DNA from: Rhodobacter xanthinilyticus
GTDB lineage: Bacteria; Pseudomonadota; Alphaproteobacteria; Rhodobacterales; Rhodobacteraceae
Length of the DNA: 64,000 bases
NCBI RefSeq assembly: GCF_001856665.1
Contig: NZ_CP017781.1
Location: 1,583,501 to 1,647,500, forward strand
Direction of reading: 5' to 3'
Made by a program: the position numbers and the translations under genes
In this document: one piece after another, positions 1 through 64,000 of the stretch
How the letters are laid out: the number at the start of each line of letters is the position of its first letter
How positions within the stretch are numbered: the first letter of the stretch is position 1
The notes under the pieces: model-generated
Seen by the model: the letters and a program-made list of their open reading frames with translations, nothing else
The model's database searches: none
What the model was told of the DNA's origin: nothing

Positions 1-2
1 TT

Positions 3-671
3 TCGACCGCGCTCGGCGCGGGCGGGGTCTGGCCGGAGGCGGGCGCGGCGCAGGGGCGGCTCTCGATCCTGATCGGCGCCGCGCAGGGCTTTTGCGGCTC
101 CCATGCCGACCGGCTGGCCGAGGCCGCGCGCGCCGAGGCGGCGGCGGGCGCCGATCTGATCGTGCTCGGCTCGCGCAGCTGCGCGGCGCTCGCCGAGATC
201 CGCGCGCCGCTCTGGCAGGCCGAGATGGCCACCCATGCCGCCCAGGTGCCCGAGCTCGCCAGCCGCCTCGCCGATGCGCTGTTCGAGGCGCTCGCCGCGC
301 GCCCGGGGCTGCGGGTGCGGCTGGTTTACATCGACCCGGGCGCGGGGGGCGCGGGGCCTGCGCTCCTCACCCCGAGCCTCTGGCCGCTCGAGCCCTCGCG
401 CTTTCCGCCCGCGCGGGGGCCGGGGCCGCTCCTGAGCCTGCCGCTCCCTGAACTCATCGCCGATCTCATTGAAGAATATGTGTTTTCCGCGCTTTGCGAG
501 GCGCTGATGCTCGGCTTTGCGAGCGAAAACGCCGCCCGGGCCGAGGCGATGGCCGGGGCGCAGGCCAATATCAAGCGCATCGCGGCCGATCTGCGCGCGG
601 GCTGGCAGCGCGCCCGTCAGGAGCAGATGACGACCGAGCTCATCGAGCTTGCGAGCGGGGCGGCGCGATGA
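3..671 (+). CDS. atpG: F1F0 ATP synthase gamma subunit (N-ATPase-like), 5'-truncated
   Basis: The window opens inside this frame, which runs without a start to TGA at 669-671 (222 residues visible). The motif GFCGSH near visible residues 32-37 corresponds to the conserved central region of gamma subunits. The C-terminal helix (EEYVFSALCEALMLGFASEN, later QEQMTTELIEL) is the typical gamma end that inserts in the alpha3beta3 ring. The sequence is divergent and Ala/Pro-rich, unlike housekeeping gamma, and no epsilon/beta gene follows. That fits the last gene of an N-ATPase operon, a laterally distributed second ATPase; this assignment is inferred. Its stop overlaps the next start (ATGA), so the methylase gene is probably translationally coupled. 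Confidence 0.75.
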   Translation, partial: STALGAGGVWPEAGAAQGRLSILIGAAQGFCGSHADRLAEAARAEAAAGADLIVLGSRSCAALAEIRAPLWQAEMATHAAQVPELASRLADALFEALAARPGLRVRLVYIDPGAGGAGPALLTPSLWPLEPSRFPPARGPGPLLSLPLPELIADLIEEYVFSALCEALMLGFASENAARAEAMAGAQANIKRIAADLRAGWQRARQEQMTTELIELASGAAR

Positions 672-2259
672 CCTTTGACGCGCCGGACAGCCCCGAGGCC
701 GCCTATCTCGCCCGCGCGCCGAAGGCCCATCGGCGCCGCTTTGCGCAGGTGTTCACGCCGCCCGATTGCGCCGCGCTGATGGCCGATTGGGTGGCGGGCG
801 CGCGCCCCGCGACGCTGCTCGATCCGGCCTTCGGCACCGGGGTTCTGGCGCGCGCGGTGGCGGCGCTTGTGCCGGGCGTGGCGGTGACGGGCTATGAGAT
901 CGACCCGCAGATCGCCGCCGCCGGGCGCGCGGCCTGGGGGGGCGAGGGGGCGCTCGATCTGCGGGTGGCGAGCTTTTTCACCGCGCCCGAGACCCGCTTC
1001 GAGGCGGTGATCGCCAACCCGCCGTTTTTGCGCCCCGGCGCGGGGACCGAGCTGCGCGCGCAGGTCGGCGCCACCGCCGCGCGGATCGGCCGGCCGCTCT
1101 CGGGGCTGACCAATGTTTATCAGCTCTTCGTTTTCGAGGCGCTCATGCGGCTCGCGCCGGGGGGCGGGCGGCGATCTTGCTGCCGGCGGAATGGGGCAAT
1201 GCCAATAGCTCGGCGCCGCTCAAGGATTGGCTCGTAAGCGGCGGATATCTCAGGGAAATCATCACCTATTGCGCGCATCGCCCGGTGTTTGGCGCGACGC
1301 TGACCACCGCGTCGGTGGTGCTCCTCGAGGCGCCGCGCGGGGGCGCGCTGGCGCGCCCGATCCGGGCGCGCTTCGTGGCCGCGGGCGCCGATCCGGCCGC
1401 GGTGGCGGTGCGCGAGATCGCGCCCGAGCGCCTCGCGGCGGCGGCGAAATGGGCGCCGCTGCTCGGCGCCGCGGCGGCGCCTCACAGCGCGGCGCTGCCG
1501 CCCGGTTTCGTGGCGCTTGGCGCGCTCGCCACCACCCGGCGCGGCATCGCCACCGGCGCGAACGGCTTTTTCCACCTGACCGAGGCCGAGGCCGCCCGGC
1601 GCGGCCTGCGCCCGAGCCAATGCCTGCCCTGCATCGCCAAGGCCGGCGATGCCGATGGCCTTGTTTTCACACGCGAAAAATTCAAGGCCCTCGAGGGGGC
1701 CGGCCGGCCCACGCGGTTCTTCGCGCCCCGCCGCCCGCTCTCGCCCGCCGAGGCCGCCTATGTCGCCGAAGGCGCCGCCCTCGGCCTCGATCAGCGGTTT
1801 TTGACCCGCAACCGCCACCCCTGGTATGCGCCCGAGCGGCTCTACCGCGCGCCGATCTGGGCCACGACCTTCGGCCGCGACCAGATGCGTTTCATCCTGA
1901 ACGCCGCGGAAGTCTGGCAGTTGACCGCGTTTCACGGCATCTTTCCGCGCATCGAGGGGCGGGCCTTCGCGCGCGCGCTGGTGGCCGCTCTGAACGCCGA
2001 GCCGGTGCAGGGGCTGATGCGGGCGCAGGCGCGGATCTATGCGCGGGGCTTGCTCAAACTCGAGCCGCGGGATTTGTTGGAGATCCCGGTGCCCGATCTG
2101 CGGGTGGCGGGGCCGGGGCAGATCGCGGCGCTTGGGCGCGCGCTTGGCGCGCTCGAGGAGGGGCGGCGGGGCGCGGCGGCGCGGCTTGCCGCACTGGTGG
2201 AGGAAACCGCGGCGAGCGCCGCGACGGGAGGGAAAGATGAAGCTTTTTCAATGGGGTGA
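668..2259 (+). CDS. N6-adenine DNA methyltransferase, Eco57I/TaqI type, with apparent frameshift
   Basis: The first frame (668 to about 1160) encodes an N-terminal FTPP segment, the AdoMet-binding motif DPAFGTGVLARA, and catalytic motif IV NPPF at about residues 118-121. The second frame (about 1165 to 2259) continues with LPAEWGNAN and a long C-terminal domain like TaqI/Eco57I target recognition. The frames join only if one G is added to the G6 run at 1159-1164, giving a 530-residue protein. Expected role: methylation of adenine in a specific DNA site. No restriction nuclease gene is adjacent, so it would be an orphan or a combined R-M polypeptide lacking an evident nuclease. The ATG overlaps the atpG stop. 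The break may be a sequencing error or a true inactivation. Confidence 0.75.
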
Positions 2260-3078
2260 GCGGGGCGCCGAGCGGCCCGGGATGGTCGCGGGCGATGGTT
2301 CGCTGCGCGATCTGGGGGGGTGATCGGGGCGCTGACGGGGGCGGAGCTTGGCCCCGAGGGGCTCGCGCGGCTCGCCGCGCTTGACGCGGGCGCGCTGCCG
2401 GCTGTGCCCGAGGGCGCGCGGATCGGCGCGCCGGTTTCGCAGGTCGGCAAGCTGATCGCGATCGGGCTCAACTACGCCGATCACGCCGCCGAGGCGGGGA
2501 TGCAGGTGCCGCCCGAGCCGGTCGTGTTCATGAAGGCCACCACCGCGATTTGCGGCCCCGATGACCCGACCGAGCTGCCGCGCGGCTCGGAAAAGCTCGA
2601 CTGGGAGGTGGAGCTCGCCTTCGTCATCGGCTCGCGGGCGAAATATGTCGCGCCGGGGCAGGGGCTGGCCCATGTCGCGGGCTATATGGTGTGCAACGAC
2701 ATCTCCGAGCGCGCCTTTCAGGCCGAGCGCGCCGGGCAATGGGTGAAGGGCAAGAGCCACGACAGTTTCGCCCCGCTCGGGCCGTGGCTGGTGACCGCCG
2801 ATGAGGTCCCCGACCCGCAGGCGCTCCCCCTCTGGCTCGATGTGAACGGCGCGCCGCAACAGCGCGGCAGCACCGCGACCATGGTCTATGGCGTTGCTTT
2901 CCTTGTGGAATATCTGAGCCAGTTCATGACCCTCGAGCCCGGCGACATCATCACCACCGGCACGCCGCCGGGGGTGGGCATGGGGCAAAAACCGCCGCGG
3001 TTCCTGCGCGCGGGCGATGTCGTGACGCTTGGGATCGAGGGGCTGGGGAGCCAGCGTCAGGTCGTGGTGGCGGTATGA
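2237..3078 (+). CDS. Fumarylacetoacetate hydrolase (FAH) family protein, with apparent frameshift
   Basis: The start ATG at 2237 has a strong GGGAGGGA ribosome site and overlaps the methylase end. The N-terminal 28 codons (MKLFQWGE to LRDLGG) run into a stop after the G7 run at 2314-2320. Adding one G joins them to the downstream frame and gives a 280-residue protein. Family features are IGLNYADHAAEAG, the metal-ligand region DWEVELAFVIG, CNDISERAFQ, KSHDSFAPLGPW and TTGTPPGVGMG. Relatives hydrolyse or isomerise acylpyruvates (fumarylpyruvate, 2-hydroxyhepta-2,4-diene-1,7-dioate, ureidoglycolate-lyase-like). The exact substrate cannot be read here. The stop overlaps the aldehyde dehydrogenase start, so the two probably act in one aromatic or carboxylate degradation step series. 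Confidence 0.85.
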
Positions 3079-4469
3079 GCGCGGCGTTCGAGCGGCTCGC
3101 GGCGGGGGCGATCGCGCGTCGGCGCAGTTTTGGGCTGAAAGAGCGCCGTGCGGCGCTCGAAGCGCTGCGCGCGGCGATCGGCGCCCATGAAAGCGCGATC
3201 CTCGCCGCGCTGAAGGCCGATCTCGGCAAGCCCGAGGCCGAGACCCGGCTCACCGAGATCTTGCCGATCCAGTCGGAAATATCCCATACTCTCAGGCACT
3301 TGCGCGGCTGGATGCGGGTGCGCCGGGTGCGCCCGACCTTGGCGATGCTCGGCACGCGGGCGCGCATCCGCCCCGAGCCGAAGGGCACCGCGCTGATCAT
3401 CGCGCCCTGGAACTACCCGCTCAGCCTCGCGCTCGGGCCGCTCGTCTCGGCGCTGGCGGCGGGCTGTGCGGCGGTGATCAAACCCTCCGAGCTCGCGCCT
3501 GCGACGGCGGGGGTGGTGGCGCGGATCGTGGCGGATCTGCCGGCTGATCTCGTCGCGGTCGAGCAGGGCGGGGTCGAGACGGCGAGCGCGCTGCTGGCGC
3601 TGCCGTTTGACCATATCTTCTTCACCGGCTCGCCCGAGGTGGGGCGCGTGGTGATGGCGGCGGCGGCCAAGACCCTGGCCTCGGTCACGCTCGAACTTGG
3701 CGGCAAATCGCCGGTGGTGATCGGGCCGGGGGCGGATCTCGCCCGCGCGGCGCGGATGATCGCCTGGGGTAAATTCGCCAATGCCGGCCAGACCTGTATC
3801 GCGCCCGATCATGTCTTCGTGCCGCGCGCGCAGGAGGGGGCGCTGATCGCCGCGCTGCGCGCCGAGATCACCCGCATGTATGGCGCCGAGCCGAAAGCGA
3901 GCGGCAGTTTCGCGCGGATCATCAACGCGCGGCATTTCGCGCGCCTCGCCGGGCTCGTCGATGAGGCGCGGCTCAAGGGCGCCGAGGTCGCCGTCGGCGG
4001 CACGGCCGACGCGCAGGCGCGCTACCTCGCCCCCACGATCCTGACCCGCACCAGCGCCGAGATGGGCGTCGAACAAACAGAGCTCTTCGGCCCGATCCTG
4101 CCGGTGATCGGCTATGACCGGCTCGAGGAGGTGCTCGAGCGGATCAATGCCGGGCCAAAGCCGCTCGCGCTTTATGTCTTTGAAAAAGAGCGCACTTTCA
4201 TCGAGCGGGTCTGCGCCGAGACGAGCTCGGGCGCGGTCGGTATCAATGTCACCCTCGCCCATTACCTGCATCTGAACCTGCCCTTCGGCGGTATCGGAAA
4301 TTCCGGCCTCGGCGCCGCGCATGGGATCTGGGGCTTCCGCGCCTTCAGCCATGAAAAGCCCGTGCTCGAGAACCGGTTCGCGCCCTTGGGCAATTTCATG
4401 CCGCCCTATTCCGGGGGCAAGCTCAAGCTGATCCGGGCGATGGCGAAGCTGCTCGGGCGCATTGGCTGA
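3075..4469 (+). CDS. NAD(P)-dependent aldehyde dehydrogenase, class 3/coniferyl aldehyde type
   Basis: A 464-residue ALDH. Visible motifs: the cofactor-binding APWNYPLSL, FTGSPEVGR, the general base Glu207 in LELGGKSP, and the catalytic Cys241 in NAGQTC. The short length, lack of a long N-terminus and C-terminal region LPFGGIGNSGLG match the class 3/coniferyl aldehyde subfamily, which oxidises medium-chain or aromatic aldehydes to acids. The ATG overlaps the FAH gene stop (ATGA), so it is co-translated in a small catabolic operon. The substrate is not inferable. A palindromic repeat follows at once. Confidence 0.9.
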   Translation: MSAAFERLAAGAIARRRSFGLKERRAALEALRAAIGAHESAILAALKADLGKPEAETRLTEILPIQSEISHTLRHLRGWMRVRRVRPTLAMLGTRARIRPEPKGTALIIAPWNYPLSLALGPLVSALAAGCAAVIKPSELAPATAGVVARIVADLPADLVAVEQGGVETASALLALPFDHIFFTGSPEVGRVVMAAAAKTLASVTLELGGKSPVVIGPGADLARAARMIAWGKFANAGQTCIAPDHVFVPRAQEGALIAALRAEITRMYGAEPKASGSFARIINARHFARLAGLVDEARLKGAEVAVGGTADAQARYLAPTILTRTSAEMGVEQTELFGPILPVIGYDRLEEVLERINAGPKPLALYVFEKERTFIERVCAETSSGAVGINVTLAHYLHLNLPFGGIGNSGLGAAHGIWGFRAFSHEKPVLENRFAPLGNFMPPYSGGKLKLIRAMAKLLGRIG

Positions 4470-4503
4470 GCGCGGAGGGGGCGCTGCCCCCGCCCGTTCC
4501 GGG

Positions 4504-4567
4504 CCCCCGGGATATTTTTGGCAAGATGAAACCGGAGCCTTTCATCTTGCTGCAAATATCCCGGGGG
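4504..4567. repeat. Intergenic palindromic repeat, family A (copy A1)
   Basis: A near-perfect inverted repeat with arms 4504-4531 and 4540-4567. Each arm reads CCCCCGGGATATTT outside and GGCAAGATGAAA inside, around an 8-base loop. Related sequences recur at seven other places in the window, always between genes. The flank continues as a GC-rich stretch resembling other copies. Confidence 0.85.
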
Positions 4568-4668
4568 TGAATGGCCGCAGGCCAGAGGGGGCGGCGCCCC
4601 CTGCGCCCCCACCACCTTGCGCCGCGCGGCGAAATGGCCCAGAACCGGGCGGCAAGCAGGGGGCGCGG

Positions 4669-5568
4669 ATGGGCGAGGAAGCCGGATCGGTAAGCAAGGC
4701 GCAGGTTTGGGCGGCGCTGGCCTTGCCGCCCTTGTTCTGGGCGGGCAATTTCATCGTGGCGCGTGCGGCGCGTGGCGAGGTGCCGCCGATCGCACTGGCC
4801 TCGGTGCGCTGGGGGATTGCGCTTTTGTGCCTTCTGCCCTTCGCGTGGAAATATCTGCGCCGTGATGCCGATTATTACCGGGCGCATTGGCTTTTCGTTG
4901 CGGGGGTTGGCGTCTTCGGGGTCACGGCCTTCAACACGCTGGTCTATCTCGGCTTGCAATACACCACCGCGACGAACGGGATGTTGCTCAACTCGACGAT
5001 CCCGGTCCTGATCTTGTTGATCGGCGCGGTGTTTCTGGGCCGCGGGTTGCATCTGATGCAGGTGCTCGGGCTTGCGGTCTCGACGCTTGGCGTTGCTGTC
5101 ATCATCTTGCATGGCCAATGGGCGCGGCTCATCGCGCTCGAGTTTTCGCGCGGCGATCTGGTGATTTTCGTCGCGATGGTGTGCTGGGCGATCTACACGC
5201 TCGGGCTCACGCGGATCCCGGCGAGCGTCAACCGGCTCGGGCTGTTGACGGTGCAGACGGCGGTGACGCTGGTGATCCTGGCGCCGTTTCTGGCGCTCGA
5301 GGTGCACTCCGGCCGGGTGCCGAGCTTTTCGCCCGCGGGGATCGCGGCGATGATCTATGTGGGCATCGTGCCTTCGGTTCTCGCGACGCTCCTTTACATG
5401 CGGGCGGTGGCGCTCGCGGGCCCGGCGCGGGCGGGGCAGTTCATCCACCTTCTGCCGGTCTATGGCGCGGTGCTCTCGACGATTTTCCTCGGCGAGGAGC
5501 TGCATCTCTATCACGCGGTGGGCTTTGGCGCGATCCTCGCGGGGATCGTTCTCGCGGGGCGGCGTTGA
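4669..5568 (+). CDS. DMT/EamA family inner-membrane transporter
   Basis: A 299-residue protein with ten hydrophobic segments arranged as two EamA halves, typical of drug/metabolite exporters. The start is placed at 4669 (MGEEAGS), because upstream codons lie in repeat A1 and its GC-rich flank and are not membrane-protein-like. The conserved half ends are seen as NTLVYLGLQYTTATNGMLL and the C-terminal GEELHLYHAVGFGAIL. Substrate unknown. It stands alone between the repeat and the ribosomal protein operon. Confidence 0.85.
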   Translation: MGEEAGSVSKAQVWAALALPPLFWAGNFIVARAARGEVPPIALASVRWGIALLCLLPFAWKYLRRDADYYRAHWLFVAGVGVFGVTAFNTLVYLGLQYTTATNGMLLNSTIPVLILLIGAVFLGRGLHLMQVLGLAVSTLGVAVIILHGQWARLIALEFSRGDLVIFVAMVCWAIYTLGLTRIPASVNRLGLLTVQTAVTLVILAPFLALEVHSGRVPSFSPAGIAAMIYVGIVPSVLATLLYMRAVALAGPARAGQFIHLLPVYGAVLSTIFLGEELHLYHAVGFGAILAGIVLAGRR

Positions 5569-5579
5569 GCCGATTTCCC

Positions 5580-5607
5580 TTGCATCGCGCGGCCCATCGC
5601 CTATAAC
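5580..5607 (+). promoter_or_regulatory. Candidate sigma-70 promoter of rpsF-rpsR-rplI
   Basis: TTGCAT (5580-5585), a 16-base spacer and TATAAC (5602-5607) lie about 100 bases before rpsF. The match to the housekeeping consensus is good for a GC-rich genome. Confidence 0.5.
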
Positions 5608-5709
5608 GCGCGGACTTCCGCAGATCAGTAGAACCGGCGGAGCCTCTCGTGGTGGGGCGCGGAAGATCAAGCCCACCTATGAAGCCGCCCGAACATGACA
5701 GGAGATCGC

Positions 5710-6081
5710 ATGCCGCTTTACGAGCATGTCCTCATCGCGCGTCAGGACCTGTCCAACGCGCAGGCCGAAGGCCTCGTGGAACACTTCTCGACCGTGCTCG
5801 CCGACAATGGCGGCAAGGTCGTTGCCTCGGAATACTGGGGTGTGAAGACCATGGCCTACAAGATCAACAAGAACCGCAAGGGCCACTACGCCTTCCTGAA
5901 AACGGATGCCCCCTCGGCCGCCGTGCAGGAGATGGAGCGTCTGGCGCGCCTGCATGACGACGTCATGCGCGTTCTGACCGTCAAGGTCGACGCCCACGAG
6001 GACGGCGCCTCGGTTCAGATGCAGAAACGCGACGAGCGCGAAGGCCGCCCCGAGCGCGGCGAGCGCCGCGAGCGCCGTTGA
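5710..6081 (+). CDS. rpsF: 30S ribosomal protein S6
   Basis: A 123-residue S6, which binds S18 on the small-subunit platform. It starts at MPLYEHVLIARQDLS. An AGGAG site at 5699-5703 supports ATG 5710 over the in-frame ATG at 5695. The core ferredoxin-like fold is followed by a charged, Arg/Glu-rich C-terminal tail (REGRPERGERRERR), common in alphaproteobacteria. First gene of the S6-S18-L9 operon, 17 bases before rpsR. Confidence 0.98.
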   Translation: MPLYEHVLIARQDLSNAQAEGLVEHFSTVLADNGGKVVASEYWGVKTMAYKINKNRKGHYAFLKTDAPSAAVQEMERLARLHDDVMRVLTVKVDAHEDGASVQMQKRDEREGRPERGERRERR

Positions 6082-6098
6082 TCGAGAGGAGCTAACCC

Positions 6099-6326
6099 AT
6101 GGCGAACAAACCGTTTTTCCGTCGTCGCAAGGTCTGCCCGTTCTCGGGCGAGAACGCGCCGAAAATCGACTACAAAGATGTGCGTCTGCTGCAGCGCTAC
6201 ATCTCCGAGCGCGGCAAGATCGTGCCGGCTCGCATCACCGCCGTCTCGGCCAAGAAACAGCGTGAGCTGGCCCGTGCGATCAAACGCGCGCGCTTCCTCG
6301 CCCTGCTTCCCTACGCCGTGAAGTAA
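6099..6326 (+). CDS. rpsR: 30S ribosomal protein S18
   Basis: A 75-residue S18 ([17 protein letters not shown]...[11 protein letters not shown]) with the conserved FRRRKVCPF and [10 protein letters not shown] segments. It pairs with S6 on the 30S platform. GAGAGGAGC lies just upstream. Spacing to rplI is 11 bases. No ssb or priB lies between rpsF and rpsR, as is usual outside gammaproteobacteria. Confidence 0.98.
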
Positions 6327-6337
6327 GGAGAGCGACC

Positions 6338-6910
6338 ATGCAAGTGATCCTTCTGGAACGTGTGGCCAAGCTTGGCCAGATGGGCGAGGTCGTCTCCGTC
6401 AAGGACGGTTACGCCCGCAACTTCCTGCTGCCGCAAGGCAAGGCGCTGCGCGCCTCGGACGCCAACATCAAGAGCTTCGAAGCTCGCAAGGCTCAGCTCG
6501 AGGCCCGCAACCTCGAGACCAAGAAAGAAGCCGAAGCGCTGGCCGAGAAACTCGCCGGTTCGGTTTTCGTGGTGATTCGTTCGGCCTCGGACGCCGGCGC
6601 GCTCTACGGCTCGGTCACGCCCCGTGACGCCGCCGATGCCGCCACCGCCGCGGGCTTCACCGTCGACAAGAAACAAGTCGCGCTCAAGGCTCCGATCAAG
6701 GACCTCGGCCTGCACGAAGTTCATGTCGTCCTGCACCCGGAAGTCGACGTCACCGTCGTTCTGAACGTGGCGCGTTCGGCTGAAGAAGCCGAGCTGCAAG
6801 CCTCGGGCAAGTCGATCCAGCAACTCGCCGCCGAAGCGGAAGCGGAAGCCGAGTTCGAGATCGCCGAGCTCTTCGACGAAGTCGGCGCGGCCGCCGGCGA
6901 CGAAGAATAA
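6338..6910 (+). CDS. rplI: 50S ribosomal protein L9
   Basis: A 190-residue L9. The N-terminal rRNA-binding domain has the signature [21 protein letters not shown], followed by the long connecting helix (residues about 43-75) and the C-terminal domain. An acidic extension ([20 protein letters not shown]) makes it longer than the roughly 150 residues of E. coli L9, as in other Rhodobacterales. Preceded by AAGGAGAG. A terminator follows. Confidence 0.97.
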
Positions 6911-6933
6911 TCTCTCCCCCATCGGGAAGATCG

Positions 6934-6965
6934 CGCCGCGCCCCTCGGGGCGCGGTTTGCGTTTG
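6934..6965 (+). terminator. Rho-independent terminator after rplI
   Basis: The stem CCGCGCCCC/GGGGCGCGG is closed by a TC-centred loop and followed by TTTGCGTTT. Confidence 0.7.
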
Positions 6966-7058
6966 GGGGGCGCCAAATCACCCCCGCGGGGCCAAAATCC
7001 GGCCCGATTGTTCGGCCAGTCTTGGTGAAAGCCGCGCAAGCCGGCGCCGGAGGGGCCG

Positions 7059-7370
7059 ATGTTCGTGATCCGATTTCTGTTGAGTTTCGTGACCGTCTTT
7101 CTGGCGGGGGTCGGGGTTTATGTGATCGACACGCCCGCGCAGGCGCAGCGCGACCTTGCGCGCGGGCTTGCGGGGCTTGGGGGGGCGGCGATGGGCGCGC
7201 GCCCGCTCGAGACGCTGGCCGCGGCGGGCGCCGGGGCGGCGCCGCTCTTGGGCGGGGCGGGGGAGGTCTCTGAGGAGGCGGCTCCGGTTCTCAACGCCGA
7301 GCGGTTCGCGCCGACCCCCGCGCCCGAGCGCGCCGTGTCGCAAGCGAAATTCCTGCGCCCGCCGAGTTGA
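7059..7370 (+). CDS. Small hypothetical protein with N-terminal signal/anchor segment
   Basis: 103 residues. The N-terminus (MFVIRFLLSFVTVFLAGVGVYVI) is a clear membrane or signal segment. It is followed by Ala/Gly-rich low complexity and a Pro-rich tail ending in FLRPPS. No recognised domain. The GGAGGGGCC before ATG 7059 is a good ribosome site. It follows the L9 terminator and is convergent with trigger factor. The function is unknown; it could be a small periplasmic or envelope protein. Confidence 0.5.
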   Translation: MFVIRFLLSFVTVFLAGVGVYVIDTPAQAQRDLARGLAGLGGAAMGARPLETLAAAGAGAAPLLGGAGEVSEEAAPVLNAERFAPTPAPERAVSQAKFLRPPS

Positions 7371-7400
7371 GCGGGGAGGGGGCTCCGCCCCCGCCTGCGG

Positions 7401-7430
7401 CCCCCCGGGATATTTGGACATCGTTGAAGG
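7401..7430. repeat. Family A repeat, single arm (copy A2)
   Basis: One arm only: CCCCCCGGGATATTTGGA then CATCGTTGAAGG. It shares its outer half with A1, and its inner half (ATCGTTGAA) with the copies at 16228 and 58639. It lies between convergent genes. Confidence 0.65.
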
Positions 7431-7559
7431 GCGGCGGCGCGGGGCTGGGCGGGGTGCGCTCAGGGCCAAGAGCTGTCGTGAGGCCGCGGACGGGCTGATG
7501 ATCGCGGAGCGTCTGACTGTCGGGGCAACGGCGGGGCGGCGGTTCGGGCCGGGGAGGAA

Positions 7560-7592
7560 AAACGCAAAAGCCGCCCCGAAGGGCGGCTTTCA
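7560..7592 (-). terminator. Rho-independent terminator after tig
   Basis: Read on the minus strand, AAAGCCGCCC TTCG GGGCGGC is followed by TTTTGCGTTTTT. It lies 20 bases past the trigger factor stop. Confidence 0.8.
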
Positions 7593-7611
7593 CTATTCGA
7601 TGGTGGCGAGA

Positions 7612-8946
7612 TTACATCTCGTCGAGGGCTTCGATGGCCTTCTGGAGCTCTTCTTTCGAGACTTCCTTCTCGGTCACTTCGGCGCCGTTCACGACGTAAT
7701 CGACGACCTTGTCTTCGAAGATCGGCGCGCGCAGTTGCTGTTGCATCTGGGCGTTTTGCTGCACGAATTCGAAGAAGGCGCGTTCCTGGCCCGGGTATTG
7801 GCGAGCCTGGTTCAGCACGGCCTGGGTGAACTCGGCGTCGGTCACTTCGATCTCTTGCTTGCGGCCGAGCTCGGCCAGCAGCAGCCCGAGGCGCACGCGG
7901 CGCTCGGCGAGGGTCTTGTGCTCTTCGGTCGGTTCGATCGAGCCGTGGTTGTGGCCATGCTCTTCCGGGTGTTCTTCGTGCCAGAGCTGGTGGGCGATCG
8001 AATTGGCTTCCGCCTCGACGAGCGAGGGCGGCAGGTCGAATTTCACCTTGCCGTCGAGCTGGTCGAGCAGGCCGCGCTTGAGAACCGCACGGGCGGCGCC
8101 CTTGAACTCGGCTTCGAGGCGCTCGGCGATCTGGGCCTTCAGCGCGGCGAGGTCTTCGGCGCCGAATTTCTTGGCCAGTTCGTCATCGATCTCGGCTTCT
8201 TTCGCGCCGCGAACTTCCTTCACGGTGCATTTGAAGAGGGCTTCCTTGCCGGCGAGATGGGCGGCGCCATATTGCTCGGGGAAGGTCACCTTGACGTCGA
8301 CTTCTTCTTCTTCCTTGGCGCCGACGAGCTGGTCCTCGAAGCCGGGGATGAAGGAGCCCGAGCCGAGCACGAGCGGGTAATCCTCGCCCTTGCCGCCCTC
8401 GAAGGCCACGCCGTCGACGAAGCCTTCGAAGTCGATCACGACCTGATCGCCTTCTTTCGCCTTCGAGCCCTTGCGGCGCTTTTCGAAGTTCTGCGCGGTC
8501 TTGGCGAGGTTCGCCAGCGCTTCGTCGATCTCGGCCTCACCGGCTTTCACCACGAGACGCTCGAGCTTCAGGCCCGAGAGGTCGACTTCCGGGATTTCCG
8601 GCAGCGCTTCATAGGAAACGGTGACGATCACGTCATCGCCCGGCTTCCAGGCTTCGCCGCCTTCCATTTCGACCTTCGGCTGCATCGCGGGGCGCACGCC
8701 CGCGGTTTCGAAGTGATCCGACATCGCGCCGTCGATCGCTTCTTGCATGGCGTCGCCCATGACGCGGTCGCCATAGGTCTTGCGCAGCATGGCCATCGGA
8801 ACCTTGCCCTTGCGGAAGCCCTTCATCTCGATTTCGGGCTGGGCTTCGAGAAGTTTCGCGGTGACTTTCTCGTCGAGCTCGGCGGCGGTCAGGGTGATCT
8901 TGTAGCCGCGCTTGAGGCCGTCGTTGAGGGTCTCGGTGACCTGCAT
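7612..8946 (-). CDS. tig: Trigger factor, ribosome-associated chaperone and prolyl isomerase
   Basis: A 444-residue chaperone that meets nascent chains at the ribosome exit tunnel. Start [16 protein letters not shown] at 8946 with AGAGGAACC upstream. The ribosome-binding signature GFRKGKVP is in the N-terminal domain. The FKBP-like isomerase domain includes [14 protein letters not shown] and [12 protein letters not shown]. The C-terminal helical arms end with [18 protein letters not shown]. The length is normal. It is a single-gene unit with its own terminator. Confidence 0.97.
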
Positions 8947-9087
8947 GGGGGTTCCTCTGTCTGAAGGGCCGCGCATGCGGCGGCCGCGTCCGTGAATTTC
9001 AGCCGCCCTTCTATTGGGCGCGCGCCTTGGAGGCAAGGCGAAAAGGCGGCGATCGGGGGGCGGGGGGGCGGAATCTCGGGCGAGGGC

Positions 9088-9171
9088 TGGTGCGGGTGAA
9101 GGGACTTGAACCCCCACGCCTTGCGGCGCCAGAACCTAAATCTGGTGCGTCTACCATTTCGCCACACCCGC
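9088..9171 (-). tRNA. tRNA-Leu (anticodon UAG)
   Basis: On the minus strand the acceptor 5' GCGGGTG pairs with 3' CACCCGC, with encoded CCA at 9088-9090. The anticodon stem is CCAGA/TCTGG with loop TTTAGGT, giving anticodon UAG. A long variable arm (CGCCGCAAGGCG) marks class II, and the T loop is TTCAAGT. 84 nt including CCA. Confidence 0.95.
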
Positions 9172-9343
9172 AACCTGCGCGGCGTTTTAGCAACCCTCCT
9201 CGCCCGGCGATAGGGGGCGCGCGAAAAATCCTCGCCAAGCCGCGGTGTTGGGCTTAGGATGGCCGCTGATGGTTAACAAAGAATTATCCACGCAAAAGCA
9301 AGCGCCCGCGAGACGGGCCGAGGCAAGAGAGCAGGAAAACCCG

Positions 9344-9856
9344 ATGGCGAACACGCTTTTGGGGCAGATCGTCGGAGCCTCGCTCCTCGATCCCCGCCCC
9401 GACTCCGCGCCCTCGAAAGGGGCGGTCCGCGCTTTGGTGGGGGTGGCACAGGGCACGCAGGTGCTCACGCTCGATGGCGCCCTGCCGGTGGAATTTCTCG
9501 CGCCGGGCGACCGGGTGATCACCCGCGCGGGCGCGCGCAGGTTGGTGTCGGTGTCGATGACCGCGGCCTATGGGGCGGCGGTGCGGGTGGCGCCGGGCGC
9601 GCTTGGTCATGACCGGCCCGAACAGGCGCTGACTATCGGCGCAGGGACGCAGGTTCTGGTCCGCGACTGGCGGGCGAAGGCGCTTTTCGGGGCGCGCGAG
9701 GCCTTGGTGCCGGTGACGCGGCTTGTGGATGGCGAGTTCGTCACGCTGGCCGAGCCGGGGCTTTTGCGGCTTTACGCGCTCGAATTCGATCAGGCCGAGG
9801 TCTATTACGCGGACGGTGTCGAGGTGTCCGGGGCGGCGGCGGGCGCGCTTGTCTGA
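9344..9856 (+). CDS. Hint (Hedgehog/intein) domain protein
   Basis: 170 residues, start ATG 9344 (MANTLLGQIV) after GCAGGAAAA. The segment GTQVLTLDGALPVEFLAPGD and the following beta-rich region through GTQVLVRDW and FDQAEVYYADGVEV match the Hint_2-type fold frequent in Rhodobacterales. In those proteins it is often fused to secreted calcium-binding repeats; here it stands nearly alone. The usual nucleophilic Cys at the Hint start is not evident, since the expected position reads VAQGTQ. Autoprocessing is therefore doubtful. Function unknown. Confidence 0.7.
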   Translation: MANTLLGQIVGASLLDPRPDSAPSKGAVRALVGVAQGTQVLTLDGALPVEFLAPGDRVITRAGARRLVSVSMTAAYGAAVRVAPGALGHDRPEQALTIGAGTQVLVRDWRAKALFGAREALVPVTRLVDGEFVTLAEPGLLRLYALEFDQAEVYYADGVEVSGAAAGALV

Positions 9857-9886
9857 GCGCGCGCGGGGCGGCGATCGGCAAAAAGG

Positions 9887-9938
9887 GCGTATTTGGACCA
9901 AGAAGAAGCGGATGGGTTTCTTCTTGGACTAAATACGC
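9887..9938. repeat. Intergenic palindromic repeat, family B (copy B1)
   Basis: Inverted arms: GCGTATTTGGACCAAGAAGA at 9887-9906, and its near complement TTCTTCTTGGACTAAATACGC ending at 9938. It sits between convergent genes. The same arms recur at 14811, 50848/50932 and 55530. Confidence 0.85.
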
Positions 9939-9967
9939 AAATCCTGCCTTTGGGGCCGGGCGCGGCC

Positions 9968-12042
<2,075 letters not shown>

Positions 12043-12106
12043 GCCGCACCGATTTACGGGCCGTCCGCGGCCCGCAAACCCATGCTCAACGAAAGGGTAA
12101 ATTGCA

Positions 12107-13516
12107 ATGAGCAAGGTCAAGAAAGCTCTCGAACTGATGAAGGCCGAAGACGTTGAATACGTCGACGTGCGCTTCACCGATCCGCGCGGCAAGCTCCAGC
12201 ACGTCACGCTGGTCGCCGATCTCGTGGATGAGGATTTCTTCGAGGAAGGCTTCATGTTCGACGGCTCGTCGATCGCCGGCTGGAAATCGATCGATCAGTC
12301 CGACATGAAACTGATCCCGGATGCGAGCTCGGTCTATATCGACCCGTTCTACGCCGAGAAGACCATGTGCGTGCATTGCGACGTGGTCGAGCCCGACACC
12401 GGCGAGGCCTATGACCGCTGCCCGCGTCAGATCGCCCACAAGGCGGAAGCCTATCTGAAATCCTCGGGGATCGGTGACACGGCCTATTTCGGCCCGGAAG
12501 CTGAATTCTTCATCTTCGACGACGTGCGTTACTCGGTGACCCCGGCGAAAGTGGCCTATCAGATCGACGCGGAAGCGGCGGCCTGGAACACCGATGCCGC
12601 GATCGAGATGGGCAACCTCGCCCACCGCGCCGGCCACAAGGGCGGCTACTTCCCGGTGAACCCGGTCGACGAAGCCCAGGATCTGCGCGGCGAGATGCTC
12701 TCGACCATGAAGCGCATGGGCATCAAGGTCGACAAGCACCACCACGAAGTGGCGACCTGCCAGCACGAGCTGGGCATGATCTTCGGCGGCCTCGTCGAGC
12801 AAGCCGACAATATCCAGAAATACAAATACGTGATCCACAACGTGGCCCACGCCTATGGCAAGACCGTGACCTTCATGCCCAAGCCCATGAAGGGCGACAA
12901 CGGCTCGGGGATGCACGTGAACATGTCGATCTGGAAAGACGGCAAGCCGCTCTTCGCCGGGGACAAATACGCCGATCTGTCGCAAGAAGCGCTCTACTTC
13001 ATCGGCGGGATCCTCAAGCACGCCAAGGCGCTCAACGCCCTGACGAACCCCTCGACCAACTCCTACAAGCGTCTGATCCCGGGCTTCGAAGCCCCGGTTC
13101 TGCGCGCCTATTCGGCCCGCAACCGCTCGGGTTGCGTCCGTATTCCGTGGACCGAATCGCCGAAGGCGAAACGTGTGGAAGCCCGCTTCCCCGATCCGGC
13201 GGCCAATCCCTATCTCGCTTTCGCGGCGCTGATGATGGCGGGCCTCGACGGGATCAAGAACAAGATCGATCCGGGCCCGGCTTCGGACAAGGACCTCTAC
13301 GACCTGCCGCCGGAAGAGCTGGCCGCGATCCCGACCGTGTGCGGCTCGCTGCGTGAGGCTCTCGAGGCGCTGGAAGCCGATATGGACTTCCTGCTGCAGG
13401 GCGACGTCTTCACCAAGGAGATGCTCGAGGCCTACATCGGGCTCAAATGGGAAGAAGTGTATGCCTATGAGCATACGCCGCACCCGGTTGAGTACCAAAT
13501 GTACTACTCCTGCTGA
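12107..13516 (+). CDS. glnA: Glutamine synthetase, type I
   Basis: 469 residues, the usual GSI-beta length. It condenses glutamate and ammonia using ATP. Visible: [18 protein letters not shown] near residue 50, the ATP-binding [14 protein letters not shown] and [17 protein letters not shown], and the adenylylation site Tyr398 in DLYDLPPEE. Activity is therefore probably controlled by GlnE under P-II. A strong terminator follows. Confidence 0.98.
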
Positions 13517-13537
13517 TTTCCTTCGGGATTTCGACGG

Positions 13538-13565
13538 AAAGGGCGCTCTTCGGGGCGCCCTTTTT
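13538..13565 (+). terminator. Rho-independent terminator after glnA
   Basis: The stem AAAGGGCGC/GCGCCCTTT with an 8-base loop is followed directly by T5. Confidence 0.85.
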
Positions 13566-13623
13566 GCTTGCGCGGGGGCGGGGGACGGGGTTTCCTCGGG
13601 GCTTGGTCTGCGGAGGTGAGGCG

Positions 13624-14016
13624 ATGAAACGGGCGATGGCTGGCGGGATCGTGGGTCTGGCTCTGGCGCTGGCGGGCGGCGCCGGGGCCGAGGAGCGCGC
13701 GGCGAGCCGCGGCGCCTTTGGCGGGAGCAGGGTCGATATTGCGGTCCCGCAACCGTCGAAACCCGGCGGGGCGGTGATGGGCGGCGGCGCGGGGCTCGAA
13801 GCGGAGCAACGCTTCGATGGCAAGCTCGGCTGGGGCGCGATGAAGGGCTATATCGACGGCCCGCCGATCAGCGAAAGCGCGCCGTTCCTGCCCTTCTGGA
13901 AGGGGGAGCCGCCGAAAGCGCCCGCCGCCGCGCCCGCCCAGGCCGCGACCGGCCAGCCGGGCTGCGCGGCGACGGCCTCGGCGACGGGCGCGTCGAGCGG
14001 GCGCTGCACGCGGTAA
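13624..14016 (+). CDS. Hypothetical secreted protein
   Basis: 130 residues. The signal peptide is MKRAMAGGIVGLALALAGGAGAEE with a likely cleavage after GAGA. The middle (GLEAEQRFDGKLGWGAMKGYIDGPP) is the only non-low-complexity part. The tail is Ala/Pro-rich with two Cys (GCAAT, GRCTR). GGAGGTGAGGCG before ATG 13624 is a strong ribosome site. No known family. Probably periplasmic. Confidence 0.6.
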   Translation: MKRAMAGGIVGLALALAGGAGAEERAASRGAFGGSRVDIAVPQPSKPGGAVMGGGAGLEAEQRFDGKLGWGAMKGYIDGPPISESAPFLPFWKGEPPKAPAAAPAQAATGQPGCAATASATGASSGRCTR

Positions 14017-14179
14017 GACGGCGCGGAGCTGGTTCGCGCGGGCGCGGCGCAAGGGTTCTTGCGGGCTCGTGATCTGCGCGGATGCACAGAACCTGTTGGA
14101 AACTGTGGAATTGTGCCCTGAGGGCGCAACCCGCATCCTGAGGTGGAACCAAATCCTCACCGCATCAGGAGTTTTCGCG

Positions 14180-14755
14180 ATGAAATCCGTTCTGCTCGCC
14201 GCCGGCCTTGCCTTCGGCCTCGCCACCGCCGCCGCCGCCGCGCCCGAGACCTACACGCTCGACCCGAGCCACAGCCAGATCGTGTTCAGCTACAACCACC
14301 TCGGCTTCTCGACCACCACCGGCATGTTCTCGGGCTTCGAGGGCACGATCGAGTTTGACGCCGAAGCGCCGGCCAACTCCTCGGTGACCGTGAGCTTCCC
14401 GACCGCCTCGCTGATCACCGGCTGGGATGAGCGCACCACCCATTTCCTGACCGCCGATTTCTTCGACGCCCCGGAAAACCCGGAAATCTCGTTCAAATCG
14501 ACCGCGATCGAAGTGACGGGCGAGAAATCGGGCAAGATCACCGGCGATCTGACGATCAATGGCGTGACGAAGCCGGTGGTGCTTGATGCGGTGATGACCC
14601 AGATGGGCGAGCACCCGATGGCGAAGAAGCCCTGGGTCGGCTTCGATGCGACCACCACGGTGAAGCGCTCGGATTTCGACATGGGCATGTTCGCGCCCTA
14701 TGTTTCGGACGAGGTCGCGATCTCGATCTCGATCGAGGCGCAAAAGGCTGAATAA
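14180..14755 (+). CDS. YceI family periplasmic protein
   Basis: 191 residues with signal peptide MKSVLLAAGLAFGLATAAAAA. The YceI lipocalin-like fold starts at ETYTLDPSHSQIVFSYNHLGF and includes LTINGVTKPVVLDA and the C-terminal VAISISIEAQ. The family binds polyisoprenoids; other members act in stress or host adhesion. The start at 14180 follows TCAGGAG. It is next to a convergent cytochrome b561-YceI fusion, so both may serve quinone or isoprenoid handling in the periplasm. Confidence 0.92.
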   Translation: MKSVLLAAGLAFGLATAAAAAPETYTLDPSHSQIVFSYNHLGFSTTTGMFSGFEGTIEFDAEAPANSSVTVSFPTASLITGWDERTTHFLTADFFDAPENPEISFKSTAIEVTGEKSGKITGDLTINGVTKPVVLDAVMTQMGEHPMAKKPWVGFDATTTVKRSDFDMGMFAPYVSDEVAISISIEAQKAE

Positions 14756-14776
14756 GCCCAGCCGTCGAGACGAAGA

Positions 14777-14809
14777 GCGGCCGTCGGGACACCGGCGGCC
14801 GTTTTCTTT
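14777..14809 (+). terminator. Terminator after yceI
   Basis: CGGCCG arms enclose a GC-rich loop, followed by TTTTCTTTT. Just upstream of repeat B2. Confidence 0.6.
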
Positions 14810-14810
14810 T

Positions 14811-14861
14811 GCGTATTTGGACCAAGAAGAAGCGGGCATTTTCTTCTTGGCGAAAATACGC
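14811..14861. repeat. Family B palindromic repeat (copy B2)
   Basis: The arms GCGTATTTGGACCAAGAAGA (14811-14830) and TTCTTCTTGGCGAAAATACGC (ending 14861) face each other across about 10 bases, between two convergent yceI-type genes. Confidence 0.85.
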
Positions 14862-14901
14862 GCGGGGGGTGCGGGGGGCCGCCAGCCCCCCGCTCGGGCG
14901 T

Positions 14902-16098
14902 TCAATTCGCGCGCTGCGCGGTGAGCGCGACATCGACGGTGACGGCAAAGCCCACCGTGCTTTCATCGCCGTAAGCCGCGCCGATCCCGAAGGCGCGCCG
15001 ATCGAGGATGAGCTGGCCCGTCATCTGCGCGGCCTCACCGCTGATCTCGAGGGTGAAAGGCAGGGTGACGGGCACCGCCGTGCCGCGCAGGGTGAGGGTG
15101 CCGGTAGCGTCATGCGCGGGGCCGTCGAGGCGGCGGATCGTTGCGTCGAACCGCGCGCTCGGGTGGGTGGCGGTATCGAAGAACTCCGGGCCGCGCGCCT
15201 GATCGGTGACCGAGCCGAGGCTGAGTTGGGTCACGTCGATCTCGACCGTCACGGTGCCGGTGCCGGTCTCGGGGTCGTAGTCGATTGCGGCGGTCCAGGC
15301 GGGCAGGGTGCCGCTCACCGGCGCGCCCATTTGCGCGACGGTGAAGGTGAGCGCTCCTTCGGTGACGGTCCAGGCGTGGGCGCTGGTGGGAGCGCTGGCG
15401 GCGGGGGCCGGGGCTTGCGCGGGGGCTTCGGGCGCAAGGCGGCCCGAGAGCCCGACCCCGGCGCCGATCACCGCGAGCCAGATCAGCCCGGCGAGCGCGG
15501 CGGGCGCGGCGCCGCCATGGCGCGCCGCGGCGGCCCCGGCGCGCGCGCCACGGGTCATCCGCGCCAGCGTCGCGTCGCGGTCGAAGAGCACATGTTTGAG
15601 CGCGCCGATGACATGCAGCGCAATCGCCGCATAGAGCAGATTCGCCGAGAGTTTGTGAACGATTTCCGTGGTATGCGAAAGGGTTTCGGAGACCGGCACG
15701 AAGGGCAGGCCTTGGCCGAACGGCCAAAGGATCGGCGCAAAGCCGGTGGCGGCGGCATGGCTGATCCAGCCCGAGAGCGGCATCACCAGCATCGCGCCGT
15801 AGAGCGCCCAGTGGACGGCTTCGGCGGCGAAGGTCTCGGCGCGCCGCTCGGGGTGGAGGGGGACGGGCTTGGGCTGGGCGAGCGCCCAGAGGATGCGCAC
15901 GAGAGCGGTGAAGAAGGCCGCGACGCCGATCGTCTTGTGCAGCGAATAGAGGGTCTTGAGGGTGTCGGTATGGGCGGCGTCGCGCGGCAGGTCTTCGCCG
16001 TAGAGGCCAAGGCCGATGGCGGTGAGGATCAAAAGCGCGGTCAGCCAATGGAGCGCGCGCGCGGGCAGGCCGTAGCTCTGCGGGGTGTTGGAGATCAT
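14902..16098 (-). CDS. Cytochrome b561 - YceI fusion protein
   Basis: 398 residues. The N-terminal part (about 1-185) is a four-helix cytochrome b561/YodB-type domain with heme-ligand histidines in RALHWLTALL, LYSLHKTIGV and VHKLSANLLYAAIALHVIGALKH. A further hydrophobic segment near 205-225 anchors an Ala/Pro linker. The C-terminal 165 residues form a periplasmic YceI domain (HAWTVTEGALTFTVAQMG to VGFAVTVDVALTAQ). The fusion suggests electron transfer between the quinone pool and an isoprenoid-like ligand held by YceI; that role is inferred. It starts in a 310-base gap that otherwise holds only repeat A3 and the fabD leader. Confidence 0.9.
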   Translation of the reverse strand: MISNTPQSYGLPARALHWLTALLILTAIGLGLYGEDLPRDAAHTDTLKTLYSLHKTIGVAAFFTALVRILWALAQPKPVPLHPERRAETFAAEAVHWALYGAMLVMPLSGWISHAAATGFAPILWPFGQGLPFVPVSETLSHTTEIVHKLSANLLYAAIALHVIGALKHVLFDRDATLARMTRGARAGAAAARHGGAAPAALAGLIWLAVIGAGVGLSGRLAPEAPAQAPAPAASAPTSAHAWTVTEGALTFTVAQMGAPVSGTLPAWTAAIDYDPETGTGTVTVEIDVTQLSLGSVTDQARGPEFFDTATHPSARFDATIRRLDGPAHDATGTLTLRGTAVPVTLPFTLEISGEAAQMTGQLILDRRAFGIGAAYGDESTVGFAVTVDVALTAQRAN

Positions 16099-16227
16099 CG
16101 GGGAGGCCCTTTGAGGAAATGGTCGGGGCGAGTTTACGCGCGGGCGGGCGGGCGGGCCAGCGCGCGATCCGCACAGGGGCTGTGCGCCGGACTGGGGGCG
16201 CTGCCCCCTCGGCGCTGCCGCGCCTCA

Positions 16228-16292
16228 CCCCCGGGATATTTTGGCATCGTTGAAGGGGGGCTGTTTCAATGATGGTCAAATATCCCGGCGGG
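16228..16292. repeat. Family A palindromic repeat, ATCGTTGAA variant (copy A3)
   Basis: Left arm 16228-16254 (CCCCCGGGATATTTTGGC, ATCGTTGAA) and right arm 16265-16292 (TTCAATGATGG, TCAAATATCCCGG). It is flanked on both sides by GGGGGCGCTGCCCCC-like stretches. It lies between divergent genes; nothing else is seen in this gap. Confidence 0.8.
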
Positions 16293-16408
16293 CTGCCGGC
16301 ACGGCAGCGGGGGCAGCGCCCCCTCATCAGTGGGGCTGCGGCGCGCGCGGGAGTTGTCAGGGCGCTTCCGTCACGTTAGGACGGGGCAAACGAGCGATGG
16401 AGGATGGC

Positions 16409-17338
16409 ATGAGCCGTGCATTCGTATTCCCCGGTCAGGGCGCGCAGACGATCGGCATGGGGTGGGCCCTTGCGGAGGCCTATCCGGCGGCGCGGGCGGT
16501 CTTCGAGGAGGTCGATGCGGCGCTTGGGCAGAGCCTGAGCGGGTTGATCTGGGAGGGCGATAGTGCCGAGCTGACGCTGACGGCGAATGCGCAGCCGGCG
16601 TTGATGGCGACCTCGATCGCGGCGTTGCGGGCGCTCGAGGCGGAGGGCTTCGGGGTGCTGGATGCGGCTTTTGTCGCGGGGCACAGCCTTGGGGAATATT
16701 CGGCGCTTTGTGCGGCGGGGAGTTTGAGTGTCGCGGATGCGGCGCGGCTGTTGCGGATCCGTGGCGCGGCGATGCAGGCGGCGGTGCCGGTGGGGGTGGG
16801 GGCGATGGCCGCACTTCTGGGGCTTGATTTCGCGGCGGCGGCCGAGGTGGCGGCGGAGGCCGCGCAGGGCGAGATCTGTCAGGCGGCCAATGACAATGAC
16901 CCCGCGCAGGTGGTGGTTTCGGGGCACAAGGGCGCGGTCGAGCGGGCGGTGGAGATCGCCAAGGCCAAGGGTGCCAAGCGCGCGGTGATGTTGCCGGTCT
17001 CGGCGCCGTTCCATTGTGCCTTGATGCAGCCGGCGGCGGAGGCGATGGCCGAGGCTCTGGAGGGCGTCGAGATCAAGGCGCCTGTGGTGCCGGTGGTGGC
17101 CAATGTGCGTGCCGCGGCGGTGAGTGAGCCGGAGGTGATCCGCGAGTTGCTCGTGGCGCAGGTGACCGGGTCGGTACGCTGGCGCGAGTCGGTGCAATGG
17201 ATGGTTGGCGCGGGCGTTGGCGAGTTCTGGGAGATCGGGGCGGGCAAGGCTTTGTCGGGCATGATCAAGCGGATCGCCAAGGACAGTGTGCAGAAGGCGG
17301 TTGGCACGCCTGAGGATATTGCGGCGCTGAAAGGGTGA
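16409..17338 (+). CDS. fabD: Malonyl-CoA:ACP transacylase
   Basis: 309 residues. It loads malonyl groups onto acyl carrier protein. N-terminal VFPGQGAQ, nucleophile Ser93 in GHSLGEY (91-97), and the catalytic His in SAPFHCALM. Start 16409 is preferred over the in-frame ATG at 16397, because GGAGG at 16399-16403 is correctly spaced for it. First gene of the fab group. Confidence 0.97.
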   Translation: MSRAFVFPGQGAQTIGMGWALAEAYPAARAVFEEVDAALGQSLSGLIWEGDSAELTLTANAQPALMATSIAALRALEAEGFGVLDAAFVAGHSLGEYSALCAAGSLSVADAARLLRIRGAAMQAAVPVGVGAMAALLGLDFAAAAEVAAEAAQGEICQAANDNDPAQVVVSGHKGAVERAVEIAKAKGAKRAVMLPVSAPFHCALMQPAAEAMAEALEGVEIKAPVVPVVANVRAAAVSEPEVIRELLVAQVTGSVRWRESVQWMVGAGVGEFWEIGAGKALSGMIKRIAKDSVQKAVGTPEDIAALKG

Positions 17339-17363
17339 GGGCGGCGGGGGATCCTCCCCCGCA

Positions 17364-17392
17364 CCCCCTGGGATATTTGCGGCAAGATGAAA
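17364..17392. repeat. Family A repeat, single arm (copy A4)
   Basis: One arm: CCCCCTGGGATATTTGC then GGCAAGATGAAA, in the 74-base gap between fabD and fabG. No opposite arm is visible. Confidence 0.65.
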
Positions 17393-17412
17393 GCTGCGGG
17401 AAGGGCTTTGAG

Positions 17413-18150
17413 ATGTTTGATCTGACTGGGAAAACGGCGCTGGTGACGGGTGCGTCCGGGGGCATTGGCGCCGAGATTGCGCGGGCGTTGCACGCGGCCG
17501 GGGCGAAGGTTGCGCTCTCGGGGACGCGGGTTGAGCCGCTCGAGGCTTTGGCGGCGGAGTTGGGCGAGGGCGCGTTTGTGTGCCCTGCGAACCTGTCGGA
17601 TGCGGCCTCGGTCGAGGCTTTGCCGAAGGCGGCGGCTGCGGCGATGGGCGGGCTCGACATTCTGGTCAACAATGCCGGTATCACGCGCGACAATCTGTTC
17701 ATGCGGATGTCGGATGACGAATGGCAAAGCGTGATCGATGTGAACCTCAGCTCCGCGTTTCGGTTGATGCGCGGCAGTCTGCGGGGGATGATGAAGGCGC
17801 GTTGGGGGCGGATCATCAACATCACCTCGGTGGTCGGCGCGACCGGCAACCCGGGGCAGGGCAATTATGCGGCTGCGAAGGCGGGGCTTGTGGGCATGTC
17901 GAAGAGCCTCGCTTATGAGGTGGCGAGCCGCGGGATCACGGTCAATTGCGTGGCGCCCGGGTTCATCGCGACGGCGATGACCGACAAGCTCAATGACGAG
18001 CAGAAATCGAAGATCCTGACGCAGATCCCGGCGGGGCGGATGGGCGCGCCCGAGGAGATCGCGGCGGCGGTGCTGTACCTTGCGAGCCCCGAGGCGGGCT
18101 ATGTCACGGGCGCGACGCTGCATGTCAACGGCGGCATGGCGATGCTCTGA
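17413..18150 (+). CDS. fabG: 3-oxoacyl-[ACP] reductase
   Basis: A 245-residue short-chain dehydrogenase. NADPH-binding TGASGGIGA (residues 12-20), NNAG at 86-89, and the catalytic Ser139, Tyr152 and Lys156 (YAAAK). C-terminal GYVTGATLHVNGGMAML. It reduces beta-ketoacyl-ACP during elongation. It follows fabD with repeat A4 between them. Confidence 0.97.
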   Translation: MFDLTGKTALVTGASGGIGAEIARALHAAGAKVALSGTRVEPLEALAAELGEGAFVCPANLSDAASVEALPKAAAAAMGGLDILVNNAGITRDNLFMRMSDDEWQSVIDVNLSSAFRLMRGSLRGMMKARWGRIINITSVVGATGNPGQGNYAAAKAGLVGMSKSLAYEVASRGITVNCVAPGFIATAMTDKLNDEQKSKILTQIPAGRMGAPEEIAAAVLYLASPEAGYVTGATLHVNGGMAML

Positions 18151-18249
18151 ACGGAGGCGGATTGCGCTCTCTTTGGGCGCGGTTCGAACCGTCGGGGCGG
18201 AATAGGCCCCGGCGCTGGAATGTGGCCTTCGGGCGCAGTGAAAACACCT

Positions 18250-18277
18250 TGCCTTGGGGTAAGACTGTGTTATTAGC
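18250..18277 (+). promoter_or_regulatory. Candidate promoter of acpP
   Basis: TTGCCT (18250-18255), a 16-base spacer and TATTAG (18272-18277) lie about 145 bases before acpP. The local AT content is higher than the surroundings. The remaining leader to 18422 shows no gene. Confidence 0.4.
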
Positions 18278-18422
18278 GGCGGGGAAGGGGCCGGGGGCTG
18301 CTCCAGCCTTTCGGCCGTCTCGTGGGAGCCGCGAGACGTGCACATGAACCGCTCGGACGGGGAAAACCCGCGGAGCCAGGAACTAGAGACGGGGCCGAGG
18401 CCCTCAAAACTGAGGAAGAAAC

Positions 18423-18656
18423 ATGAGCGACATCGCTGATCGTGTGAAGAAGATCGTCGTGGAGCATCTGGGCGTGGAAGAGGACAAGGTCACCGAGACC
18501 GCCTCGTTCATCGACGACCTGGGCGCCGACAGCCTCGACACCGTCGAGCTGGTGATGGCTTTCGAAGAAGAATTCGGCATCGAGATCCCGGATGATGCGG
18601 CCGAAACCATCCAGACCTTCGGCGACGCGGTGAAATTCATCTCGGAAGCCGTCTGA
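18423..18656 (+). CDS. acpP: Acyl carrier protein
   Basis: A 77-residue acidic ACP. Ser37 in [18 protein letters not shown] is the 4'-phosphopantetheine site. AGGAAGAA lies 6 bases before the ATG. It has its own promoter candidate and terminator, consistent with its need for high expression relative to the enzymes. Confidence 0.98.
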
Positions 18657-18682
18657 TTTTTTCGGATCGGTAGACTTGCGGC

Positions 18683-18716
18683 AAGCGGCGCTCCCCGGAG
18701 CGCCGCTTGTTTTTTG
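18683..18716 (+). terminator. Rho-independent terminator after acpP
   Basis: Stem AAGCGGCGCTCC/GGAGCGCCGCTT followed by GTTTTTT. It separates acpP from the cyclase gene. Confidence 0.88.
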
Positions 18717-18841
18717 GCATTTGCGCGGGTTTCGGGCCCGAAAAACGCCAATATCATTTGGGAAAACCTGAATTCGGGCGTAGGATTTTCCGATATTGCA
18801 TCGGCCGGCGCCGGTCGCAGTATTTTATGATTGGGTAGGGC

Positions 18842-20368
18842 GTGGTCGTGCTGGTGCGATTGGCACTCAGAGCCGTGATTCCCGCAACGGTGCTGGCGAT
18901 GGCCTTGGCGCTGTGGAGTCTTTTGGGCGCGACGACGGGGGCGGCGTGGATGCGCCCGCCGATCGAGGGGGGCTTGAGCCACCCGGTCTCGGCGCTGTGT
19001 CTGTTGCTGCTCGGGGCGAGTGTGCTCGTGCCGGCGGGGCTGCGCCGGGGGGTGCCGGTGCTGGCGGGCGGGGTCTTGCTGATGGTGGCGGCGGGGGTTG
19101 CGCCGCGGCTGACGGCGCTCGCGCAGGCCAGCCCGGGGGGGCTGAGCGCGCCGGGCGGGATCGATCTGGGCACGGCGGTGATGATCGCGTCGCTGGCGGT
19201 GGCGCGGATCTGTGCGGCGGCGGAGATGATTCTGGCGGCGCAATGGCTGGTGTTTCTCGGCATCTGGACGGCGATCCTGAGCCTGATCGGGTTGGTGTTC
19301 GACGCGCCTTTGCCGCAGGGCGTGATGGCGCCGATGACGGCGGTGGTGGGGCTGTTGCTGGCCACGGCCTTTCTGGCGCGGGCGCCGCACCGGGGGATCT
19401 TGCGGGCGGTTCTGGGGGCATACCCGGCGGGGCAGCAGGCGCGCTGGCAGATGACGCTGGGCGTGGTCGGGCCGGTGGCGATCGGGGGGCTGTTTCTCGA
19501 GCGGATTACCTCGCATGAGGCGCGCGGCGATGTGGCGCTCGTGGTGGTGCTGATCGTGGCGTTCTATCTGTTGATCTCGGCGCTCAATGCGCTCGCTTTC
19601 GAGCGCTCGGACCGGGCGCGGCGGCGGCTCGAGCGGGAGCGGCGCTATCTGGCGGAGCGCGACGGGCTGACGGGGCTGTTCAACCGGGTGAAGTTCGAGC
19701 AGCGCTTCGCGGCGGCTTCGGATCTGCGCGGCGGGCGCGGGGTGCCGTTCTGTTTCGTGCTGGTCGATCTCGATCATTTCAAGCAGATCAATGACTTCGC
19801 CGGGCATGAATTCGGCGATCAGGTGTTGCGGCAGGTGGCGCAGACCCTGCAGGCCGGGGTGCGGCCCGAGGATACGCTGGCGCGGCTCGGGGGCGAGGAA
19901 TTCGCGATCCTGTTGCCGGGGCGGTCGCTGGCGGAGGGGCTCGATGTGGCCGAGGCGCTGCGGGCGCGGGTTGCGGCGCAGCGGTTTTCGCGGCGCGGGG
20001 CGACGTCGGCGCAGGCCCGGGGCGCGGGCGGGGCGCGCGGGCTCTTGTCGGGGCAGGTTGCGGTGACGGCCTCGCTCGGGGTGGCGGAATGGAGCCCGGG
20101 GGAGACCATGCTCGAGCTTTATTCGCGCGCCGATGAGGCGCTTTACGCGGCCAAGGGCCATGGCCGGGACCGGGTGGTCGCGGCGCCGCCGGCCGGGCAG
20201 GCGGGGGCCGGGCAGACGGGGGCCGGGCAGGCGGGGGCGAGTTTCGCGCGCGGCGCCGCCGAGGCGGGCGGGCGCGGGGCGCTCGAGCCTGTGGGCGGGG
20301 CCTCGGCGGGGCCGGAGCGGCTTGTGCCGGGCGGGGTTGCGCCGGGCGGGGCGGGCGAAGCGGGCTGA
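18842..20368 (+). CDS. Membrane-bound diguanylate cyclase (GGDEF)
   Basis: 508 residues. Residues 1-235 hold about seven hydrophobic segments (a MASE-like sensor region, family not recognised). The GGDEF domain begins at RDGLTGLFNRVKFEQRF; the active site is GGEEF at 350-354. RPED at 341-344 lies exactly five residues before it, the layout of an allosteric c-di-GMP inhibition site. It should make c-di-GMP from two GTP. The C-terminus beyond about 440 is low-complexity Gly/Ala with three 15-bp repeats. GTG 18842 is the assumed start; ATG 18899 is possible. Its position between acpP and fabF is unusual. Confidence 0.9.
   Translation: MVVLVRLALRAVIPATVLAMALALWSLLGATTGAAWMRPPIEGGLSHPVSALCLLLLGASVLVPAGLRRGVPVLAGGVLLMVAAGVAPRLTALAQASPGGLSAPGGIDLGTAVMIASLAVARICAAAEMILAAQWLVFLGIWTAILSLIGLVFDAPLPQGVMAPMTAVVGLLLATAFLARAPHRGILRAVLGAYPAGQQARWQMTLGVVGPVAIGGLFLERITSHEARGDVALVVVLIVAFYLLISALNALAFERSDRARRRLERERRYLAERDGLTGLFNRVKFEQRFAAASDLRGGRGVPFCFVLVDLDHFKQINDFAGHEFGDQVLRQVAQTLQAGVRPEDTLARLGGEEFAILLPGRSLAEGLDVAEALRARVAAQRFSRRGATSAQARGAGGARGLLSGQVAVTASLGVAEWSPGETMLELYSRADEALYAAKGHGRDRVVAAPPAGQAGAGQTGAGQAGASFARGAAEAGGRGALEPVGGASAGPERLVPGGVAPGGAGEAG
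20191..20235. repeat. Three tandem 15-bp repeats inside the cyclase gene
   Basis: GGCCGGGCAGGCGGG, GGCCGGGCAGACGGG and GGCCGGGCAGGCGGG in a row encode AGQAG/AGQTG units in the C-terminal tail. In-frame length variation between strains is expected. Confidence 0.85.
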
Positions 20369-20446
20369 GGTGGCCGCTTGACGTTGCGCCTCGCGGCCCG
20401 CGCGTGTATCACGGCGGGGTCGGAAAACATGCCGGAGAGGTTGAAC

Positions 20447-21709
20447 ATGCGTCGTGTGGTTGTCACGGGTCTGGGTCTGGTTACGCCGCTCGCCTGCGGG
20501 GTTGAGGAGACGTGGTCGCGGCTCATTGCCGGGCAGTCGGGCGCGGGCCCGATCACGCGCTTCGATGCGACGAATGTCGTGACGCAATATGCCTGCGAAG
20601 TGCCGCGCGGCGACGGGTCGGACGGCACGTTCAACCCCGATGACTGGATGGCGCCGAAAGAGGCGCGCAAGGTCGATGAATTCATCCTCTACGCGATGGC
20701 GGCGGCCGATCAGGCGGTGCGGGATTCGGGCTGGATGCCGGAGGATGCGGAGGGGCGCGAGCGCACCGGCGTGATGATCGGCTCCGGCATCGGCGGCTTG
20801 CAGACGATTGCGGAAACGGCCGTTCTGATCAAGGAAAAGGGCGCCAAGCGCGTGAGCCCGTTCTTCATCCCGGCCTCGCTGATCAACCTCGCCTCGGGGC
20901 AGGTCTCGATCCGCTTCGGGTTCAAGGGGCCGAACCATTCGGTGGTGACGGCTTGTGCGACGGGCGCGCATGCGATTGGCGATGCGGCGCGGCTGATCAT
21001 GCTGGGCGATGCCGATGTGATGGTGGCCGGTGGCGCCGAGAGCCCGATCTCGGAGATCGGGATTGCCGGGTTCAACGCCTGCAAGGCGCTCTCGACGAAG
21101 GCCGGCGAAGACCCGACCAAGGCCTCGCGGCCCTGGGACGCGGATCGCGACGGGTTTGTCATGGGCGAGGGCGCGGGGGTTGTGGTGCTCGAGGAATATG
21201 AGCACGCCAAGGCGCGCGGCGCGAAGATCTATGCCGAGGTTCTGGGCTATGGGATGTCGGGCGATGCCTATCACATCACCGCGCCTTCGGAGGACGGCGA
21301 TGGCGGGTTCCGGGCGATGAAGGCGGCGCTCGCGCGCGCGGGGATCACCCCGGATGCGATCGATTACATCAACGCGCATGGCACCTCGACGATGGCCGAC
21401 ACGATCGAGCTGGGCGCGGTCGAGCGGCTGATGGGCAATGCGGCGGCGAAGGCCACGATGAGCTCGACGAAGAGCGCGATCGGGCATTTGCTGGGTGCGG
21501 CGGGGGCGGTCGAGGCGATCTTCTGTATCTTGGCGATCCGCGATCAGGTGGCGCCGCCGACGCTCAACCTCGAGAACCCGGCGGTCGCGGCGACGATTGA
21601 TCTCGCCCCGCTCAAGGCGGTCAAGCGCGAGATCAATATCGCGCTGTCGAACAGCTTTGGCTTTGGCGGCACCAATGCGAGCCTGATCCTGGGCAAGGTC
21701 GCCGGCTGA
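20447..21709 (+). CDS. fabF: 3-oxoacyl-[ACP] synthase II
   Basis: A 420-residue elongating condensing enzyme. Nucleophile Cys170 in VVTACATGAH. Catalytic histidines in NAHGTSTMADTIE and KSAIGHLLGAAGA, and the C-terminal NSFGFGGTNASL. GGAGAGG at 20434-20440 supports ATG 20447 over 20429. Its TGA overlaps the mltG start (TGATG). Confidence 0.97.
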   Translation: MRRVVVTGLGLVTPLACGVEETWSRLIAGQSGAGPITRFDATNVVTQYACEVPRGDGSDGTFNPDDWMAPKEARKVDEFILYAMAAADQAVRDSGWMPEDAEGRERTGVMIGSGIGGLQTIAETAVLIKEKGAKRVSPFFIPASLINLASGQVSIRFGFKGPNHSVVTACATGAHAIGDAARLIMLGDADVMVAGGAESPISEIGIAGFNACKALSTKAGEDPTKASRPWDADRDGFVMGEGAGVVVLEEYEHAKARGAKIYAEVLGYGMSGDAYHITAPSEDGDGGFRAMKAALARAGITPDAIDYINAHGTSTMADTIELGAVERLMGNAAAKATMSSTKSAIGHLLGAAGAVEAIFCILAIRDQVAPPTLNLENPAVAATIDLAPLKAVKREINIALSNSFGFGGTNASLILGKVAG

Positions 21710-22875
21710 TGTGGCGCCATATCGTCTCGAATTTCCTCACCGTCCTGATCGTGATCATGGTCGGGCTGGCGGGGCTCGCGGCCTGGGCCAAGAAGCAATA
21801 TGAGGGGCCGGGGCCGCTGGCGCAGGCGGTCTGTCTGCGGGTCGAGCAGGGGTCGAATTTCACCCGCGTCTCGCAGGATCTGCTGGCGCAAGGCGCGATC
21901 CGCTCGGGCTATATCTTTCGGGCGGGGGCGGATTATGCGGGCAAATCCAAGGATTTGAAGTTCGGCTCCTATCTGGTGGCGCCGGGCGCCTCGATGCAGG
22001 AGATCGTCGACGAGATCACCGCCGGGGTGCCCTCGAGCTGTGGCACGGAGCTCAATCTGCGGATCGGGGTGCTCAATACGCAGCTGATCTTGCGCGAGCT
22101 CGACCCGGGCTCGGGCCAATATGTCGAGAAGGCGAAATTCGACCCGGCGGCGGAGGCGCGCCCGGAGGGGTTCGACGCGGCCGCGAGCAAGGCCGATGTG
22201 CGCACCCGGGTCACGGTGGCCGAGGGGGTGACGAGCTGGCAGGTGGTCGAGGGGCTGAAGGCCGCCGATTTCCTCGCGGGCGAGGTCAAGGCGGTGCCGC
22301 CCGAGGGCAGCCTCGCGCCCGACAGCTATGAGGTCAAGCGCGGCTCGGATCGCCAGAAGCTGATCGACGAGATGGAAGCGCGGCAGGGCGCGATTCTCGC
22401 GGCGGCCTGGGAGGCGCGGGCGAGCGGGCTGCCTTACGAGACGCCGGAGGAGGCGCTGGTGATGGCCTCGATCGTCGAGAAGGAGACCGGCGTTCCGGGC
22501 GAGCGGGGCCGGGTGGCGAGTGTGTTTGTCAACCGCCTCGAGCAGGGGATGAAGTTGCAGACCGACCCGGCGGTGATCTATGGGGTGACCAAGGGGCAGG
22601 GGATCTTGGGGCGGGGGCTGCGGCAAAGCGAGCTGCGCCGCGAGACGCCTTACAACACCTATGTGATCGAGGGGCTGCCGCCGACGCCGATCTGCAACCC
22701 GGGGCGGGCGGCGATCGAGGCGGCGCTGAACCCCGATTCGACTCGCTATCTGTTTTTCGTGGCGGATGGCACCGGCGGGCATGTGTTCGCGCAGACGCTC
22801 GAGGAGCATAACCGCAATGTCGCGAAATGGCGCGAGATCGAGGCGCAGCAGAAGGCGAGCGGCGCAGCGAATTGA
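21709..22875 (+). CDS. mltG: Endolytic murein transglycosylase MltG
   Basis: 388 residues. An N-terminal membrane segment (FLTVLIVIMVGLAGLAAW) anchors it in the inner membrane. A LysM-like region precedes the YceG catalytic domain with ASIVEKETG; the catalytic Glu is about residue 257. Later motifs are FVNRLEQGMKLQTDP, YNTYVIEGLPPTPICNPG and YLFFVADGTGGHVF. It cleaves nascent glycan strands and so sets their length. Translationally coupled to fabF. The GTA cluster begins 240 bases later. Confidence 0.96.
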   Translation: MWRHIVSNFLTVLIVIMVGLAGLAAWAKKQYEGPGPLAQAVCLRVEQGSNFTRVSQDLLAQGAIRSGYIFRAGADYAGKSKDLKFGSYLVAPGASMQEIVDEITAGVPSSCGTELNLRIGVLNTQLILRELDPGSGQYVEKAKFDPAAEARPEGFDAAASKADVRTRVTVAEGVTSWQVVEGLKAADFLAGEVKAVPPEGSLAPDSYEVKRGSDRQKLIDEMEARQGAILAAAWEARASGLPYETPEEALVMASIVEKETGVPGERGRVASVFVNRLEQGMKLQTDPAVIYGVTKGQGILGRGLRQSELRRETPYNTYVIEGLPPTPICNPGRAAIEAALNPDSTRYLFFVADGTGGHVFAQTLEEHNRNVAKWREIEAQQKASGAAN

Positions 22876-22900
22876 TTTTGCTGAGTTTTTGAAGGATGGG

Positions 22901-22935
22901 CGCGCGCGGTCGGGAGGCTGCGCGCGTTTTCTTTT
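22901..22935 (+). terminator. Terminator after mltG
   Basis: CGCGCG arms around a GC-rich loop are followed by TTTTCTTTT. It separates the fab-mltG transcript from the GTA cluster. Confidence 0.6.
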
Positions 22936-22987
22936 GGCGCGGCGGGGGCGGGGTTTTTGGAAAACGCCACAACCTCAGATTTAGCGC

Positions 22988-23016
22988 TTGACTTTGCGAA
23001 CGCTCTAAGGTAGAGA
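22988..23016 (+). promoter_or_regulatory. Candidate promoter of the GTA cluster
   Basis: TTGACT (22988-22993), a 17-base spacer and TAGAGA (23011-23016) form the most consensus-like promoter in the mltG-g1 gap. In R. capsulatus the cluster promoter needs the activator GafA (established). No GafA site can be named from sequence alone. Confidence 0.5.
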
Positions 23017-23040
23017 TATGACATGCTAGGAGAAGTGGGT

Positions 23041-23069
23041 AAGCGCCGCGGGTGACCGTCGGCGCTTTT
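23041..23069 (+). terminator. Terminator-like hairpin in the GTA leader
   Basis: Stem AAGCGCCG/CGGCGCTT (8 bp, 11-base loop) is followed by TTTT. It lies downstream of the candidate promoter and 46 bases before g1. If transcribed from 23020 onward it would act as an attenuator; otherwise it is a second terminator for mltG. Confidence 0.55.
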
Positions 23070-23115
23070 GCATTTCGCTCGTGCGGAACAAGCATGAGGA
23101 GCGGGTTCAAAGCAC

Positions 23116-23439
23116 ATGGATATGTCTTTCTCGGGTGGGGAAAGTCCTTCGGCCGATCTGCTGAAGGAAACGGAAGACCTTTATCGTGAGGTCGCTCAAG
23201 AGTTGGCGTTGGCGATGCAGGGGGTTCGCCAAGGCGATTTGACGGAAGCGAAGGCCGCCATGCAGGCGGTGAAGGATCTTCGCGCCGCATTTCAGATGGT
23301 CATGGATGAAAGGACACGCGTTGAAAAACTCCGCAGACAGGTTGCCGGGGTCGTCCGAGATTATGCTCTCGACTTCGACGCTGCCCGATCTGAGATCGGG
23401 CGCCGCCTGGCTCGCTTGCGCGAGGCAGGAGGAGGTTGA
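23116..23439 (+). CDS. GTA gp1, small terminase subunit-like
   Basis: 107 residues, mostly helical, charged and without tryptophan (LLKETEDLYREVAQELALAMQGV, DFDAARSEIGRRLARLREAGGG). It matches by position and character the R. capsulatus GTA g1 product, which acts as the small terminase with only weak DNA specificity. That fits random host-DNA packaging (family knowledge). It overlaps g2 by up to 134 bases. ATG 23116 and 23122 are both possible; GAGGAG at 23096-23101 is rather distant. Confidence 0.88.
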   Translation: MDMSFSGGESPSADLLKETEDLYREVAQELALAMQGVRQGDLTEAKAAMQAVKDLRAAFQMVMDERTRVEKLRRQVAGVVRDYALDFDAARSEIGRRLARLREAGGG

Positions 23440-24736
23440 CGAGTTTCTGGAGGGGCTGGAGGAGAATGCGCTTCTGGCCCTGCCGTGGATGTTCGAGTTC
23501 TGGGCATTGCCGCATCAGTTGCCGCCCCAGGGGGCCTGGAAAAGCTGGGTCATCATGGGGGGGCGCGGTGCCGGCAAGACGCGGGCCGGGGCCGAGTGGG
23601 TGCGCGCGCAGGTGGAAGGCGCGCGGCCGCTCGACCCCGGCAGGGCGCGGCGGGTGGCGCTGGTCGGCGAGACGTTTGACCAGGTGCGGGATGTGATGAT
23701 CTTCGGTGACAGCGGGATCATCGCCTGTTCGCCGCCCGACCGGCGGCCGGACTGGGAGGCGACCAAGCGTCGCCTCATCTGGCCCAATGGCGCGACCGCG
23801 CAGGCGTTTTCGGCGCATGAGCCGGAGGCGCTGCGGGGGCCGCAGTTCGATGCAGCCTGGGCGGACGAGCTGGCGAAATGGAAGAAGGCGGATGAGACCT
23901 GGGACATGTTGCAGTTCGCGCTGCGGCTGGGGGAGCATCCGCAGCAGGTGATCACCACGACGCCGCGCAATGTGGCGGTGTTGAAGGCGATCCTGAAGAA
24001 CCCGTCGACGGTGATGACCCACGCGCCCACGGATGCGAACCGCGCCTATCTGGCGGCGTCGTTTCTGGAGGAGGTGCAGGCGCGCTATGCGGGCACGCGG
24101 CTCGGGCGGCAGGAGCTCGAGGGGGTGTTGCTCGACGATGTCGAGGGGGCGCTGTGGACCACTGGCGCGCTCGAGGCGGCGCGGGTGGAGCGGGCGCCCG
24201 AGCTCGACCGGATCGTGGTGGCGGTGGACCCTTCGGTGACGGGGGGGGCGGCGTCGGACGAATGCGGGATCGTGGTCGTGGGCGCGCAGCTGCGCGGGCC
24301 GGTGCAGGAGTGGCGGGCGTTTGTGCTCGAGGATGCTTCGGTGCGCGGCAAGCCCACCGATTGGGCGCGCGCGGCGATTGCGGCGATGGAGCGACATGGC
24401 GCCGAGAAGCTGGTGGCGGAGGTCAACCAGGGCGGCGACATGGTGGAGAGTGTGATCCGGCAGATCGACCCGTTGGTGCCGTTCAAGGCGTTGCGGGCGG
24501 GGCGGGGCAAGTCGGCCCGGGCCGAGCCGGTCGCCGCGCTTTACGAGCAGGGGCGGGTCAAGCATCTCAAGGGCGGGCGGTTGGGCGCGCTCGAGGATCA
24601 GATGTGCAAGATGACCACGCGCGGCTTCGAGGGGCGGGGTTCGCCCGACCGGGTGGATGCGCTGGTCTGGGCTTTGACGGAGCTGATCCTCGAGCCCGCG
24701 GCGCATTGGCGGCGCCCGCAGGTGCGGGGGCTGTGA
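23306..24736 (+). CDS. GTA gp2, large terminase (ATPase-nuclease)
   Basis: 476 residues from ATG 23306; ATG 23363 is the alternative. Walker A-like GGRGAGKT at 85-92, Walker B region FDAAWADE at 181-188, and coupling motif ITTTPR at 216-221. The RNase H-like nuclease begins at VVAVDPSVTGG (Asp308), with late acidic residues near DRVDALVWAL. It packages about 4 kb of host DNA per particle in GTAs by a headful mechanism. The DNA-packaging core of the cluster. Confidence 0.96.
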   Translation: MKGHALKNSADRLPGSSEIMLSTSTLPDLRSGAAWLACARQEEVDEFLEGLEENALLALPWMFEFWALPHQLPPQGAWKSWVIMGGRGAGKTRAGAEWVRAQVEGARPLDPGRARRVALVGETFDQVRDVMIFGDSGIIACSPPDRRPDWEATKRRLIWPNGATAQAFSAHEPEALRGPQFDAAWADELAKWKKADETWDMLQFALRLGEHPQQVITTTPRNVAVLKAILKNPSTVMTHAPTDANRAYLAASFLEEVQARYAGTRLGRQELEGVLLDDVEGALWTTGALEAARVERAPELDRIVVAVDPSVTGGAASDECGIVVVGAQLRGPVQEWRAFVLEDASVRGKPTDWARAAIAAMERHGAEKLVAEVNQGGDMVESVIRQIDPLVPFKALRAGRGKSARAEPVAALYEQGRVKHLKGGRLGALEDQMCKMTTRGFEGRGSPDRVDALVWALTELILEPAAHWRRPQVRGL

Positions 24737-24866
24737 GGTCATGACGAAGGGCTCCGGGCCGCGGCCGGGGGCGAGACTGAGCGAGGGCTGGGGGATTCCC
24801 CGGCCCTTTTTCTTTGGCCGGCCCCGCGGGTGAGCCCGGGGGCGGGGCCGCGACGAGGAGACCAGG

Positions 24867-26045
24867 ATGGGACTGAATTTCTTTCGCAAGGCGGAGCCGG
24901 CGCGCGCGCCCGAGCTCAAGGCCTCGGTGACGGGGCGGGTGGTGGCGATGGCCACGGGCGCGGGGCGGGTGGTCTGGAGCCCGCGCGATGTGGTGAGCCT
25001 GACGCGCACGGGGTTCACCGGCAACCCGGTGGGGTTTCGCTGTGTCAAGCTGATCGCGGAAGCGGCGGCGGCGGTGCCGCTCAACTGTCAGGACGCCGAG
25101 CGGCGCTATGAGATCCACCCGGTGATCGACCTGATCCGGCGCCCGAATGGCGGGCAGGGGCGGGCGGAGCTGTTCGAGGCGCTTTACGGGCAGATGCTGC
25201 TGACCGGCAACGGCTATCTCGAGGCGGTGACGCCGGAGCCGGGGCTGCCGCGGGAGCTGCATGTGTTGCGCTCGGACCGGATGTCGGTGGTGCCGGGGGC
25301 GGATGGCTGGCCGGTGGGCTATGATTATGTGGTCGGCGGGCGCAAGCATCGCTTCGACATGACAGGCTACCCGGACCCGATCTGTCATATCAAGAGCTTC
25401 CATCCGCAGGACGACCATTACGGGCTCTCGCCGATGCAGGCGGCGGCGACGGCGATCGATGTGCACAACTCGGCGAGCGCGTGGTCGAAGGCGCTTTTGG
25501 ACAATGCGGCGCGGCCCTCGGGGGCGATCGTTTACAAGGGCTCGGACGGGCAGGGGATGCTCTCGCCCGAGCAATATGACCGGCTCGTGTTCGAGATGGA
25601 GACCCATCATCAGGGCGCGCGCAACGCCGGGCGGCCGATGCTGCTCGAGGGCGGGCTCGACTGGAAGCCGATGGGGTTCAGCCCCTCGGATATGGAGTTT
25701 CACGAGACCAAGGTGGCGGCGGCGCGCGAGATCGCGGTGGCGTTTGGGGTGCCGCCGATGCTGCTCGGGATCCCGGGGGATGCGACTTACGCCAATTACG
25801 CGGAGGCGCATCGGGCGTTTTACCGGCTGACGGTTCTGCCGCTCGCGACGCGGGTGTCGGCGGCGGTGAGCTGGTGGCTCTCGGGGTTCCTGGGCGAGGT
25901 GATCGAGCTCAAGCCCGACCTCGACCAGATCCCCGCGCTCGCGGCCGAGCGCGATGCGCAATGGGCGCGGGTGGGGGCGGCGAGCTTCCTGACGGATGCG
26001 GAGAAACGCGCGCTTCTGGGGCTGCCGCCGATCGCGGAGACGTGA
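24867..26045 (+). CDS. GTA gp3, portal protein (HK97 family)
   Basis: 392 residues. Typical HK97-type portal features: TGNPVGFRCVKLIAEAAAAVPL, LLTGNGYLEAV, FHPQDDHYGLSPMQAAATAI, and the clip/wing region DATYANYAEAHRAFYRLTVLP. It forms the dodecameric DNA gate at one head vertex and binds the terminase. The start ATG follows GACGAGGAGACCAGG. 130 bases separate it from g2; that stretch shows no gene. Confidence 0.96.
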   Translation: MGLNFFRKAEPARAPELKASVTGRVVAMATGAGRVVWSPRDVVSLTRTGFTGNPVGFRCVKLIAEAAAAVPLNCQDAERRYEIHPVIDLIRRPNGGQGRAELFEALYGQMLLTGNGYLEAVTPEPGLPRELHVLRSDRMSVVPGADGWPVGYDYVVGGRKHRFDMTGYPDPICHIKSFHPQDDHYGLSPMQAAATAIDVHNSASAWSKALLDNAARPSGAIVYKGSDGQGMLSPEQYDRLVFEMETHHQGARNAGRPMLLEGGLDWKPMGFSPSDMEFHETKVAAAREIAVAFGVPPMLLGIPGDATYANYAEAHRAFYRLTVLPLATRVSAAVSWWLSGFLGEVIELKPDLDQIPALAAERDAQWARVGAASFLTDAEKRALLGLPPIAET

Positions 26046-26046
26046 G

Positions 26047-26280
26047 ATGGCCGAGGGTGGGTCGCGATATCTCAAAGAGCCTTTCGAGGTGCATGAGCAG
26101 CGGTTCGAGGCGACCGAGAAGATCATGGAGCTGCAGTTCAGCCAGGTCGAGAAGCGGCTCGTGCGGATCGAGACGATGATCGAGGGCCTCGAGAAGCGGC
26201 TCTGGATGACGGTTTATGGCGTTGTCGCCGTGATCCTGACGCAGGCGATCCAGGGCGTCCTGGAATATGCCCCCAAATGA
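26047..26280 (+). CDS. GTA g3.5 product, small membrane-anchored protein
   Basis: 77 residues. Residues 10-50 form an amphipathic coiled-coil-like helix (QRFEATEKIMELQFSQVEKR). A C-terminal hydrophobic segment follows (LWMTVYGVVAVILTQAIQGVLEY). It starts one base after the portal stop, so translation is coupled. Equivalent to the small g3.5 frame of RcGTA. Its role is not established. Confidence 0.8.
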   Translation: MAEGGSRYLKEPFEVHEQRFEATEKIMELQFSQVEKRLVRIETMIEGLEKRLWMTVYGVVAVILTQAIQGVLEYAPK

Positions 26281-26290
26281 GGATTGTCAC

Positions 26291-26848
26291 ATGAATACAA
26301 GTGATTATGGGCTTGAGTTGAAGTTCTGTCGGGCCGAGGCCCAGGTTCAGGTCCAGGATGGCACGAAGATCGAGGGCTATGCTTCGCTCTTTGGTCTGCC
26401 CGATCAGGGCGGCGATATCGTCCAGCGCGGCGCCTATGGCCGCAGCCTCGAGCGGCTGCGGGCGCGGGGGGGCTCGGTGAAGATGCTCTGGCAGCATGAC
26501 CCGACCCAGCCGATCGGCGTCTGGGACGAGATTTTCGAGGACGAGCGCGGGCTTTACGTCAAGGGGCGGCTGCTGCTTGAGGTGGGGCGTGCGCGCGAGG
26601 CGGCGGCGCTGATCGAGGCGGGGGCGATCGACGGGCTGTCGATCGGCTACCGCACGGTGGCTGCCGAGAAGGACGCAAAAGGCCAGCGGCTTCTTGCGGA
26701 ACTGGAGCTTTGGGAGGTGTCGCTGGTGACCTTCCCGATGCTCCGCGAGGCGCGGGTGGCGGCGAAGGGCGAGAGCCTCGAGGCCGAGACCTGGCGCGAT
26801 CTGGCTCAGGCGCTTTCGAGCGCCGCGGCCGAACTGGCCGGGCGCTGA
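26291..26848 (+). CDS. GTA gp4, prohead protease (HK97 family)
   Basis: 185 residues, start ATG 26291 (MNTSDYGLELKF). The U35 fold is seen in IEGYASLFGLPDQGGDIVQRGAY, the catalytic His in LWQHDPTQPIG, and the catalytic Ser in GLSIGYRTV. It matures the capsid by removing the N-terminal part of gp5. Directly upstream of the capsid gene. Confidence 0.95.
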   Translation: MNTSDYGLELKFCRAEAQVQVQDGTKIEGYASLFGLPDQGGDIVQRGAYGRSLERLRARGGSVKMLWQHDPTQPIGVWDEIFEDERGLYVKGRLLLEVGRAREAAALIEAGAIDGLSIGYRTVAAEKDAKGQRLLAELELWEVSLVTFPMLREARVAAKGESLEAETWRDLAQALSSAAAELAGR

Positions 26849-26882
26849 GCCCGGTCACTGACCTGATGGAGATCGAGTGACG

Positions 26883-28079
26883 ATGAAGACCGAGACCAAG
26901 GCTCGGGCCGGGACGGGTGTGTCCGAGGGCCCGGACCCGGCGGCTGAGGTGAAAACCGCGCTGGCCGGGTTCCTGAAAGAAATCAAAGGCTTTCAGGATG
27001 AAGTTAAATCGAAGTTTCAACAGCAAGAAGAGCGTATGACCATGCTGCAGACCAAAACTTTCGCCGGGCGTCCCGCCCTGTCCGTCGCCGCCACCGAAGA
27101 GGCGCCGCATCAGAAAGCCTTCGCCGCCTATCTGCGTTCGGGCGATGATGACGCGCTGCGCGGGCTCTCGCTCGAGGGCAAGGGCCTGAACACCGCCGTG
27201 GCGGCCGAGGGCGGCTATCTCGTCGATCCGCAGACCTCGGACACGATCCGCGGTGTGCTCAAATCGACCGCTTCGATCCGCATGATCGCCAATGTCGTCA
27301 ATGTCGAGGCGACCTCGTTTGACGTGCTCGTCGATCACACCGAGCTCGGCTCGGGCTGGGCGACCGAGACCGCCGCGCTGACCGAGACCGCGACGCCGCA
27401 GATCGACCGGATCTCGATCCCGCTGCACGAGCTCTCGGCGATGCCGAAGGCCTCGCAGCGCCTGCTCGATGACTCGGCTTTCGATATCGAGGGCTGGCTG
27501 GCGGGCCGCATCGCTGACAAATTCGCCCGTGCCGAGGCGGCGGCGTTCATCAACGGCAATGGCGTCGACAAGCCGACCGGCTTCCTGACCCATCCGAAGG
27601 TCGCCAACGGGGTCTGGGCCTGGGGCTCGATCGGCTATGTCGCGACCGGCGCGGATGGCGATTTCGCCGCGCTCAATGCCTCGGATGCGATCGTCGATCT
27701 CGTCTATGCGCTCGAGGCGGAATATCGCGCCAATGCGACCTTCGTGATGAACTCGAAGACCGCCGGCGCGGTGCGCAAGATGAAGGATGCCGATGGCCGC
27801 TTCCTGTGGTCGGATGGCCTTGCGGCGGGCGAGCCGGCGCGTCTGATGGGCTATCCGGTGCTGATCGCCGAGGACATGCCCGATATCGCTTCGGGCGCCA
27901 CCGCGATCGCGTTTGGCGATTTCAAGAACGGCTACACGATCGCCGAGCGCCCGGATCTGCGCGTTCTGCGCGACCCCTTCTCGGCCAAGCCGCATGTTCT
28001 CTTCTATGCCTCGAAGCGCGTCGGCGGCGATGTTTCCGACTTCGCGGCGATCAAGGTGCTGAAATTCGCCGCCTCGTGA
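26883..28079 (+). CDS. GTA gp5, major capsid protein (HK97 fold)
   Basis: 398 residues from ATG 26883; GTG 26877 would add two. Residues 1 to about 105 are helical and charged, a scaffolding (delta) domain with FQDEVKSKFQQQEERM, presumably removed by gp4. The mature coat begins about KGLNTAVAAEGGYLVDPQTSD. The HK97-fold region includes VDVLVDHTELG-like strands, AEAAAFINGNGVDKPTGFLTHP and ATFVMNSKTAGAVRKMKDADG. A structured 184-base gap follows. Confidence 0.97.
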   Translation: MKTETKARAGTGVSEGPDPAAEVKTALAGFLKEIKGFQDEVKSKFQQQEERMTMLQTKTFAGRPALSVAATEEAPHQKAFAAYLRSGDDDALRGLSLEGKGLNTAVAAEGGYLVDPQTSDTIRGVLKSTASIRMIANVVNVEATSFDVLVDHTELGSGWATETAALTETATPQIDRISIPLHELSAMPKASQRLLDDSAFDIEGWLAGRIADKFARAEAAAFINGNGVDKPTGFLTHPKVANGVWAWGSIGYVATGADGDFAALNASDAIVDLVYALEAEYRANATFVMNSKTAGAVRKMKDADGRFLWSDGLAAGEPARLMGYPVLIAEDMPDIASGATAIAFGDFKNGYTIAERPDLRVLRDPFSAKPHVLFYASKRVGGDVSDFAAIKVLKFAAS

Positions 28080-28095
28080 GGGGGGTGAACCTGGT

Positions 28096-28215
28096 CGCGG
28101 GGGAAACCCCGCGGCGCTGAGCCGGTAACGGCTTCGGGCGGGCGCGGGTTTGACCGTCGTCGCCTAGCTGCTCCCTCCGTCCGAGCGGCGGCGGGAGAGC
28201 CCGCGCCCGAACGCC
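28096..28215 (+). other. Structured intergenic RNA region between g5 and g6
   Basis: A strong hairpin CGCGGGG-GAAA-CCCCGCG (28096-28113) has a GNRA-type loop. A longer inverted pair GGGCGCGGG / CCCGCGCCC (about 28140 and 28199) follows. No T-run is present, so it is not a plain terminator. It could stabilise the capsid message or reduce read-through into g6. Confidence 0.45.
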
Positions 28216-28263
28216 TCACCGCGCCGCCCGAGCGGGCCGCGCGCGACTTTCGGAGAGATTTCC

Positions 28264-28872
28264 ATGATGCTGAACGAAGAAACGGCGATCGCCTCGGGCG
28301 CCCTGCCGGTGGCGGAATTCCGCGATCATCTGCGGCTTGGCACCGGGTTTGCCGACCTCGGTGCGGAGGATGCGGCGCTCGAAGCCTATCTGCGGGCGGC
28401 GATCGCGGCGATTGAGGGACGCACCTCCAAGGTGTTGATCTCGCGAGATTATACGCTGACGCTGGCGTATTGGCGGACGGCGGAGAGCCAGCCTCTGCCG
28501 ATCGCGCCGGTGAGCGCGGTGGCCTCGGTGACGCTGCGCGACAGGGCCGGCGCGGGGACGGTGGTCGAGGCCGAGCACTATCGGCTGATCGCCGATCTGA
28601 GCCGGCCGCGGATCGAGCCGATCAGCGGGCTGTTGCCCTCGATCGCCACCGGCGGCACGGTCGAGATCGCGTTTACGGCGGGGTTCGGGGCGGCCTGGGG
28701 CGATTTGCCGGTCGATCTGGCGCAGGCGGTGTTCCTGCTCGCGGCGCAATATTACGAGAACCGGCTCGATGGCGGGATCACCGGCGAGGCGATGCCGTTC
28801 GGGGTGATGGCGCTGATCGAGCGGTGGCGCACGGTGCGGGTGCTGGGCGGTTATGGGGGGGCGCGGGGATGA
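28264..28872 (+). CDS. GTA gp6, head-tail connector/adaptor
   Basis: 202 residues of the phage gp6-like connector family. LPVAEFRDHLRLGTGFADLG, ALEAYLRAAIAAIEGRTSK, VDLAQAVFLLAAQYYENR and the C-terminal LIERWRTVRVLGGYGG. It sits under the portal ring as the adaptor (known for RcGTA). GGAGAGATTTCC lies before the ATG. Its stop overlaps the g7 start (ATGA). Confidence 0.93.
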   Translation: MMLNEETAIASGALPVAEFRDHLRLGTGFADLGAEDAALEAYLRAAIAAIEGRTSKVLISRDYTLTLAYWRTAESQPLPIAPVSAVASVTLRDRAGAGTVVEAEHYRLIADLSRPRIEPISGLLPSIATGGTVEIAFTAGFGAAWGDLPVDLAQAVFLLAAQYYENRLDGGITGEAMPFGVMALIERWRTVRVLGGYGGARG

Positions 28873-29206
28873 CGGTGCCTGTCCTGAACCGGCTGTTGAG
28901 CCTCGAGGAGGCGCAGCGGGTGGCCGATGGCGCGGGGGGGCAGCGGCTCACCTGGGTCACGCTTGGCGAGCTCTGGGCGGAGGTTTCGCCCGGCACCGGC
29001 GTCGAGCGCGCGGGGGAGTTCGTGACGCTCGCCTCGGTGCCTTACAAGATCGTGGTGCGGGCGGCGCCGGTGGGCTCGCCGCGCCGGCCGCGGCCGGAGC
29101 AGCGGTTTCGCGAAGGGGGCGGGTGTTTCGCATCCTCGCGGTGGCCGAGGCCGACCGCAGCCAGCATTACCTGACCTGTTTTGCGCGTGAGGAGGTGGTG
29201 GCATGA
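28869..29206 (+). CDS. GTA gp7, head completion/stopper protein, with apparent frameshift
   Basis: The first frame encodes MTVPVLNRLLSLEEAQRVAD through VRAAPVGSPRRPRPEQRF, clearly a phage head-tail joining protein. It breaks at the G5 run 29115-29119. Adding one G joins it to RVFRILAVAEADRSQHYLTC and gives the expected 112 residues. Without it the protein would end in an unrelated tail at 29174. In RcGTA this protein closes the neck channel. Either a base-calling error or loss of function. Its end overlaps the g8 start. Confidence 0.85.
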
Positions 29207-29610
29207 GCTATGGCGTTGCGGCCGCGCTGCAGGCGGCGGTCTATCAGCAGATCTACACCGACCCCGCGATCGCGGCGCTGGTGGGGGATGCGATCTATGA
29301 CGCGGTGCCTCCGGGCACCACGCCGGCGACCTATGTCAGCCTCGGGCCGGAGGACGTTTCGGACGCTTCGGACCAGACCGGCGACGGAGCGGCGCATGAT
29401 TTCGTGGTCTCGGTGGTGACGAATGAGGCCGGGTTCCAGAGCGCCAAGGAGATCGCCGCGGCGATCTCGGATGCTTTGGTGGACGCGCCGCTCGTGCTCG
29501 CGCGGGGGCATCTCGTCGGGCTGTGGTTTCTCAAGGCGCGGGCGCGCCGGGTCGAGAAGGCCGACACCCGGCGGATCGACCTGACGTTTCGGGCGCGGGT
29601 CGAGGGCTGA
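29203..29610 (+). CDS. GTA gp8, tail terminator (DUF3168)
   Basis: 135 residues (MSYGVAAALQAAVYQQIYTD, LVGDAIYDAVPPGTTPATYVSLG, RRIDLTFRARVEG). DUF3168-type proteins cap the tail tube and join it to the neck. Coupled to g7 by an ATGA overlap. 87 bases without a gene follow before g9. Confidence 0.92.
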   Translation: MSYGVAAALQAAVYQQIYTDPAIAALVGDAIYDAVPPGTTPATYVSLGPEDVSDASDQTGDGAAHDFVVSVVTNEAGFQSAKEIAAAISDALVDAPLVLARGHLVGLWFLKARARRVEKADTRRIDLTFRARVEG

Positions 29611-29697
29611 GGCCCCGGCAGATTGCGAAAATACGACAATCAACACCGTCCGAGGCGGGCGGTTTGACCAAATTCCAGCACTTATCGGAGAATTGAC

Positions 29698-30111
29698 ATG
29701 GCGGCGCAGAACGGCAAGGACCTTCTGATCAAGCTCGACCTCACCGGGGGCGGGCAGTTTGAGACCATCGCGGGGCTGCGTGCGACGCGCATCAGCTTCA
29801 ACGCGGAGACGGTCGATGTGACCTCGCTCGAGAGCCAGGGCGGCTGGCGCGAGCTTCTGGGCGGCGCCGGCGTGCGTTCGGCCTCGATCTCTGGCTCGGG
29901 GGTGTTCAAGGACGCCTCGACCGACGAGCGCGCGCGGCAGATCTTCTTTGACGGGGAAGTGCCCGAGTTTCAGGTGATCATCCCCGATTTCGGCATCGTG
30001 CAGGGGCCGTTCATGATCACTGCGGTCGAATATGCGGGCTCGCATAACGGCGAGGCGACCTATGAGCTGAGCATGGCCTCGGCCGGTGTTCTGACCTTCA
30101 CGGCGCTCTGA
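29698..30111 (+). CDS. GTA gp9, major tail tube protein (TP901-1 family)
   Basis: 137 residues: MAAQNGKDLLIKLDLTGGGQ, GLRATRISFNAETVDVTSLE, SISGSGVFKDASTDE and a C-terminal YELSMASAGVLTFTAL. The TP901-1 major tail fold polymerises into the tail tube through which DNA passes. CGGAGAATTGAC precedes the ATG. Confidence 0.95.
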   Translation: MAAQNGKDLLIKLDLTGGGQFETIAGLRATRISFNAETVDVTSLESQGGWRELLGGAGVRSASISGSGVFKDASTDERARQIFFDGEVPEFQVIIPDFGIVQGPFMITAVEYAGSHNGEATYELSMASAGVLTFTAL

Positions 30112-30119
30112 GGTCGGCC

Positions 30120-30446
30120 ATGGCAAACCCTTGGGCGGGCGAGGTCGAGGTGTTTCTCGACGGGGAGCGGCATGTGGCGAAGCTGACGCTGGGCGCATTG
30201 GCCGAGCTCGAGGCGGCGCTCGAGGGGGGCTCGATGCTCGATCTCGTGCGGCGTTTCGAGGGCGGGGCGTTCTCGAGCCGCGATGTTCTGGCGCTGGTCG
30301 TGGCGGGGCTGCGGGGCGGCGGATGGCGCGGCACGGCGGCGGATTTGCGCACGGTCGAGATTGGCGGCGGGCCGGTGGGCGCGGCGCGGATCGCGGCGGA
30401 GCTGTTGGCGCGGGCCTTCACGGTGCCGCAGGGCGGCGGGTCATGA
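30120..30446 (+). CDS. GTA gp10, tail assembly chaperone-like
   Basis: 108 residues (MANPWAGEVEVFLDGERHVAKLTLGALAELEAAL to EAELLARAFTV-like end). Matches the GTA TAC family. By analogy with phage chaperones encoded just before the tape measure, it should coat the tape measure during tail assembly. ATGA overlap with the next gene. Confidence 0.88.
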   Translation: MANPWAGEVEVFLDGERHVAKLTLGALAELEAALEGGSMLDLVRRFEGGAFSSRDVLALVVAGLRGGGWRGTAADLRTVEIGGGPVGAARIAAELLARAFTVPQGGGS

Positions 30447-30673
30447 GCTTGCCGCAGGCGCGCGGGCTCGACTGGCCCGGATTGATGCGGGTGGGCTTGC
30501 GCGGGCTCGGGCTGCGGCCGGCGGAGTTCTGGGCGCTGACGCCCGCTGAATTGGCGCTGATGCTCGGCGAGGTGGCGGGCTCGCCGCCTTTGACGCGCGC
30601 GCGGCTCGAGGAGCTGGCGGCGCGATGGCCCGACCGGCCGGCGGCGGCGGGCGGCACAGATGGGAAAGGATGA
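30443..30673 (+). CDS. GTA g10.1 product, tail assembly chaperone (Phage_TAC_2-like)
   Basis: 76 residues (MSLPQARGLDWPGLMRVGLR, LGLRPAEFWALTPAELALML). The FWALTPAEL motif is typical of the small second chaperone of GTAs and lambdoid phages, where it is often made by frameshift from the first. Here it has its own ATG overlapping the g10 stop. It precedes g11 by 3 bases. Confidence 0.88.
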   Translation: MSLPQARGLDWPGLMRVGLRGLGLRPAEFWALTPAELALMLGEVAGSPPLTRARLEELAARWPDRPAAAGGTDGKG

Positions 30674-30676
30674 GCG

Positions 30677-31339
30677 ATGGCTGAGGTCGACGGGCTGGAC
30701 GGTTTCACCCAGCAGACGGCGGCGCTCGAGAAGAACCTCGGCGGGGCCGAGGCGATGGCGGGCGCTTTCAACGAGGAACTCGGGCGGATGCGCGAGGGGA
30801 TGTTGTTCACCGGGCGCGAGGTGAACACGCTCACGGCGAGCATCGGGCGGGGGCTGCGCAACGCCTTCGACGGGCTGATCTTCGAGGGGATGAAGCTCGA
30901 GGATGCGCTCAAGAGCGTGGCGCAGACGATGGTCGACAGCGTTTATGCGGTGGCGATGAAGCCGGTGCAGAACGCTTTTGGCGGGGCGATCGCGACGACG
31001 ATGAGCGATTTTCTCGGCGGCATGTTGCCGTTTGCGAAGGGCGGCGCCTTTGCGCAGGGCAAGGTGATGCCCTTTGCCAAGGGGGGCGTGGTGAGCTCGC
31101 CCACCAATTTCCCGATGCGCGGCGCGACCGGGCTGATGGGCGAGGCGGGGCCGGAGGCGATCATGCCGCTGACGCGCACCGCCGATGGGCGGCTCGGGGT
31201 GCAGTCGAATGGCGGCGGGCGGACGGTCAATGTGGTGATGAACATCACCACACCCGATACCGCCGGCTTTGCGCGCAGCCAAAGCCAGATCGCCGCGCAG
31301 ATCAACCGCGTTCTGGCGCGCGGCAATCGCAATAGCTGA
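30677..31339 (+). CDS. GTA gp11, short tape measure protein
   Basis: 220 residues, far shorter than phage tape measures but equal in size to the RcGTA protein with its short tail. The N-terminal helical region is FTQQTAALEKNLGGAEAMAG. A conserved core LEDALKSVAQTMVDSVYAVAMKPVQN and the Gly-rich MLPFAKGGAFAQGK, GATGLMGEAGPEAIMPL end are typical of tape-measure C-termini. Confidence 0.94.
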   Translation: MAEVDGLDGFTQQTAALEKNLGGAEAMAGAFNEELGRMREGMLFTGREVNTLTASIGRGLRNAFDGLIFEGMKLEDALKSVAQTMVDSVYAVAMKPVQNAFGGAIATTMSDFLGGMLPFAKGGAFAQGKVMPFAKGGVVSSPTNFPMRGATGLMGEAGPEAIMPLTRTADGRLGVQSNGGGRTVNVVMNITTPDTAGFARSQSQIAAQINRVLARGNRNS

Positions 31340-31348
31340 GGTAGGACA

Positions 31349-31981
31349 ATGGCTTTTCATGAAGTTCGCTTTCCGGCCAATCTGAGCTTTGGCTCGGTCG
31401 GCGGGCCGGAGCGGCGCACCGATATCGTTACGCTTGCGAGCGGCTTCGAGGAGCGCAACACGCCCTGGGCGCATTCGCGCCGGCATTATGACGCGGGGGT
31501 TGGCCTGCGCTCGCTCGACGATGTCGAGCGGTTGATCGCGTTTTTCGAGGCGCGGGGCGGGCAGTTGCACGGGTTTCGCTGGAAGGATTGGGCCGATTAC
31601 AAGAGCTGCCCCTCCTCGAAGAGCCCGGATTATGAAGACCAGGTGATCGGCACGGGCGACGGGGTGACGACGCAGTTTCAGCTCGCCAAGACCTATGTTT
31701 CGGGCGCGCAGAGTTATACGCGGCCGATCGTGAAGCCGGTGTCGGGCACCGTTCTGGTGGGGTTGCAGGGCGACCATCAGGCGGAATCGGTGCATTTTTC
31801 GGTGAATTTCGAGACCGGGGTGATCAGTTTTGTCGATGCGCCGCCGATGGGCGCGCGGGTGACGGCGGGGTTCGAGTTCGATGTGCCGGTGCGGTTTGAC
31901 ACCGACCGGATCCAGGTCTCGGTGCAATCGTTCCAGGCAGGGGATCTGCCGCAGGTGCCGGTTGTGGAGGTGCGGGTCTGA
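31349..31981 (+). CDS. GTA gp12, distal tail protein (DUF2460)
   Basis: 210 residues: MAFHEVRFPANLSFGSVGGPE, SRRHYDAGVGLRSLDDVERL, GFRWKDWADYKSC and GARVTAGFEFDVPVRFDTD. The DUF2460 family forms the distal tail ring that starts the baseplate. TGA overlaps the ATG of g13. Confidence 0.95.
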   Translation: MAFHEVRFPANLSFGSVGGPERRTDIVTLASGFEERNTPWAHSRRHYDAGVGLRSLDDVERLIAFFEARGGQLHGFRWKDWADYKSCPSSKSPDYEDQVIGTGDGVTTQFQLAKTYVSGAQSYTRPIVKPVSGTVLVGLQGDHQAESVHFSVNFETGVISFVDAPPMGARVTAGFEFDVPVRFDTDRIQVSVQSFQAGDLPQVPVVEVRV

Positions 31982-32871
31982 TGGGCTATTCGGAGGCATT
32001 CAAGGCGCATCTGGCGAGCGGATGCACGACGCTGGCGCGGGCCTGGGCGATCACGCGCACCGATGGGGTGGAGCTCGGTTTCACCGATCATGATGTGGCG
32101 CTGACGTTCGAGGGGCTGCGGTTTGCGCCCGAGAGCGGGATGACGGCGCGGGCGGTGGCGCAAAACACCGGGCTTGCGGTCGACAATACCGAGAGTTTCG
32201 GGGCGCTGAGCTCGGAGGCGATCAACGAGGCGGATATTCTTGCCGGGCGCTATGACGGCGCCGAGGTGCGGGCCTGGATCGTGAACTGGGCCGATGTGAG
32301 CCAGCGCGAGATGGTGTTTCGCGGCTCGGTGGGCGAGATCACGCGCGCGGGCGGGGCGTTCACGGCGGAGCTGCGCGGGCTGACGGAGGCTTTGGGGGCG
32401 CAGAACGGGCGGGTCTATCATCCGCGCTGTTCGGCGGTTCTGGGGGACGGGCAGTGCCGGTTCAACCTCGACAAGCCCGGCTATGCGATCGAGCTCGCGG
32501 CCGAGGAGGTCGAGGGGGCGGTGGTGTTCCGCTTTGCCGAGGTCGACGGGTTCGAGGATCGGTGGTTCGAGAAGGGGCGGCTGAAGGTTCTGACCGGGGC
32601 GGCGGCGGGTCTTGTCGGCCTGATCAAGAACGATCGGGTTGCGGGGACGGGCGAGCGGGTGGTGGAGCTGTGGCAGCGGCTGGGCGCGGAGATTGCCGTG
32701 GGCGATCTGGTGCGGCTCGAGGCGGGTTGCGACCGGCGGGCCGAGACCTGTCGGCTCAAATTCCAGAATTTCCTGAATTTCCGCGGGTTTCCGCATTTGC
32801 CGGGCGAGGATTGGCTGATCAGCTATCCGGTCAGTTCGGGCACCAATGACGGGGGGAGCCTGTTCTCATGA
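31981..32871 (+). CDS. GTA gp13, baseplate hub protein (DUF2163)
   Basis: 296 residues. DUF2163 with the C-terminal BR0599-like domain: FTDHDVALTFEGLRF, Cys-containing VYHPRCSAVLGDGQCRFNLD and CDRRAETCRLKFQNFLNFRGFP. The four Cys may hold a metal or iron-sulfur centre, as proposed for the hub of RcGTA. Coupled to both neighbours by overlaps. Confidence 0.95.
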   Translation: MGYSEAFKAHLASGCTTLARAWAITRTDGVELGFTDHDVALTFEGLRFAPESGMTARAVAQNTGLAVDNTESFGALSSEAINEADILAGRYDGAEVRAWIVNWADVSQREMVFRGSVGEITRAGGAFTAELRGLTEALGAQNGRVYHPRCSAVLGDGQCRFNLDKPGYAIELAAEEVEGAVVFRFAEVDGFEDRWFEKGRLKVLTGAAAGLVGLIKNDRVAGTGERVVELWQRLGAEIAVGDLVRLEAGCDRRAETCRLKFQNFLNFRGFPHLPGEDWLISYPVSSGTNDGGSLFS

Positions 32872-33317
32872 GGGGCGAGGAGACGGCGGGCGCGCGCGCG
32901 GTGGCGATTGCGCGCGACTGGCTCGGCACGCCTTATCAGCATCAGGCCTCGGTGCGGGGTGCGGGCACGGATTGTCTGGGCCTGTTGCGCGGCATTTGGC
33001 GGGGGCTTTACGGGGCCGAGCCCGAGGTGATCCCGGCTTATACGTCGGATTGGTCGGAGCCCGCGCGCGAGGAGCTGCTCTGGGCGGCGGCGGCGCGGCA
33101 TCTGGTGGTGGCCGGGGCGGAAGCGCCGGGGCAGGTTCTGTTGTTTCGGATGCGCGACGGGGCGGTCGCGAAGCATCTGGGCATTTTGGCGCGGGTCGGG
33201 GCCGAGGCGAGCTTCATCCATGCCTATACCGGCCACGGGGTCGTGGAGAGCCCGCTCTCCGAGCCGTGGCGGCGCCGTATCGTGGCGCGATTTCAATTTC
33301 CGGAAGGAGCCAGGTGA
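32868..33317 (+). CDS. GTA gp14, NlpC/P60 peptidoglycan peptidase
   Basis: 149 residues. Catalytic Cys in GAGTDCLGLLRGIWR, His in AKHLGILAR and the third polar residue region FIHAYTGHGVVES. A cysteine endopeptidase carried in the tail tip to open a path through peptidoglycan during DNA entry. It overlaps g13 by 4 bases and abuts g15. Confidence 0.95.
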   Translation: MRGEETAGARAVAIARDWLGTPYQHQASVRGAGTDCLGLLRGIWRGLYGAEPEVIPAYTSDWSEPAREELLWAAAARHLVVAGAEAPGQVLLFRMRDGAVAKHLGILARVGAEASFIHAYTGHGVVESPLSEPWRRRIVARFQFPEGAR

Positions 33318-36300
33318 ATGGCGACGATTTTGCTTTCGGCGGCGGGGGCCGCTATCGGCGGCGGCTTCGGCGGCACGGTTCTGGGGCTTTCGGGCGCGGT
33401 GATCGGGCGCGCGGTGGGCGCGGCGCTCGGGCGGGCGATCGACCAGAAGCTCCTGGGCGTGGGCTCGCAATCGGTGGAGACCGGCAAGGTCGACCGGCTG
33501 CGGCTCTCGAGCGCGTCGGAGGGCGAGGCGGTGGGCCGGCTCTGGGGGCGGATGCGGATGGCCGGGCAGGTGATCTGGGCCACGCGGTTCTTCGAGACGC
33601 AGACGGTGCAGAAGAGCGGCAAGGGCACGCCGAAGGTCACCACGACGAGCTACAGCTATTCGGTGAGTCTCGCGCTCGCGCTGTGCGAGGGGGAGATCCT
33701 GCGCGTGGGCCGGGTCTGGGCGGACGGGATCGAGATCGACAAGTCGCGTCTGACGATGCGGGTCTATGCGGGGACCGAGGATCAGGTGCCGGACCCGAAG
33801 ATCGTGGCGGTCGAGGGGGAGGCGCCGGCCTATCGCGGGATTGCCTATGTTGTGATCGAGGATCTGCCGCTCGAGCCTTACGGCAACCGGGTGCCGCAGT
33901 TTACCTTTGAGGTGATGCGCGCGGCGCAGGGGGCGTTGGTCGACGAGGTTCCCGATCTTGTGCGGGGCATTCAGGCGGTGGCGCTGATCCCGGGCACGGG
34001 GGATTATGCGCTGGCGACGACGCCGGTTTACACGAGCACCGGGGATGAGCTGACCGAGGGGACGACGGCGGTCAACGAGAATGCGCCCGGAGGCAAGACG
34101 GATTTTGCGCGCGCGCTCGAGACGCTGGGCGAGGAGCTGCCCAATTGCGGGGCGGTGTCGCTGGTGGTGAGCTGGTTTGGCGACGATCTGCGCTGTGGGG
34201 ACTGCACGGTGCGGCCGCGGGCCGATACGCTCGAGGCGGAGGGGACCAATATGGTCTGGCGCGTCTCGGGTGTGGATCGGGCGACGGCGGGGCAGGTGGC
34301 CTTGGACGATGGTGCGCCGGTTTATGGCGGCACGCCTGCGGACCAATCGGTGATCGAGGCGATCGTGGCGCTGCGCGCGGCGGGCAAGGCGGTGACCTTC
34401 TATCCGTTTATCTTGATGGATCAGATCGCCGGGAACGGCAAGACCGATCCCTGGAGCGGGGCGGATGATCAGCCGGCGCTGCCGTGGCGGGGGCGGATCA
34501 CGACCTCGATCGCGCCCGGGCGCGAGGGCACGCCCGACCGGACGGCGGCGGCCGAGGCGGAGGTTGCGGCGTTTTTCGGTGCGGCGCAGCCGGGGGATTT
34601 CTCGGCGGCGGCGGGGACGGTGGCCTATACGGGGCCTGCGGAATGGTCGATGCGGCGGTTCATCCTGCATTATGCGCATCTGTGTGCGCAGGCGGGCGGG
34701 GTCGAGGCGTTTTGCATCGGCACCGAGATGGTCGCGCTGACGCAGATCCGGGGCGCGGGGGACAGTTTCCCGGCGGTGGTGGCGCTGCGCCAGCTTGCGG
34801 CGGAGGTGAAGGCGATCCTCGGGCCGGGGTGCAAGGTCGGCTATGCGGCGGATTGGTCGGAGTATTTCGGCTATCAGACCGGGGAGGGGGATCGCTATTT
34901 TCACCTCGATCCGCTCTGGGCGGACCCGAATATCGATTTCGTGGGCATCGACAATTACATGCCGCTTTCGGATTGGCGCGCGGGGGAGGAGCATCTCGAT
35001 GCGGGCTGGGGCTCGATCTACAACCTCGATTATCTGATGGCGAATATCGCCGGGGGCGAGGGGTATGAGTGGTATTATGCCGCGCCCGAGCACCGCGATG
35101 CGCAAATCCGCACGCCGATCACCGACGAGGCTTATGGCGAGCCTTGGGTGTGGCGCTACAAGGACATTCGCGGCTGGTGGGAGAACGAGCATTTCGAGCG
35201 CATCGGCGGGGTGCGTGCGGGGGCGCCCACGGCCTGGGAGCCGGGGATGAAGCCGATCTGGTTCACCGAGATGGGCTGTGCGGCGATCGACAAGGGCACC
35301 AACCAGCCCAACAAGTTCCTCGACCCGAAGAGCTCGGAATCGAGCCTGCCTTATTATTCGGATGGGCGGCGCGACGAGTTGGTGCAGATGCAATATCTGC
35401 GCGCGATGGTGGGCTATTGGGGGGATGCGGCGAACAACCCGATCTCGGAGGTTTATGCCGGGCCGATGGTCGACATGAGCCGGGCCAATGTCTGGGCCTG
35501 GGATAGCCGGCCCTATCCGCAGTTTCCGGCGCTGGGCGCGCTTTGGGCGGATGCGGAGAATTATGCGCGCGGGCATTGGATCTCGGGGCGGGCGGTGTCG
35601 CAGCCGCTGGCCTCGGTGGTGGCGGAGATTTGCGGCACGGCCGGGCTCGAGGCGATCGACACGAGCGGGCTTTACGGGGTCGTGCGCGGCTATGCGGTGA
35701 CGAGTGCGGCCTCGGCGCGTTCGGCGTTGCAATCGCTGATGCTGGGCTATGGGTTCGAGGCGGTCGAGCGCGGCGGCAGGTTGGCGTTTCGGATGCGCGA
35801 CGGGCATGTCGATGCGCAGATCGAGGAGGGCGAGCTCGCGCTCGGAGAGGAGGACCAGACGGTCGAGGCGACGCGGGCACCCGAGGCGGAGATGGCCGGG
35901 CGGGTGCGGCTTGCCTATGTCGAGGCGGATGGTGATTTCGAGACGCGGGTTGTCGAGGCGGTGTTCCCGGATGAGACGGCGGGGGCGGCGGCGGGCTCGG
36001 AGCTCGAGATCGCGCTGACGCGGGCGCAGGCGCAGGAGATCGTCGAGCGGTGGCTTTCGGAGGCGCGGGTGGCGCGCGACGGGGTGCGGATGACGCTGGC
36101 GCCCTCGCGCAGCTATCTCGGGCCCGGCGATGTCGTGGCGCTCAAGCGCGCGGACGGGGTGCGGCGCTATCGGATCGACCGGGTCGAGCAGGCGGGCGCG
36201 GTGGCGGTCGAGGCTGTGCGGATCGAGCCGGGGCTTTATGAGCCCTCGGACGAGGCCGAGGCGCGGATCACGCTCAAGCCCTTTGCCGCGCCGGTGCCGG

Positions 36301-37226
36301 TGACGCCGGTGTTTCTCGATCTGCCTTTGCTGACCGGCAAGGAAGACCCCTATGCGCCGCATCTGGCGGTGACGGCGCGGCCCTGGCCGGGCTCGGTCGC
36401 GGTCTATTCGGCGAGCGAGGATGCGGGCTATACGCTCAACCGGCTGGTGGAGGCGCGCTCGGTGATCGGGCGGACGCTGACGCCGATGCTGGCGGCGCGG
36501 CCGGGCGTCTGGGACCGCGGGCCGGCGGTGCGGGTGAAGCTCGCGACGGGCGAGCTCGAGGCGGCGACGATGGCGCGGGTGCTCAATGGCGCGAATGTCA
36601 TGGCGATCGGCGATGGCAGTTCGGACAATTGGGAGATTTTCCAGTTTGCCGAGGCGACGCTTGTCGATGTGCGGACCTGGGATCTGAGCTTGCGGCTGCG
36701 CGGGCAGCTTGGCTCGGATGCGCTGATGCCGGCGGCCTGGCCGGTGGGCAGCACGGTGGTGTTGCTCGACGGATCGGCCGGGCAGATCGAGCTTGCGCCC
36801 TCGGCGCGGGGGCTTGCGCGGCATTACCGGATCGGCGCGGCGCAGCGGCCTTACGACGACCCTTCGTATCGGCACCGGGTGGAGGCGTTCTCGGGGATCG
36901 GGCTGCGCCCGCTCAGCCCCTGTCATCTGCGGGTGGCGGCGACGGGCGCGGGTTGGGATTTCTCCTGGGTGCGGCGCACGCGGATAGATGGGGACAGTTG
37001 GGACGGCTATGACGTGCCGCTTGGCGAGGCGCAGGAGCGCTATCTCGTGCGGGTCATGGACGGCACGGCGGTGCGGCGCGAGGTGCTCGTGGCCGAGCCC
37101 GGTTGGAGCTATTCGAGTGCGCAGGCGGCGGCCGATGGGGTCGCGGGCGGGTTTGCGCTCGCGGTGGCGCAGGTGTCGGATGTCTATGGCGCGGGGCTTT
37201 TTGCCTCGGTTGCGGTGGCGGTTTGA
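33318..37226 (+). CDS. GTA gp15, megatron host-adsorption/tail tip protein
   Basis: 1302 residues. A glycine-rich hydrophobic N-terminus (ILLSAAGAAIGGGFGGTVLG). A TIM-barrel-like domain in the middle with glycosidase-like segments (FCIGTEMVAL, KVGYAADWSEYFGY, IDFVGIDNYMPLSDW, PIWFTEMGCAAIDKG). A phage tail-3-like domain about 690-850, and a C-terminal receptor-facing region (RPYDDPSYRHRVEAFSGIGL). In RcGTA it is the largest baseplate protein and contacts the recipient capsule/surface. Intact, with no frameshift. Confidence 0.96.
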   Translation: MATILLSAAGAAIGGGFGGTVLGLSGAVIGRAVGAALGRAIDQKLLGVGSQSVETGKVDRLRLSSASEGEAVGRLWGRMRMAGQVIWATRFFETQTVQKSGKGTPKVTTTSYSYSVSLALALCEGEILRVGRVWADGIEIDKSRLTMRVYAGTEDQVPDPKIVAVEGEAPAYRGIAYVVIEDLPLEPYGNRVPQFTFEVMRAAQGALVDEVPDLVRGIQAVALIPGTGDYALATTPVYTSTGDELTEGTTAVNENAPGGKTDFARALETLGEELPNCGAVSLVVSWFGDDLRCGDCTVRPRADTLEAEGTNMVWRVSGVDRATAGQVALDDGAPVYGGTPADQSVIEAIVALRAAGKAVTFYPFILMDQIAGNGKTDPWSGADDQPALPWRGRITTSIAPGREGTPDRTAAAEAEVAAFFGAAQPGDFSAAAGTVAYTGPAEWSMRRFILHYAHLCAQAGGVEAFCIGTEMVALTQIRGAGDSFPAVVALRQLAAEVKAILGPGCKVGYAADWSEYFGYQTGEGDRYFHLDPLWADPNIDFVGIDNYMPLSDWRAGEEHLDAGWGSIYNLDYLMANIAGGEGYEWYYAAPEHRDAQIRTPITDEAYGEPWVWRYKDIRGWWENEHFERIGGVRAGAPTAWEPGMKPIWFTEMGCAAIDKGTNQPNKFLDPKSSESSLPYYSDGRRDELVQMQYLRAMVGYWGDAANNPISEVYAGPMVDMSRANVWAWDSRPYPQFPALGALWADAENYARGHWISGRAVSQPLASVVAEICGTAGLEAIDTSGLYGVVRGYAVTSAASARSALQSLMLGYGFEAVERGGRLAFRMRDGHVDAQIEEGELALGEEDQTVEATRAPEAEMAGRVRLAYVEADGDFETRVVEAVFPDETAGAAAGSELEIALTRAQAQEIVERWLSEARVARDGVRMTLAPSRSYLGPGDVVALKRADGVRRYRIDRVEQAGAVAVEAVRIEPGLYEPSDEAEARITLKPFAAPVPVTPVFLDLPLLTGKEDPYAPHLAVTARPWPGSVAVYSASEDAGYTLNRLVEARSVIGRTLTPMLAARPGVWDRGPAVRVKLATGELEAATMARVLNGANVMAIGDGSSDNWEIFQFAEATLVDVRTWDLSLRLRGQLGSDALMPAAWPVGSTVVLLDGSAGQIELAPSARGLARHYRIGAAQRPYDDPSYRHRVEAFSGIGLRPLSPCHLRVAATGAGWDFSWVRRTRIDGDSWDGYDVPLGEAQERYLVRVMDGTAVRREVLVAEPGWSYSSAQAAADGVAGGFALAVAQVSDVYGAGLFASVAVAV

Positions 37227-37228
37227 CC

Positions 37229-37513
37229 ATGCGCCCGATCTTGCAGGGCGATCTGATCATGGCGGCGCGGGCGGTCTTGCCGCTCGCGCCGTCGGCGCGT
37301 TTCGGGGCGGTGCGGCGGATGCTCGAGGAGGCGCATTGCGCCGACCGGATCCGCAAGCGGCTTGGCCGTAGCCATCCGCTTTGGGGCAATGGCGCGCTGA
37401 TCGATCGCGCGATGCGGGCGCCGCTTTACCGCGGGAGCCTCTTCGGGCCGGAGTATCTTCAGGCCTTGGCGTTGGTCTTGGCGGTCATCGCCGAATGGCG
37501 GGCGCGCGTTTAG
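37229..37513 (+). CDS. Small conserved GTA-adjacent protein (DUF7742-like)
   Basis: 94 residues, starting two bases after the g15 stop (MRPILQGDLIMAARAVLPLA). The segments FGAVRRMLEEAHCADRIRKR, LGRSHPLWGNGALIDRAM and YLQALALVLAVIAEWRARV are not low complexity, and the gene is tightly coupled to g15. It is therefore likely part of the GTA transcript. The family name is from memory. No function is known. Confidence 0.75.
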   Translation: MRPILQGDLIMAARAVLPLAPSARFGAVRRMLEEAHCADRIRKRLGRSHPLWGNGALIDRAMRAPLYRGSLFGPEYLQALALVLAVIAEWRARV

Positions 37514-37593
37514 CTCTTTTCGCGCCCGCGCCCTTCCCCTATTCCGATGCGCGCCTATGTGATAGGCTCGCACCGTGAAGAAGGAGCTCTGTC

Positions 37594-38412
37594 ATGGCCG
37601 AAATCCGCGCGAAGGTTGCTGCAATCGATCCGGTCTGGACCCGGATCTGTGATGAGGCACGCGATGCGGTGCGCGATGAGCCGCTTCTGGGCGCGCTGAT
37701 CCATGCGGGGCTCTTGCACCACCCGACGATGGAGCGCGCGCTGGCCTATCGGTTCTCGCTCAAACTCGCCTCGGGGGAGATGAGCGAACAGATCCTGCGC
37801 GAGATTGCCGATGAGGCCTATTCGGCGGATCCCGATCTCGGCGCGGCGGCGCGGGCCGATCTGGTGGCGGTCTATGACCGTGACCCGGCCTGCCACCGGT
37901 TTTTGCAGCCGATCCTGTTTTTCAAGGGGTATCAAGCGCTTCAATCCTATCGGATCGCGCATTGGCTGTGGCGCAACGGGCGCCGCGACATGGCCTATTT
38001 CGTGCAGATGCGGACCTCGGAGATGTTCGGCGTCGATATCCATCCGGCGGCGCGGATCGGGCGCGGCGTGATGATCGACCACGCCCATTCGATCGTGATC
38101 GGCGAGACGGCGGTGGTGGGCGACAATGTCTCCATGCTCCATTCGGTGACGCTGGGCGGCACCGGCAAGGAGGAGGAGGATCGCCACCCCAAGATCGGCA
38201 ATGGCGTCTTGATTGGCGCGGGGGCGAAGGTTCTGGGCAATATTCGCGTGGGCGAGAACAGCCGCATCGCGGCGGGGTCGGTCGTGCTGGCCGATGTGCC
38301 CTGCTGCAAGACGGTTGCGGGCGTGCCTGCGAAGATCGTTGGCGAGGCGGGCTGCGATCAGCCTGCGGTGCGCATGGATCAGCAGCTCAAGGGCTGCGAC
38401 TGCGCCGGCTGA
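37594..38412 (+). CDS. cysE: Serine O-acetyltransferase
   Basis: 272 residues. The first enzyme of cysteine synthesis, making O-acetylserine. An N-terminal helical domain is followed by a left-handed beta-helix with hexapeptide repeats (IGRGVMIDHAHSIVIGETAVVGDNVSM, GVLIGAGAKVLGNIRVGENSRIAAGSVV). Active-site His in DHAHS and TLGGTGK. Start ATG after AAGGAGCTCTGTC. It is the conserved downstream neighbour of the GTA cluster in R. capsulatus. Confidence 0.97.
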   Translation: MAEIRAKVAAIDPVWTRICDEARDAVRDEPLLGALIHAGLLHHPTMERALAYRFSLKLASGEMSEQILREIADEAYSADPDLGAAARADLVAVYDRDPACHRFLQPILFFKGYQALQSYRIAHWLWRNGRRDMAYFVQMRTSEMFGVDIHPAARIGRGVMIDHAHSIVIGETAVVGDNVSMLHSVTLGGTGKEEEDRHPKIGNGVLIGAGAKVLGNIRVGENSRIAAGSVVLADVPCCKTVAGVPAKIVGEAGCDQPAVRMDQQLKGCDCAG

Positions 38413-38435
38413 GCCGGGCAGAGGAACGGGGGCCG

Positions 38436-38456
38436 GGGCCGGGTGGGACCCGGCCC
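38436..38456. terminator. Hairpin between convergent cysE and AhpD-like genes
   Basis: GGCCGGGT/ACCCGGCC with loop GGG. The T-run is weak on both strands. Confidence 0.4.
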
Positions 38457-38478
38457 TTGACCGTTTGTCAGGCCCGGA

Positions 38479-38814
38479 TCAGCTGGAGAGCTGGTCGAAG
38501 GCCTCGAGCGTCTTGATGCCATACATCAGCGACGGCCCGCCGCCCATCAGCACGCTCACATTCACCGTTTCCTCGACCTCTTCGCGCGTGGCCCCGGCCG
38601 CGATGCAGGCCTGCACATGCACGCCGATGCAATAGGCGCATTGCCGCGCGATCCCGATCGCGAGCGCGATCAGCTCCTTTTGCTTGGTCGAGAGCGCGCC
38701 GGGCGCGAGCGAGGCGCCATGCAGCGCGTGGAAGCCCTGAAACGGGGCTTCCTGATGCTTGGCAAAGTCCCCCATGCCGCTCTTGATGGTCGCAAGTTCC
38801 GCCTTCCAGTCCAT
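38479..38814 (-). CDS. Carboxymuconolactone decarboxylase family protein (AhpD-like)
   Basis: 111 residues. Redox motif CAYC at 59-62 with His66 in QCAYCIGVHVQACIAAG, typical of AhpD-like peroxidase-type members rather than true decarboxylases. Start MDWKAELATIKSG at 38814 after AGGAATCGTC. An oxidative stress role is inferred. Confidence 0.92.
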   Translation of the reverse strand: MDWKAELATIKSGMGDFAKHQEAPFQGFHALHGASLAPGALSTKQKELIALAIGIARQCAYCIGVHVQACIAAGATREEVEETVNVSVLMGGGPSLMYGIKTLEAFDQLSS

Positions 38815-38888
38815 GACGATTCCTTTCCGAACGATCATATCGTGATGCGACAATATGTTTTTCGGGGCCTTTCGCCTTGAGCCAGAAC

Positions 38889-38917
38889 AAAAAGCCCCCG
38901 AAACCGGGGGCTTTTTC
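38889..38917 (-). terminator. Rho-independent terminator after pdhC
   Basis: Minus strand: GAAAAAGCCCCCGG TTT CGGGGGCTTTTT, about 24 bases past the pdhC stop. Confidence 0.85.
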
Positions 38918-38939
38918 TGCATTGCAGCAGATTTTTGGC

Positions 38940-40214
38940 TCAAGCCAGCATCGCCAGCGGATTTTCAAGGTTCTCGACGATCGCGGCCAGCAGCTGCGCG
39001 CCGAGCGCCCCGTCGATCACCCGGTGATCGACCGAGAGCGTCATCGACATCATCGTCGCGACCTCGATCTCGCCCGCGGCAGTCACCACCGGCTTCTTCA
39101 CCCCGGCCCCGACCGCGAGAATCGCGCCATGGGGCGGGTTGATCACCGCGTCGAAATTCTCGATCCCGAACATCCCGAGGTTCGAGATCGCGAAGGCGCC
39201 GCCCTGATATTCCTGCGGCGCGAGCTTGCGTGCCCGCGCCCGCGCGGCCAGATCCTTCATCTCCGCCGAGAGTTTCGAGAGCGATTTCGCCTCCGCATCG
39301 AGCAGCACCGGCGTGAAGAGCCCGCCCTCGATCGCGACCGCGACCGCCACATCCGACGCCTTCATCTTCAACACCCGGTCGCCCGCCCAGACGGCATTGG
39401 CATCAGGCACCGCCTGCAGCGCGAGCGCCGAGGCCTTGATGATGAAATCATTGACCGAGAGCTTCACGCCCCGGCTCTCGAGCTTCTTGTTCAGCTCGCC
39501 CCGGAACGCCATCAGCGCATCGAGCCGCACCTCGCGGCGCAGATAGAAATGCGGGATCGTCTGCTTGGCCTCGGTGAGGCGCGCCGCGATCGTCTTGCGC
39601 ATCCCGTCGAGCGCGACCTCCTCATAGACCCGCCCCTCATAGAGCTTGGCCACGTTCGAGGCCGAAGCCGCCGGGGCCGGGGCCGCAGCCGCCGCCACAG
39701 GCGCCGCCGCCGCAACCGGAGCCGCCGCGGGCGCCGCTTTCGCGCCCTCGACATCGGCCTTCACGATCCGCCCATGCGGCCCCGAGCCCGTGACCGTGCC
39801 CAGATCGACGCCCTTTTCCGCCGCGATCCGCCGCGCGAGCGGCGAGGCGAAGATCCGCGCGCCCGCGGCCTTCGGCGCCGGCGCCAGAGCCGCCACAGCC
39901 GCCGCCGGGGCTTCCGCCGCCGGGGCCGCCGCGACCGGCGCCGCCGCCTTCGGCGCGGCCTCGGCGCTTTCGCCCTCCTCGACCAGCACCGCAATCGGCG
40001 TATTGACCTTCACGCCGGCCGTGCCCGCCGCCACGAGGATCTTGCCGACGATCCCCTCATCGACCGCCTCGAACTCCATCGTCGCCTTGTCGGTCTCGAT
40101 CTCGGCGAGAATATCCCCCGCCTTGACCTCATCGCCCTCTTTCACGAGCCATTTCGCAAGCGTCCCCTCCTCCATCGTGGGGGAGAGCGCCGGCATCAGG
40201 ATTTCGGTTGCCAT
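38940..40214 (-). CDS. pdhC: Pyruvate dehydrogenase E2, dihydrolipoamide acetyltransferase
   Basis: 424 residues. One lipoyl domain (Lys43 in [12 protein letters not shown]), then an Ala/Pro linker. Peripheral subunit-binding domain [16 protein letters not shown] and the catalytic acetyltransferase domain ending in [19 protein letters not shown] (active His/Asp). It transfers acetyl groups to CoA in the core of the complex. GAGGGAGAGAGA precedes the ATG. Its first 75 bases are nearly identical to those of pdhB. Confidence 0.97.
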
Positions 40215-40217
40215 TCT
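40146..40217. repeat. pdhC copy of a near-identical lipoyl-domain start sequence
   Basis: These bases match 41520-41591 at the pdhB start with only about two differences, including the ribosome site region. Protein identity of the two lipoyl domains is also very high. Recent duplication or gene conversion. Confidence 0.8.
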
Positions 40218-41590
40218 CTCTCTCCCTCAGCGGTAGGTGACTTTTTCACCGCCGCGACGATCTCGTCGGGGGTGATCAGCGCAAGTTTCTCGAGGTTGGC
40301 CGCATAGGGCATCGGCACATCCTTGCCCGTGCAGTTGATCACCGGCGCGTCGAGATAATCAAACGCGCGCTCCATGATCACCGCGCTCAGATGGTTGCCG
40401 ATCGAGGCGACCGGCCAGCCCTCCTCGACGGTCACACAGCGGTTGGTCTTCATCACGCTGGCCAGAACCGTGTCATAATCGAGCGGGCGCAGCGTGCGCA
40501 GGTCGATCACCTCGGCCGAGATCCCCTCGGCGGCGAGCGTCTGTGCCGCCTCGAGCGCATGGCTCACCCCGATCCCGAAGCTCACCAGCGTCACATCCGT
40601 GCCCTCGCGCCAGATCTTCGCCTTGCCGAACGGGATCGTGAAATCCTCGAGCGCCGGCACCTCGAAGCTGCGGCCATAGAGGATCTCGTTCTCAAGGAAC
40701 ACGACCGGGTTCGGGTCGCGGATCGCGGTCTTGAGCAGCCCCTTCGCATCCGCCGCCGAGTAAGGCATCACCACCTTCAGCCCCGGAACCTGCGCATACC
40801 AGGCCGCATAATCCTGGCTGTGCTGCGCGCCCACCCGCGCCGCCGCCCCGTTCGGGCCGCGGAACACGATCGGGCAACCCATCTGCCCGCCCGACATGTA
40901 AAGCGTCTTCGCCGCCGAGTTGATGATATGGTCCATCGCCTGCATGGCGAAGTTGAAGGTCATGAATTCGACGATCGGCCGCAGCCCGCCAAAGGCCGCG
41001 CCACAGGCGATGCCCGCAAAGCCATATTCGGTGATCGGCGTGTCGATCACCCGCTTGGCGCCGAACTCGTCCAAGAGCCCCTGGCTGATCTTGTAGGCGC
41101 CCTGATATTCGGCGACCTCCTCGCCCATCAGGAAGACCGTGCCATCGCCACGCATCTCCTCGGCCATCGCCTCGCGCAGCGCCTCGCGCACCGTCATCGT
41201 CTTCATCGGCGTGCCCTCGGGCCAATCGGCCGACGCGTTCGACACGACCGGCGCGGGCGCCGCCACGGCCGCCGGGGCGGGCGCGGAAGCCGCCGCCGGG
41301 GCAGGGGCCGCCGCCGCGGCCGGGGCGGGCGCGGCTTCCGCGCTCTCGCCCTCCTCGACCAGCACCGCGATCGGCGTGTTCACCTTCACGCCCGCCGTGC
41401 CCTCGGCCACCAGGATCTTGCCGACGACCCCCTCGTCGACCGCCTCAAATTCCATCGTCGCCTTGTCGGTCTCGATCTCGGCGATGATCTGGCCGGATTT
41501 GACCACATCCCCCTCCGTCACGAGCCATTTCGCAAGCGTCCCTTCCTCCATCGTGGGGGAGAGCGCGGGCATCAGGATTTCGGTTGCCAT
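40196..41590 (-). CDS. pdhB: Pyruvate dehydrogenase E1 beta with N-terminal lipoyl domain
   Basis: 464 residues as read. Lipoyl domain 1-80 (Lys43), Ala/Pro linker, then E1-beta from [18 protein letters not shown] with [17 protein letters not shown] and [20 protein letters not shown]. The lipoyl-E1beta fusion is usual in alphaproteobacteria. The C-terminus is suspect. After AAVKK the frame reads [14 protein letters not shown] and overlaps pdhC. One added base near 40240 would give VTYR and a stop at 40227, the usual family end. Confidence 0.95.
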
Positions 41591-41602
41591 TCTCTCAGCT
41601 CC

Positions 41603-42607
41603 TCACGCGTAAATATCGGTCCAAAGCTCGCTCAGCGCGGGCTCGGGGCTTTCCTTGGAGAATTCCGCCGCCTCGTTGACGATCAGCTTGATCTCCTTGT
41701 CGATCGCCTTGAGATCGTCGTCGCTCGCATGCCCGCCGGTCAGCAGCAGCTCGCGCACCGCCTCGATCGCGTCACGCTCCTCGCGGATCTTCTGAACCTC
41801 CTCGCGCGAACGATATTTCGCCGGGTCCGACATCGAATGCCCCCGGTAGCGATAGGTCTTGACCTCGAGGATATACGGCCCCTTGCCCGCGCGGCAATGC
41901 GCCACCGCCTTCTCGCCCGCGGCCTTCACGGCGAGCACATCCATCCCGTCGACCTCTTCGCCCTCGATCCCGTAAGCCAGACCGCGGCCAAAGAGCGTGG
42001 TCGATTTCGTCGCCCGCGCCACCGAAGTGCCCATCGCATATTGGTTGTTCTCGATGACGAAAATCACCGGCAGATCCCAGAGCTCGGCCATGTTGTAGGT
42101 CTCATAGACCTGCCCCTGGTTGGCCGCCCCGTCGCCGAAATAGGCGAACGTCACCCGGTCGTTGCCCTTGTATTTGTCCGAAAACGCCAGCCCCGCGCCC
42201 AGCGGCACCTGCGCCGCCACGATCCCGTGGCCGCCGTAGAAATGCTTTTCCTTGGAGAACATGTGCATCGAGCCGCCCTTGCCGCGGCTGTAGCCGCCCT
42301 CGCGCCCGGTGAGCTCCGCCATCACCCCCTTCGGGTCCATCCCGCAGGCGAGCATATGGCCGTGGTCGCGATAGGAGGTGATCCGCTTGTCGCCCTCCGA
42401 AGCCGCCGCCTCGAGCCCGACGACCACCGCTTCCTGCCCGATATAGAGGTGACAGAAGCCGCCGATCAGCCCCATCCCGTAAAGCTGGCCTGCCTTCTCC
42501 TCGAAGCGCCGGATCAACAGCATTTCGCGGTAATATTTGAGCAGCTCTTCCTTCGAGACATTGGCGCCCGCGGCGGCCTGTGCCTCGGGTTGCTTGCGTG
42601 GTGCCAT
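41603..42607 (-). CDS. pdhA: Pyruvate dehydrogenase E1 alpha
   Basis: 334 residues. Thiamine diphosphate motif from GDGAANQGQVYETYNMA to VIFVIENNQYAMGTS. Phosphorylation-loop-like YRYRGHSMSDPAKYRSREE. With E1 beta it decarboxylates pyruvate. GGGGAGGATGCCCG precedes ATG 42607. First gene of pdhABC; 12 bases to pdhB. Confidence 0.97.
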   Translation of the reverse strand: MAPRKQPEAQAAAGANVSKEELLKYYREMLLIRRFEEKAGQLYGMGLIGGFCHLYIGQEAVVVGLEAAASEGDKRITSYRDHGHMLACGMDPKGVMAELTGREGGYSRGKGGSMHMFSKEKHFYGGHGIVAAQVPLGAGLAFSDKYKGNDRVTFAYFGDGAANQGQVYETYNMAELWDLPVIFVIENNQYAMGTSVARATKSTTLFGRGLAYGIEGEEVDGMDVLAVKAAGEKAVAHCRAGKGPYILEVKTYRYRGHSMSDPAKYRSREEVQKIREERDAIEAVRELLLTGGHASDDDLKAIDKEIKLIVNEAAEFSKESPEPALSELWTDIYA

Positions 42608-42751
42608 CGGGCATCCTCCCCTGAGACGAAGATAGTTCAACGTTAAACTACCTCTAGCAAAGCCCTCCGCAAAAGGCAACGCTTCGCAAGACGGGCCCGC
42701 GCCCGCGCCCCGGATTTGCCGCGAAAGCGCCGTTTCGACAGGCATCAGCCC

Positions 42752-42783
42752 GAAAAACAAGAAACCCCCGGGGCACCGGGGGC
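42752..42783 (-). terminator. Terminator after ftsB-like gene
   Basis: Minus strand: CCCCCGG TGCC CCGGGGG followed by TTTCTTGTTTTT. Confidence 0.75.
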
Positions 42784-42820
42784 GGGAAGGGGGCGTCTCG
42801 CCTCTCCGGGCGGGCGCGCC

Positions 42821-43114
42821 TCAGCGGATCACGATCTCGTCGCGCCGGATCGTGCCCAGCACCTCGCGCGCGCGCTCATCGAGCAGGTCGAGGTCCAGAT
42901 ATTGATCCGAAAGCCGCCGCGTCAGGTTCGCCATCCGGTCCACCTCCGCGCGCAGCGCATCGCGCTCGGCGGTGCGGTCCTTGATCTCGGCATCGATCTG
43001 CACGCGCCGGAACACCCCGTAAGACCCTTGCACCGCGGCAAAGGTAAAATAGGCCCCGAGCACAAACGCGACGGAGGCAAAGATAAAGGGCCCGAGGGTG
43101 CGGCTCTTGTGCAT
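42821..43114 (-). CDS. ftsB: Septum formation initiator, FtsB/DivIC-like
   Basis: 97 residues. A single membrane segment (LGPFIFASVAFVLGAYFTFAAV), then a coiled coil (DAEIKDRTAERDALRAEVDRM) and the short conserved end YLDLDLLDERAREVLG. It would join FtsL and FtsQ at the divisome. ATG 43114 is chosen; ATG 43135 is possible. Its place beside pdhA is the usual alphaproteobacterial one. Confidence 0.9.
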   Translation of the reverse strand: MHKSRTLGPFIFASVAFVLGAYFTFAAVQGSYGVFRRVQIDAEIKDRTAERDALRAEVDRMANLTRRLSDQYLDLDLLDERAREVLGTIRRDEIVIR

Positions 43115-43292
43115 GGGTTTCGCTCGATATGCCAAGGGTCCGCCTCTTCTTGGGCGGTCTGGGAATCATGCCACAGCGCAAGCGGCTTGGGAATCCCCCT
43201 CGCGGCGAAATCCGCCATATTTTCGGGGGCTTGCGCAAAATGTGAACGGGGGCCGCGAGGGGCCCCCGTCCGATCCGTCCGGCGCCGGGGCC

Positions 43293-44186
43293 TCAGCCCG
43301 CGATCGACGCCTGGTAGATCCCTTCGATCGTCTCGGCCAGCATCGCGTCGAACTCGGCGTCCGATTGCTGCGCGCTCAGCCCCTCGGTCAGCGCCCGCGA
43401 GAAGGACGCGATCATCCCGGTGTTCTGCGCCAGCATCTCGTTCGCGGTCTCGCGCGAATAGCCGCCCGAGAGCGCCACCACCTTGAGAACCTTCGGATGA
43501 TCGACCAGCGGCTTGTAGAAATTCGCATTGGTCGGCAGCGAGAGCTTCAGCATCACCTTCTCATCCTCGCCCAGCGCCATCAGCTGCTCGAGAATCGCCT
43601 CCCGCAGCATCGCCTCGGCCGCCGCCTTGTCCGCGATCGAGATCGTGACCTCCGGCTCGACGATCGGCATCAGCCCATGGGCGATCACCGTTTTCGCCAG
43701 CTCGAATTGCTGCGCAACCACATCGCGGATCCCTTCGGCATTCGCCGCCGAAATCACCGAGCGCTCCTTGGTGCCGAAAATCCCGGCCTTCGCCGCGCGC
43801 GTCAGCAGATCTTCGAGCCCCGGGATCGGCTTCAGCGTCTGGCAGCCCTTGACCTCGGCCTCGAGCCCCTTGTCGATCTTCAGGAACGGCACCACGCCGC
43901 GCTTTTCCCACAGATAGGTCGCCGTCGGGATCCCGTCGATCTCGCGGTCCATGGTCTGCTCGAACAGAATCGCGCCGATCACCTTCTCGCCGGTGAAGGC
44001 GGGCGATTTGATGATCCGCGAGCGCATCGCATGGATCATGTCGAACATTTCGGTCTCGCCCGAATAGGCATCCTCTTCGATGCCATAGAGCTTCAGCGCC
44101 TTCGGCGTCGAGCCGCCCGATTGGTCGAGCGCGGCGATGAAGCCCTGGCCCTTCTGGATCTGTTCGGTCTGCTTCGCATTCGCCAT
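43293..44186 (-). CDS. Fructose-bisphosphate aldolase, class I
   Basis: 297 residues of the short bacterial class I type: FIAALDQSGGSTPKAL, ILFEQTMDREIDG, VPFLKIDKGL, PIVEPEVTI, the Schiff-base Lys in VMLKLSLPT, and the C-terminal ALSGGYSRETANEML. It cleaves fructose-1,6-bisphosphate in glycolysis or condenses trioses in gluconeogenesis/Calvin cycle. It lies just downstream of pgk on the same strand. Confidence 0.95.
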   Translation of the reverse strand: MANAKQTEQIQKGQGFIAALDQSGGSTPKALKLYGIEEDAYSGETEMFDMIHAMRSRIIKSPAFTGEKVIGAILFEQTMDREIDGIPTATYLWEKRGVVPFLKIDKGLEAEVKGCQTLKPIPGLEDLLTRAAKAGIFGTKERSVISAANAEGIRDVVAQQFELAKTVIAHGLMPIVEPEVTISIADKAAAEAMLREAILEQLMALGEDEKVMLKLSLPTNANFYKPLVDHPKVLKVVALSGGYSRETANEMLAQNTGMIASFSRALTEGLSAQQSDAEFDAMLAETIEGIYQASIAG

Positions 44187-44293
44187 GATGGCCCCCTTGG
44201 TGTTGAAACGCCGGTCGCCCGGCCTTGTGCCCCGGATACAGGCTCGGCCGCGCGCGCGCAATTCTGAGAACGCTAACAGCCCGCCCCGAAGGG

Positions 44294-44316
44294 AAAAGGC
44301 GGCCCTTGGGCCGCCT
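44294..44316 (-). terminator. Terminator after pgk
   Basis: Minus strand: AGGCGGCCC AA GGGCCGCCT followed by TTTTCCCTT, 5 bases past the stop. Confidence 0.75.
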
Positions 44317-44321
44317 GTCGC

Positions 44322-45511
44322 TTATTTCATCAGCGCCGCGACGCCGGGCAATTCCTTGCCTTCCATCCATTCGAGGAAGGCCCCGCCCGCGGTCGAGATA
44401 TAGCTGAAATCGCCCGCAACGCCCGCCTTGTTGAGCGCCGCAACCGTGTCGCCGCCCCCCGCGACCGAGGTCAGCGCGCCCGCCTTCGTCAACCGCGCCG
44501 CCGCCTGCGCCGCCGCATTCGTCGCCGTGTCGAACGGCGCGATCTCGAAGGCGCCGAGCGGGCCGTTCCAGATCAGCGTTTTCGAGGCCTCGAACACCGC
44601 CACGATCGCCGCGACCGAGGCCGGCCCCGCATCGAGAATCATCGCATCCATCGGGCAGGCATCCGCCGCCACGACCTCATTCGCCGCCCCGGCGGCAAAT
44701 TCGCGCGCCACCACCACATCCGAGGGCAGCACGATCCGGCAGCCCGTCTCGGCGGCCTTCTCCATGATCTCGCGCGCAGTCTCGGCCATCTCGCGCTCGG
44801 CGAGCGACTTGCCGACATCGATCCCCTTCGCCACGAGGAAGGTGTTGGCCATCCCCCCCCGATCACCAGGTTCTCGACCTTCGCGACGAGGTTCGACAAC
44901 AGCTCGATCTTGGTCGAGACCTTCGCCCCGCCCACGACCGCCGTCACCGGCCGCACCGGCGCGCCCAGCGCCGCTTCGAGCGCCTTGAGCTCCGCCTCCA
45001 TCAGCCGCCCCGCCGCCGAGGGCAGGATATGCGCCACCCCCTCGGTCGAGCTATGCGCCCGGTGCGCGGCCGAAAACGCGTCGTTGACATAAACCTCGCC
45101 AAGCGCCGCCATCGCCGCCGAAAGCTCGGGGGCGTTCTTCTCCTCGCCCGCATGGAAGCGGGTGTTCTCCAACAGCACGACCTCGCCCGGCGCCATCGCC
45201 GCCACCGCCTTCTTGGCCGGCGCCCCGATGCAATCCTCCGCGAACACCACCGGCGCGCCGAGCTTTTCGGCCAGCACCGGCACCAAGGGCCGCAGGCTCA
45301 TCTCCGGCACCACCTTGCCCTTCGGCCGCCCGAAATGCGCCAGCAACACCGGCTTGCCGCCCGCGGTCAGAATGTCGCGCACCGTCGGCACGATCTTCTC
45401 GATCCGCGTCGCATCGGTCACCACACCGTTTTCCACCGGCACGTTGATATCGACCCGCACCAGCACGACCTTGCCCGAAAGATCCATCTCGTCGAGCGTT
45501 TTCCAAGCCAT
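44322..45511 (-). CDS. pgk: Phosphoglycerate kinase, with apparent frameshift
   Basis: The N-terminal frame (from [20 protein letters not shown] at 45511) contains [18 protein letters not shown] and [11 protein letters not shown]. It runs to NLVIGGG. The C-terminal frame resumes at [14 protein letters not shown] with GPLGAFE and the nucleotide-binding [12 protein letters not shown]. They join into the expected 396 residues if one C is added to the C8 run at 44853-44860 (plus strand). As pgk is central to carbon metabolism and both halves are conserved, a sequence error is most likely. Confidence 0.95.
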
Positions 45512-45679
45512 TCGTCTTCTCCTGAGTTGCGCGCAGGGCGGGGAGGGCCCGGGGGCTGCCCGCGCGGTTCACGCAAACTTGCCCTGATGTGAGGGTGCCG
45601 TCAACGGCACGCGGCGCTTTCGTCTTCCGAATCCCGCACGCCTTCCCTAAAGTCGCAAAAAATTTCGAGGAGGACCGTC

Positions 45680-46178
<499 letters not shown>

Positions 46179-46186
<8 letters not shown>

Positions 46187-46793
46187 CTTGGGCAAACGCG
46201 CGCTCCTCGGCGCGGCGCTGGCGCTCGGCCTCGGCGGGGCGCTCGGTTCGGCCGCGGCTTTTGCCCAGGATGGTACCACCGTCCCCGACGGCCCGGGCCC
46301 CAACCTCGTGCTGCAGATCGGCGGCTCGGAAACCGGCAAGGTCGTCATCGACCTGCTCCCCGATGTCGCGCCCAAACACGTGGCCCAGATCACCGCGCTC
46401 GCCAAGGAAGGCGCCTATGACAACGTGGTCTTTCACCGCGTGATCGACGGCTTCATGGCGCAAACGGGCGATGTGCAATTCGGCAAACGCGGCGGCGATC
46501 TGCAGATGGCCGGCATGGGCGGCTCGAAACTGCCCGACCTGCCGGCGGAATTCTCGAACCGCTCCTTCACCCGCGGCATGGTCGGCATGGCCCGCTCCGC
46601 CGATCCGAACTCGGCCAACTCGCAGTTCTTCATCATGTTCGACGCCGCCCCCCATCTCGATGGCCAATACACGATCGTGGGTCATGTCGTCGAAGGCATG
46701 GATCTCGTCGACAAGATCAAGAAGGGCGATGCCCGGATGAACGGCCTCGTCGAAGACCCCGATTACATCGTCTCGGCGACCGTCGAGGAGTAA
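46179..46793 (+). CDS. Exported cyclophilin-type peptidyl-prolyl isomerase
   Basis: 204 residues. Signal peptide MRNLGKRALLGAALALGLGG with likely cleavage after AAAFA. The cyclophilin domain has FHRVIDGFMAQTGD and NSANSQFFIMFDAAP. A periplasmic paralogue of the gene before it; the active sites are nearly identical. It ends before repeat A5. Confidence 0.94.
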
Positions 46794-46876
46794 CGGCGGA
46801 AGATCAGGGCAGGGGGGAGACGCGGGGGGCCAGCCCCCCGACCCCCCCGCCGGAGGGGTTTTCCACCCCTCCGGAC

Positions 46877-46973
46877 CTCCCCGAGGATATTTTCGGCAAG
46901 ATGAAAGAGAAAGGGGCGCCCGGCAGGAGCGCCCCTTTTGCTTTTCATCTTGCCCCAAAAATCCCGGGGGGAG
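46877..46973. repeat. Family A repeat with nested terminator (copy A5)
   Basis: Left arm 46877-46906 (GAGGATATTTTC, GGCAAGATGAAA). Right arm 46942-46973 (TTTTCATCTTGCCCC, AAAAATCCCGGGG). Between them is a second hairpin AAGGGGCGC/GCGCCCCTT (46911-46937) with TTTT, which should end the cyclophilin transcript. It lies between convergent genes. Confidence 0.85.
46911..46941 (+). terminator. Terminator nested in repeat A5
   Basis: 9-bp stem AAGGGGCGC/GCGCCCCTT with trailing TTGCTTTT. Confidence 0.75.
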
Positions 46974-47006
46974 GCCGCAGGCCGGGGGGCAGCGCCCCCC
47001 ACGCCG

Positions 47007-48257
47007 TCAGTCGATCTGCACCAGCGCGTGGCGCTTCTTGCCCGCCGAGAGTTTCAGCGGCTCGGCGAAATCGCCGGCATGGAACATCCGCCCGGCTTCG
47101 GTGCAGATATCGTCGTTGACCTTCAGTCCGCCCTCGGCGATCAGCCGCTTGCCGTCCTTGCCGGTTTTGGCCAGCCCCGAGCGCAGCACGAGCTGCGCCA
47201 GCGAAATCCCCTCGGCCAGCTCCTCGGGCGCCAGGCTCAGCGTCGGCAGATCCTCGCCCACGCCGCCCTTCTCGAAGACCTCGCGCGCGGTCGCTTCCGC
47301 CGCCGCAGCCGCCTCCGCGCCATGCAGAAGCGTCGTCACCTCATTGGCGAGGATGATCTTCGCGCCATTGATCTCGGCGCCCCCGAGCGCGCCCAGCCGC
47401 TCGCACTCCTCGACCGGCAGCTCGGTATAGAGCTTGAGGAAGCGCCCGACATCGGCATCGGTCGTGTTGCGCCAGAACTGCCAGAACTCATAGGCCGAGA
47501 GCATCTCGCCCGAGAGCCACACCGCGCCGCCCTGGCTCTTGCCCATCTTGCGCCCGTCCGAGGTGGTCAGAAGCGGCGTCGTCAGCCCGAAGATCTCGCG
47601 GTCGAGCACGCGGCGCGTGAGATCGATCCCGTTGATGATATTGCCCCATTGATCCGAGCCGCCCATCTGCAACAGGCACCCGTAGCGCCGGTTCAGCTCA
47701 AGGAAATCATAGGCTTGCAAGATCATGTAGTTGAATTCGAGGAAGCTCAGGCTCTGCTCGCGATCGAGCCGCGATTTCACCGATTCAAACGAGAGCATCC
47801 GGTTGACCGAGAAATGCCGCCCGATATCGCGCAGGAAATCGAGGTAATTGAGCTCATCGAGCCATTCGGCGTTGTTGCGCATCAGCGCGCCATTGCCCGC
47901 GTCCTGATAATCGAGATAGCGCGCGAACACCCGCTGCATCCCGTCGATATTGGCGTCGATCTGCGCGGGCGTGAGCAGCGGGCGCTCCTCCGAACGGAAG
48001 CTCGGGTCGCCCACTTTCGTCGTGCCCCCGCCCATCAGCGTGATCGGCTTGTTGCCGGTCTTCTGGAACCAGCGCAGCAGCATGATATTGAGCAGATGCC
48101 CCACATGCAGGCTCGCCGCCGTTGCATCATAGCCGATATAGGCGGTCACCATCCCCTTCGCCAATGCCGCGTCGAGCTCCTGCAGATCGGTGCAATCCGC
48201 AAGGAAGCCGCGCTCGATGATGATCCGAAGAAAGTCAGATTTGGGGTGGTAGGTCAT
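47007..48257 (-). CDS. tyrS: Tyrosyl-tRNA synthetase
   Basis: 416 residues. Class I motifs HVGHLL (HIGH type) and KMGKS (KMSKS type), with [15 protein letters not shown] binding tyrosine. The C-terminal S4-like RNA-binding domain includes [15 protein letters not shown] and a final [10 protein letters not shown]. Start [11 protein letters not shown] at 48257. Divergent from anmK. Confidence 0.97.
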
Positions 48258-48316
48258 CGTGCTTGTTCCTTTGCTGCGCCCATGCGTATATCGGCGCATC
48301 AGCGAAAGGGGAAGCC

Positions 48317-49426
48317 ATGTTGAAACCGGGGCCGGTCTGGGCAGTGGGGACAATGTCGGGAACCTCGCTCGATGGCGTCGATGCGGCGCTCGTGCTGACC
48401 GATGGCACCCGCATCCTCGATTTCGGCCGCGCCGATTATCGCCCCTATTCCGAGGCCGAACGCGAAACCCTGCGCGCAGCCCTTGGCCGCTGGCCCGGTG
48501 AGCCCGGGGTCGAGGCGGCGGCCGAAGTCGTCGAGACCGCCCATGCCGAGCTCCTCTCGACCCTTCTCGAGGCGCGGCTCGTCGGCTTTCACGGCCAGAC
48601 GCTGGCCCATGACCCCGACGGCCGTCAGGGCCCCCGCCGCACCCATCAGGCAGGCTCGGGCACGGTGCTGGCCGAGGTGCTCGGCCGCCCCGTGGTGTGG
48701 GATTTCCGCTCGATGGATGTCGAGCTCGGCGGTCAGGGCGCGCCGCTCGTGCCGTTTTTCCACTTCGCCTGCGCGAAATGGGCCGGGCTCACCGCGCCGG
48801 TGGCGATCCTGAACCTCGGGGGCGTTGGCAATGTCACCTGGCTCGACCCGCGCGCGCCGGGCCCCGAGGTGCCCGGCGCGGTGCTCGCTTTCGATACCGG
48901 CCCCGCCAATGCCCCGCTCAACGATCTGATGCGCGCGCGCGGGCTCGGCGAGGTCGATGAAGGCGGCGCGCTCGCCCGGGCGGGGCGGGCCGACGAGGGC
49001 CTCCTCGCGCGGTTCCTGGCCCATCCCTATTTCCTGCGCATCCCGCCCAAGTCTTTGGATCGCAACGATTTCAACCCGCTCTTCGCGGCGCTCGAGGGGC
49101 TTTGCGACGCCGATGCCGCCGCCACGCTCACCGCCTTCGCCGCCGCCGCCGTCGCCCGCGGCTTTGAGCATTTCCCCAGCCCCCCCAGCGCGCTCTATGT
49201 CGCCGGTGGCGGCCGGCTCAACGAGGCGCTGATGGTCGAGCTCGCCGCGCGCGTGGGCGTGCCCGTCGCCCCCGTCGAAGATCTCGGCCTCGATGGCGAC
49301 ATGCTCGAGGCGCAGGCCTTCGCCTATCTCGCCGTGCGCGTGGCCCGCGGCCTGCCCACCACCGCCCCCACCACCACCGGCGTCGCGGCCTTCGTCGGCG
49401 GCGGCCAGATCAGCCAGCCCGACTGA
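48317..49426 (+). CDS. anmK: Anhydro-N-acetylmuramic acid kinase
   Basis: 369 residues. N-terminal ATP-binding [47 protein letters not shown] and [10 protein letters not shown]. It phosphorylates and opens anhydroMurNAc released during wall turnover. Start 48317 follows GAAAGGGGAAGCC. MltG upstream in the window makes such anhydro ends, but the genes are not linked. Confidence 0.96.
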
Positions 49427-49593
49427 GCCCGCCGCGCTTGACGCCCGCCCCGCGCCGCATTATTTCGCCCAAGCCGAAAAACGTGCGGCCGGTCAGGTTA
49501 CCCCGGCCCCGAGGCGCCCCCCGCGCCCGGAGTTAGTCGAGTTTTCGAACCCACGGCACCTAAACATGCGGGCCCCGCCCGCCGCAAAGGTGC

Positions 49594-49854
49594 ATGATGC
49601 AAAAACCGAACCCGAAACGTGAGAAACTCACGATCCTGCTCGCACAGGTCTTCATCTCCTGCCTGATGGCGCTGATGATGACCTTCCTCTTCTCGATCCT
49701 CGTCGCCGAGGGCCTCACCCCGGGCTGGCCGCTGCGCTGGCTCGAGCATTTCCTCGCCGCCTGGCCGGTGGCCTTCGTGCTCTCGCTCTTCGTCGGCCCG
49801 CTCGCCTTCAAACTCGCCTTCTGGGTGATGCACCGCGTCGCCGGGCCCGCCTGA
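49594..49854 (+). CDS. DUF2798 small membrane protein
   Basis: 86 residues (MMQKPNPKREKLTILLAQVF). Two hydrophobic segments: IFSCLMALMMTFLF-like (20-42) and AWPVAFVLSLFVGPLAFKLAF. Family of unknown function. The 3' end lies inside a short direct repeat. Confidence 0.8.
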   Translation: MMQKPNPKREKLTILLAQVFISCLMALMMTFLFSILVAEGLTPGWPLRWLEHFLAAWPVAFVLSLFVGPLAFKLAFWVMHRVAGPA

Positions 49855-49886
49855 TCGGATCAGCCTGATCGGGCCCGCCTGATCGG
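49843..49886. repeat. Short direct repeat at the end of the DUF2798 gene
   Basis: GGGCCCGCCTGATCGG occurs at 49843-49858 and 49871-49886 with a partial copy between. The first copy includes the stop codon. Confidence 0.7.
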
Positions 49887-49955
49887 GCCAGCGCGTCGCA
49901 TGGCGGGGCAGGGCGGGGCGTGCTATACTCGGCTGAACGCGCGAGGAGGTGTCCC

Positions 49956-50384
49956 ATGGCCCATCCCGTTTCCGCCCCGTCCTCCGCCCCCCGCTTCTCG
50001 GCCCGCGCGGCGGCGGTCTTCCTGATCGGACTGGCCTCTCTGGTGATGGCGCTCTCGGGCCTTGTGCTCGCCATCGCGCCCTCGGGCCGGATCGCCCAGA
50101 CCGGCGACTGGACCGCGCTCGGCCTCTCCCGGCCGGGTTGGGAGAGCCTGCATCTGACGATGGGCGCGCTCTTTCTCGGCGCGGGCGGCTGGCATATCGC
50201 GCTGCATGGGTCGGTGATCATCAACCTTCTGCGCGGCGCGGGCGGCGCGGTCCTGGGCCACCGGCGCGAACTGGCCCTCGCCGGCGCGCTCGTGGCGCTG
50301 GTGCTCGTCACCGCGCTCGCCGATTGGCCGCCCGCAAGCTGGCTTGCCGATCTGCAAGGCTGGTTCAAACGCGATTTCTGGTGA
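49956..50384 (+). CDS. DUF4405-like cytochrome-b-type membrane protein
   Basis: 142 residues. Start ATG 49956 after GAGGAGGT. Three to four hydrophobic segments (AAVFLIGLASLVMALSGLVLA, LTMGALFLGAGGWHIALHGSV, LALAGALVALVLVTALAD). Histidines in ESLHLTMG and GWHIALH could bind heme as in DUF4405 proteins. Function unknown. Confidence 0.75.
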   Translation: MAHPVSAPSSAPRFSARAAAVFLIGLASLVMALSGLVLAIAPSGRIAQTGDWTALGLSRPGWESLHLTMGALFLGAGGWHIALHGSVIINLLRGAGGAVLGHRRELALAGALVALVLVTALADWPPASWLADLQGWFKRDFW

Positions 50385-50407
50385 GCCCGCCGCCGTCTCA
50401 GACGCCC

Positions 50408-50836
50408 TCAGCGCGGGATCGCAAACCCCGGCGGCGCGAGCTCGAACCCCTCGAAGCGGAACCCCGGGCTCACCGTGCAGCCGACCAGCGACCACGCCCC
50501 CCAACTGCGCGCCGATTGCCAATGCCCCGCCGGCACGATCGCCTGAACCACCTCGCCGCCGAGCACATCCGCCCCCAGAACCACATCGCGCCGCGGCCCG
50601 GCATCGTGCTCCGACATCCCGAGCACCAAAGGCGCGCCCGCGTGAAAATGCCAGATCTCCGCCGCATCGACCCGGTGCCAATGGCTGCGCTCACCGGCCT
50701 TGAGCAAGAACAGGATCGCCGTGCCCGCCGGCCGCGCGCCCGCCTCCGCCGCTGCCCGCCAGGTCTCGCGATACCACCCTCCCTCGGGGTGCGGCAAAAG
50801 CCCCAGCTCCGCGATGATCCGATCCGCCTCTTCCAT
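50408..50836 (-). CDS. Cupin family protein (DUF985)
   Basis: 142 residues. LLPHPEGGWYRETWRA at the N-terminus, the metal-like SHWHRVDAAEIWHFHAGAPL and the C-terminal LVGCTVSPGFRFEGFELAPPGF are diagnostic of the DUF985 cupins. Ligand unknown. Confidence 0.9.
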   Translation of the reverse strand: MEEADRIIAELGLLPHPEGGWYRETWRAAAEAGARPAGTAILFLLKAGERSHWHRVDAAEIWHFHAGAPLVLGMSEHDAGPRRDVVLGADVLGGEVVQAIVPAGHWQSARSWGAWSLVGCTVSPGFRFEGFELAPPGFAIPR

Positions 50837-50847
50837 TCCGTCCTCCC

Positions 50848-50954
50848 GTTTCTTCTTGGCCCAAATACGCCCGCCGGAGGCCTGAAAGTCAAAGAAAACC
50901 CCGCCGGAACGCTGCGTTCCGGCGGGGTCATGCGTATTTTTGCCAAGAAGAAAC
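50848..50954. repeat. Family B repeat, inverted-outward arms around a terminator (copy B3)
   Basis: TTTCTTCTTGGCCCAAATACGC (50850-50871) and GCGTATTTTTGCCAAGAAGA (50932-50951) are the two arms in the opposite orientation to B1, B2 and B4, with the eno terminator between them. Confidence 0.8.
50899..50927 (-). terminator. Rho-independent terminator after eno
   Basis: CCCCGCCGGAACG CAG CGTTCCGGCGGGG on the minus strand, followed by TTTTCTTTGACTTT. Confidence 0.85.
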
Positions 50955-50973
50955 CGAAGGTCGGTCTTCTGAC

Positions 50974-52347
<1,374 letters not shown>

Positions 52348-53225
52348 TTAGCGACGAAGGTCGGCGCGCCGGCGCCGCGCCTGACGCCAGAGCGTATAGA
52401 GCCCCGAGCCGACGATCACCGCCCCCCCGCGAGCGTCGCGCCATCGACCGGCTCGGCAAAGATCGCCGCCCCGATGATCAGCGCAAACACCAGCCGCGTG
52501 TAGCGGAACGGCGTGATCACCGAGACCTCGCCGATCCGCATCGCCGCGATCAGCGCGTAATAGGCGCCGGTGCCGAAGACGAGGGCGCCCGCGAAATAGG
52601 CCGCCTCGAGCGGCGAGGGCGCGCGCACCGGCTCGGGCGAGAGCGCGGCCATCACCACCCCCGCCGGGATCACCGAGGCAAAGCCCCAGGTCGCGAGCAT
52701 CAGCGAGCTGACCTCGCGCGGCACCCGCCGGGTGACCACATCGCGCGCCGCGAGCCCGATCACCGCCGCAACCGCCAAAAGCGAGAGCGCCGAGAACCCC
52801 TCGGTGCCGGGCCGAATCACGATCAGGACGCCTGCGAACCCCACCCCGATCGCGAGCCAGCGCCGCCAGCCCACCGTCTCGCCCAGAAACAGCGCCGCCC
52901 CCAGCGTCACCGCCAGCGGCGTCGCCTGCAAGATCGCCGAAGCCTGCGCGAGGGGCGTCAACGCCACCGCCGAGACAAAACACATCGTGCCGATCAGCTC
53001 GGTGGCATTGCGCATCAGGACCGGCCCCGACAGAAGCCCCCGCGTGACCAGCCGCTCGCGCCGCAAGAGCGCCACCACCGCATAGATCGCCGCGCCCCCC
53101 GCGCCGAGGATCGCGAGCACCTCGCCCAGCGGCAGCCCCCGCGCCAGCGCCTTGACGAACATGTCCTCAAGCGCAAAGCCCGCCATCGCGAGCACCATCA
53201 ACAAGCTGCCGCGCAGGTTTTCCAT
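52348..53225 (-). CDS. DMT/EamA family transporter, with apparent frameshift near the end
   Basis: MENLRGSLLMVLAMAGFALE begins a ten-segment DMT protein with EamA halves (LIGTMCFVSAVALTPLAQAS, FRYTRLVFALIIGAAIFAEPVDGATLAGG). As read it stops at 52416. Adding one C to the C7 run at 52422-52428 extends it as AVIVGSGLYTLWRQARRRR to 52348, the usual end of the last helix (292 residues). Substrate unknown. Confidence 0.88.
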
Positions 53226-53304
53226 CTCGCTCCCCGGGTTGCCCTGCCGCCGCTCTGCCCGAGCCTGTCCGCGCGGTCAAATCCGCGATTGTGCCCGGCA
53301 CAAG

Positions 53305-54003
53305 TTAGCGTAGCGCCCCCTCGATATCGGCCCAGATCGGCAGATGGTCCGAGGCGCGCCGCGCCAGCGGGCTGTCGAAGACCCCCATCCGCACCACCCG
53401 CAGCCCCGGCGTCACCACCACCCGATCAAGCCGCCCGACCGGCGCGAACGCGGGGTAGGAGGCCCCCGGCGCATGGATCTGAAAGCCGGTGAGCGCCTCA
53501 AAGCCGCGGCTCTCCGACCATTCATTGAAATCCCCGATCGCGAGCGCGGGGCCGGGGGCTGCGCGCAAGATCTCGGCCAGCCGCCCCCATTGCGCGCGCC
53601 GATCCGCGCGCCGCAGCCCCAGATGCGCCGCGATCAGCGTGAAGGGCGCCGCCCCCTCATGCGCGAGCCGCGCCGCCAGCGCGCCCCGCGGCTCGAGCCC
53701 GGGCAGATCGAGCCCCTCGACCGCAATCGCCCGCGTGCCGCGCCGCACGAGGATCGCCTGCCCATGCCAGCCGAGGCTGTCCGGCCCCGTACGCGGCCCA
53801 TCGATGCGCAGAAAATCGCTCTCCGCCTCGATCAGCTTTTCGGGCAGCGCGGCGGGCCGCGCCCCCATCCGCCGGTCGACCTCCTGCAGCGCGATGACAT
53901 CGGCGCTCAGCGCATTGAGCACGGCCAGGATCCGCGCCGGATCGGTCTTGCGATCGGTGCCGACACATTTGTGCAGATTATAGGAGGCGATGCGAATTGA
54001 CAT
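53305..54003 (-). CDS. Endonuclease/exonuclease/phosphatase family protein
   Basis: 232 residues. Start MSIRIASYNLHKCVGTDR at 54003. Active-site motifs: ASYNLHK, VIALQEVDRR, AAHLGLRR, AIGDFNEW and SDHLPIWADI. A Mg-dependent phosphodiesterase or phosphatase of the EEP superfamily; substrate unknown. Members of this kind often sit next to cardiolipin synthase-like genes, which are not present here. Confidence 0.9.
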   Translation of the reverse strand: MSIRIASYNLHKCVGTDRKTDPARILAVLNALSADVIALQEVDRRMGARPAALPEKLIEAESDFLRIDGPRTGPDSLGWHGQAILVRRGTRAIAVEGLDLPGLEPRGALAARLAHEGAAPFTLIAAHLGLRRADRRAQWGRLAEILRAAPGPALAIGDFNEWSESRGFEALTGFQIHAPGASYPAFAPVGRLDRVVVTPGLRVVRMGVFDSPLARRASDHLPIWADIEGALR

Positions 54004-54029
54004 GATTTCAATGTTTTGCGAGGCGCTCT

Positions 54030-55454
54030 TCAAGTTCCGCAGAAGGTGCGGCTGACCCGCTCCTCGGGGCGCGGCGCGGCCTCGAGATCGACAAATTCCG
54101 CCGCCGCCTCGAAGGGCCGCTCAAGCGCCGCCATCAGCCGCTCGAAAGGCCCCAGATCGCCCGCCACCGCCGCCGCGATCGCCTCCTCGACACGGTGGTT
54201 GCGCGCGATCCGCACCGGGTTCGCCCCCGCCATCACCGCTTCGGGCTCCGCCTCGCGCGCAAGCCGCGCCCGCCACTCCGGCGCCCAGGTGTCAAAGGCC
54301 GCAGGCTCGGCAAATTCCTCCCGCGCCGCGCCCGTCGAAAGGCCGCGGAAGGTGCGGGTGAAATCCGCGCCCTCGGTCGCCATCCGCCCGAGCAAGCCCT
54401 CGATCAGTGGCAAATCCTCCGGCCCGGCCGCCGCGAGCCCGATCTTGGCGCCCATCCGCGCCCGCCACTCGGCCTGAAACAGCGGCCCGAAGCCGTTGAC
54501 CGCCGCGCTCGCCGCCTCGATCGCCGCGGCCTCATCGGCGCCCATCAGCGGCAAGAGGCAGGAGGCAAACTGCGCCAGATTCCACGCCCCGATCTGCGGC
54601 TGCGCGGCATAGGCATAGCGGCCATAACTGTCGATCGAGGAAAACACCGTGTTCGGGTGATAGGCATCCATGAAGGCGCAGGGCCCGAAATCGATCGTCT
54701 CGCCGGAAAGCGCCATGTTGTCGGTGTTCATCACCCCATGGATGAACCCCACCGCCATCCAGCGCGCAATCAGCCGCGCCTGCGCCGCCACCACCGCCTC
54801 AAGCAGCGCAAGCGGCGTGTTGGCCTGCGGATAATGGCGCGAAATCAGTGTGTTGCAGAGCGTTTCTAATGCGTCCACATCGCCCCGCGCGGCGAAATAC
54901 TGGAACGTGCCGACCCGGAAATGGCTCGCCGCCACCCGGGTCAGAATCGCGCCCGGCCGCGCAAACCCATCGCGCACCACCCGCTCGCCCGTCGCCACCG
55001 CCGCAAGCGCCCGCGTCGTCGGGATCCCGAGCGCGGCGAAACTCTCGCTCACCAGATATTCGCGCAACACCGGCCCGAGCCAGGCCCGCCCGTCGCCGCG
55101 CCGCGAAAACGGCGTCGGCCCCGCGCCCTTGAGCTGCAGATCAAACCGCGCGCCATCCGGCGCCACCACCTCGCCGATCAAGATCGCCCGCCCGTCGCCC
55201 AAAGACGGCACCCAGCCGCCAAACTGATGCCCCGCATAGGCCATCGCGATCGGCTCGGCGCCCGCAGGCAGCGCATTGCCCGCCAGCATCGCAAGCCCCT
55301 CCGGCCCGGCAAGCCACTCGGCCTCGAGCCCGAGCCGCGCGGCAAGCCCGCGGTTGAGCGCCAAAAGCACGGGCGCCGCCACCGGGGTGGGCGCCTGGGG
55401 CGCGTAAAACCGCCCGGGCAGGCGGGCATAGCTGTTGTCGAAAACGGGCGTCAT
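54030..55454 (-). CDS. selO: Protein adenylyltransferase SelO (YdiU)
   Basis: 474 residues. Start [13 protein letters not shown] at 55454; upstream in-frame codons fall in repeat B4 and are excluded. Pseudokinase features: [47 protein letters not shown] and the metal motif [10 protein letters not shown]. SelO transfers AMP to redox proteins and protects against oxidative stress. It ends in the typical RTFCGT. Confidence 0.96.
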
Positions 55455-55529
55455 CTTGCCTCCTGCGGCTGATCTGGGGCGGGCGCCGGGCGCGTCAACC
55501 CGGCGTGCCGCCCGACCTGGCCGATTTGT

Positions 55530-55581
55530 GCGTATTTGGACCAAGAAGAAACCCCTTCGCTTCTTCTTGGAAAAAATACGC
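55530..55581. repeat. Family B palindromic repeat (copy B4)
   Basis: GCGTATTTGGACCAAGAAGA (55530-55549) and TTCTTCTTGGAAAAAATACGC (55561-55581) form a hairpin between selO and the nucleoside hydrolase gene. Confidence 0.85.
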
Positions 55582-55593
55582 AAAATCCGCCGC

Positions 55594-56529
55594 TCAAAGC
55601 CGCGCGAGACGCTCGGTCAAAAGCGCATAGAACCCCGCCGCATCGGCCTTTCCGACAAAATAGGCATTCGCCGGCCGATCCGTCACCCCCCACCAATCGG
55701 CAACCGTCATGCCGAGCGTCAGCTCCGAGCCAGTCTCGATCTCGACATTGATATGGCGCCCCTCGAAAAGCTCGGGTTTGAGCAGATAGGCGATCACGCA
55801 GGGGTCATGTAGCGGCGCGCCCTCGGAGCCATATTTCGCCATGTCGAACCGCTCGAAGAAATCCGTCCAGGCGGCGACGGCCTGGCCAACCGGCGTGCCA
55901 AGCGCGCGAAACGCCTCGATCCGGGTGCGCGTGGTGAGCACCTGATGCGTTGCATCGAGCGGCAAGACCACCAGCGGCACCCCGGATTTGAACACGATCT
56001 CAGCCGCTTGCGGGTCGACGTAAATGTTGAACTCGGCCGCGGGCGTGGTGTTGCCGACCTCGAAATAAGCCCCGCCCATCGCCACGATCTCGGCCACCCG
56101 CGGGATGATGTCGGGGGCGCGGGCAAAGGCGGTGGCGACATTCGTCAGCGGCCCGAGGGTGCACAGCGTGACCGAGCCCGGCGGCTCCTTGCGCAGCGTT
56201 TCGATCAGGAAATCAACCGCATGCTGGCTCTCGAGCGGCATCGTCGGCGGCGCGAGCGCGATCCCGTCGAGGCCGGTCTTGCCATGCACATATTCCGCCG
56301 TGACCAGCGCGCGCTGCATCGGCCGGTCGCAGCCGGCAAACACCCGCATCTCGCGCCGCCCGGCCAGCTCGCAGATCTTGCGCGCGTTTTCCTCGGTGCG
56401 CGCGAGCGGCACATTGCCCGCCACGCAGCAGATCCCCAGCACCTCGAGCTCCTCGCTCGCCAGCGCCAGCAGGATCGCGACCGCGTCGTCTTGTCCGGGG
56501 TCGGTGTCGATGATGATCTTGCGTGCCAT
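55594..56529 (-). CDS. Inosine-uridine preferring nucleoside hydrolase
   Basis: 311 residues. Calcium-binding DTDPGQDD at 8-15, [47 protein letters not shown] and the catalytic-site region [10 protein letters not shown]. It cleaves ribonucleosides to base and ribose. GGAGGGCCCG precedes ATG 56529. Base preference cannot be read. Confidence 0.95.
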
Positions 56530-56687
56530 CGGGCCCTCCTGTTTGGCGCCGAGAGTGTCGCAGCCCGGCGCGGGAGTCCAGATCCGCCCGATTGGTCAAA
56601 ACTCCGCCACAATCGGCAAATAGTTAACGAGTCGTGAAGAGATCAGACCGGGCTAACCGGCCTCCCGAACCGGCAGACGAGGCAGAC

Positions 56688-57470
56688 ATGACCAAGACCG
56701 TGCATCATCTGATGATTTGTGCCCCCGCGATGGCGGGGCTTGCGGGGCAGGTGGCGCGCGCGCTTGCCCAGGGCCGCGACCGGCTCGCCGAGGCGGGCTA
56801 TGGCGCCGCCGCGATCGGGCCGAGCGCCAGCGCGCAGATCCATATCGACGAGACGCTGATCGGGCGCGTGCCGCAGGGGCTTGCGGGGTTCTTCCCGCAG
56901 GTGGGCGGGCGGGCGCGCGATTACGCCGGGCGGCTCGGCGGGCCGGTGGGGCGGCTGGTCATCACGACGCTGCCCTATGACCTTTATTACCCGATGATGT
57001 GGCGCTTTCTGGCGCATCGTCGCGCGGTGCAACCCTTTGCCGAGATGGCCGAGCTCCTCGTCGCGCGCGAGCGGGGCTGGGTCGAGCTGGTGAGCGAGCT
57101 GAGCGCGGCGCTCGGAGCGCGCGAGACGGTGATCCTGCCCGCGCCGGTGCGCGGCGAGGAGGCGCTCGCGGCGCTGGTGCCCGGCGCCTCGCTGCCGATG
57201 CCGCCCGCCGCCGCTCAGGAGAACGTGCCCGATACCGGCCTTGTGATGCTGCAGCGGCTCTACCGCTCCGGCGCGACGATCGCGCCGCGCCAGATCCAGC
57301 GCCTGATGCAGTTTCACGCCCGCCAGCCGCAGCCCGCGCCGCTCGCCGCCTTTTCCGCGCTCGAAGCCGCGCGCCTGCGCCGCCGCTATCAGGCCGATCT
57401 CGCCACGCTTGCCGCGCGCCCCGGCGTGCGGATCGGGGCGGCGCCCGAGCTCGTGCTCGCCGCGGAATGA
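56688..57470 (+). CDS. Uncharacterised protein, weakly sulfotransferase-like
   Basis: 260 residues, start ATG 56688 after GACGAGGC. The middle segment (VGRLVITTLPYDLYYPMMWR, FLAHRRAVQPFAEMAELLVA, RGWVELVSELSAALGARETV) recalls a group of Rhodobacterales sulfotransferase-like proteins. No PAPS-binding P-loop is visible at the N-terminus, where MTKTVHHLMICAPAMAGLAG takes its place. The Pro/Gln-rich C-terminal part has no match. Function unknown. A bidirectional terminator follows. Confidence 0.6.
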   Translation: MTKTVHHLMICAPAMAGLAGQVARALAQGRDRLAEAGYGAAAIGPSASAQIHIDETLIGRVPQGLAGFFPQVGGRARDYAGRLGGPVGRLVITTLPYDLYYPMMWRFLAHRRAVQPFAEMAELLVARERGWVELVSELSAALGARETVILPAPVRGEEALAALVPGASLPMPPAAAQENVPDTGLVMLQRLYRSGATIAPRQIQRLMQFHARQPQPAPLAAFSALEAARLRRRYQADLATLAARPGVRIGAAPELVLAAE

Positions 57471-57472
57471 GC

Positions 57473-57506
57473 AAAAGCCCCGGATCGCTCCGGGGCTTTT
57501 TATTTT
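57473..57506. terminator. Bidirectional terminator between convergent genes
   Basis: AAAAGCCCCGGA TCGC TCCGGGGCTTTTTATTTT, A-rich before and T-rich after. It serves the gene at 56688 and the iron-binding protein gene. Confidence 0.85.
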
Positions 57507-57517
57507 AGGACAAGGGC

Positions 57518-58522
57518 TTAGCCGTCGAAGTTCACATCTTCGATGAGCTTGAGCGCCTCCGGCCGCAGCCGCGCCATCTCGGTCAGGCTCAGGCTGTCGG
57601 GGGTGAACTCGCCCCAGCTCTCGACCAGCGCCGAGCGCGCCACACCCGGTTTGATCGGGAATTCATGGTTGGTCTCGGCATAGATCCGCTGCGCCTCGTC
57701 GGAGGCCAGAAACTCCATGAGTTTCAAGGCGTTGTCGCGGTTCGGCGCGGATTTCGTCATCGCCACGCCAGAGATGTTCACATGCGTGCCGCCGCCCTCG
57801 AAGACCGGGAAGACGATGTTGACCGCATTCGCCCACGGGATCTGTTCGGGGTCGGCGAGCATCTGGCCCATGTAATAGGTGTTGCCGAGCGAGATGTCGC
57901 ATTCGCCCGCCCAGATCGATTTCACCTGGCTGCGGTCATTGCCCTCGGGGCGCTTGGCGAGGTTGGCTTTCACCCCCTCGAGCCAGGCGCGCGTCGCCTC
58001 GGGGCCGTGATGGGCGAGGAAGGCCGCGGTCAGCGCGACGTTGTAATCCGAGGTGAAGGGGCGGGTGCAGATCCGGCCTTTCCATTTCGGGTCGGCGAGG
58101 TCTTCGTAGGTGGTCACCTCGCCCGGCGCGACGCGGTCCTTGCTGGCGTAGACGATGCGCGCGCGCGAGGTCAGGCCGAACCAGTGCTGGCCCGGGTCGC
58201 GGAATTCGGCGGGGATCGCGGCCTCGAGGGCGGGGTCGTCGACGGCTTGGGTGACGCCGGCCGCGACCACCTGATCGAGCCGCGCGATATCGACCGTCAT
58301 CACCAGATCGGCAGGCGAGCGCGCGCCCTCGGCGGTCAGCCGTTCGACCATGCCCTTGTCGACGAAGGCGACATTGACGTTGATCCCGGTTTCGGCGGTG
58401 AAGGCGTCAAAGAGCGGCTGCACGAGCTCGGGCTGGCGGTGGGAATAGACATTGACGTCCTCGGCGAGCGCCGGGGCCGCGGTGAGCGCGGGGATCAGGG
58501 CCAGAAGGATGCGCTGGGTCAT
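57518..58522 (-). CDS. Fe(3+) ABC transporter periplasmic binding protein (FbpA-like)
   Basis: 334 residues. Signal peptide MTQRILLALIPALTAAPALA. VNVYSHRQPELVQPLFDAFT is the typical ferric-binding start (Tyr and His ligands). The paired Tyr ligands are in LGNTYYMGQML. KSIWAGECDISLGNTY fits the class C family. The permease and ATPase genes are not adjacent. Candidate operators lie just upstream. Confidence 0.93.
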   Translation of the reverse strand: MTQRILLALIPALTAAPALAEDVNVYSHRQPELVQPLFDAFTAETGINVNVAFVDKGMVERLTAEGARSPADLVMTVDIARLDQVVAAGVTQAVDDPALEAAIPAEFRDPGQHWFGLTSRARIVYASKDRVAPGEVTTYEDLADPKWKGRICTRPFTSDYNVALTAAFLAHHGPEATRAWLEGVKANLAKRPEGNDRSQVKSIWAGECDISLGNTYYMGQMLADPEQIPWANAVNIVFPVFEGGGTHVNISGVAMTKSAPNRDNALKLMEFLASDEAQRIYAETNHEFPIKPGVARSALVESWGEFTPDSLSLTEMARLRPEALKLIEDVNFDG

Positions 58523-58525
58523 GGG

Positions 58526-58554
58526 TGACTCCTTTGGTCAGGTTTTTGCCTGAC
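58526..58554 (-). promoter_or_regulatory. Inverted repeats before the iron-binding protein gene
   Basis: GTCAGG-TTTTTG-CCTGAC (58537-58554) and a partly overlapping TGA-N9-TCA (58526-58540) lie just before the start. The second resembles the RirA iron-box spacing, but it includes the ribosome site and may be chance. Confidence 0.3.
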
Positions 58555-58638
58555 TAGCCGGTGAGCGGGCGTGGGTCAATAGTTGAGTGAAGTTATCGGC
58601 TATCGCCTGCCCGGCGCCGCGCGGGTGGCGGCGGCGGA

Positions 58639-58673
58639 GCCTCCGGCGGGGATATTTTCACATCGTTGAAGGG
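58639..58673. repeat. Left half of a 35-bp inverted repeat flanking the ABC-F gene (A6L)
   Basis: GCCTCCGGCGGGGATATTTT followed by CACATCGTTGAAGGG. Exact reverse complement of 60582-60616. Family A variant. Confidence 0.92.
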
Positions 58674-58679
58674 GGGCGC

Positions 58680-60539
58680 TCAGCCCGCCATGGCCTCTTC
58701 CAGCGCCTCGAACGCGGCCATCCAGAGCTCCTCGGCGCGGCCCATCGCCTCGCGCGCTTCGGCATGTTTGAGCAGCCATTTGTCGCGCTCGGCCGCGCGG
58801 GAGGCCTCGTAAAGCTCCGGGTCGGCGAGTTTTTCATCCAGCTTTTCAAGCATTTCCGAGAGCTTGTTCACGCGCTCTTCGCATTTGCGCGCCTCCGCCC
58901 GCAGCGCGAGAACCGCATCGCGCGAGGGGCGCGCGGGCTTCTCGGTGGCTTTCGGCTTGGCCGCGGCTTTCTCGGCCGGATCGCCCGCCAGAAGCTCGGC
59001 CCGGTAGCTCTCGAGATCGCCACCATAGGGCGCCACCGCGCCGCCCTTCACCAGCCAGAGCCGGTCGGCCGCGAGGCTGAGCAGGTGCATGTCGTGGCTG
59101 ACCAGCACCACCGCGCCCGAATAGGCGGTCAGCGCCTCGACCAGCGCCTCGCGGCTCTCGATGTCGAGATGGTTGGTCGGCTCGTCGAGGATCAGCAGAT
59201 GCGGCGCATCGAGCGTGGCCAAGAGCAGCGAGAGCCGCGCCTTTTGCCCGCCCGAGAGCTTGCGCACCTCGGTTTCCGCCTGATCGGCGCCAAGGCCAAA
59301 CCCCGCCAGCCGCGCGCGCAGCTTCGCCTGATGTTCCTCCGGGCGCAGCCGTTGCAGATGCAAAAGCGGGCTCGCGCCGAGATCGAGCTCATCGACCTGA
59401 TGCTGGGCGAAATAGCCGATCCGCAGCTTGGACGAGCGCGTGATGCGCCCCTCGCTCACCTCAAGTTTGCCCGCCAAGAGCTTGGAAAGCGTGGATTTCC
59501 CCTCGCCGTTGCGGCCCAGGAGCGCGATCCGGTCATCCTGGTCGATGCGCAGGTTGAGCCGTTTGAGCACCGGCGTGCCGCCATAGCCCACCGAGGCGCT
59601 CTCGAGTGCGATGATCGGCGGGCTGAGCTGTTCGGGGGCGGGGAAGGTGAAGACCTGTTTGGCCGCCTCTTCGGGGGCGGTGATCGGCACCATCTTCTCG
59701 AGCATCTTGACGCGCGCCTGCGCCTGGGCGGCCTTGGTGGCCTTGGCCTTGAAGCGGTCAACGAAACTTTGCAGATGGGCGCGCCGCGCATCCTGCTTCT
59801 TCGCTTCGGCGGCCAGAACGGCGCGCTGCTCGGCGCGGGTGCGCGCGAACGTATCGTAGCCGCCCTGATAGAGCGTCAGCTTGCGGTTCTCGAGATGCAG
59901 GATCGCGCCCACCGCCCGGTTCAGCAGATCCCGGTCATGCGAGATCACGATCACCGTATGCGGATAGCGCGCGAGATATTGCTCGAGCCAGAGCGCGCCC
60001 TCGAGGTCGAGATAGTTCGTCGGCTCGTCGAGGAGCAGAAGATCGGGCTGCGCGAAGAGCACGCCCGCGAGCGCGACGCGCATCCGCCAGCCGCCCGAGA
60101 AATCCGAACAGGGGCGGCGCTGCGCCTCCGCATCAAAGCCGAGCCCCTTCAGGATCGCGCTCGCGCGCCCCTCCGCCGACCAGGCCTCGATATCGGCCAG
60201 CCGCGTCTGGATCTCGGCGATCCGATGCGGGTCGGTGGCGCTCTCGGCCTCCGCCATCAGGCTCGCGCGCTCGGTATCGGCGGCGAGAACCGTGTCGATC
60301 AGCGAGGTCGAGGAGCTCGGCACCTCCTGCGCCACGCCCCCGATCCGCGCCCGCGCGGGCAGCGACAGCTCCCCGCTCTCCAGCGCGATCTCCCCCTTGA
60401 TCAGCCGGAACAGCGTCGTCTTGCCCGCGCCATTGGCGCCGACGAGGCCGACCTTGTGGCCCTCCGGGATCGTCGCCGAGGCGCCCTCGAACAGGGGCCG
60501 CCCCTCGACCGCATAGGTGATGTCGGAAATCTTCAGCAT
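58680..60539 (-). CDS. ABC-F family ATPase (Uup/YheS type)
   Basis: 619 residues, two ABC domains and no membrane segment. First: GANGAGKTT, SGGWRMRVALA and LLLLDEPTNYLDLEG. Second: GRNGEGKST, LSGGQKARLSLL and LLILDEPTNHLDIES. The charged inter-domain linker (RAHLQSFVDRFKAKATKAAQ) reaches into the ribosomal E site in the family. The C-terminal coiled coil (RAEARKCEERVNKLSEMLEK) is typical of Uup/YheS. Probably a translation factor for stalled ribosomes. The whole gene is enclosed by a perfect 35-bp inverted repeat. Confidence 0.94.
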   Translation of the reverse strand: MLKISDITYAVEGRPLFEGASATIPEGHKVGLVGANGAGKTTLFRLIKGEIALESGELSLPARARIGGVAQEVPSSSTSLIDTVLAADTERASLMAEAESATDPHRIAEIQTRLADIEAWSAEGRASAILKGLGFDAEAQRRPCSDFSGGWRMRVALAGVLFAQPDLLLLDEPTNYLDLEGALWLEQYLARYPHTVIVISHDRDLLNRAVGAILHLENRKLTLYQGGYDTFARTRAEQRAVLAAEAKKQDARRAHLQSFVDRFKAKATKAAQAQARVKMLEKMVPITAPEEAAKQVFTFPAPEQLSPPIIALESASVGYGGTPVLKRLNLRIDQDDRIALLGRNGEGKSTLSKLLAGKLEVSEGRITRSSKLRIGYFAQHQVDELDLGASPLLHLQRLRPEEHQAKLRARLAGFGLGADQAETEVRKLSGGQKARLSLLLATLDAPHLLILDEPTNHLDIESREALVEALTAYSGAVVLVSHDMHLLSLAADRLWLVKGGAVAPYGGDLESYRAELLAGDPAEKAAAKPKATEKPARPSRDAVLALRAEARKCEERVNKLSEMLEKLDEKLADPELYEASRAAERDKWLLKHAEAREAMGRAEELWMAAFEALEEAMAG

Positions 60540-60581
60540 GGCCGAGCCATGCCCGAGCGCGCCCGCGCCGTCAATGACCCG

Positions 60582-60616
60582 CCCTTCAACGATGTGAAAA
60601 TATCCCCGCCGGAGGC
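60582..60616. repeat. Right half of the 35-bp inverted repeat (A6R)
   Basis: CCCTTCAACGATGTGAAAAT followed by ATCCCCGCCGGAGGC. Exact reverse complement of 58639-58673. Confidence 0.92.
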
Positions 60617-60618
60617 GC

Positions 60619-60894
60619 TCAGTCGAACAGCCCCGCCATCAGATCGGCGTCATAATCCTGAAACCCGATCAGCGGCTGATCGCCCGCCTCGGAGAAGACG
60701 AAGACATGAAACGCGTCGTTGAAAAGCGCGACACGGCAAAACCGCGCCGCCCCCGCCAGATCGACCGGGCAGGCCGGCAGATCGACATGCGGCACCGAGG
60801 CCTCGAACATCGCATAGGTGAAGGGCAGGGGCGCCGGATCCGCGCCCGCCGCCGTCGCCACAAAGATCCCGCAGATCCCGAATATCGCCCGCAT
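60619..60894 (-). CDS. Small exported hypothetical protein
   Basis: 91 residues. Start [20 protein letters not shown] at 60894, chosen because GGAGGG lies at the right distance. Signal peptide cleaved near ATAAGA. The mature part ([34 protein letters not shown]) has two Cys, perhaps a disulfide, and an acidic end. Conserved-looking but of unknown function. Confidence 0.7.
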
Positions 60895-60967
60895 CCCGCC
60901 CTCCGTTTTGCCCGTCATGCCCCGCCCGCGCGCCCCGGTCCAGCCCGAACCCCGCTCCCTTGCCGTT

Positions 60968-60996
60968 TTGGACAGGTCCTGCACAAATGTCATACT
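60968..60996 (+). promoter_or_regulatory. Candidate promoter of ndk
   Basis: TTGGAC (60968-60973), a 17-base spacer and CATACT (60991-60996), about 120 bases before ndk. Confidence 0.45.
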
Positions 60997-61116
60997 TTCG
61001 TGGCAAGTCTTGCGCATCGCGAGGGGTTTTCAAGCGTCAAACCCCATGCTAGCAGGCGCGAGACGAAATTCCGACCGGGCGGTCAAGCCCGGATCCATTC
61101 AGAAAGGGCCCCTCCC

Positions 61117-61539
61117 ATGGCGATCGAACGCACTCTCTCCATCATCAAACCCGATGCGACCCGTCGCAACCTCACCGGCAAGATCAATGCCAAGTTCGAG
61201 GAAGCCGGCCTGCGCATCGTCGCGCAAAAGCGCATCAAGCTGTCGATGGACCAAGCCGGCAAGTTCTACGAAGTCCACAAAGAGCGCCCCTTCTACGGCG
61301 AGCTGTGCGAATTCATGGCCTCTGAACCGGTCGTGGTGCAGGTGCTGGAAGGCGAAGGCGCGATCGCCAAGAACCGTGAAGTGATGGGCGCAACCAACCC
61401 GGCCAATGCCGCCGACGGCACCATCCGCAAGGAATTCGCGCTCTCGATGGGCGAAAACTCGGTCCACGGCTCGGATGCGCCGGAAACCGCCGCGGTCGAG
61501 ATCGCCTTCTTCTTCTCGGGCCTCGAGCTCGTCGGCTGA
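61117..61539 (+). CDS. ndk: Nucleoside diphosphate kinase
   Basis: 140 residues. [18 protein letters not shown] at the start and the phospho-acceptor His117 in [12 protein letters not shown]. It equilibrates nucleoside triphosphates. GAAAGGGCCCCTCCC lies before the ATG. Normal length, single gene. Confidence 0.98.
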
Positions 61540-61545
61540 TCGCCC

Positions 61546-61923
61546 TTAGGGCTGCGCGCGTCGCAGCCCGATGCCAATCTCGTCAAACGCCGCCTCCCGC
61601 AAGAGGCGGCGTTTTTCATGGTCGGGGTCTGCCGCCGCCGCGGGGCGCCCCGCGCGCCGCGCGCCCGCTTTCAACGCCTCGAACCGCGTCCGCAGCGCGT
61701 CTTTCTCAGCGCCACGGCAATCGTTCCAGGGCCGGCCCTGCAGCGCCATCACCAAAGCATAATAGCCGATGAAATGAGGCGGGTTGCCCGCCGCGAGCCA
61801 GGCGCCATAGGCCGCATCCGCGCCCATCGCACGCAAAGCCTCCGCGTCGGAAATCCCGGCGCGGAGAAAGCCTTCGGCAGTGGCCGGGCCAATCCCGGCG
61901 ATGTCGGTCAGGGGGGTAGGCAT
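61546..61923 (-). CDS. TfoX C-terminal domain-like protein
   Basis: 125 residues. A helix-hairpin-helix-like start (MPTPLTDIAGIGPATAEGFL) followed by MGADAAYGAWLA, NPPHFIGYYALVMALQGRPWND, the TfoX-C pattern. A basic C-terminal part (KAGARRAGRPAAAADPDHEK). TfoX/Sxy controls competence in gammaproteobacteria; the role of isolated TfoX-C proteins is not known. It is not evidence of a competence system here. Convergent with ndk. Confidence 0.85.
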   Translation of the reverse strand: MPTPLTDIAGIGPATAEGFLRAGISDAEALRAMGADAAYGAWLAAGNPPHFIGYYALVMALQGRPWNDCRGAEKDALRTRFEALKAGARRAGRPAAAADPDHEKRRLLREAAFDEIGIGLRRAQP

Positions 61924-61987
61924 TGCGGGGACTTTCGTAGGGCAGGGGCGCTCAGTGTCGCCCGGCCTGCGCGCGCCCGCAAGAGCG

Positions 61988-62119
61988 TCAGATCGAGGCC
62001 CAGTCCGAGAAATGCACGCCCTGCTGGGCGGGCTTCGCGGTGTCGCTCTGGCTTTGCTGTTTCACCGGGGCGGCGGGTTGTTGCGCGGGCTGGCTGCCCA
62101 TTTGCTGTTGGTTCTGCAT
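61988..62119 (-). CDS. Very small Gln-rich protein
   Basis: 43 codons: MQNQQQMGSQPAQQPAAPVK, then a Gln/Ser-rich stretch and the end GVHFSDWASI. The non-repetitive end and GAGG eight bases before the ATG suggest a real gene. It is too short for certainty. Same strand as the TfoX-C gene, 64 bases upstream of it. Function unknown. Confidence 0.45.
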   Translation of the reverse strand: MQNQQQMGSQPAQQPAAPVKQQSQSDTAKPAQQGVHFSDWASI

Positions 62120-62335
62120 CTCGATGCCTCAAAAATCAGCGGCGAGGCCTCTCTATGAGGCGCTTTGAAAACAACCGCTTCGGCGCCTGACCTAGGACCA
62201 AGCTGACGATGGGTCAATATGATCTCGAGGATTTTCGCGACATTGTGCCACATCTCGCGCGGTTGTGACTGCGCCGCATCAGGGCGGGGGTGCGCAGGGC
62301 GCAGGGGGCGCTGCCCCCTCTGCCTTCGGCATTCA

Positions 62336-62416
62336 CCCCCGGGATATTTGGGGCAAGATGAAAAGAACCCCAGATTCGCGGCCTGTCTTTCATCTTGCTG
62401 AAAATATCCTCGGGGG
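62336..62416. repeat. Family A palindromic repeat (copy A7)
   Basis: Left arm CCCCCGGGATATTTGG, GGCAAGATGAAA (62336-62363). Right arm TTTCATCTTGCTGAAAATAT, CCTCGGGGG (62388-62416). It is flanked by GGGGGCGCTGCCCCC. It occupies the middle of the 327-base gap before the nsrR-like gene, where nothing else is seen. Confidence 0.85.
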
Positions 62417-62446
62417 TCCGGGGGCAGACAGCCCCCGGCGGTTGCC

Positions 62447-62953
62447 TCAGAGCGCTGCCGCAGCTTCGGGGGCACAGCCGCCGCGCGCGCGCGTCCCACA
62501 CAGCGGCACCGGCGCGGCCGAAGGCAGGCGCAGGATATGTTCGAGCGCGCCATTGTCCTCGACGAGATCGGCGAGCGTGCGGCGGTCCATCGAGGCATAG
62601 AAGGCCTCGAGCGCCTCAAGCAGCGCGGTGCGGAACATGCAGGCCTCGTGCAGGGGGCAGGTGTTCGTTTCGAGATCGAAACATTCCGCGAAGGGCAGCG
62701 TGGCCTCGAAGGTGCGCAAGACCTCGCCGACGCCGATCTCGGCCATCGGGCGGGCGAGCCGCAGACCGCCGGCGCGGCCGCGCTGGGTCTCGATGAAGCC
62801 GCGCTGCGCGAGCGTGTTGACCACCTGTGCGAGGTGGTTTTCGGAGGCATTGCAGGCTTCGGCGATCTCGTGCTTGCGCACGATCCGCTCGGGGTTCACG
62901 GCGCAAAACATCAGCGTGCGCATCGCCAGATTGGTGCGTGTGGTCAGTCGCAT
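62447..62953 (-). CDS. nsrR: Rrf2-family regulator, NsrR-like
   Basis: 168 residues. The winged helix start MRLTTRTNLAMRTLMFCAVN and recognition helix ASENHLAQVVNTLAQRGFIE match NsrR better than IscR or RirA. Three Cys (C91, C99, C105 in ECFDLETNTCPLHEAC) would hold the NO-sensing iron-sulfur cluster. A Cys-containing tail (LCGTRARGGC) is extra. Divergent from a transporter gene, with an FNR-like box and a palindrome between them. Confidence 0.85.
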   Translation of the reverse strand: MRLTTRTNLAMRTLMFCAVNPERIVRKHEIAEACNASENHLAQVVNTLAQRGFIETQRGRAGGLRLARPMAEIGVGEVLRTFEATLPFAECFDLETNTCPLHEACMFRTALLEALEAFYASMDRRTLADLVEDNGALEHILRLPSAAPVPLCGTRARGGCAPEAAAAL

Positions 62954-63003
62954 GGGGCCATCCTCGGTTCGCCCCTGCATAGCCGATCCCCGGGTGAGAC
63001 GAT

Positions 63004-63017
63004 TTGACTTAGATCAG
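63004..63017. promoter_or_regulatory. FNR/CRP-type box (FnrL or Dnr/NnrR)
   Basis: TTGAC-TTAG-ATCAG matches the TTGAT-N4-ATCAA consensus at 8 of 10 positions. It lies between the divergent nsrR-like and transporter genes, suggesting oxygen or NO control. Confidence 0.65.
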
Positions 63018-63022
63018 GTATC

Positions 63023-63042
63023 GCAGATGCACAATTTTCTGC
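63023..63042. promoter_or_regulatory. Palindrome, possible NsrR operator
   Basis: GCAGA-TGCACAATTT-TCTGC. The left half with AGATGCA resembles the AGATGC core of NsrR sites. A weak match, placed where autoregulation would need it. Confidence 0.35.
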
Positions 63043-63109
63043 GCGCTTTTCCGCTCGCTTGCGGCTAGATACATTCCAGATGTCGCATATGACCCGCAAG
63101 GATCCGATC

Positions 63110-64000
63110 ATGACCCAGACGACCCTGACCCCGCTCAGACCCGCCGGCGCCCCGGCCGGGCGGCTCGCGCATTTCCCGATCACCTTTTTCGCCACCACCA
63201 TGGGCCTTGGCGGGCTGACGCTGGCGCTGCGGGCCGGGGCAGGGCCGCTGGGCCTCGGGGTGGGGCCGTCGGCGGCGGCGTTCATGGTCACGGCGGTGGT
63301 TTTCGGGCTGATCGTGGCGGGCTACGGGCTCAAGGTGATGGTGCATTGGCCGATGGTGGCGGCGGAATGGGCCCATCCGGTGCGGCTGGCGTTCTTCCCG
63401 ACGGTTTCGGTCTCGCTGCTGCTGCTCGCCACCGCCGCGCTTGGCCTCGCGCCCGCGGCCGCGCCCGTGCTCTGGGCGATCGGCACCGCGCTGCAAGGCG
63501 TGCTCACCCTCGCGATCGTCTCGAACTGGATCGGCACCCGCGCCTTCGAGCATGGCCACCTCAACCCGGCCTGGTTCATCCCCGCGGTCGGCAATGTCAT
63601 CGTGCCGGTCGCCGGTGCGCAGCTTGGCCACCCGGAGATCGCCTGGCTCTTCTTCTCGGCGGGGCTGATGTTCTGGGTGATCTTGCTCACGCTGGTCTTC
63701 AACCGGCTGGTGTTTCATGACCCGCTGCCGGGGCGGTTGCAGCCGACGCTGGTGATCATGGTGGCGCCGCCCGCGGTGGCCTTCATCGCCTGGATCCGGC
63801 TCACCCACACCGCCGGCGCGCCGGTCGATGCGTTTGGCCATGTGCTCCTGTCGCTCGGCTATGTCTTTGCCGCCCTTGTCGCGGTGCAGATCCCGCGGAT
63901 CTTGCGGCTGCCCTTTGCGATGTCGTTCTGGGCGCTGAGCTTCCCGGTCGCGGCGCTGACCATCGCCACATTCCTCTATGCCGAGCTCTCGGGCTCCGCC
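63110..64000 (+). CDS. TehA/SLAC1 family transporter, 3'-truncated by the window
   Basis: 297 codons are visible and the gene runs past the end. AAGGA eight bases before ATG 63110 favours this start over the in-frame ATGs at 63080 and 63089. At least eight hydrophobic segments with family features: HFPITFFATTMGLGGLTLAL, NWIGTRAFEHGHLNPAWFIP, VGNVIVPVAGA. Relatives are tellurite-resistance/dicarboxylate or anion channels. Divergent from the NsrR-like gene. Confidence 0.88.
   Translation, partial: MTQTTLTPLRPAGAPAGRLAHFPITFFATTMGLGGLTLALRAGAGPLGLGVGPSAAAFMVTAVVFGLIVAGYGLKVMVHWPMVAAEWAHPVRLAFFPTVSVSLLLLATAALGLAPAAAPVLWAIGTALQGVLTLAIVSNWIGTRAFEHGHLNPAWFIPAVGNVIVPVAGAQLGHPEIAWLFFSAGLMFWVILLTLVFNRLVFHDPLPGRLQPTLVIMVAPPAVAFIAWIRLTHTAGAPVDAFGHVLLSLGYVFAALVAVQIPRILRLPFAMSFWALSFPVAALTIATFLYAELSGSA

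Follow-up and report, generated by a model that had tools for sequence, protein, structure and literature searches.

The GTA operon of Rhodobacter xanthinilyticus is preceded by a promoter and a short leader with covarying hairpins and a T-run, and these parts are conserved and linked to GTA clusters in much of the family. We consider it probable, at roughly 0.6, that the promoter and a terminator in the leader hold the operon off by default and that GafA lets RNA polymerase bypass this terminator, in a manner resembling the pR'/tR' arrangement of lambdoid phages.

A promoter and a structured leader ahead of g1

The window, meaning the whole stretch of DNA that was analysed, comprises 64,000 nt of contig NZ_CP017781.1, and the leader occupies the gap between mltG and g1. 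Upstream lie mltG (YceG) and a ketoacyl synthase gene, while the genes downstream encode GTA terminase, portal, protease and capsid proteins. The name g1 is taken from PMC6854486; the gene is 75% identical to g1 of locus L011 (genome G010), and the relatives found with it bear names such as Sinirhodobacter, Gemmobacter, Phaeovulum and Rhodobacter. The following features were delineated:

22898–22929, + strand: terminator-like hairpin behind mltG (14 pairs, then TCTTTT)
22988–22993, + strand: −35 element TTGACT (TTGAC exact in 98 of 99 aligned leaders)
22996–23005, + strand: spacer motif GCGAACGCTC (consensus GCGnnCG[GC]TC), within the 17-base spacer between TTGACT and TAGAGA; candidate site at which the C-terminal part of GafA would load
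23011–23016, + strand: −10 element TAGAGA (T in 94/99, A in 96/99)
23022–23031, + strand: predicted transcription start at about 23023, placed by its distance to the −10 element, and conserved first nucleotides CATGCTAGGA
23023–23055, + strand: ten-codon frame MLGEVGKRRG (ATG at 23023, stop TGA at 23053–23055), judged not to be a gene
23032–23076, + strand: outer helix GAAGTG (23032–23037) / CATTTC (23071–23076), enclosing hairpin 1 and the T-run
23041–23069, + strand: hairpin 1 and T-run, intrinsic-terminator-like (AAGCGCCG at 23041–23048 / CGGCGCTT at 23060–23067; T-run TTTT at 23066–23069)
23078–23098, + strand: hairpin 2, CTCGTGC...GCATGAG (arms 23078–23084 and 23092–23098), highly conserved in sequence
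23116–23439, + strand: g1, first gene of the operon (ATG at 23116), homologue of the R. capsulatus small terminase gene g1
23306–24736, + strand: g2, GTA large terminase (Terminase_6N, 2.8e-30; Terminase_6C, 9.6e-16)

A first-pass annotation of this DNA had proposed the promoter TTGACT-17-TAGAGA, a stem with TTTT between promoter and g1, and a separate terminator candidate for mltG, and all three are indeed present; the outer helix and hairpin 2, which begins one base past the outer helix, were recognized in addition. The 94-nt leader folds with −42.2 kcal/mol (z = −4.43), and none of 200 shuffled sequences folded as well. Transcription arriving from upstream would be kept out of the gap by the hairpin behind mltG. 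A generic scanner listed neither the promoter nor hairpin 1; the promoter was passed over because the −10 rule of the scanner requires a T at the last position, and for hairpin 1 our guess is that the stem, which takes in two of the four Ts, was the obstacle. The GAGGAG that precedes g1 is partly taken up by the 3′ arm of hairpin 2 (window 23092–23116), so that hairpin 2 could also influence g1 translation.

Distribution of the leader in the family and beyond

The covariance model R1 was built from 33 aligned leaders and run on a survey set of 394 genomes of the family, approximately one per genus, with a match cut-off of E 0.01. The promoter lies outside the model, so that its conservation is independent of the search. 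R1 matched in 230 of the 394 genomes, with a single match in all except two of them (G281 and G287, two each). The GTA large terminase was found at 1e-60 in 346 of the genomes; R1 had no match in 164, and at least 116 genomes bearing g2 are thus unmatched.

We fetched 130 of the 230 leader loci for inspection. TTGAC is in place in 129 of them, a terminator-like hairpin is present in 128, and the terminase starts 270–406 nt downstream of the leader start in 128. One of the two exceptions to this spacing, L091, is a short locus (1676 bases, with the match at 1501), and the contig seems to end there. In the other, L147 (G243:C1:892662-893898), the leader and the g1 start are kept, the terminase is absent and, by eye, an apparent tail-end gene follows, which looks like a GTA cluster with its middle deleted; the same genome has a GafA match. 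All 28 viral contigs from IMG/VR that carry the leader pattern (L203–L230) also encode a GTA terminase, and they look like GTA clusters filed as viruses.

No convincing second copy of the leader was found in the R. xanthinilyticus genome, the next best hits having E values of 0.25 (BLAST), 4.46 (R1) and 0.23 (R2). An element serving a whole regulon was considered and rejected, the leader being single in its own genome. A search for a phage origin of the leader gave no match in 50,697 phage records. Among 289 genomes of the class, a second model, R2, gave four matches, three of which belong to the family; the fourth, L202, has no adjoining g2 and was taken as a chance match. Rfam yielded no match to the leader at gathering score and only a tRNA in the window, with weak hits of at best E 0.29 (22900–22976, other strand) and, over the leader, E 2.8.

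Promoter-like sites occur at some of 28 loci chosen for other orders (L253–L280, of which L253 is a family member), and behind these sites no hairpin with a T-run was found in this set, except for a weak one at L274, where the promoter score is not above that of shuffles. Four loci from other families of the class, L255, L264, L265 and L273, have TTGAC...ACG[GC]T and a similar first transcribed stretch ahead of the GTA terminase, without hairpin and T-run. Simple base shuffles scored as well in 0/100 (L255), 1/100 (L273), 12/100 (L264) and 24/100 (L265) cases, so only L255 and L273 stand out. Judged from these sequences, the leader terminator may have been added to a promoter block that already existed.

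The promoter and a conserved motif in its spacer

Positional conservation was assessed in alignment A3, which has 99 rows. From 100 sources, L016, L017, L018, L022, L024, L027, L051, L147 and L185 were left out and nine others were added; L054 was below the cut-off. Among the rows left out, L016, L017, L018, L027 and L051 pass the promoter and terminator tests, as do L147 and L185, which are among the 130 inspected loci.

In the 99 aligned leaders TTGAC lies 33–36 nt upstream of the leader start, and 34–35 nt upstream in 97. The spacer between the two promoter elements is conserved as well, with positions 2, 3, 6 and 7 of its motif (C, G, C and G) kept in 86, 92, 96 and 85 of the 99 sequences, respectively. 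As a promoter spacer is normally free to vary, a protein site is the natural reading of this motif. Behind the promoter, the first transcribed bases contain GCT in 99/99 sequences, and the C and A at the start are kept in 97/99 each. A sigma-dependent pause element in this conserved GCT[AG]G was considered and found not convincing, because 30 of the 99 leaders carry a G at position 2, where a −10-like element should have an A.

Covariation in three helices

When the 99 leaders were aligned with the covariance model, 97.8% of cells were paired and 13 of 19 pairs had changes on both sides. There were 116 double-change cells compared with 22 ± 3.9 in shuffles, and the signal was gone when the partner was slid. 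The outer helix had 98.0% of cells paired (99 sequences), with changes on both sides in four of six pairs; for the two halves of hairpin 2 the corresponding values were 97.6% and 97.3%, with two of six pairs changed on both sides. An alignment of this kind leans towards its own structure, and we therefore repeated the analysis without structure on 61 sequences outside R1, which share no row with it and were nonetheless found by R1. Aligned with MAFFT without structural information, these held-out sequences gave the same three helices in RNAalifold, 12 of 20 pairs having double changes.

By eye, the outer helix of L201 is wholly compensated, as GACACG/CGTGTC. At L241, likewise by eye, hairpin 1 is kept, the outer helix is kept as GACATG/CGTGTC and the T-run is lost. 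L022 (1328–1422) and L024 (1828–1921) keep hairpin 2 and the GCTAGAAG start, with both TTGAC and terminator gone, a pattern that suggests a separate role for hairpin 2.

Hairpin 1 has the anatomy of an intrinsic terminator

For the terminator we applied a fold-based rule that calls for a hairpin of at least 6 pairs with −12 kcal/mol or better, followed by a T-run. Such a structure is present in 96 of the 99 leaders, against 2.9 expected from dinucleotide shuffles; control stretches contained it in 11/99 cases upstream, where mltG terminators are possible, and in 2/99 and 3/99 cases inside g1. This rule superseded a stricter finder barring bulges, which had identified 24/99 leaders (1.35 expected; 13/99 upstream). 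The inner hairpin has a ΔG between −13.6 and −29.4 kcal/mol in all 99 sequences. The T-run starts 44–52 nt from the leader start and comprises at least four consecutive Ts in 92/99 leaders and fewer in 7/99. Opposite the last Ts the bases read GGC in 70 of the 99, and 18 further variants account for the remaining leaders; the Ts themselves are mostly constant, so pairing cannot be the sole reason for their conservation. The T-run is missing from L042 and L044, and L019/L067 (one genome) and L181 fail the terminator test.

We also looked at GTA genomes in which R1 had found no leader. In 40 of these, R2 gave weak matches in nine, seven of them beside g2; the other two, L237 and L238, have no adjoining g2. 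Among those seven and L201, a promoter followed by a terminator was found in 6/8, a count that has to be read with the matches having been chosen by a model that itself scores the hairpin. By eye, L234–L236 have promoter, hairpin 1 and T-run and no clear outer helix or hairpin 2. L231 and L201 have a terminator and, by the rule used, no promoter; L255 has a promoter-like site and no terminator. In 11 leader-negative GTA loci picked regardless of the leader, promoter and terminator are both present in four (L027, L240, L246 and L248), L244 comes near, and six, L241 among them, do not have the two together. Some GTA clusters thus manage without the promoter–terminator arrangement, and its parts do not always occur together.

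On these comparisons, the anatomy of a putative terminator is well supported, and termination is the core function that we favour for the leader.

GafA and its candidate site

In the R. xanthinilyticus genome, a frame of 394 codons upstream of lipA has a DUF6456 match (2.4e-62) and a helix-turn-helix; several helix-turn-helix models and sigma-70 region 4 matched the same frame below their cut-offs. Its identification as GafA rests on the place beside lipA given in the available text of PMC6363796 and on the domain. GafA was matched at 1e-5 in 362 of the 394 family genomes and is more widespread than the leader, so that co-occurrence of the two proves nothing.

According to the available sections of Fogg (2019; PMC6363796), only one of five R. 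capsulatus probes, reaching from 76 to 125 bp upstream of g1, binds GafA. L011 is the only locus with all four published R. capsulatus primer parts that were looked for (primers from PMC6854486); judged by this match L011 is R. capsulatus, so that the archetypal GTA would have the same leader. In L011, the GafA-bound stretch consists of the spacer motif, the −10 element, the predicted start and the first bases up to GGTGGGCA; hairpin 1 begins immediately beyond its end.

Sherlock and Fogg (2022; PMC9638019), as far as their available text goes, placed the C-terminal part of GafA at that probe, observed binding of an N-terminal fragment to two probes that flank this site, and presented a model of omega-dependent activation; that portion of the text mentions neither a terminator nor antitermination. 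In the accessible part of PMC11150451, the exact bases bound by GafA are said not to have been mapped to date, and the authors suggest that GafA may antiterminate as GafZ does.

Comparison with known antitermination systems

The closest described system is the antitermination of the GTA cluster of Caulobacter crescentus by GafYZ (Tran and Le 2024; PMC11150451, from the part of the text available). Like the arrangement described here, it concerns a GTA structural cluster with an element between −35 and −10 (a candidate site in our case) and a terminator downstream (putative in our case), and GafZ matches the C-terminal part of GafA. The GafZ element in the promoter spacer is given as GCGCCCG-CTGGCGC and GafZ likely acts in complex with NusA, NusG and NusE (PMC11150451). 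GCGCCCG occurs in the spacers of L038 and L046, but our spacer consensus lacks the right half of this palindrome. The two systems differ in that the Caulobacter terminator consists of three 150-bp repeats behind gtaT, the first gene, and is not in the leader, that the start codon is at +251, and that a weak −35 (AATCAT) needs GafY and IHF, whereas the leader described here has a perfect TTGAC and a single hairpin with T-run about 45–50 nt after the start.

In lambdoid phages, the late promoter pR' is followed shortly downstream by the terminator tR', which is under the control of Q, with the structural genes behind. The order of promoter, protein site in the spacer (a candidate site in our case), early terminator and structural genes is the same as in the leader. 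We know of no counterpart to the covarying outer helix and the second hairpin in the lambdoid pR' system. The location of the Q site in the pR' spacer is as given in PMC11150451, which also reports, in the sections available, no relation of GafZ to Q.

The first-pass annotation had regarded an attenuator or antitermination step at this place as not known to be described. This part needs correction, as GafZ has been published as an antiterminator of the Caulobacter GTA cluster (PMC11150451), whereas a leader terminator or structured leader RNA in Rhodobacterales GTAs was not found in the literature searched, which covered few subscription papers. What is known is thus antitermination of a GTA, and what appears to be new is the leader terminator with its covarying leader RNA in Rhodobacterales. 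Going by its title, a 2025 eLife report by Korotaev et al. reportedly deals with antitermination of the Bartonella GTA, which would be alike in having GTA genes under antitermination and different in being chimeric and of diverse phage origin.

How the leader may act

According to the reading that we prefer, RNA polymerase with sigma-70 would start at about 23023 and, without an activator, would tend to stop at the T-run some 44–47 nt later, releasing a short leader RNA. GafA would bind the promoter between the −35 element and the first transcribed bases and board the polymerase, and a polymerase carrying GafA would pass the terminator and transcribe g1 and the genes behind it, in the manner of GafZ in Caulobacter and Q in lambdoid phages. 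Three steps of this scheme are inferences: hairpin 1 would act as a terminator in the living cell, the promoter would be active in the absence of GafA, and GafA would overcome the termination. As a counterpoint, GafA has been published as an activator acting through the omega subunit (PMC9638019, in the text available), and the −10 element is poor, so that initiation may itself depend on GafA; there would then be little for the terminator to do.

A plain terminator leaves the covarying outer helix and the sequence-conserved hairpin 2 unexplained. For the outer helix to form, the polymerase must already have left the T-run behind, and both features therefore hint at a function of the RNA made on read-through, perhaps of the nut or put type. 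One alternative therefore takes the leader RNA as an antitermination element of this type, whose stem-loops bind polymerase or a GafA/Nus complex and confer resistance to distal terminators. The two helices are mostly one base apart, hairpin 2 is conserved with CGG at the loop edge, the outer helix would serve the read-through RNA, and L022 and L024 retain hairpin 2 after losing the promoter motif and the terminator. The putRNAs of HK022 are likewise about 70 nt long with two stem-loops, and putL is situated just downstream of its promoter (PMC9378689, available part); compared by outline only, the leader resembles putL, from which it differs in that its stem 1 carries a T-run. The probable association of GafZ with Nus factors is in line with this alternative too (PMC11150451). 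Against it, neither the outer helix nor hairpin 2 is clear by eye in L234–L236, where promoter, hairpin 1 and T-run are retained, GafZ is described as loading via a DNA element in the spacer (PMC11150451), and the draw of 289 genomes contained no leader outside the family bar one match taken as chance. We regard an RNA antitermination element as unlikely.

We likewise regard it as unlikely that the hairpins only stabilize the 5′ end of the GTA mRNA or set g1 translation, with a GafA-driven start as the sole control. Action of GafA through the omega subunit (PMC9638019) and the overlap of hairpin 2 with GAGGAG agree with such a role, and a long mRNA made in stationary phase would be well served by a stable stem-loop at its 5′ end; neither the T-run behind a stem of free sequence in 92/99 leaders nor the fixed spacing to the promoter is predicted by it.

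Two further explanations are very improbable. The inverted repeat could be a DNA site for the N-terminal part of GafA and not an RNA hairpin, in view of the two flanking probes to which the N-terminal fragment binds (PMC9638019, available text), but a DNA site would conserve sequence, and in the stem complementarity is kept while sequence is not. Hairpin 1 could also be a spare terminator for mltG read-through, terminators in gaps being common, or could mark the 3′ end of a small RNA acting in trans, and our main reading, too, predicts a short leader RNA that is terminated here; however, mltG has its own terminator-like hairpin, the promoter lies between, and hairpin 1 keeps its distance to this promoter.

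An attenuator in which hairpin formation depends on whether the ten-codon frame is translated is the least credible option: the frame exists in the window, but the A of its ATG is approximately at the expected transcription start, across the 99 leaders the start codon position is ATG in 61, AAG in 33 and another triplet in 5, the frames in the 63 sequences with a start codon are 5–147 codons long (six have at least 138 codons, enough to run through g1), and there is no space for a ribosome site upstream of the predicted start. The tiny frame was rejected as a leader peptide on this comparison. An attenuator made of RNA only is also unlikely from the sequences, because only a few, almost constant nucleotides precede the hairpin, whose stem differs between species, so that no conserved antiterminator segment could pair with the stem. 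The first-pass suggestion of an additional control point ahead of the GTA genes is supported in the form of a terminator-like element that is conserved in much of the family and anchored to a promoter; its ten-codon frame exists at the stated place, yet is not conserved.

Implications for GTA control

GTA release kills the producing cell, and the operon is silent in most cells. Holding the GTA operon off by default through promoter and leader terminator, with bypass by GafA, remains our preferred reading. As a more speculative extension, to which we lend limited credence, the leader may represent a new cis-acting RNA family of domesticated phage particles, which would act as a terminator for unmodified polymerase and, once read through, as a platform for loading or locking GafA and Nus factors, and whose leakiness would help set the fraction of producing cells. 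If this dual role were true, one element would be both stop and pass for the GTA operon. The R. capsulatus reporter that revealed a small producing subpopulation begins, according to the available text of PMC3423380, about 500 bp upstream and extends as far as the start codon of g1, and so includes the leader. A perfect TTGAC followed by a terminator would mean that silencing of the archetypal R. capsulatus GTA takes place after transcription has begun, and the proposed role of GafA as an antiterminator would become testable at a defined site.
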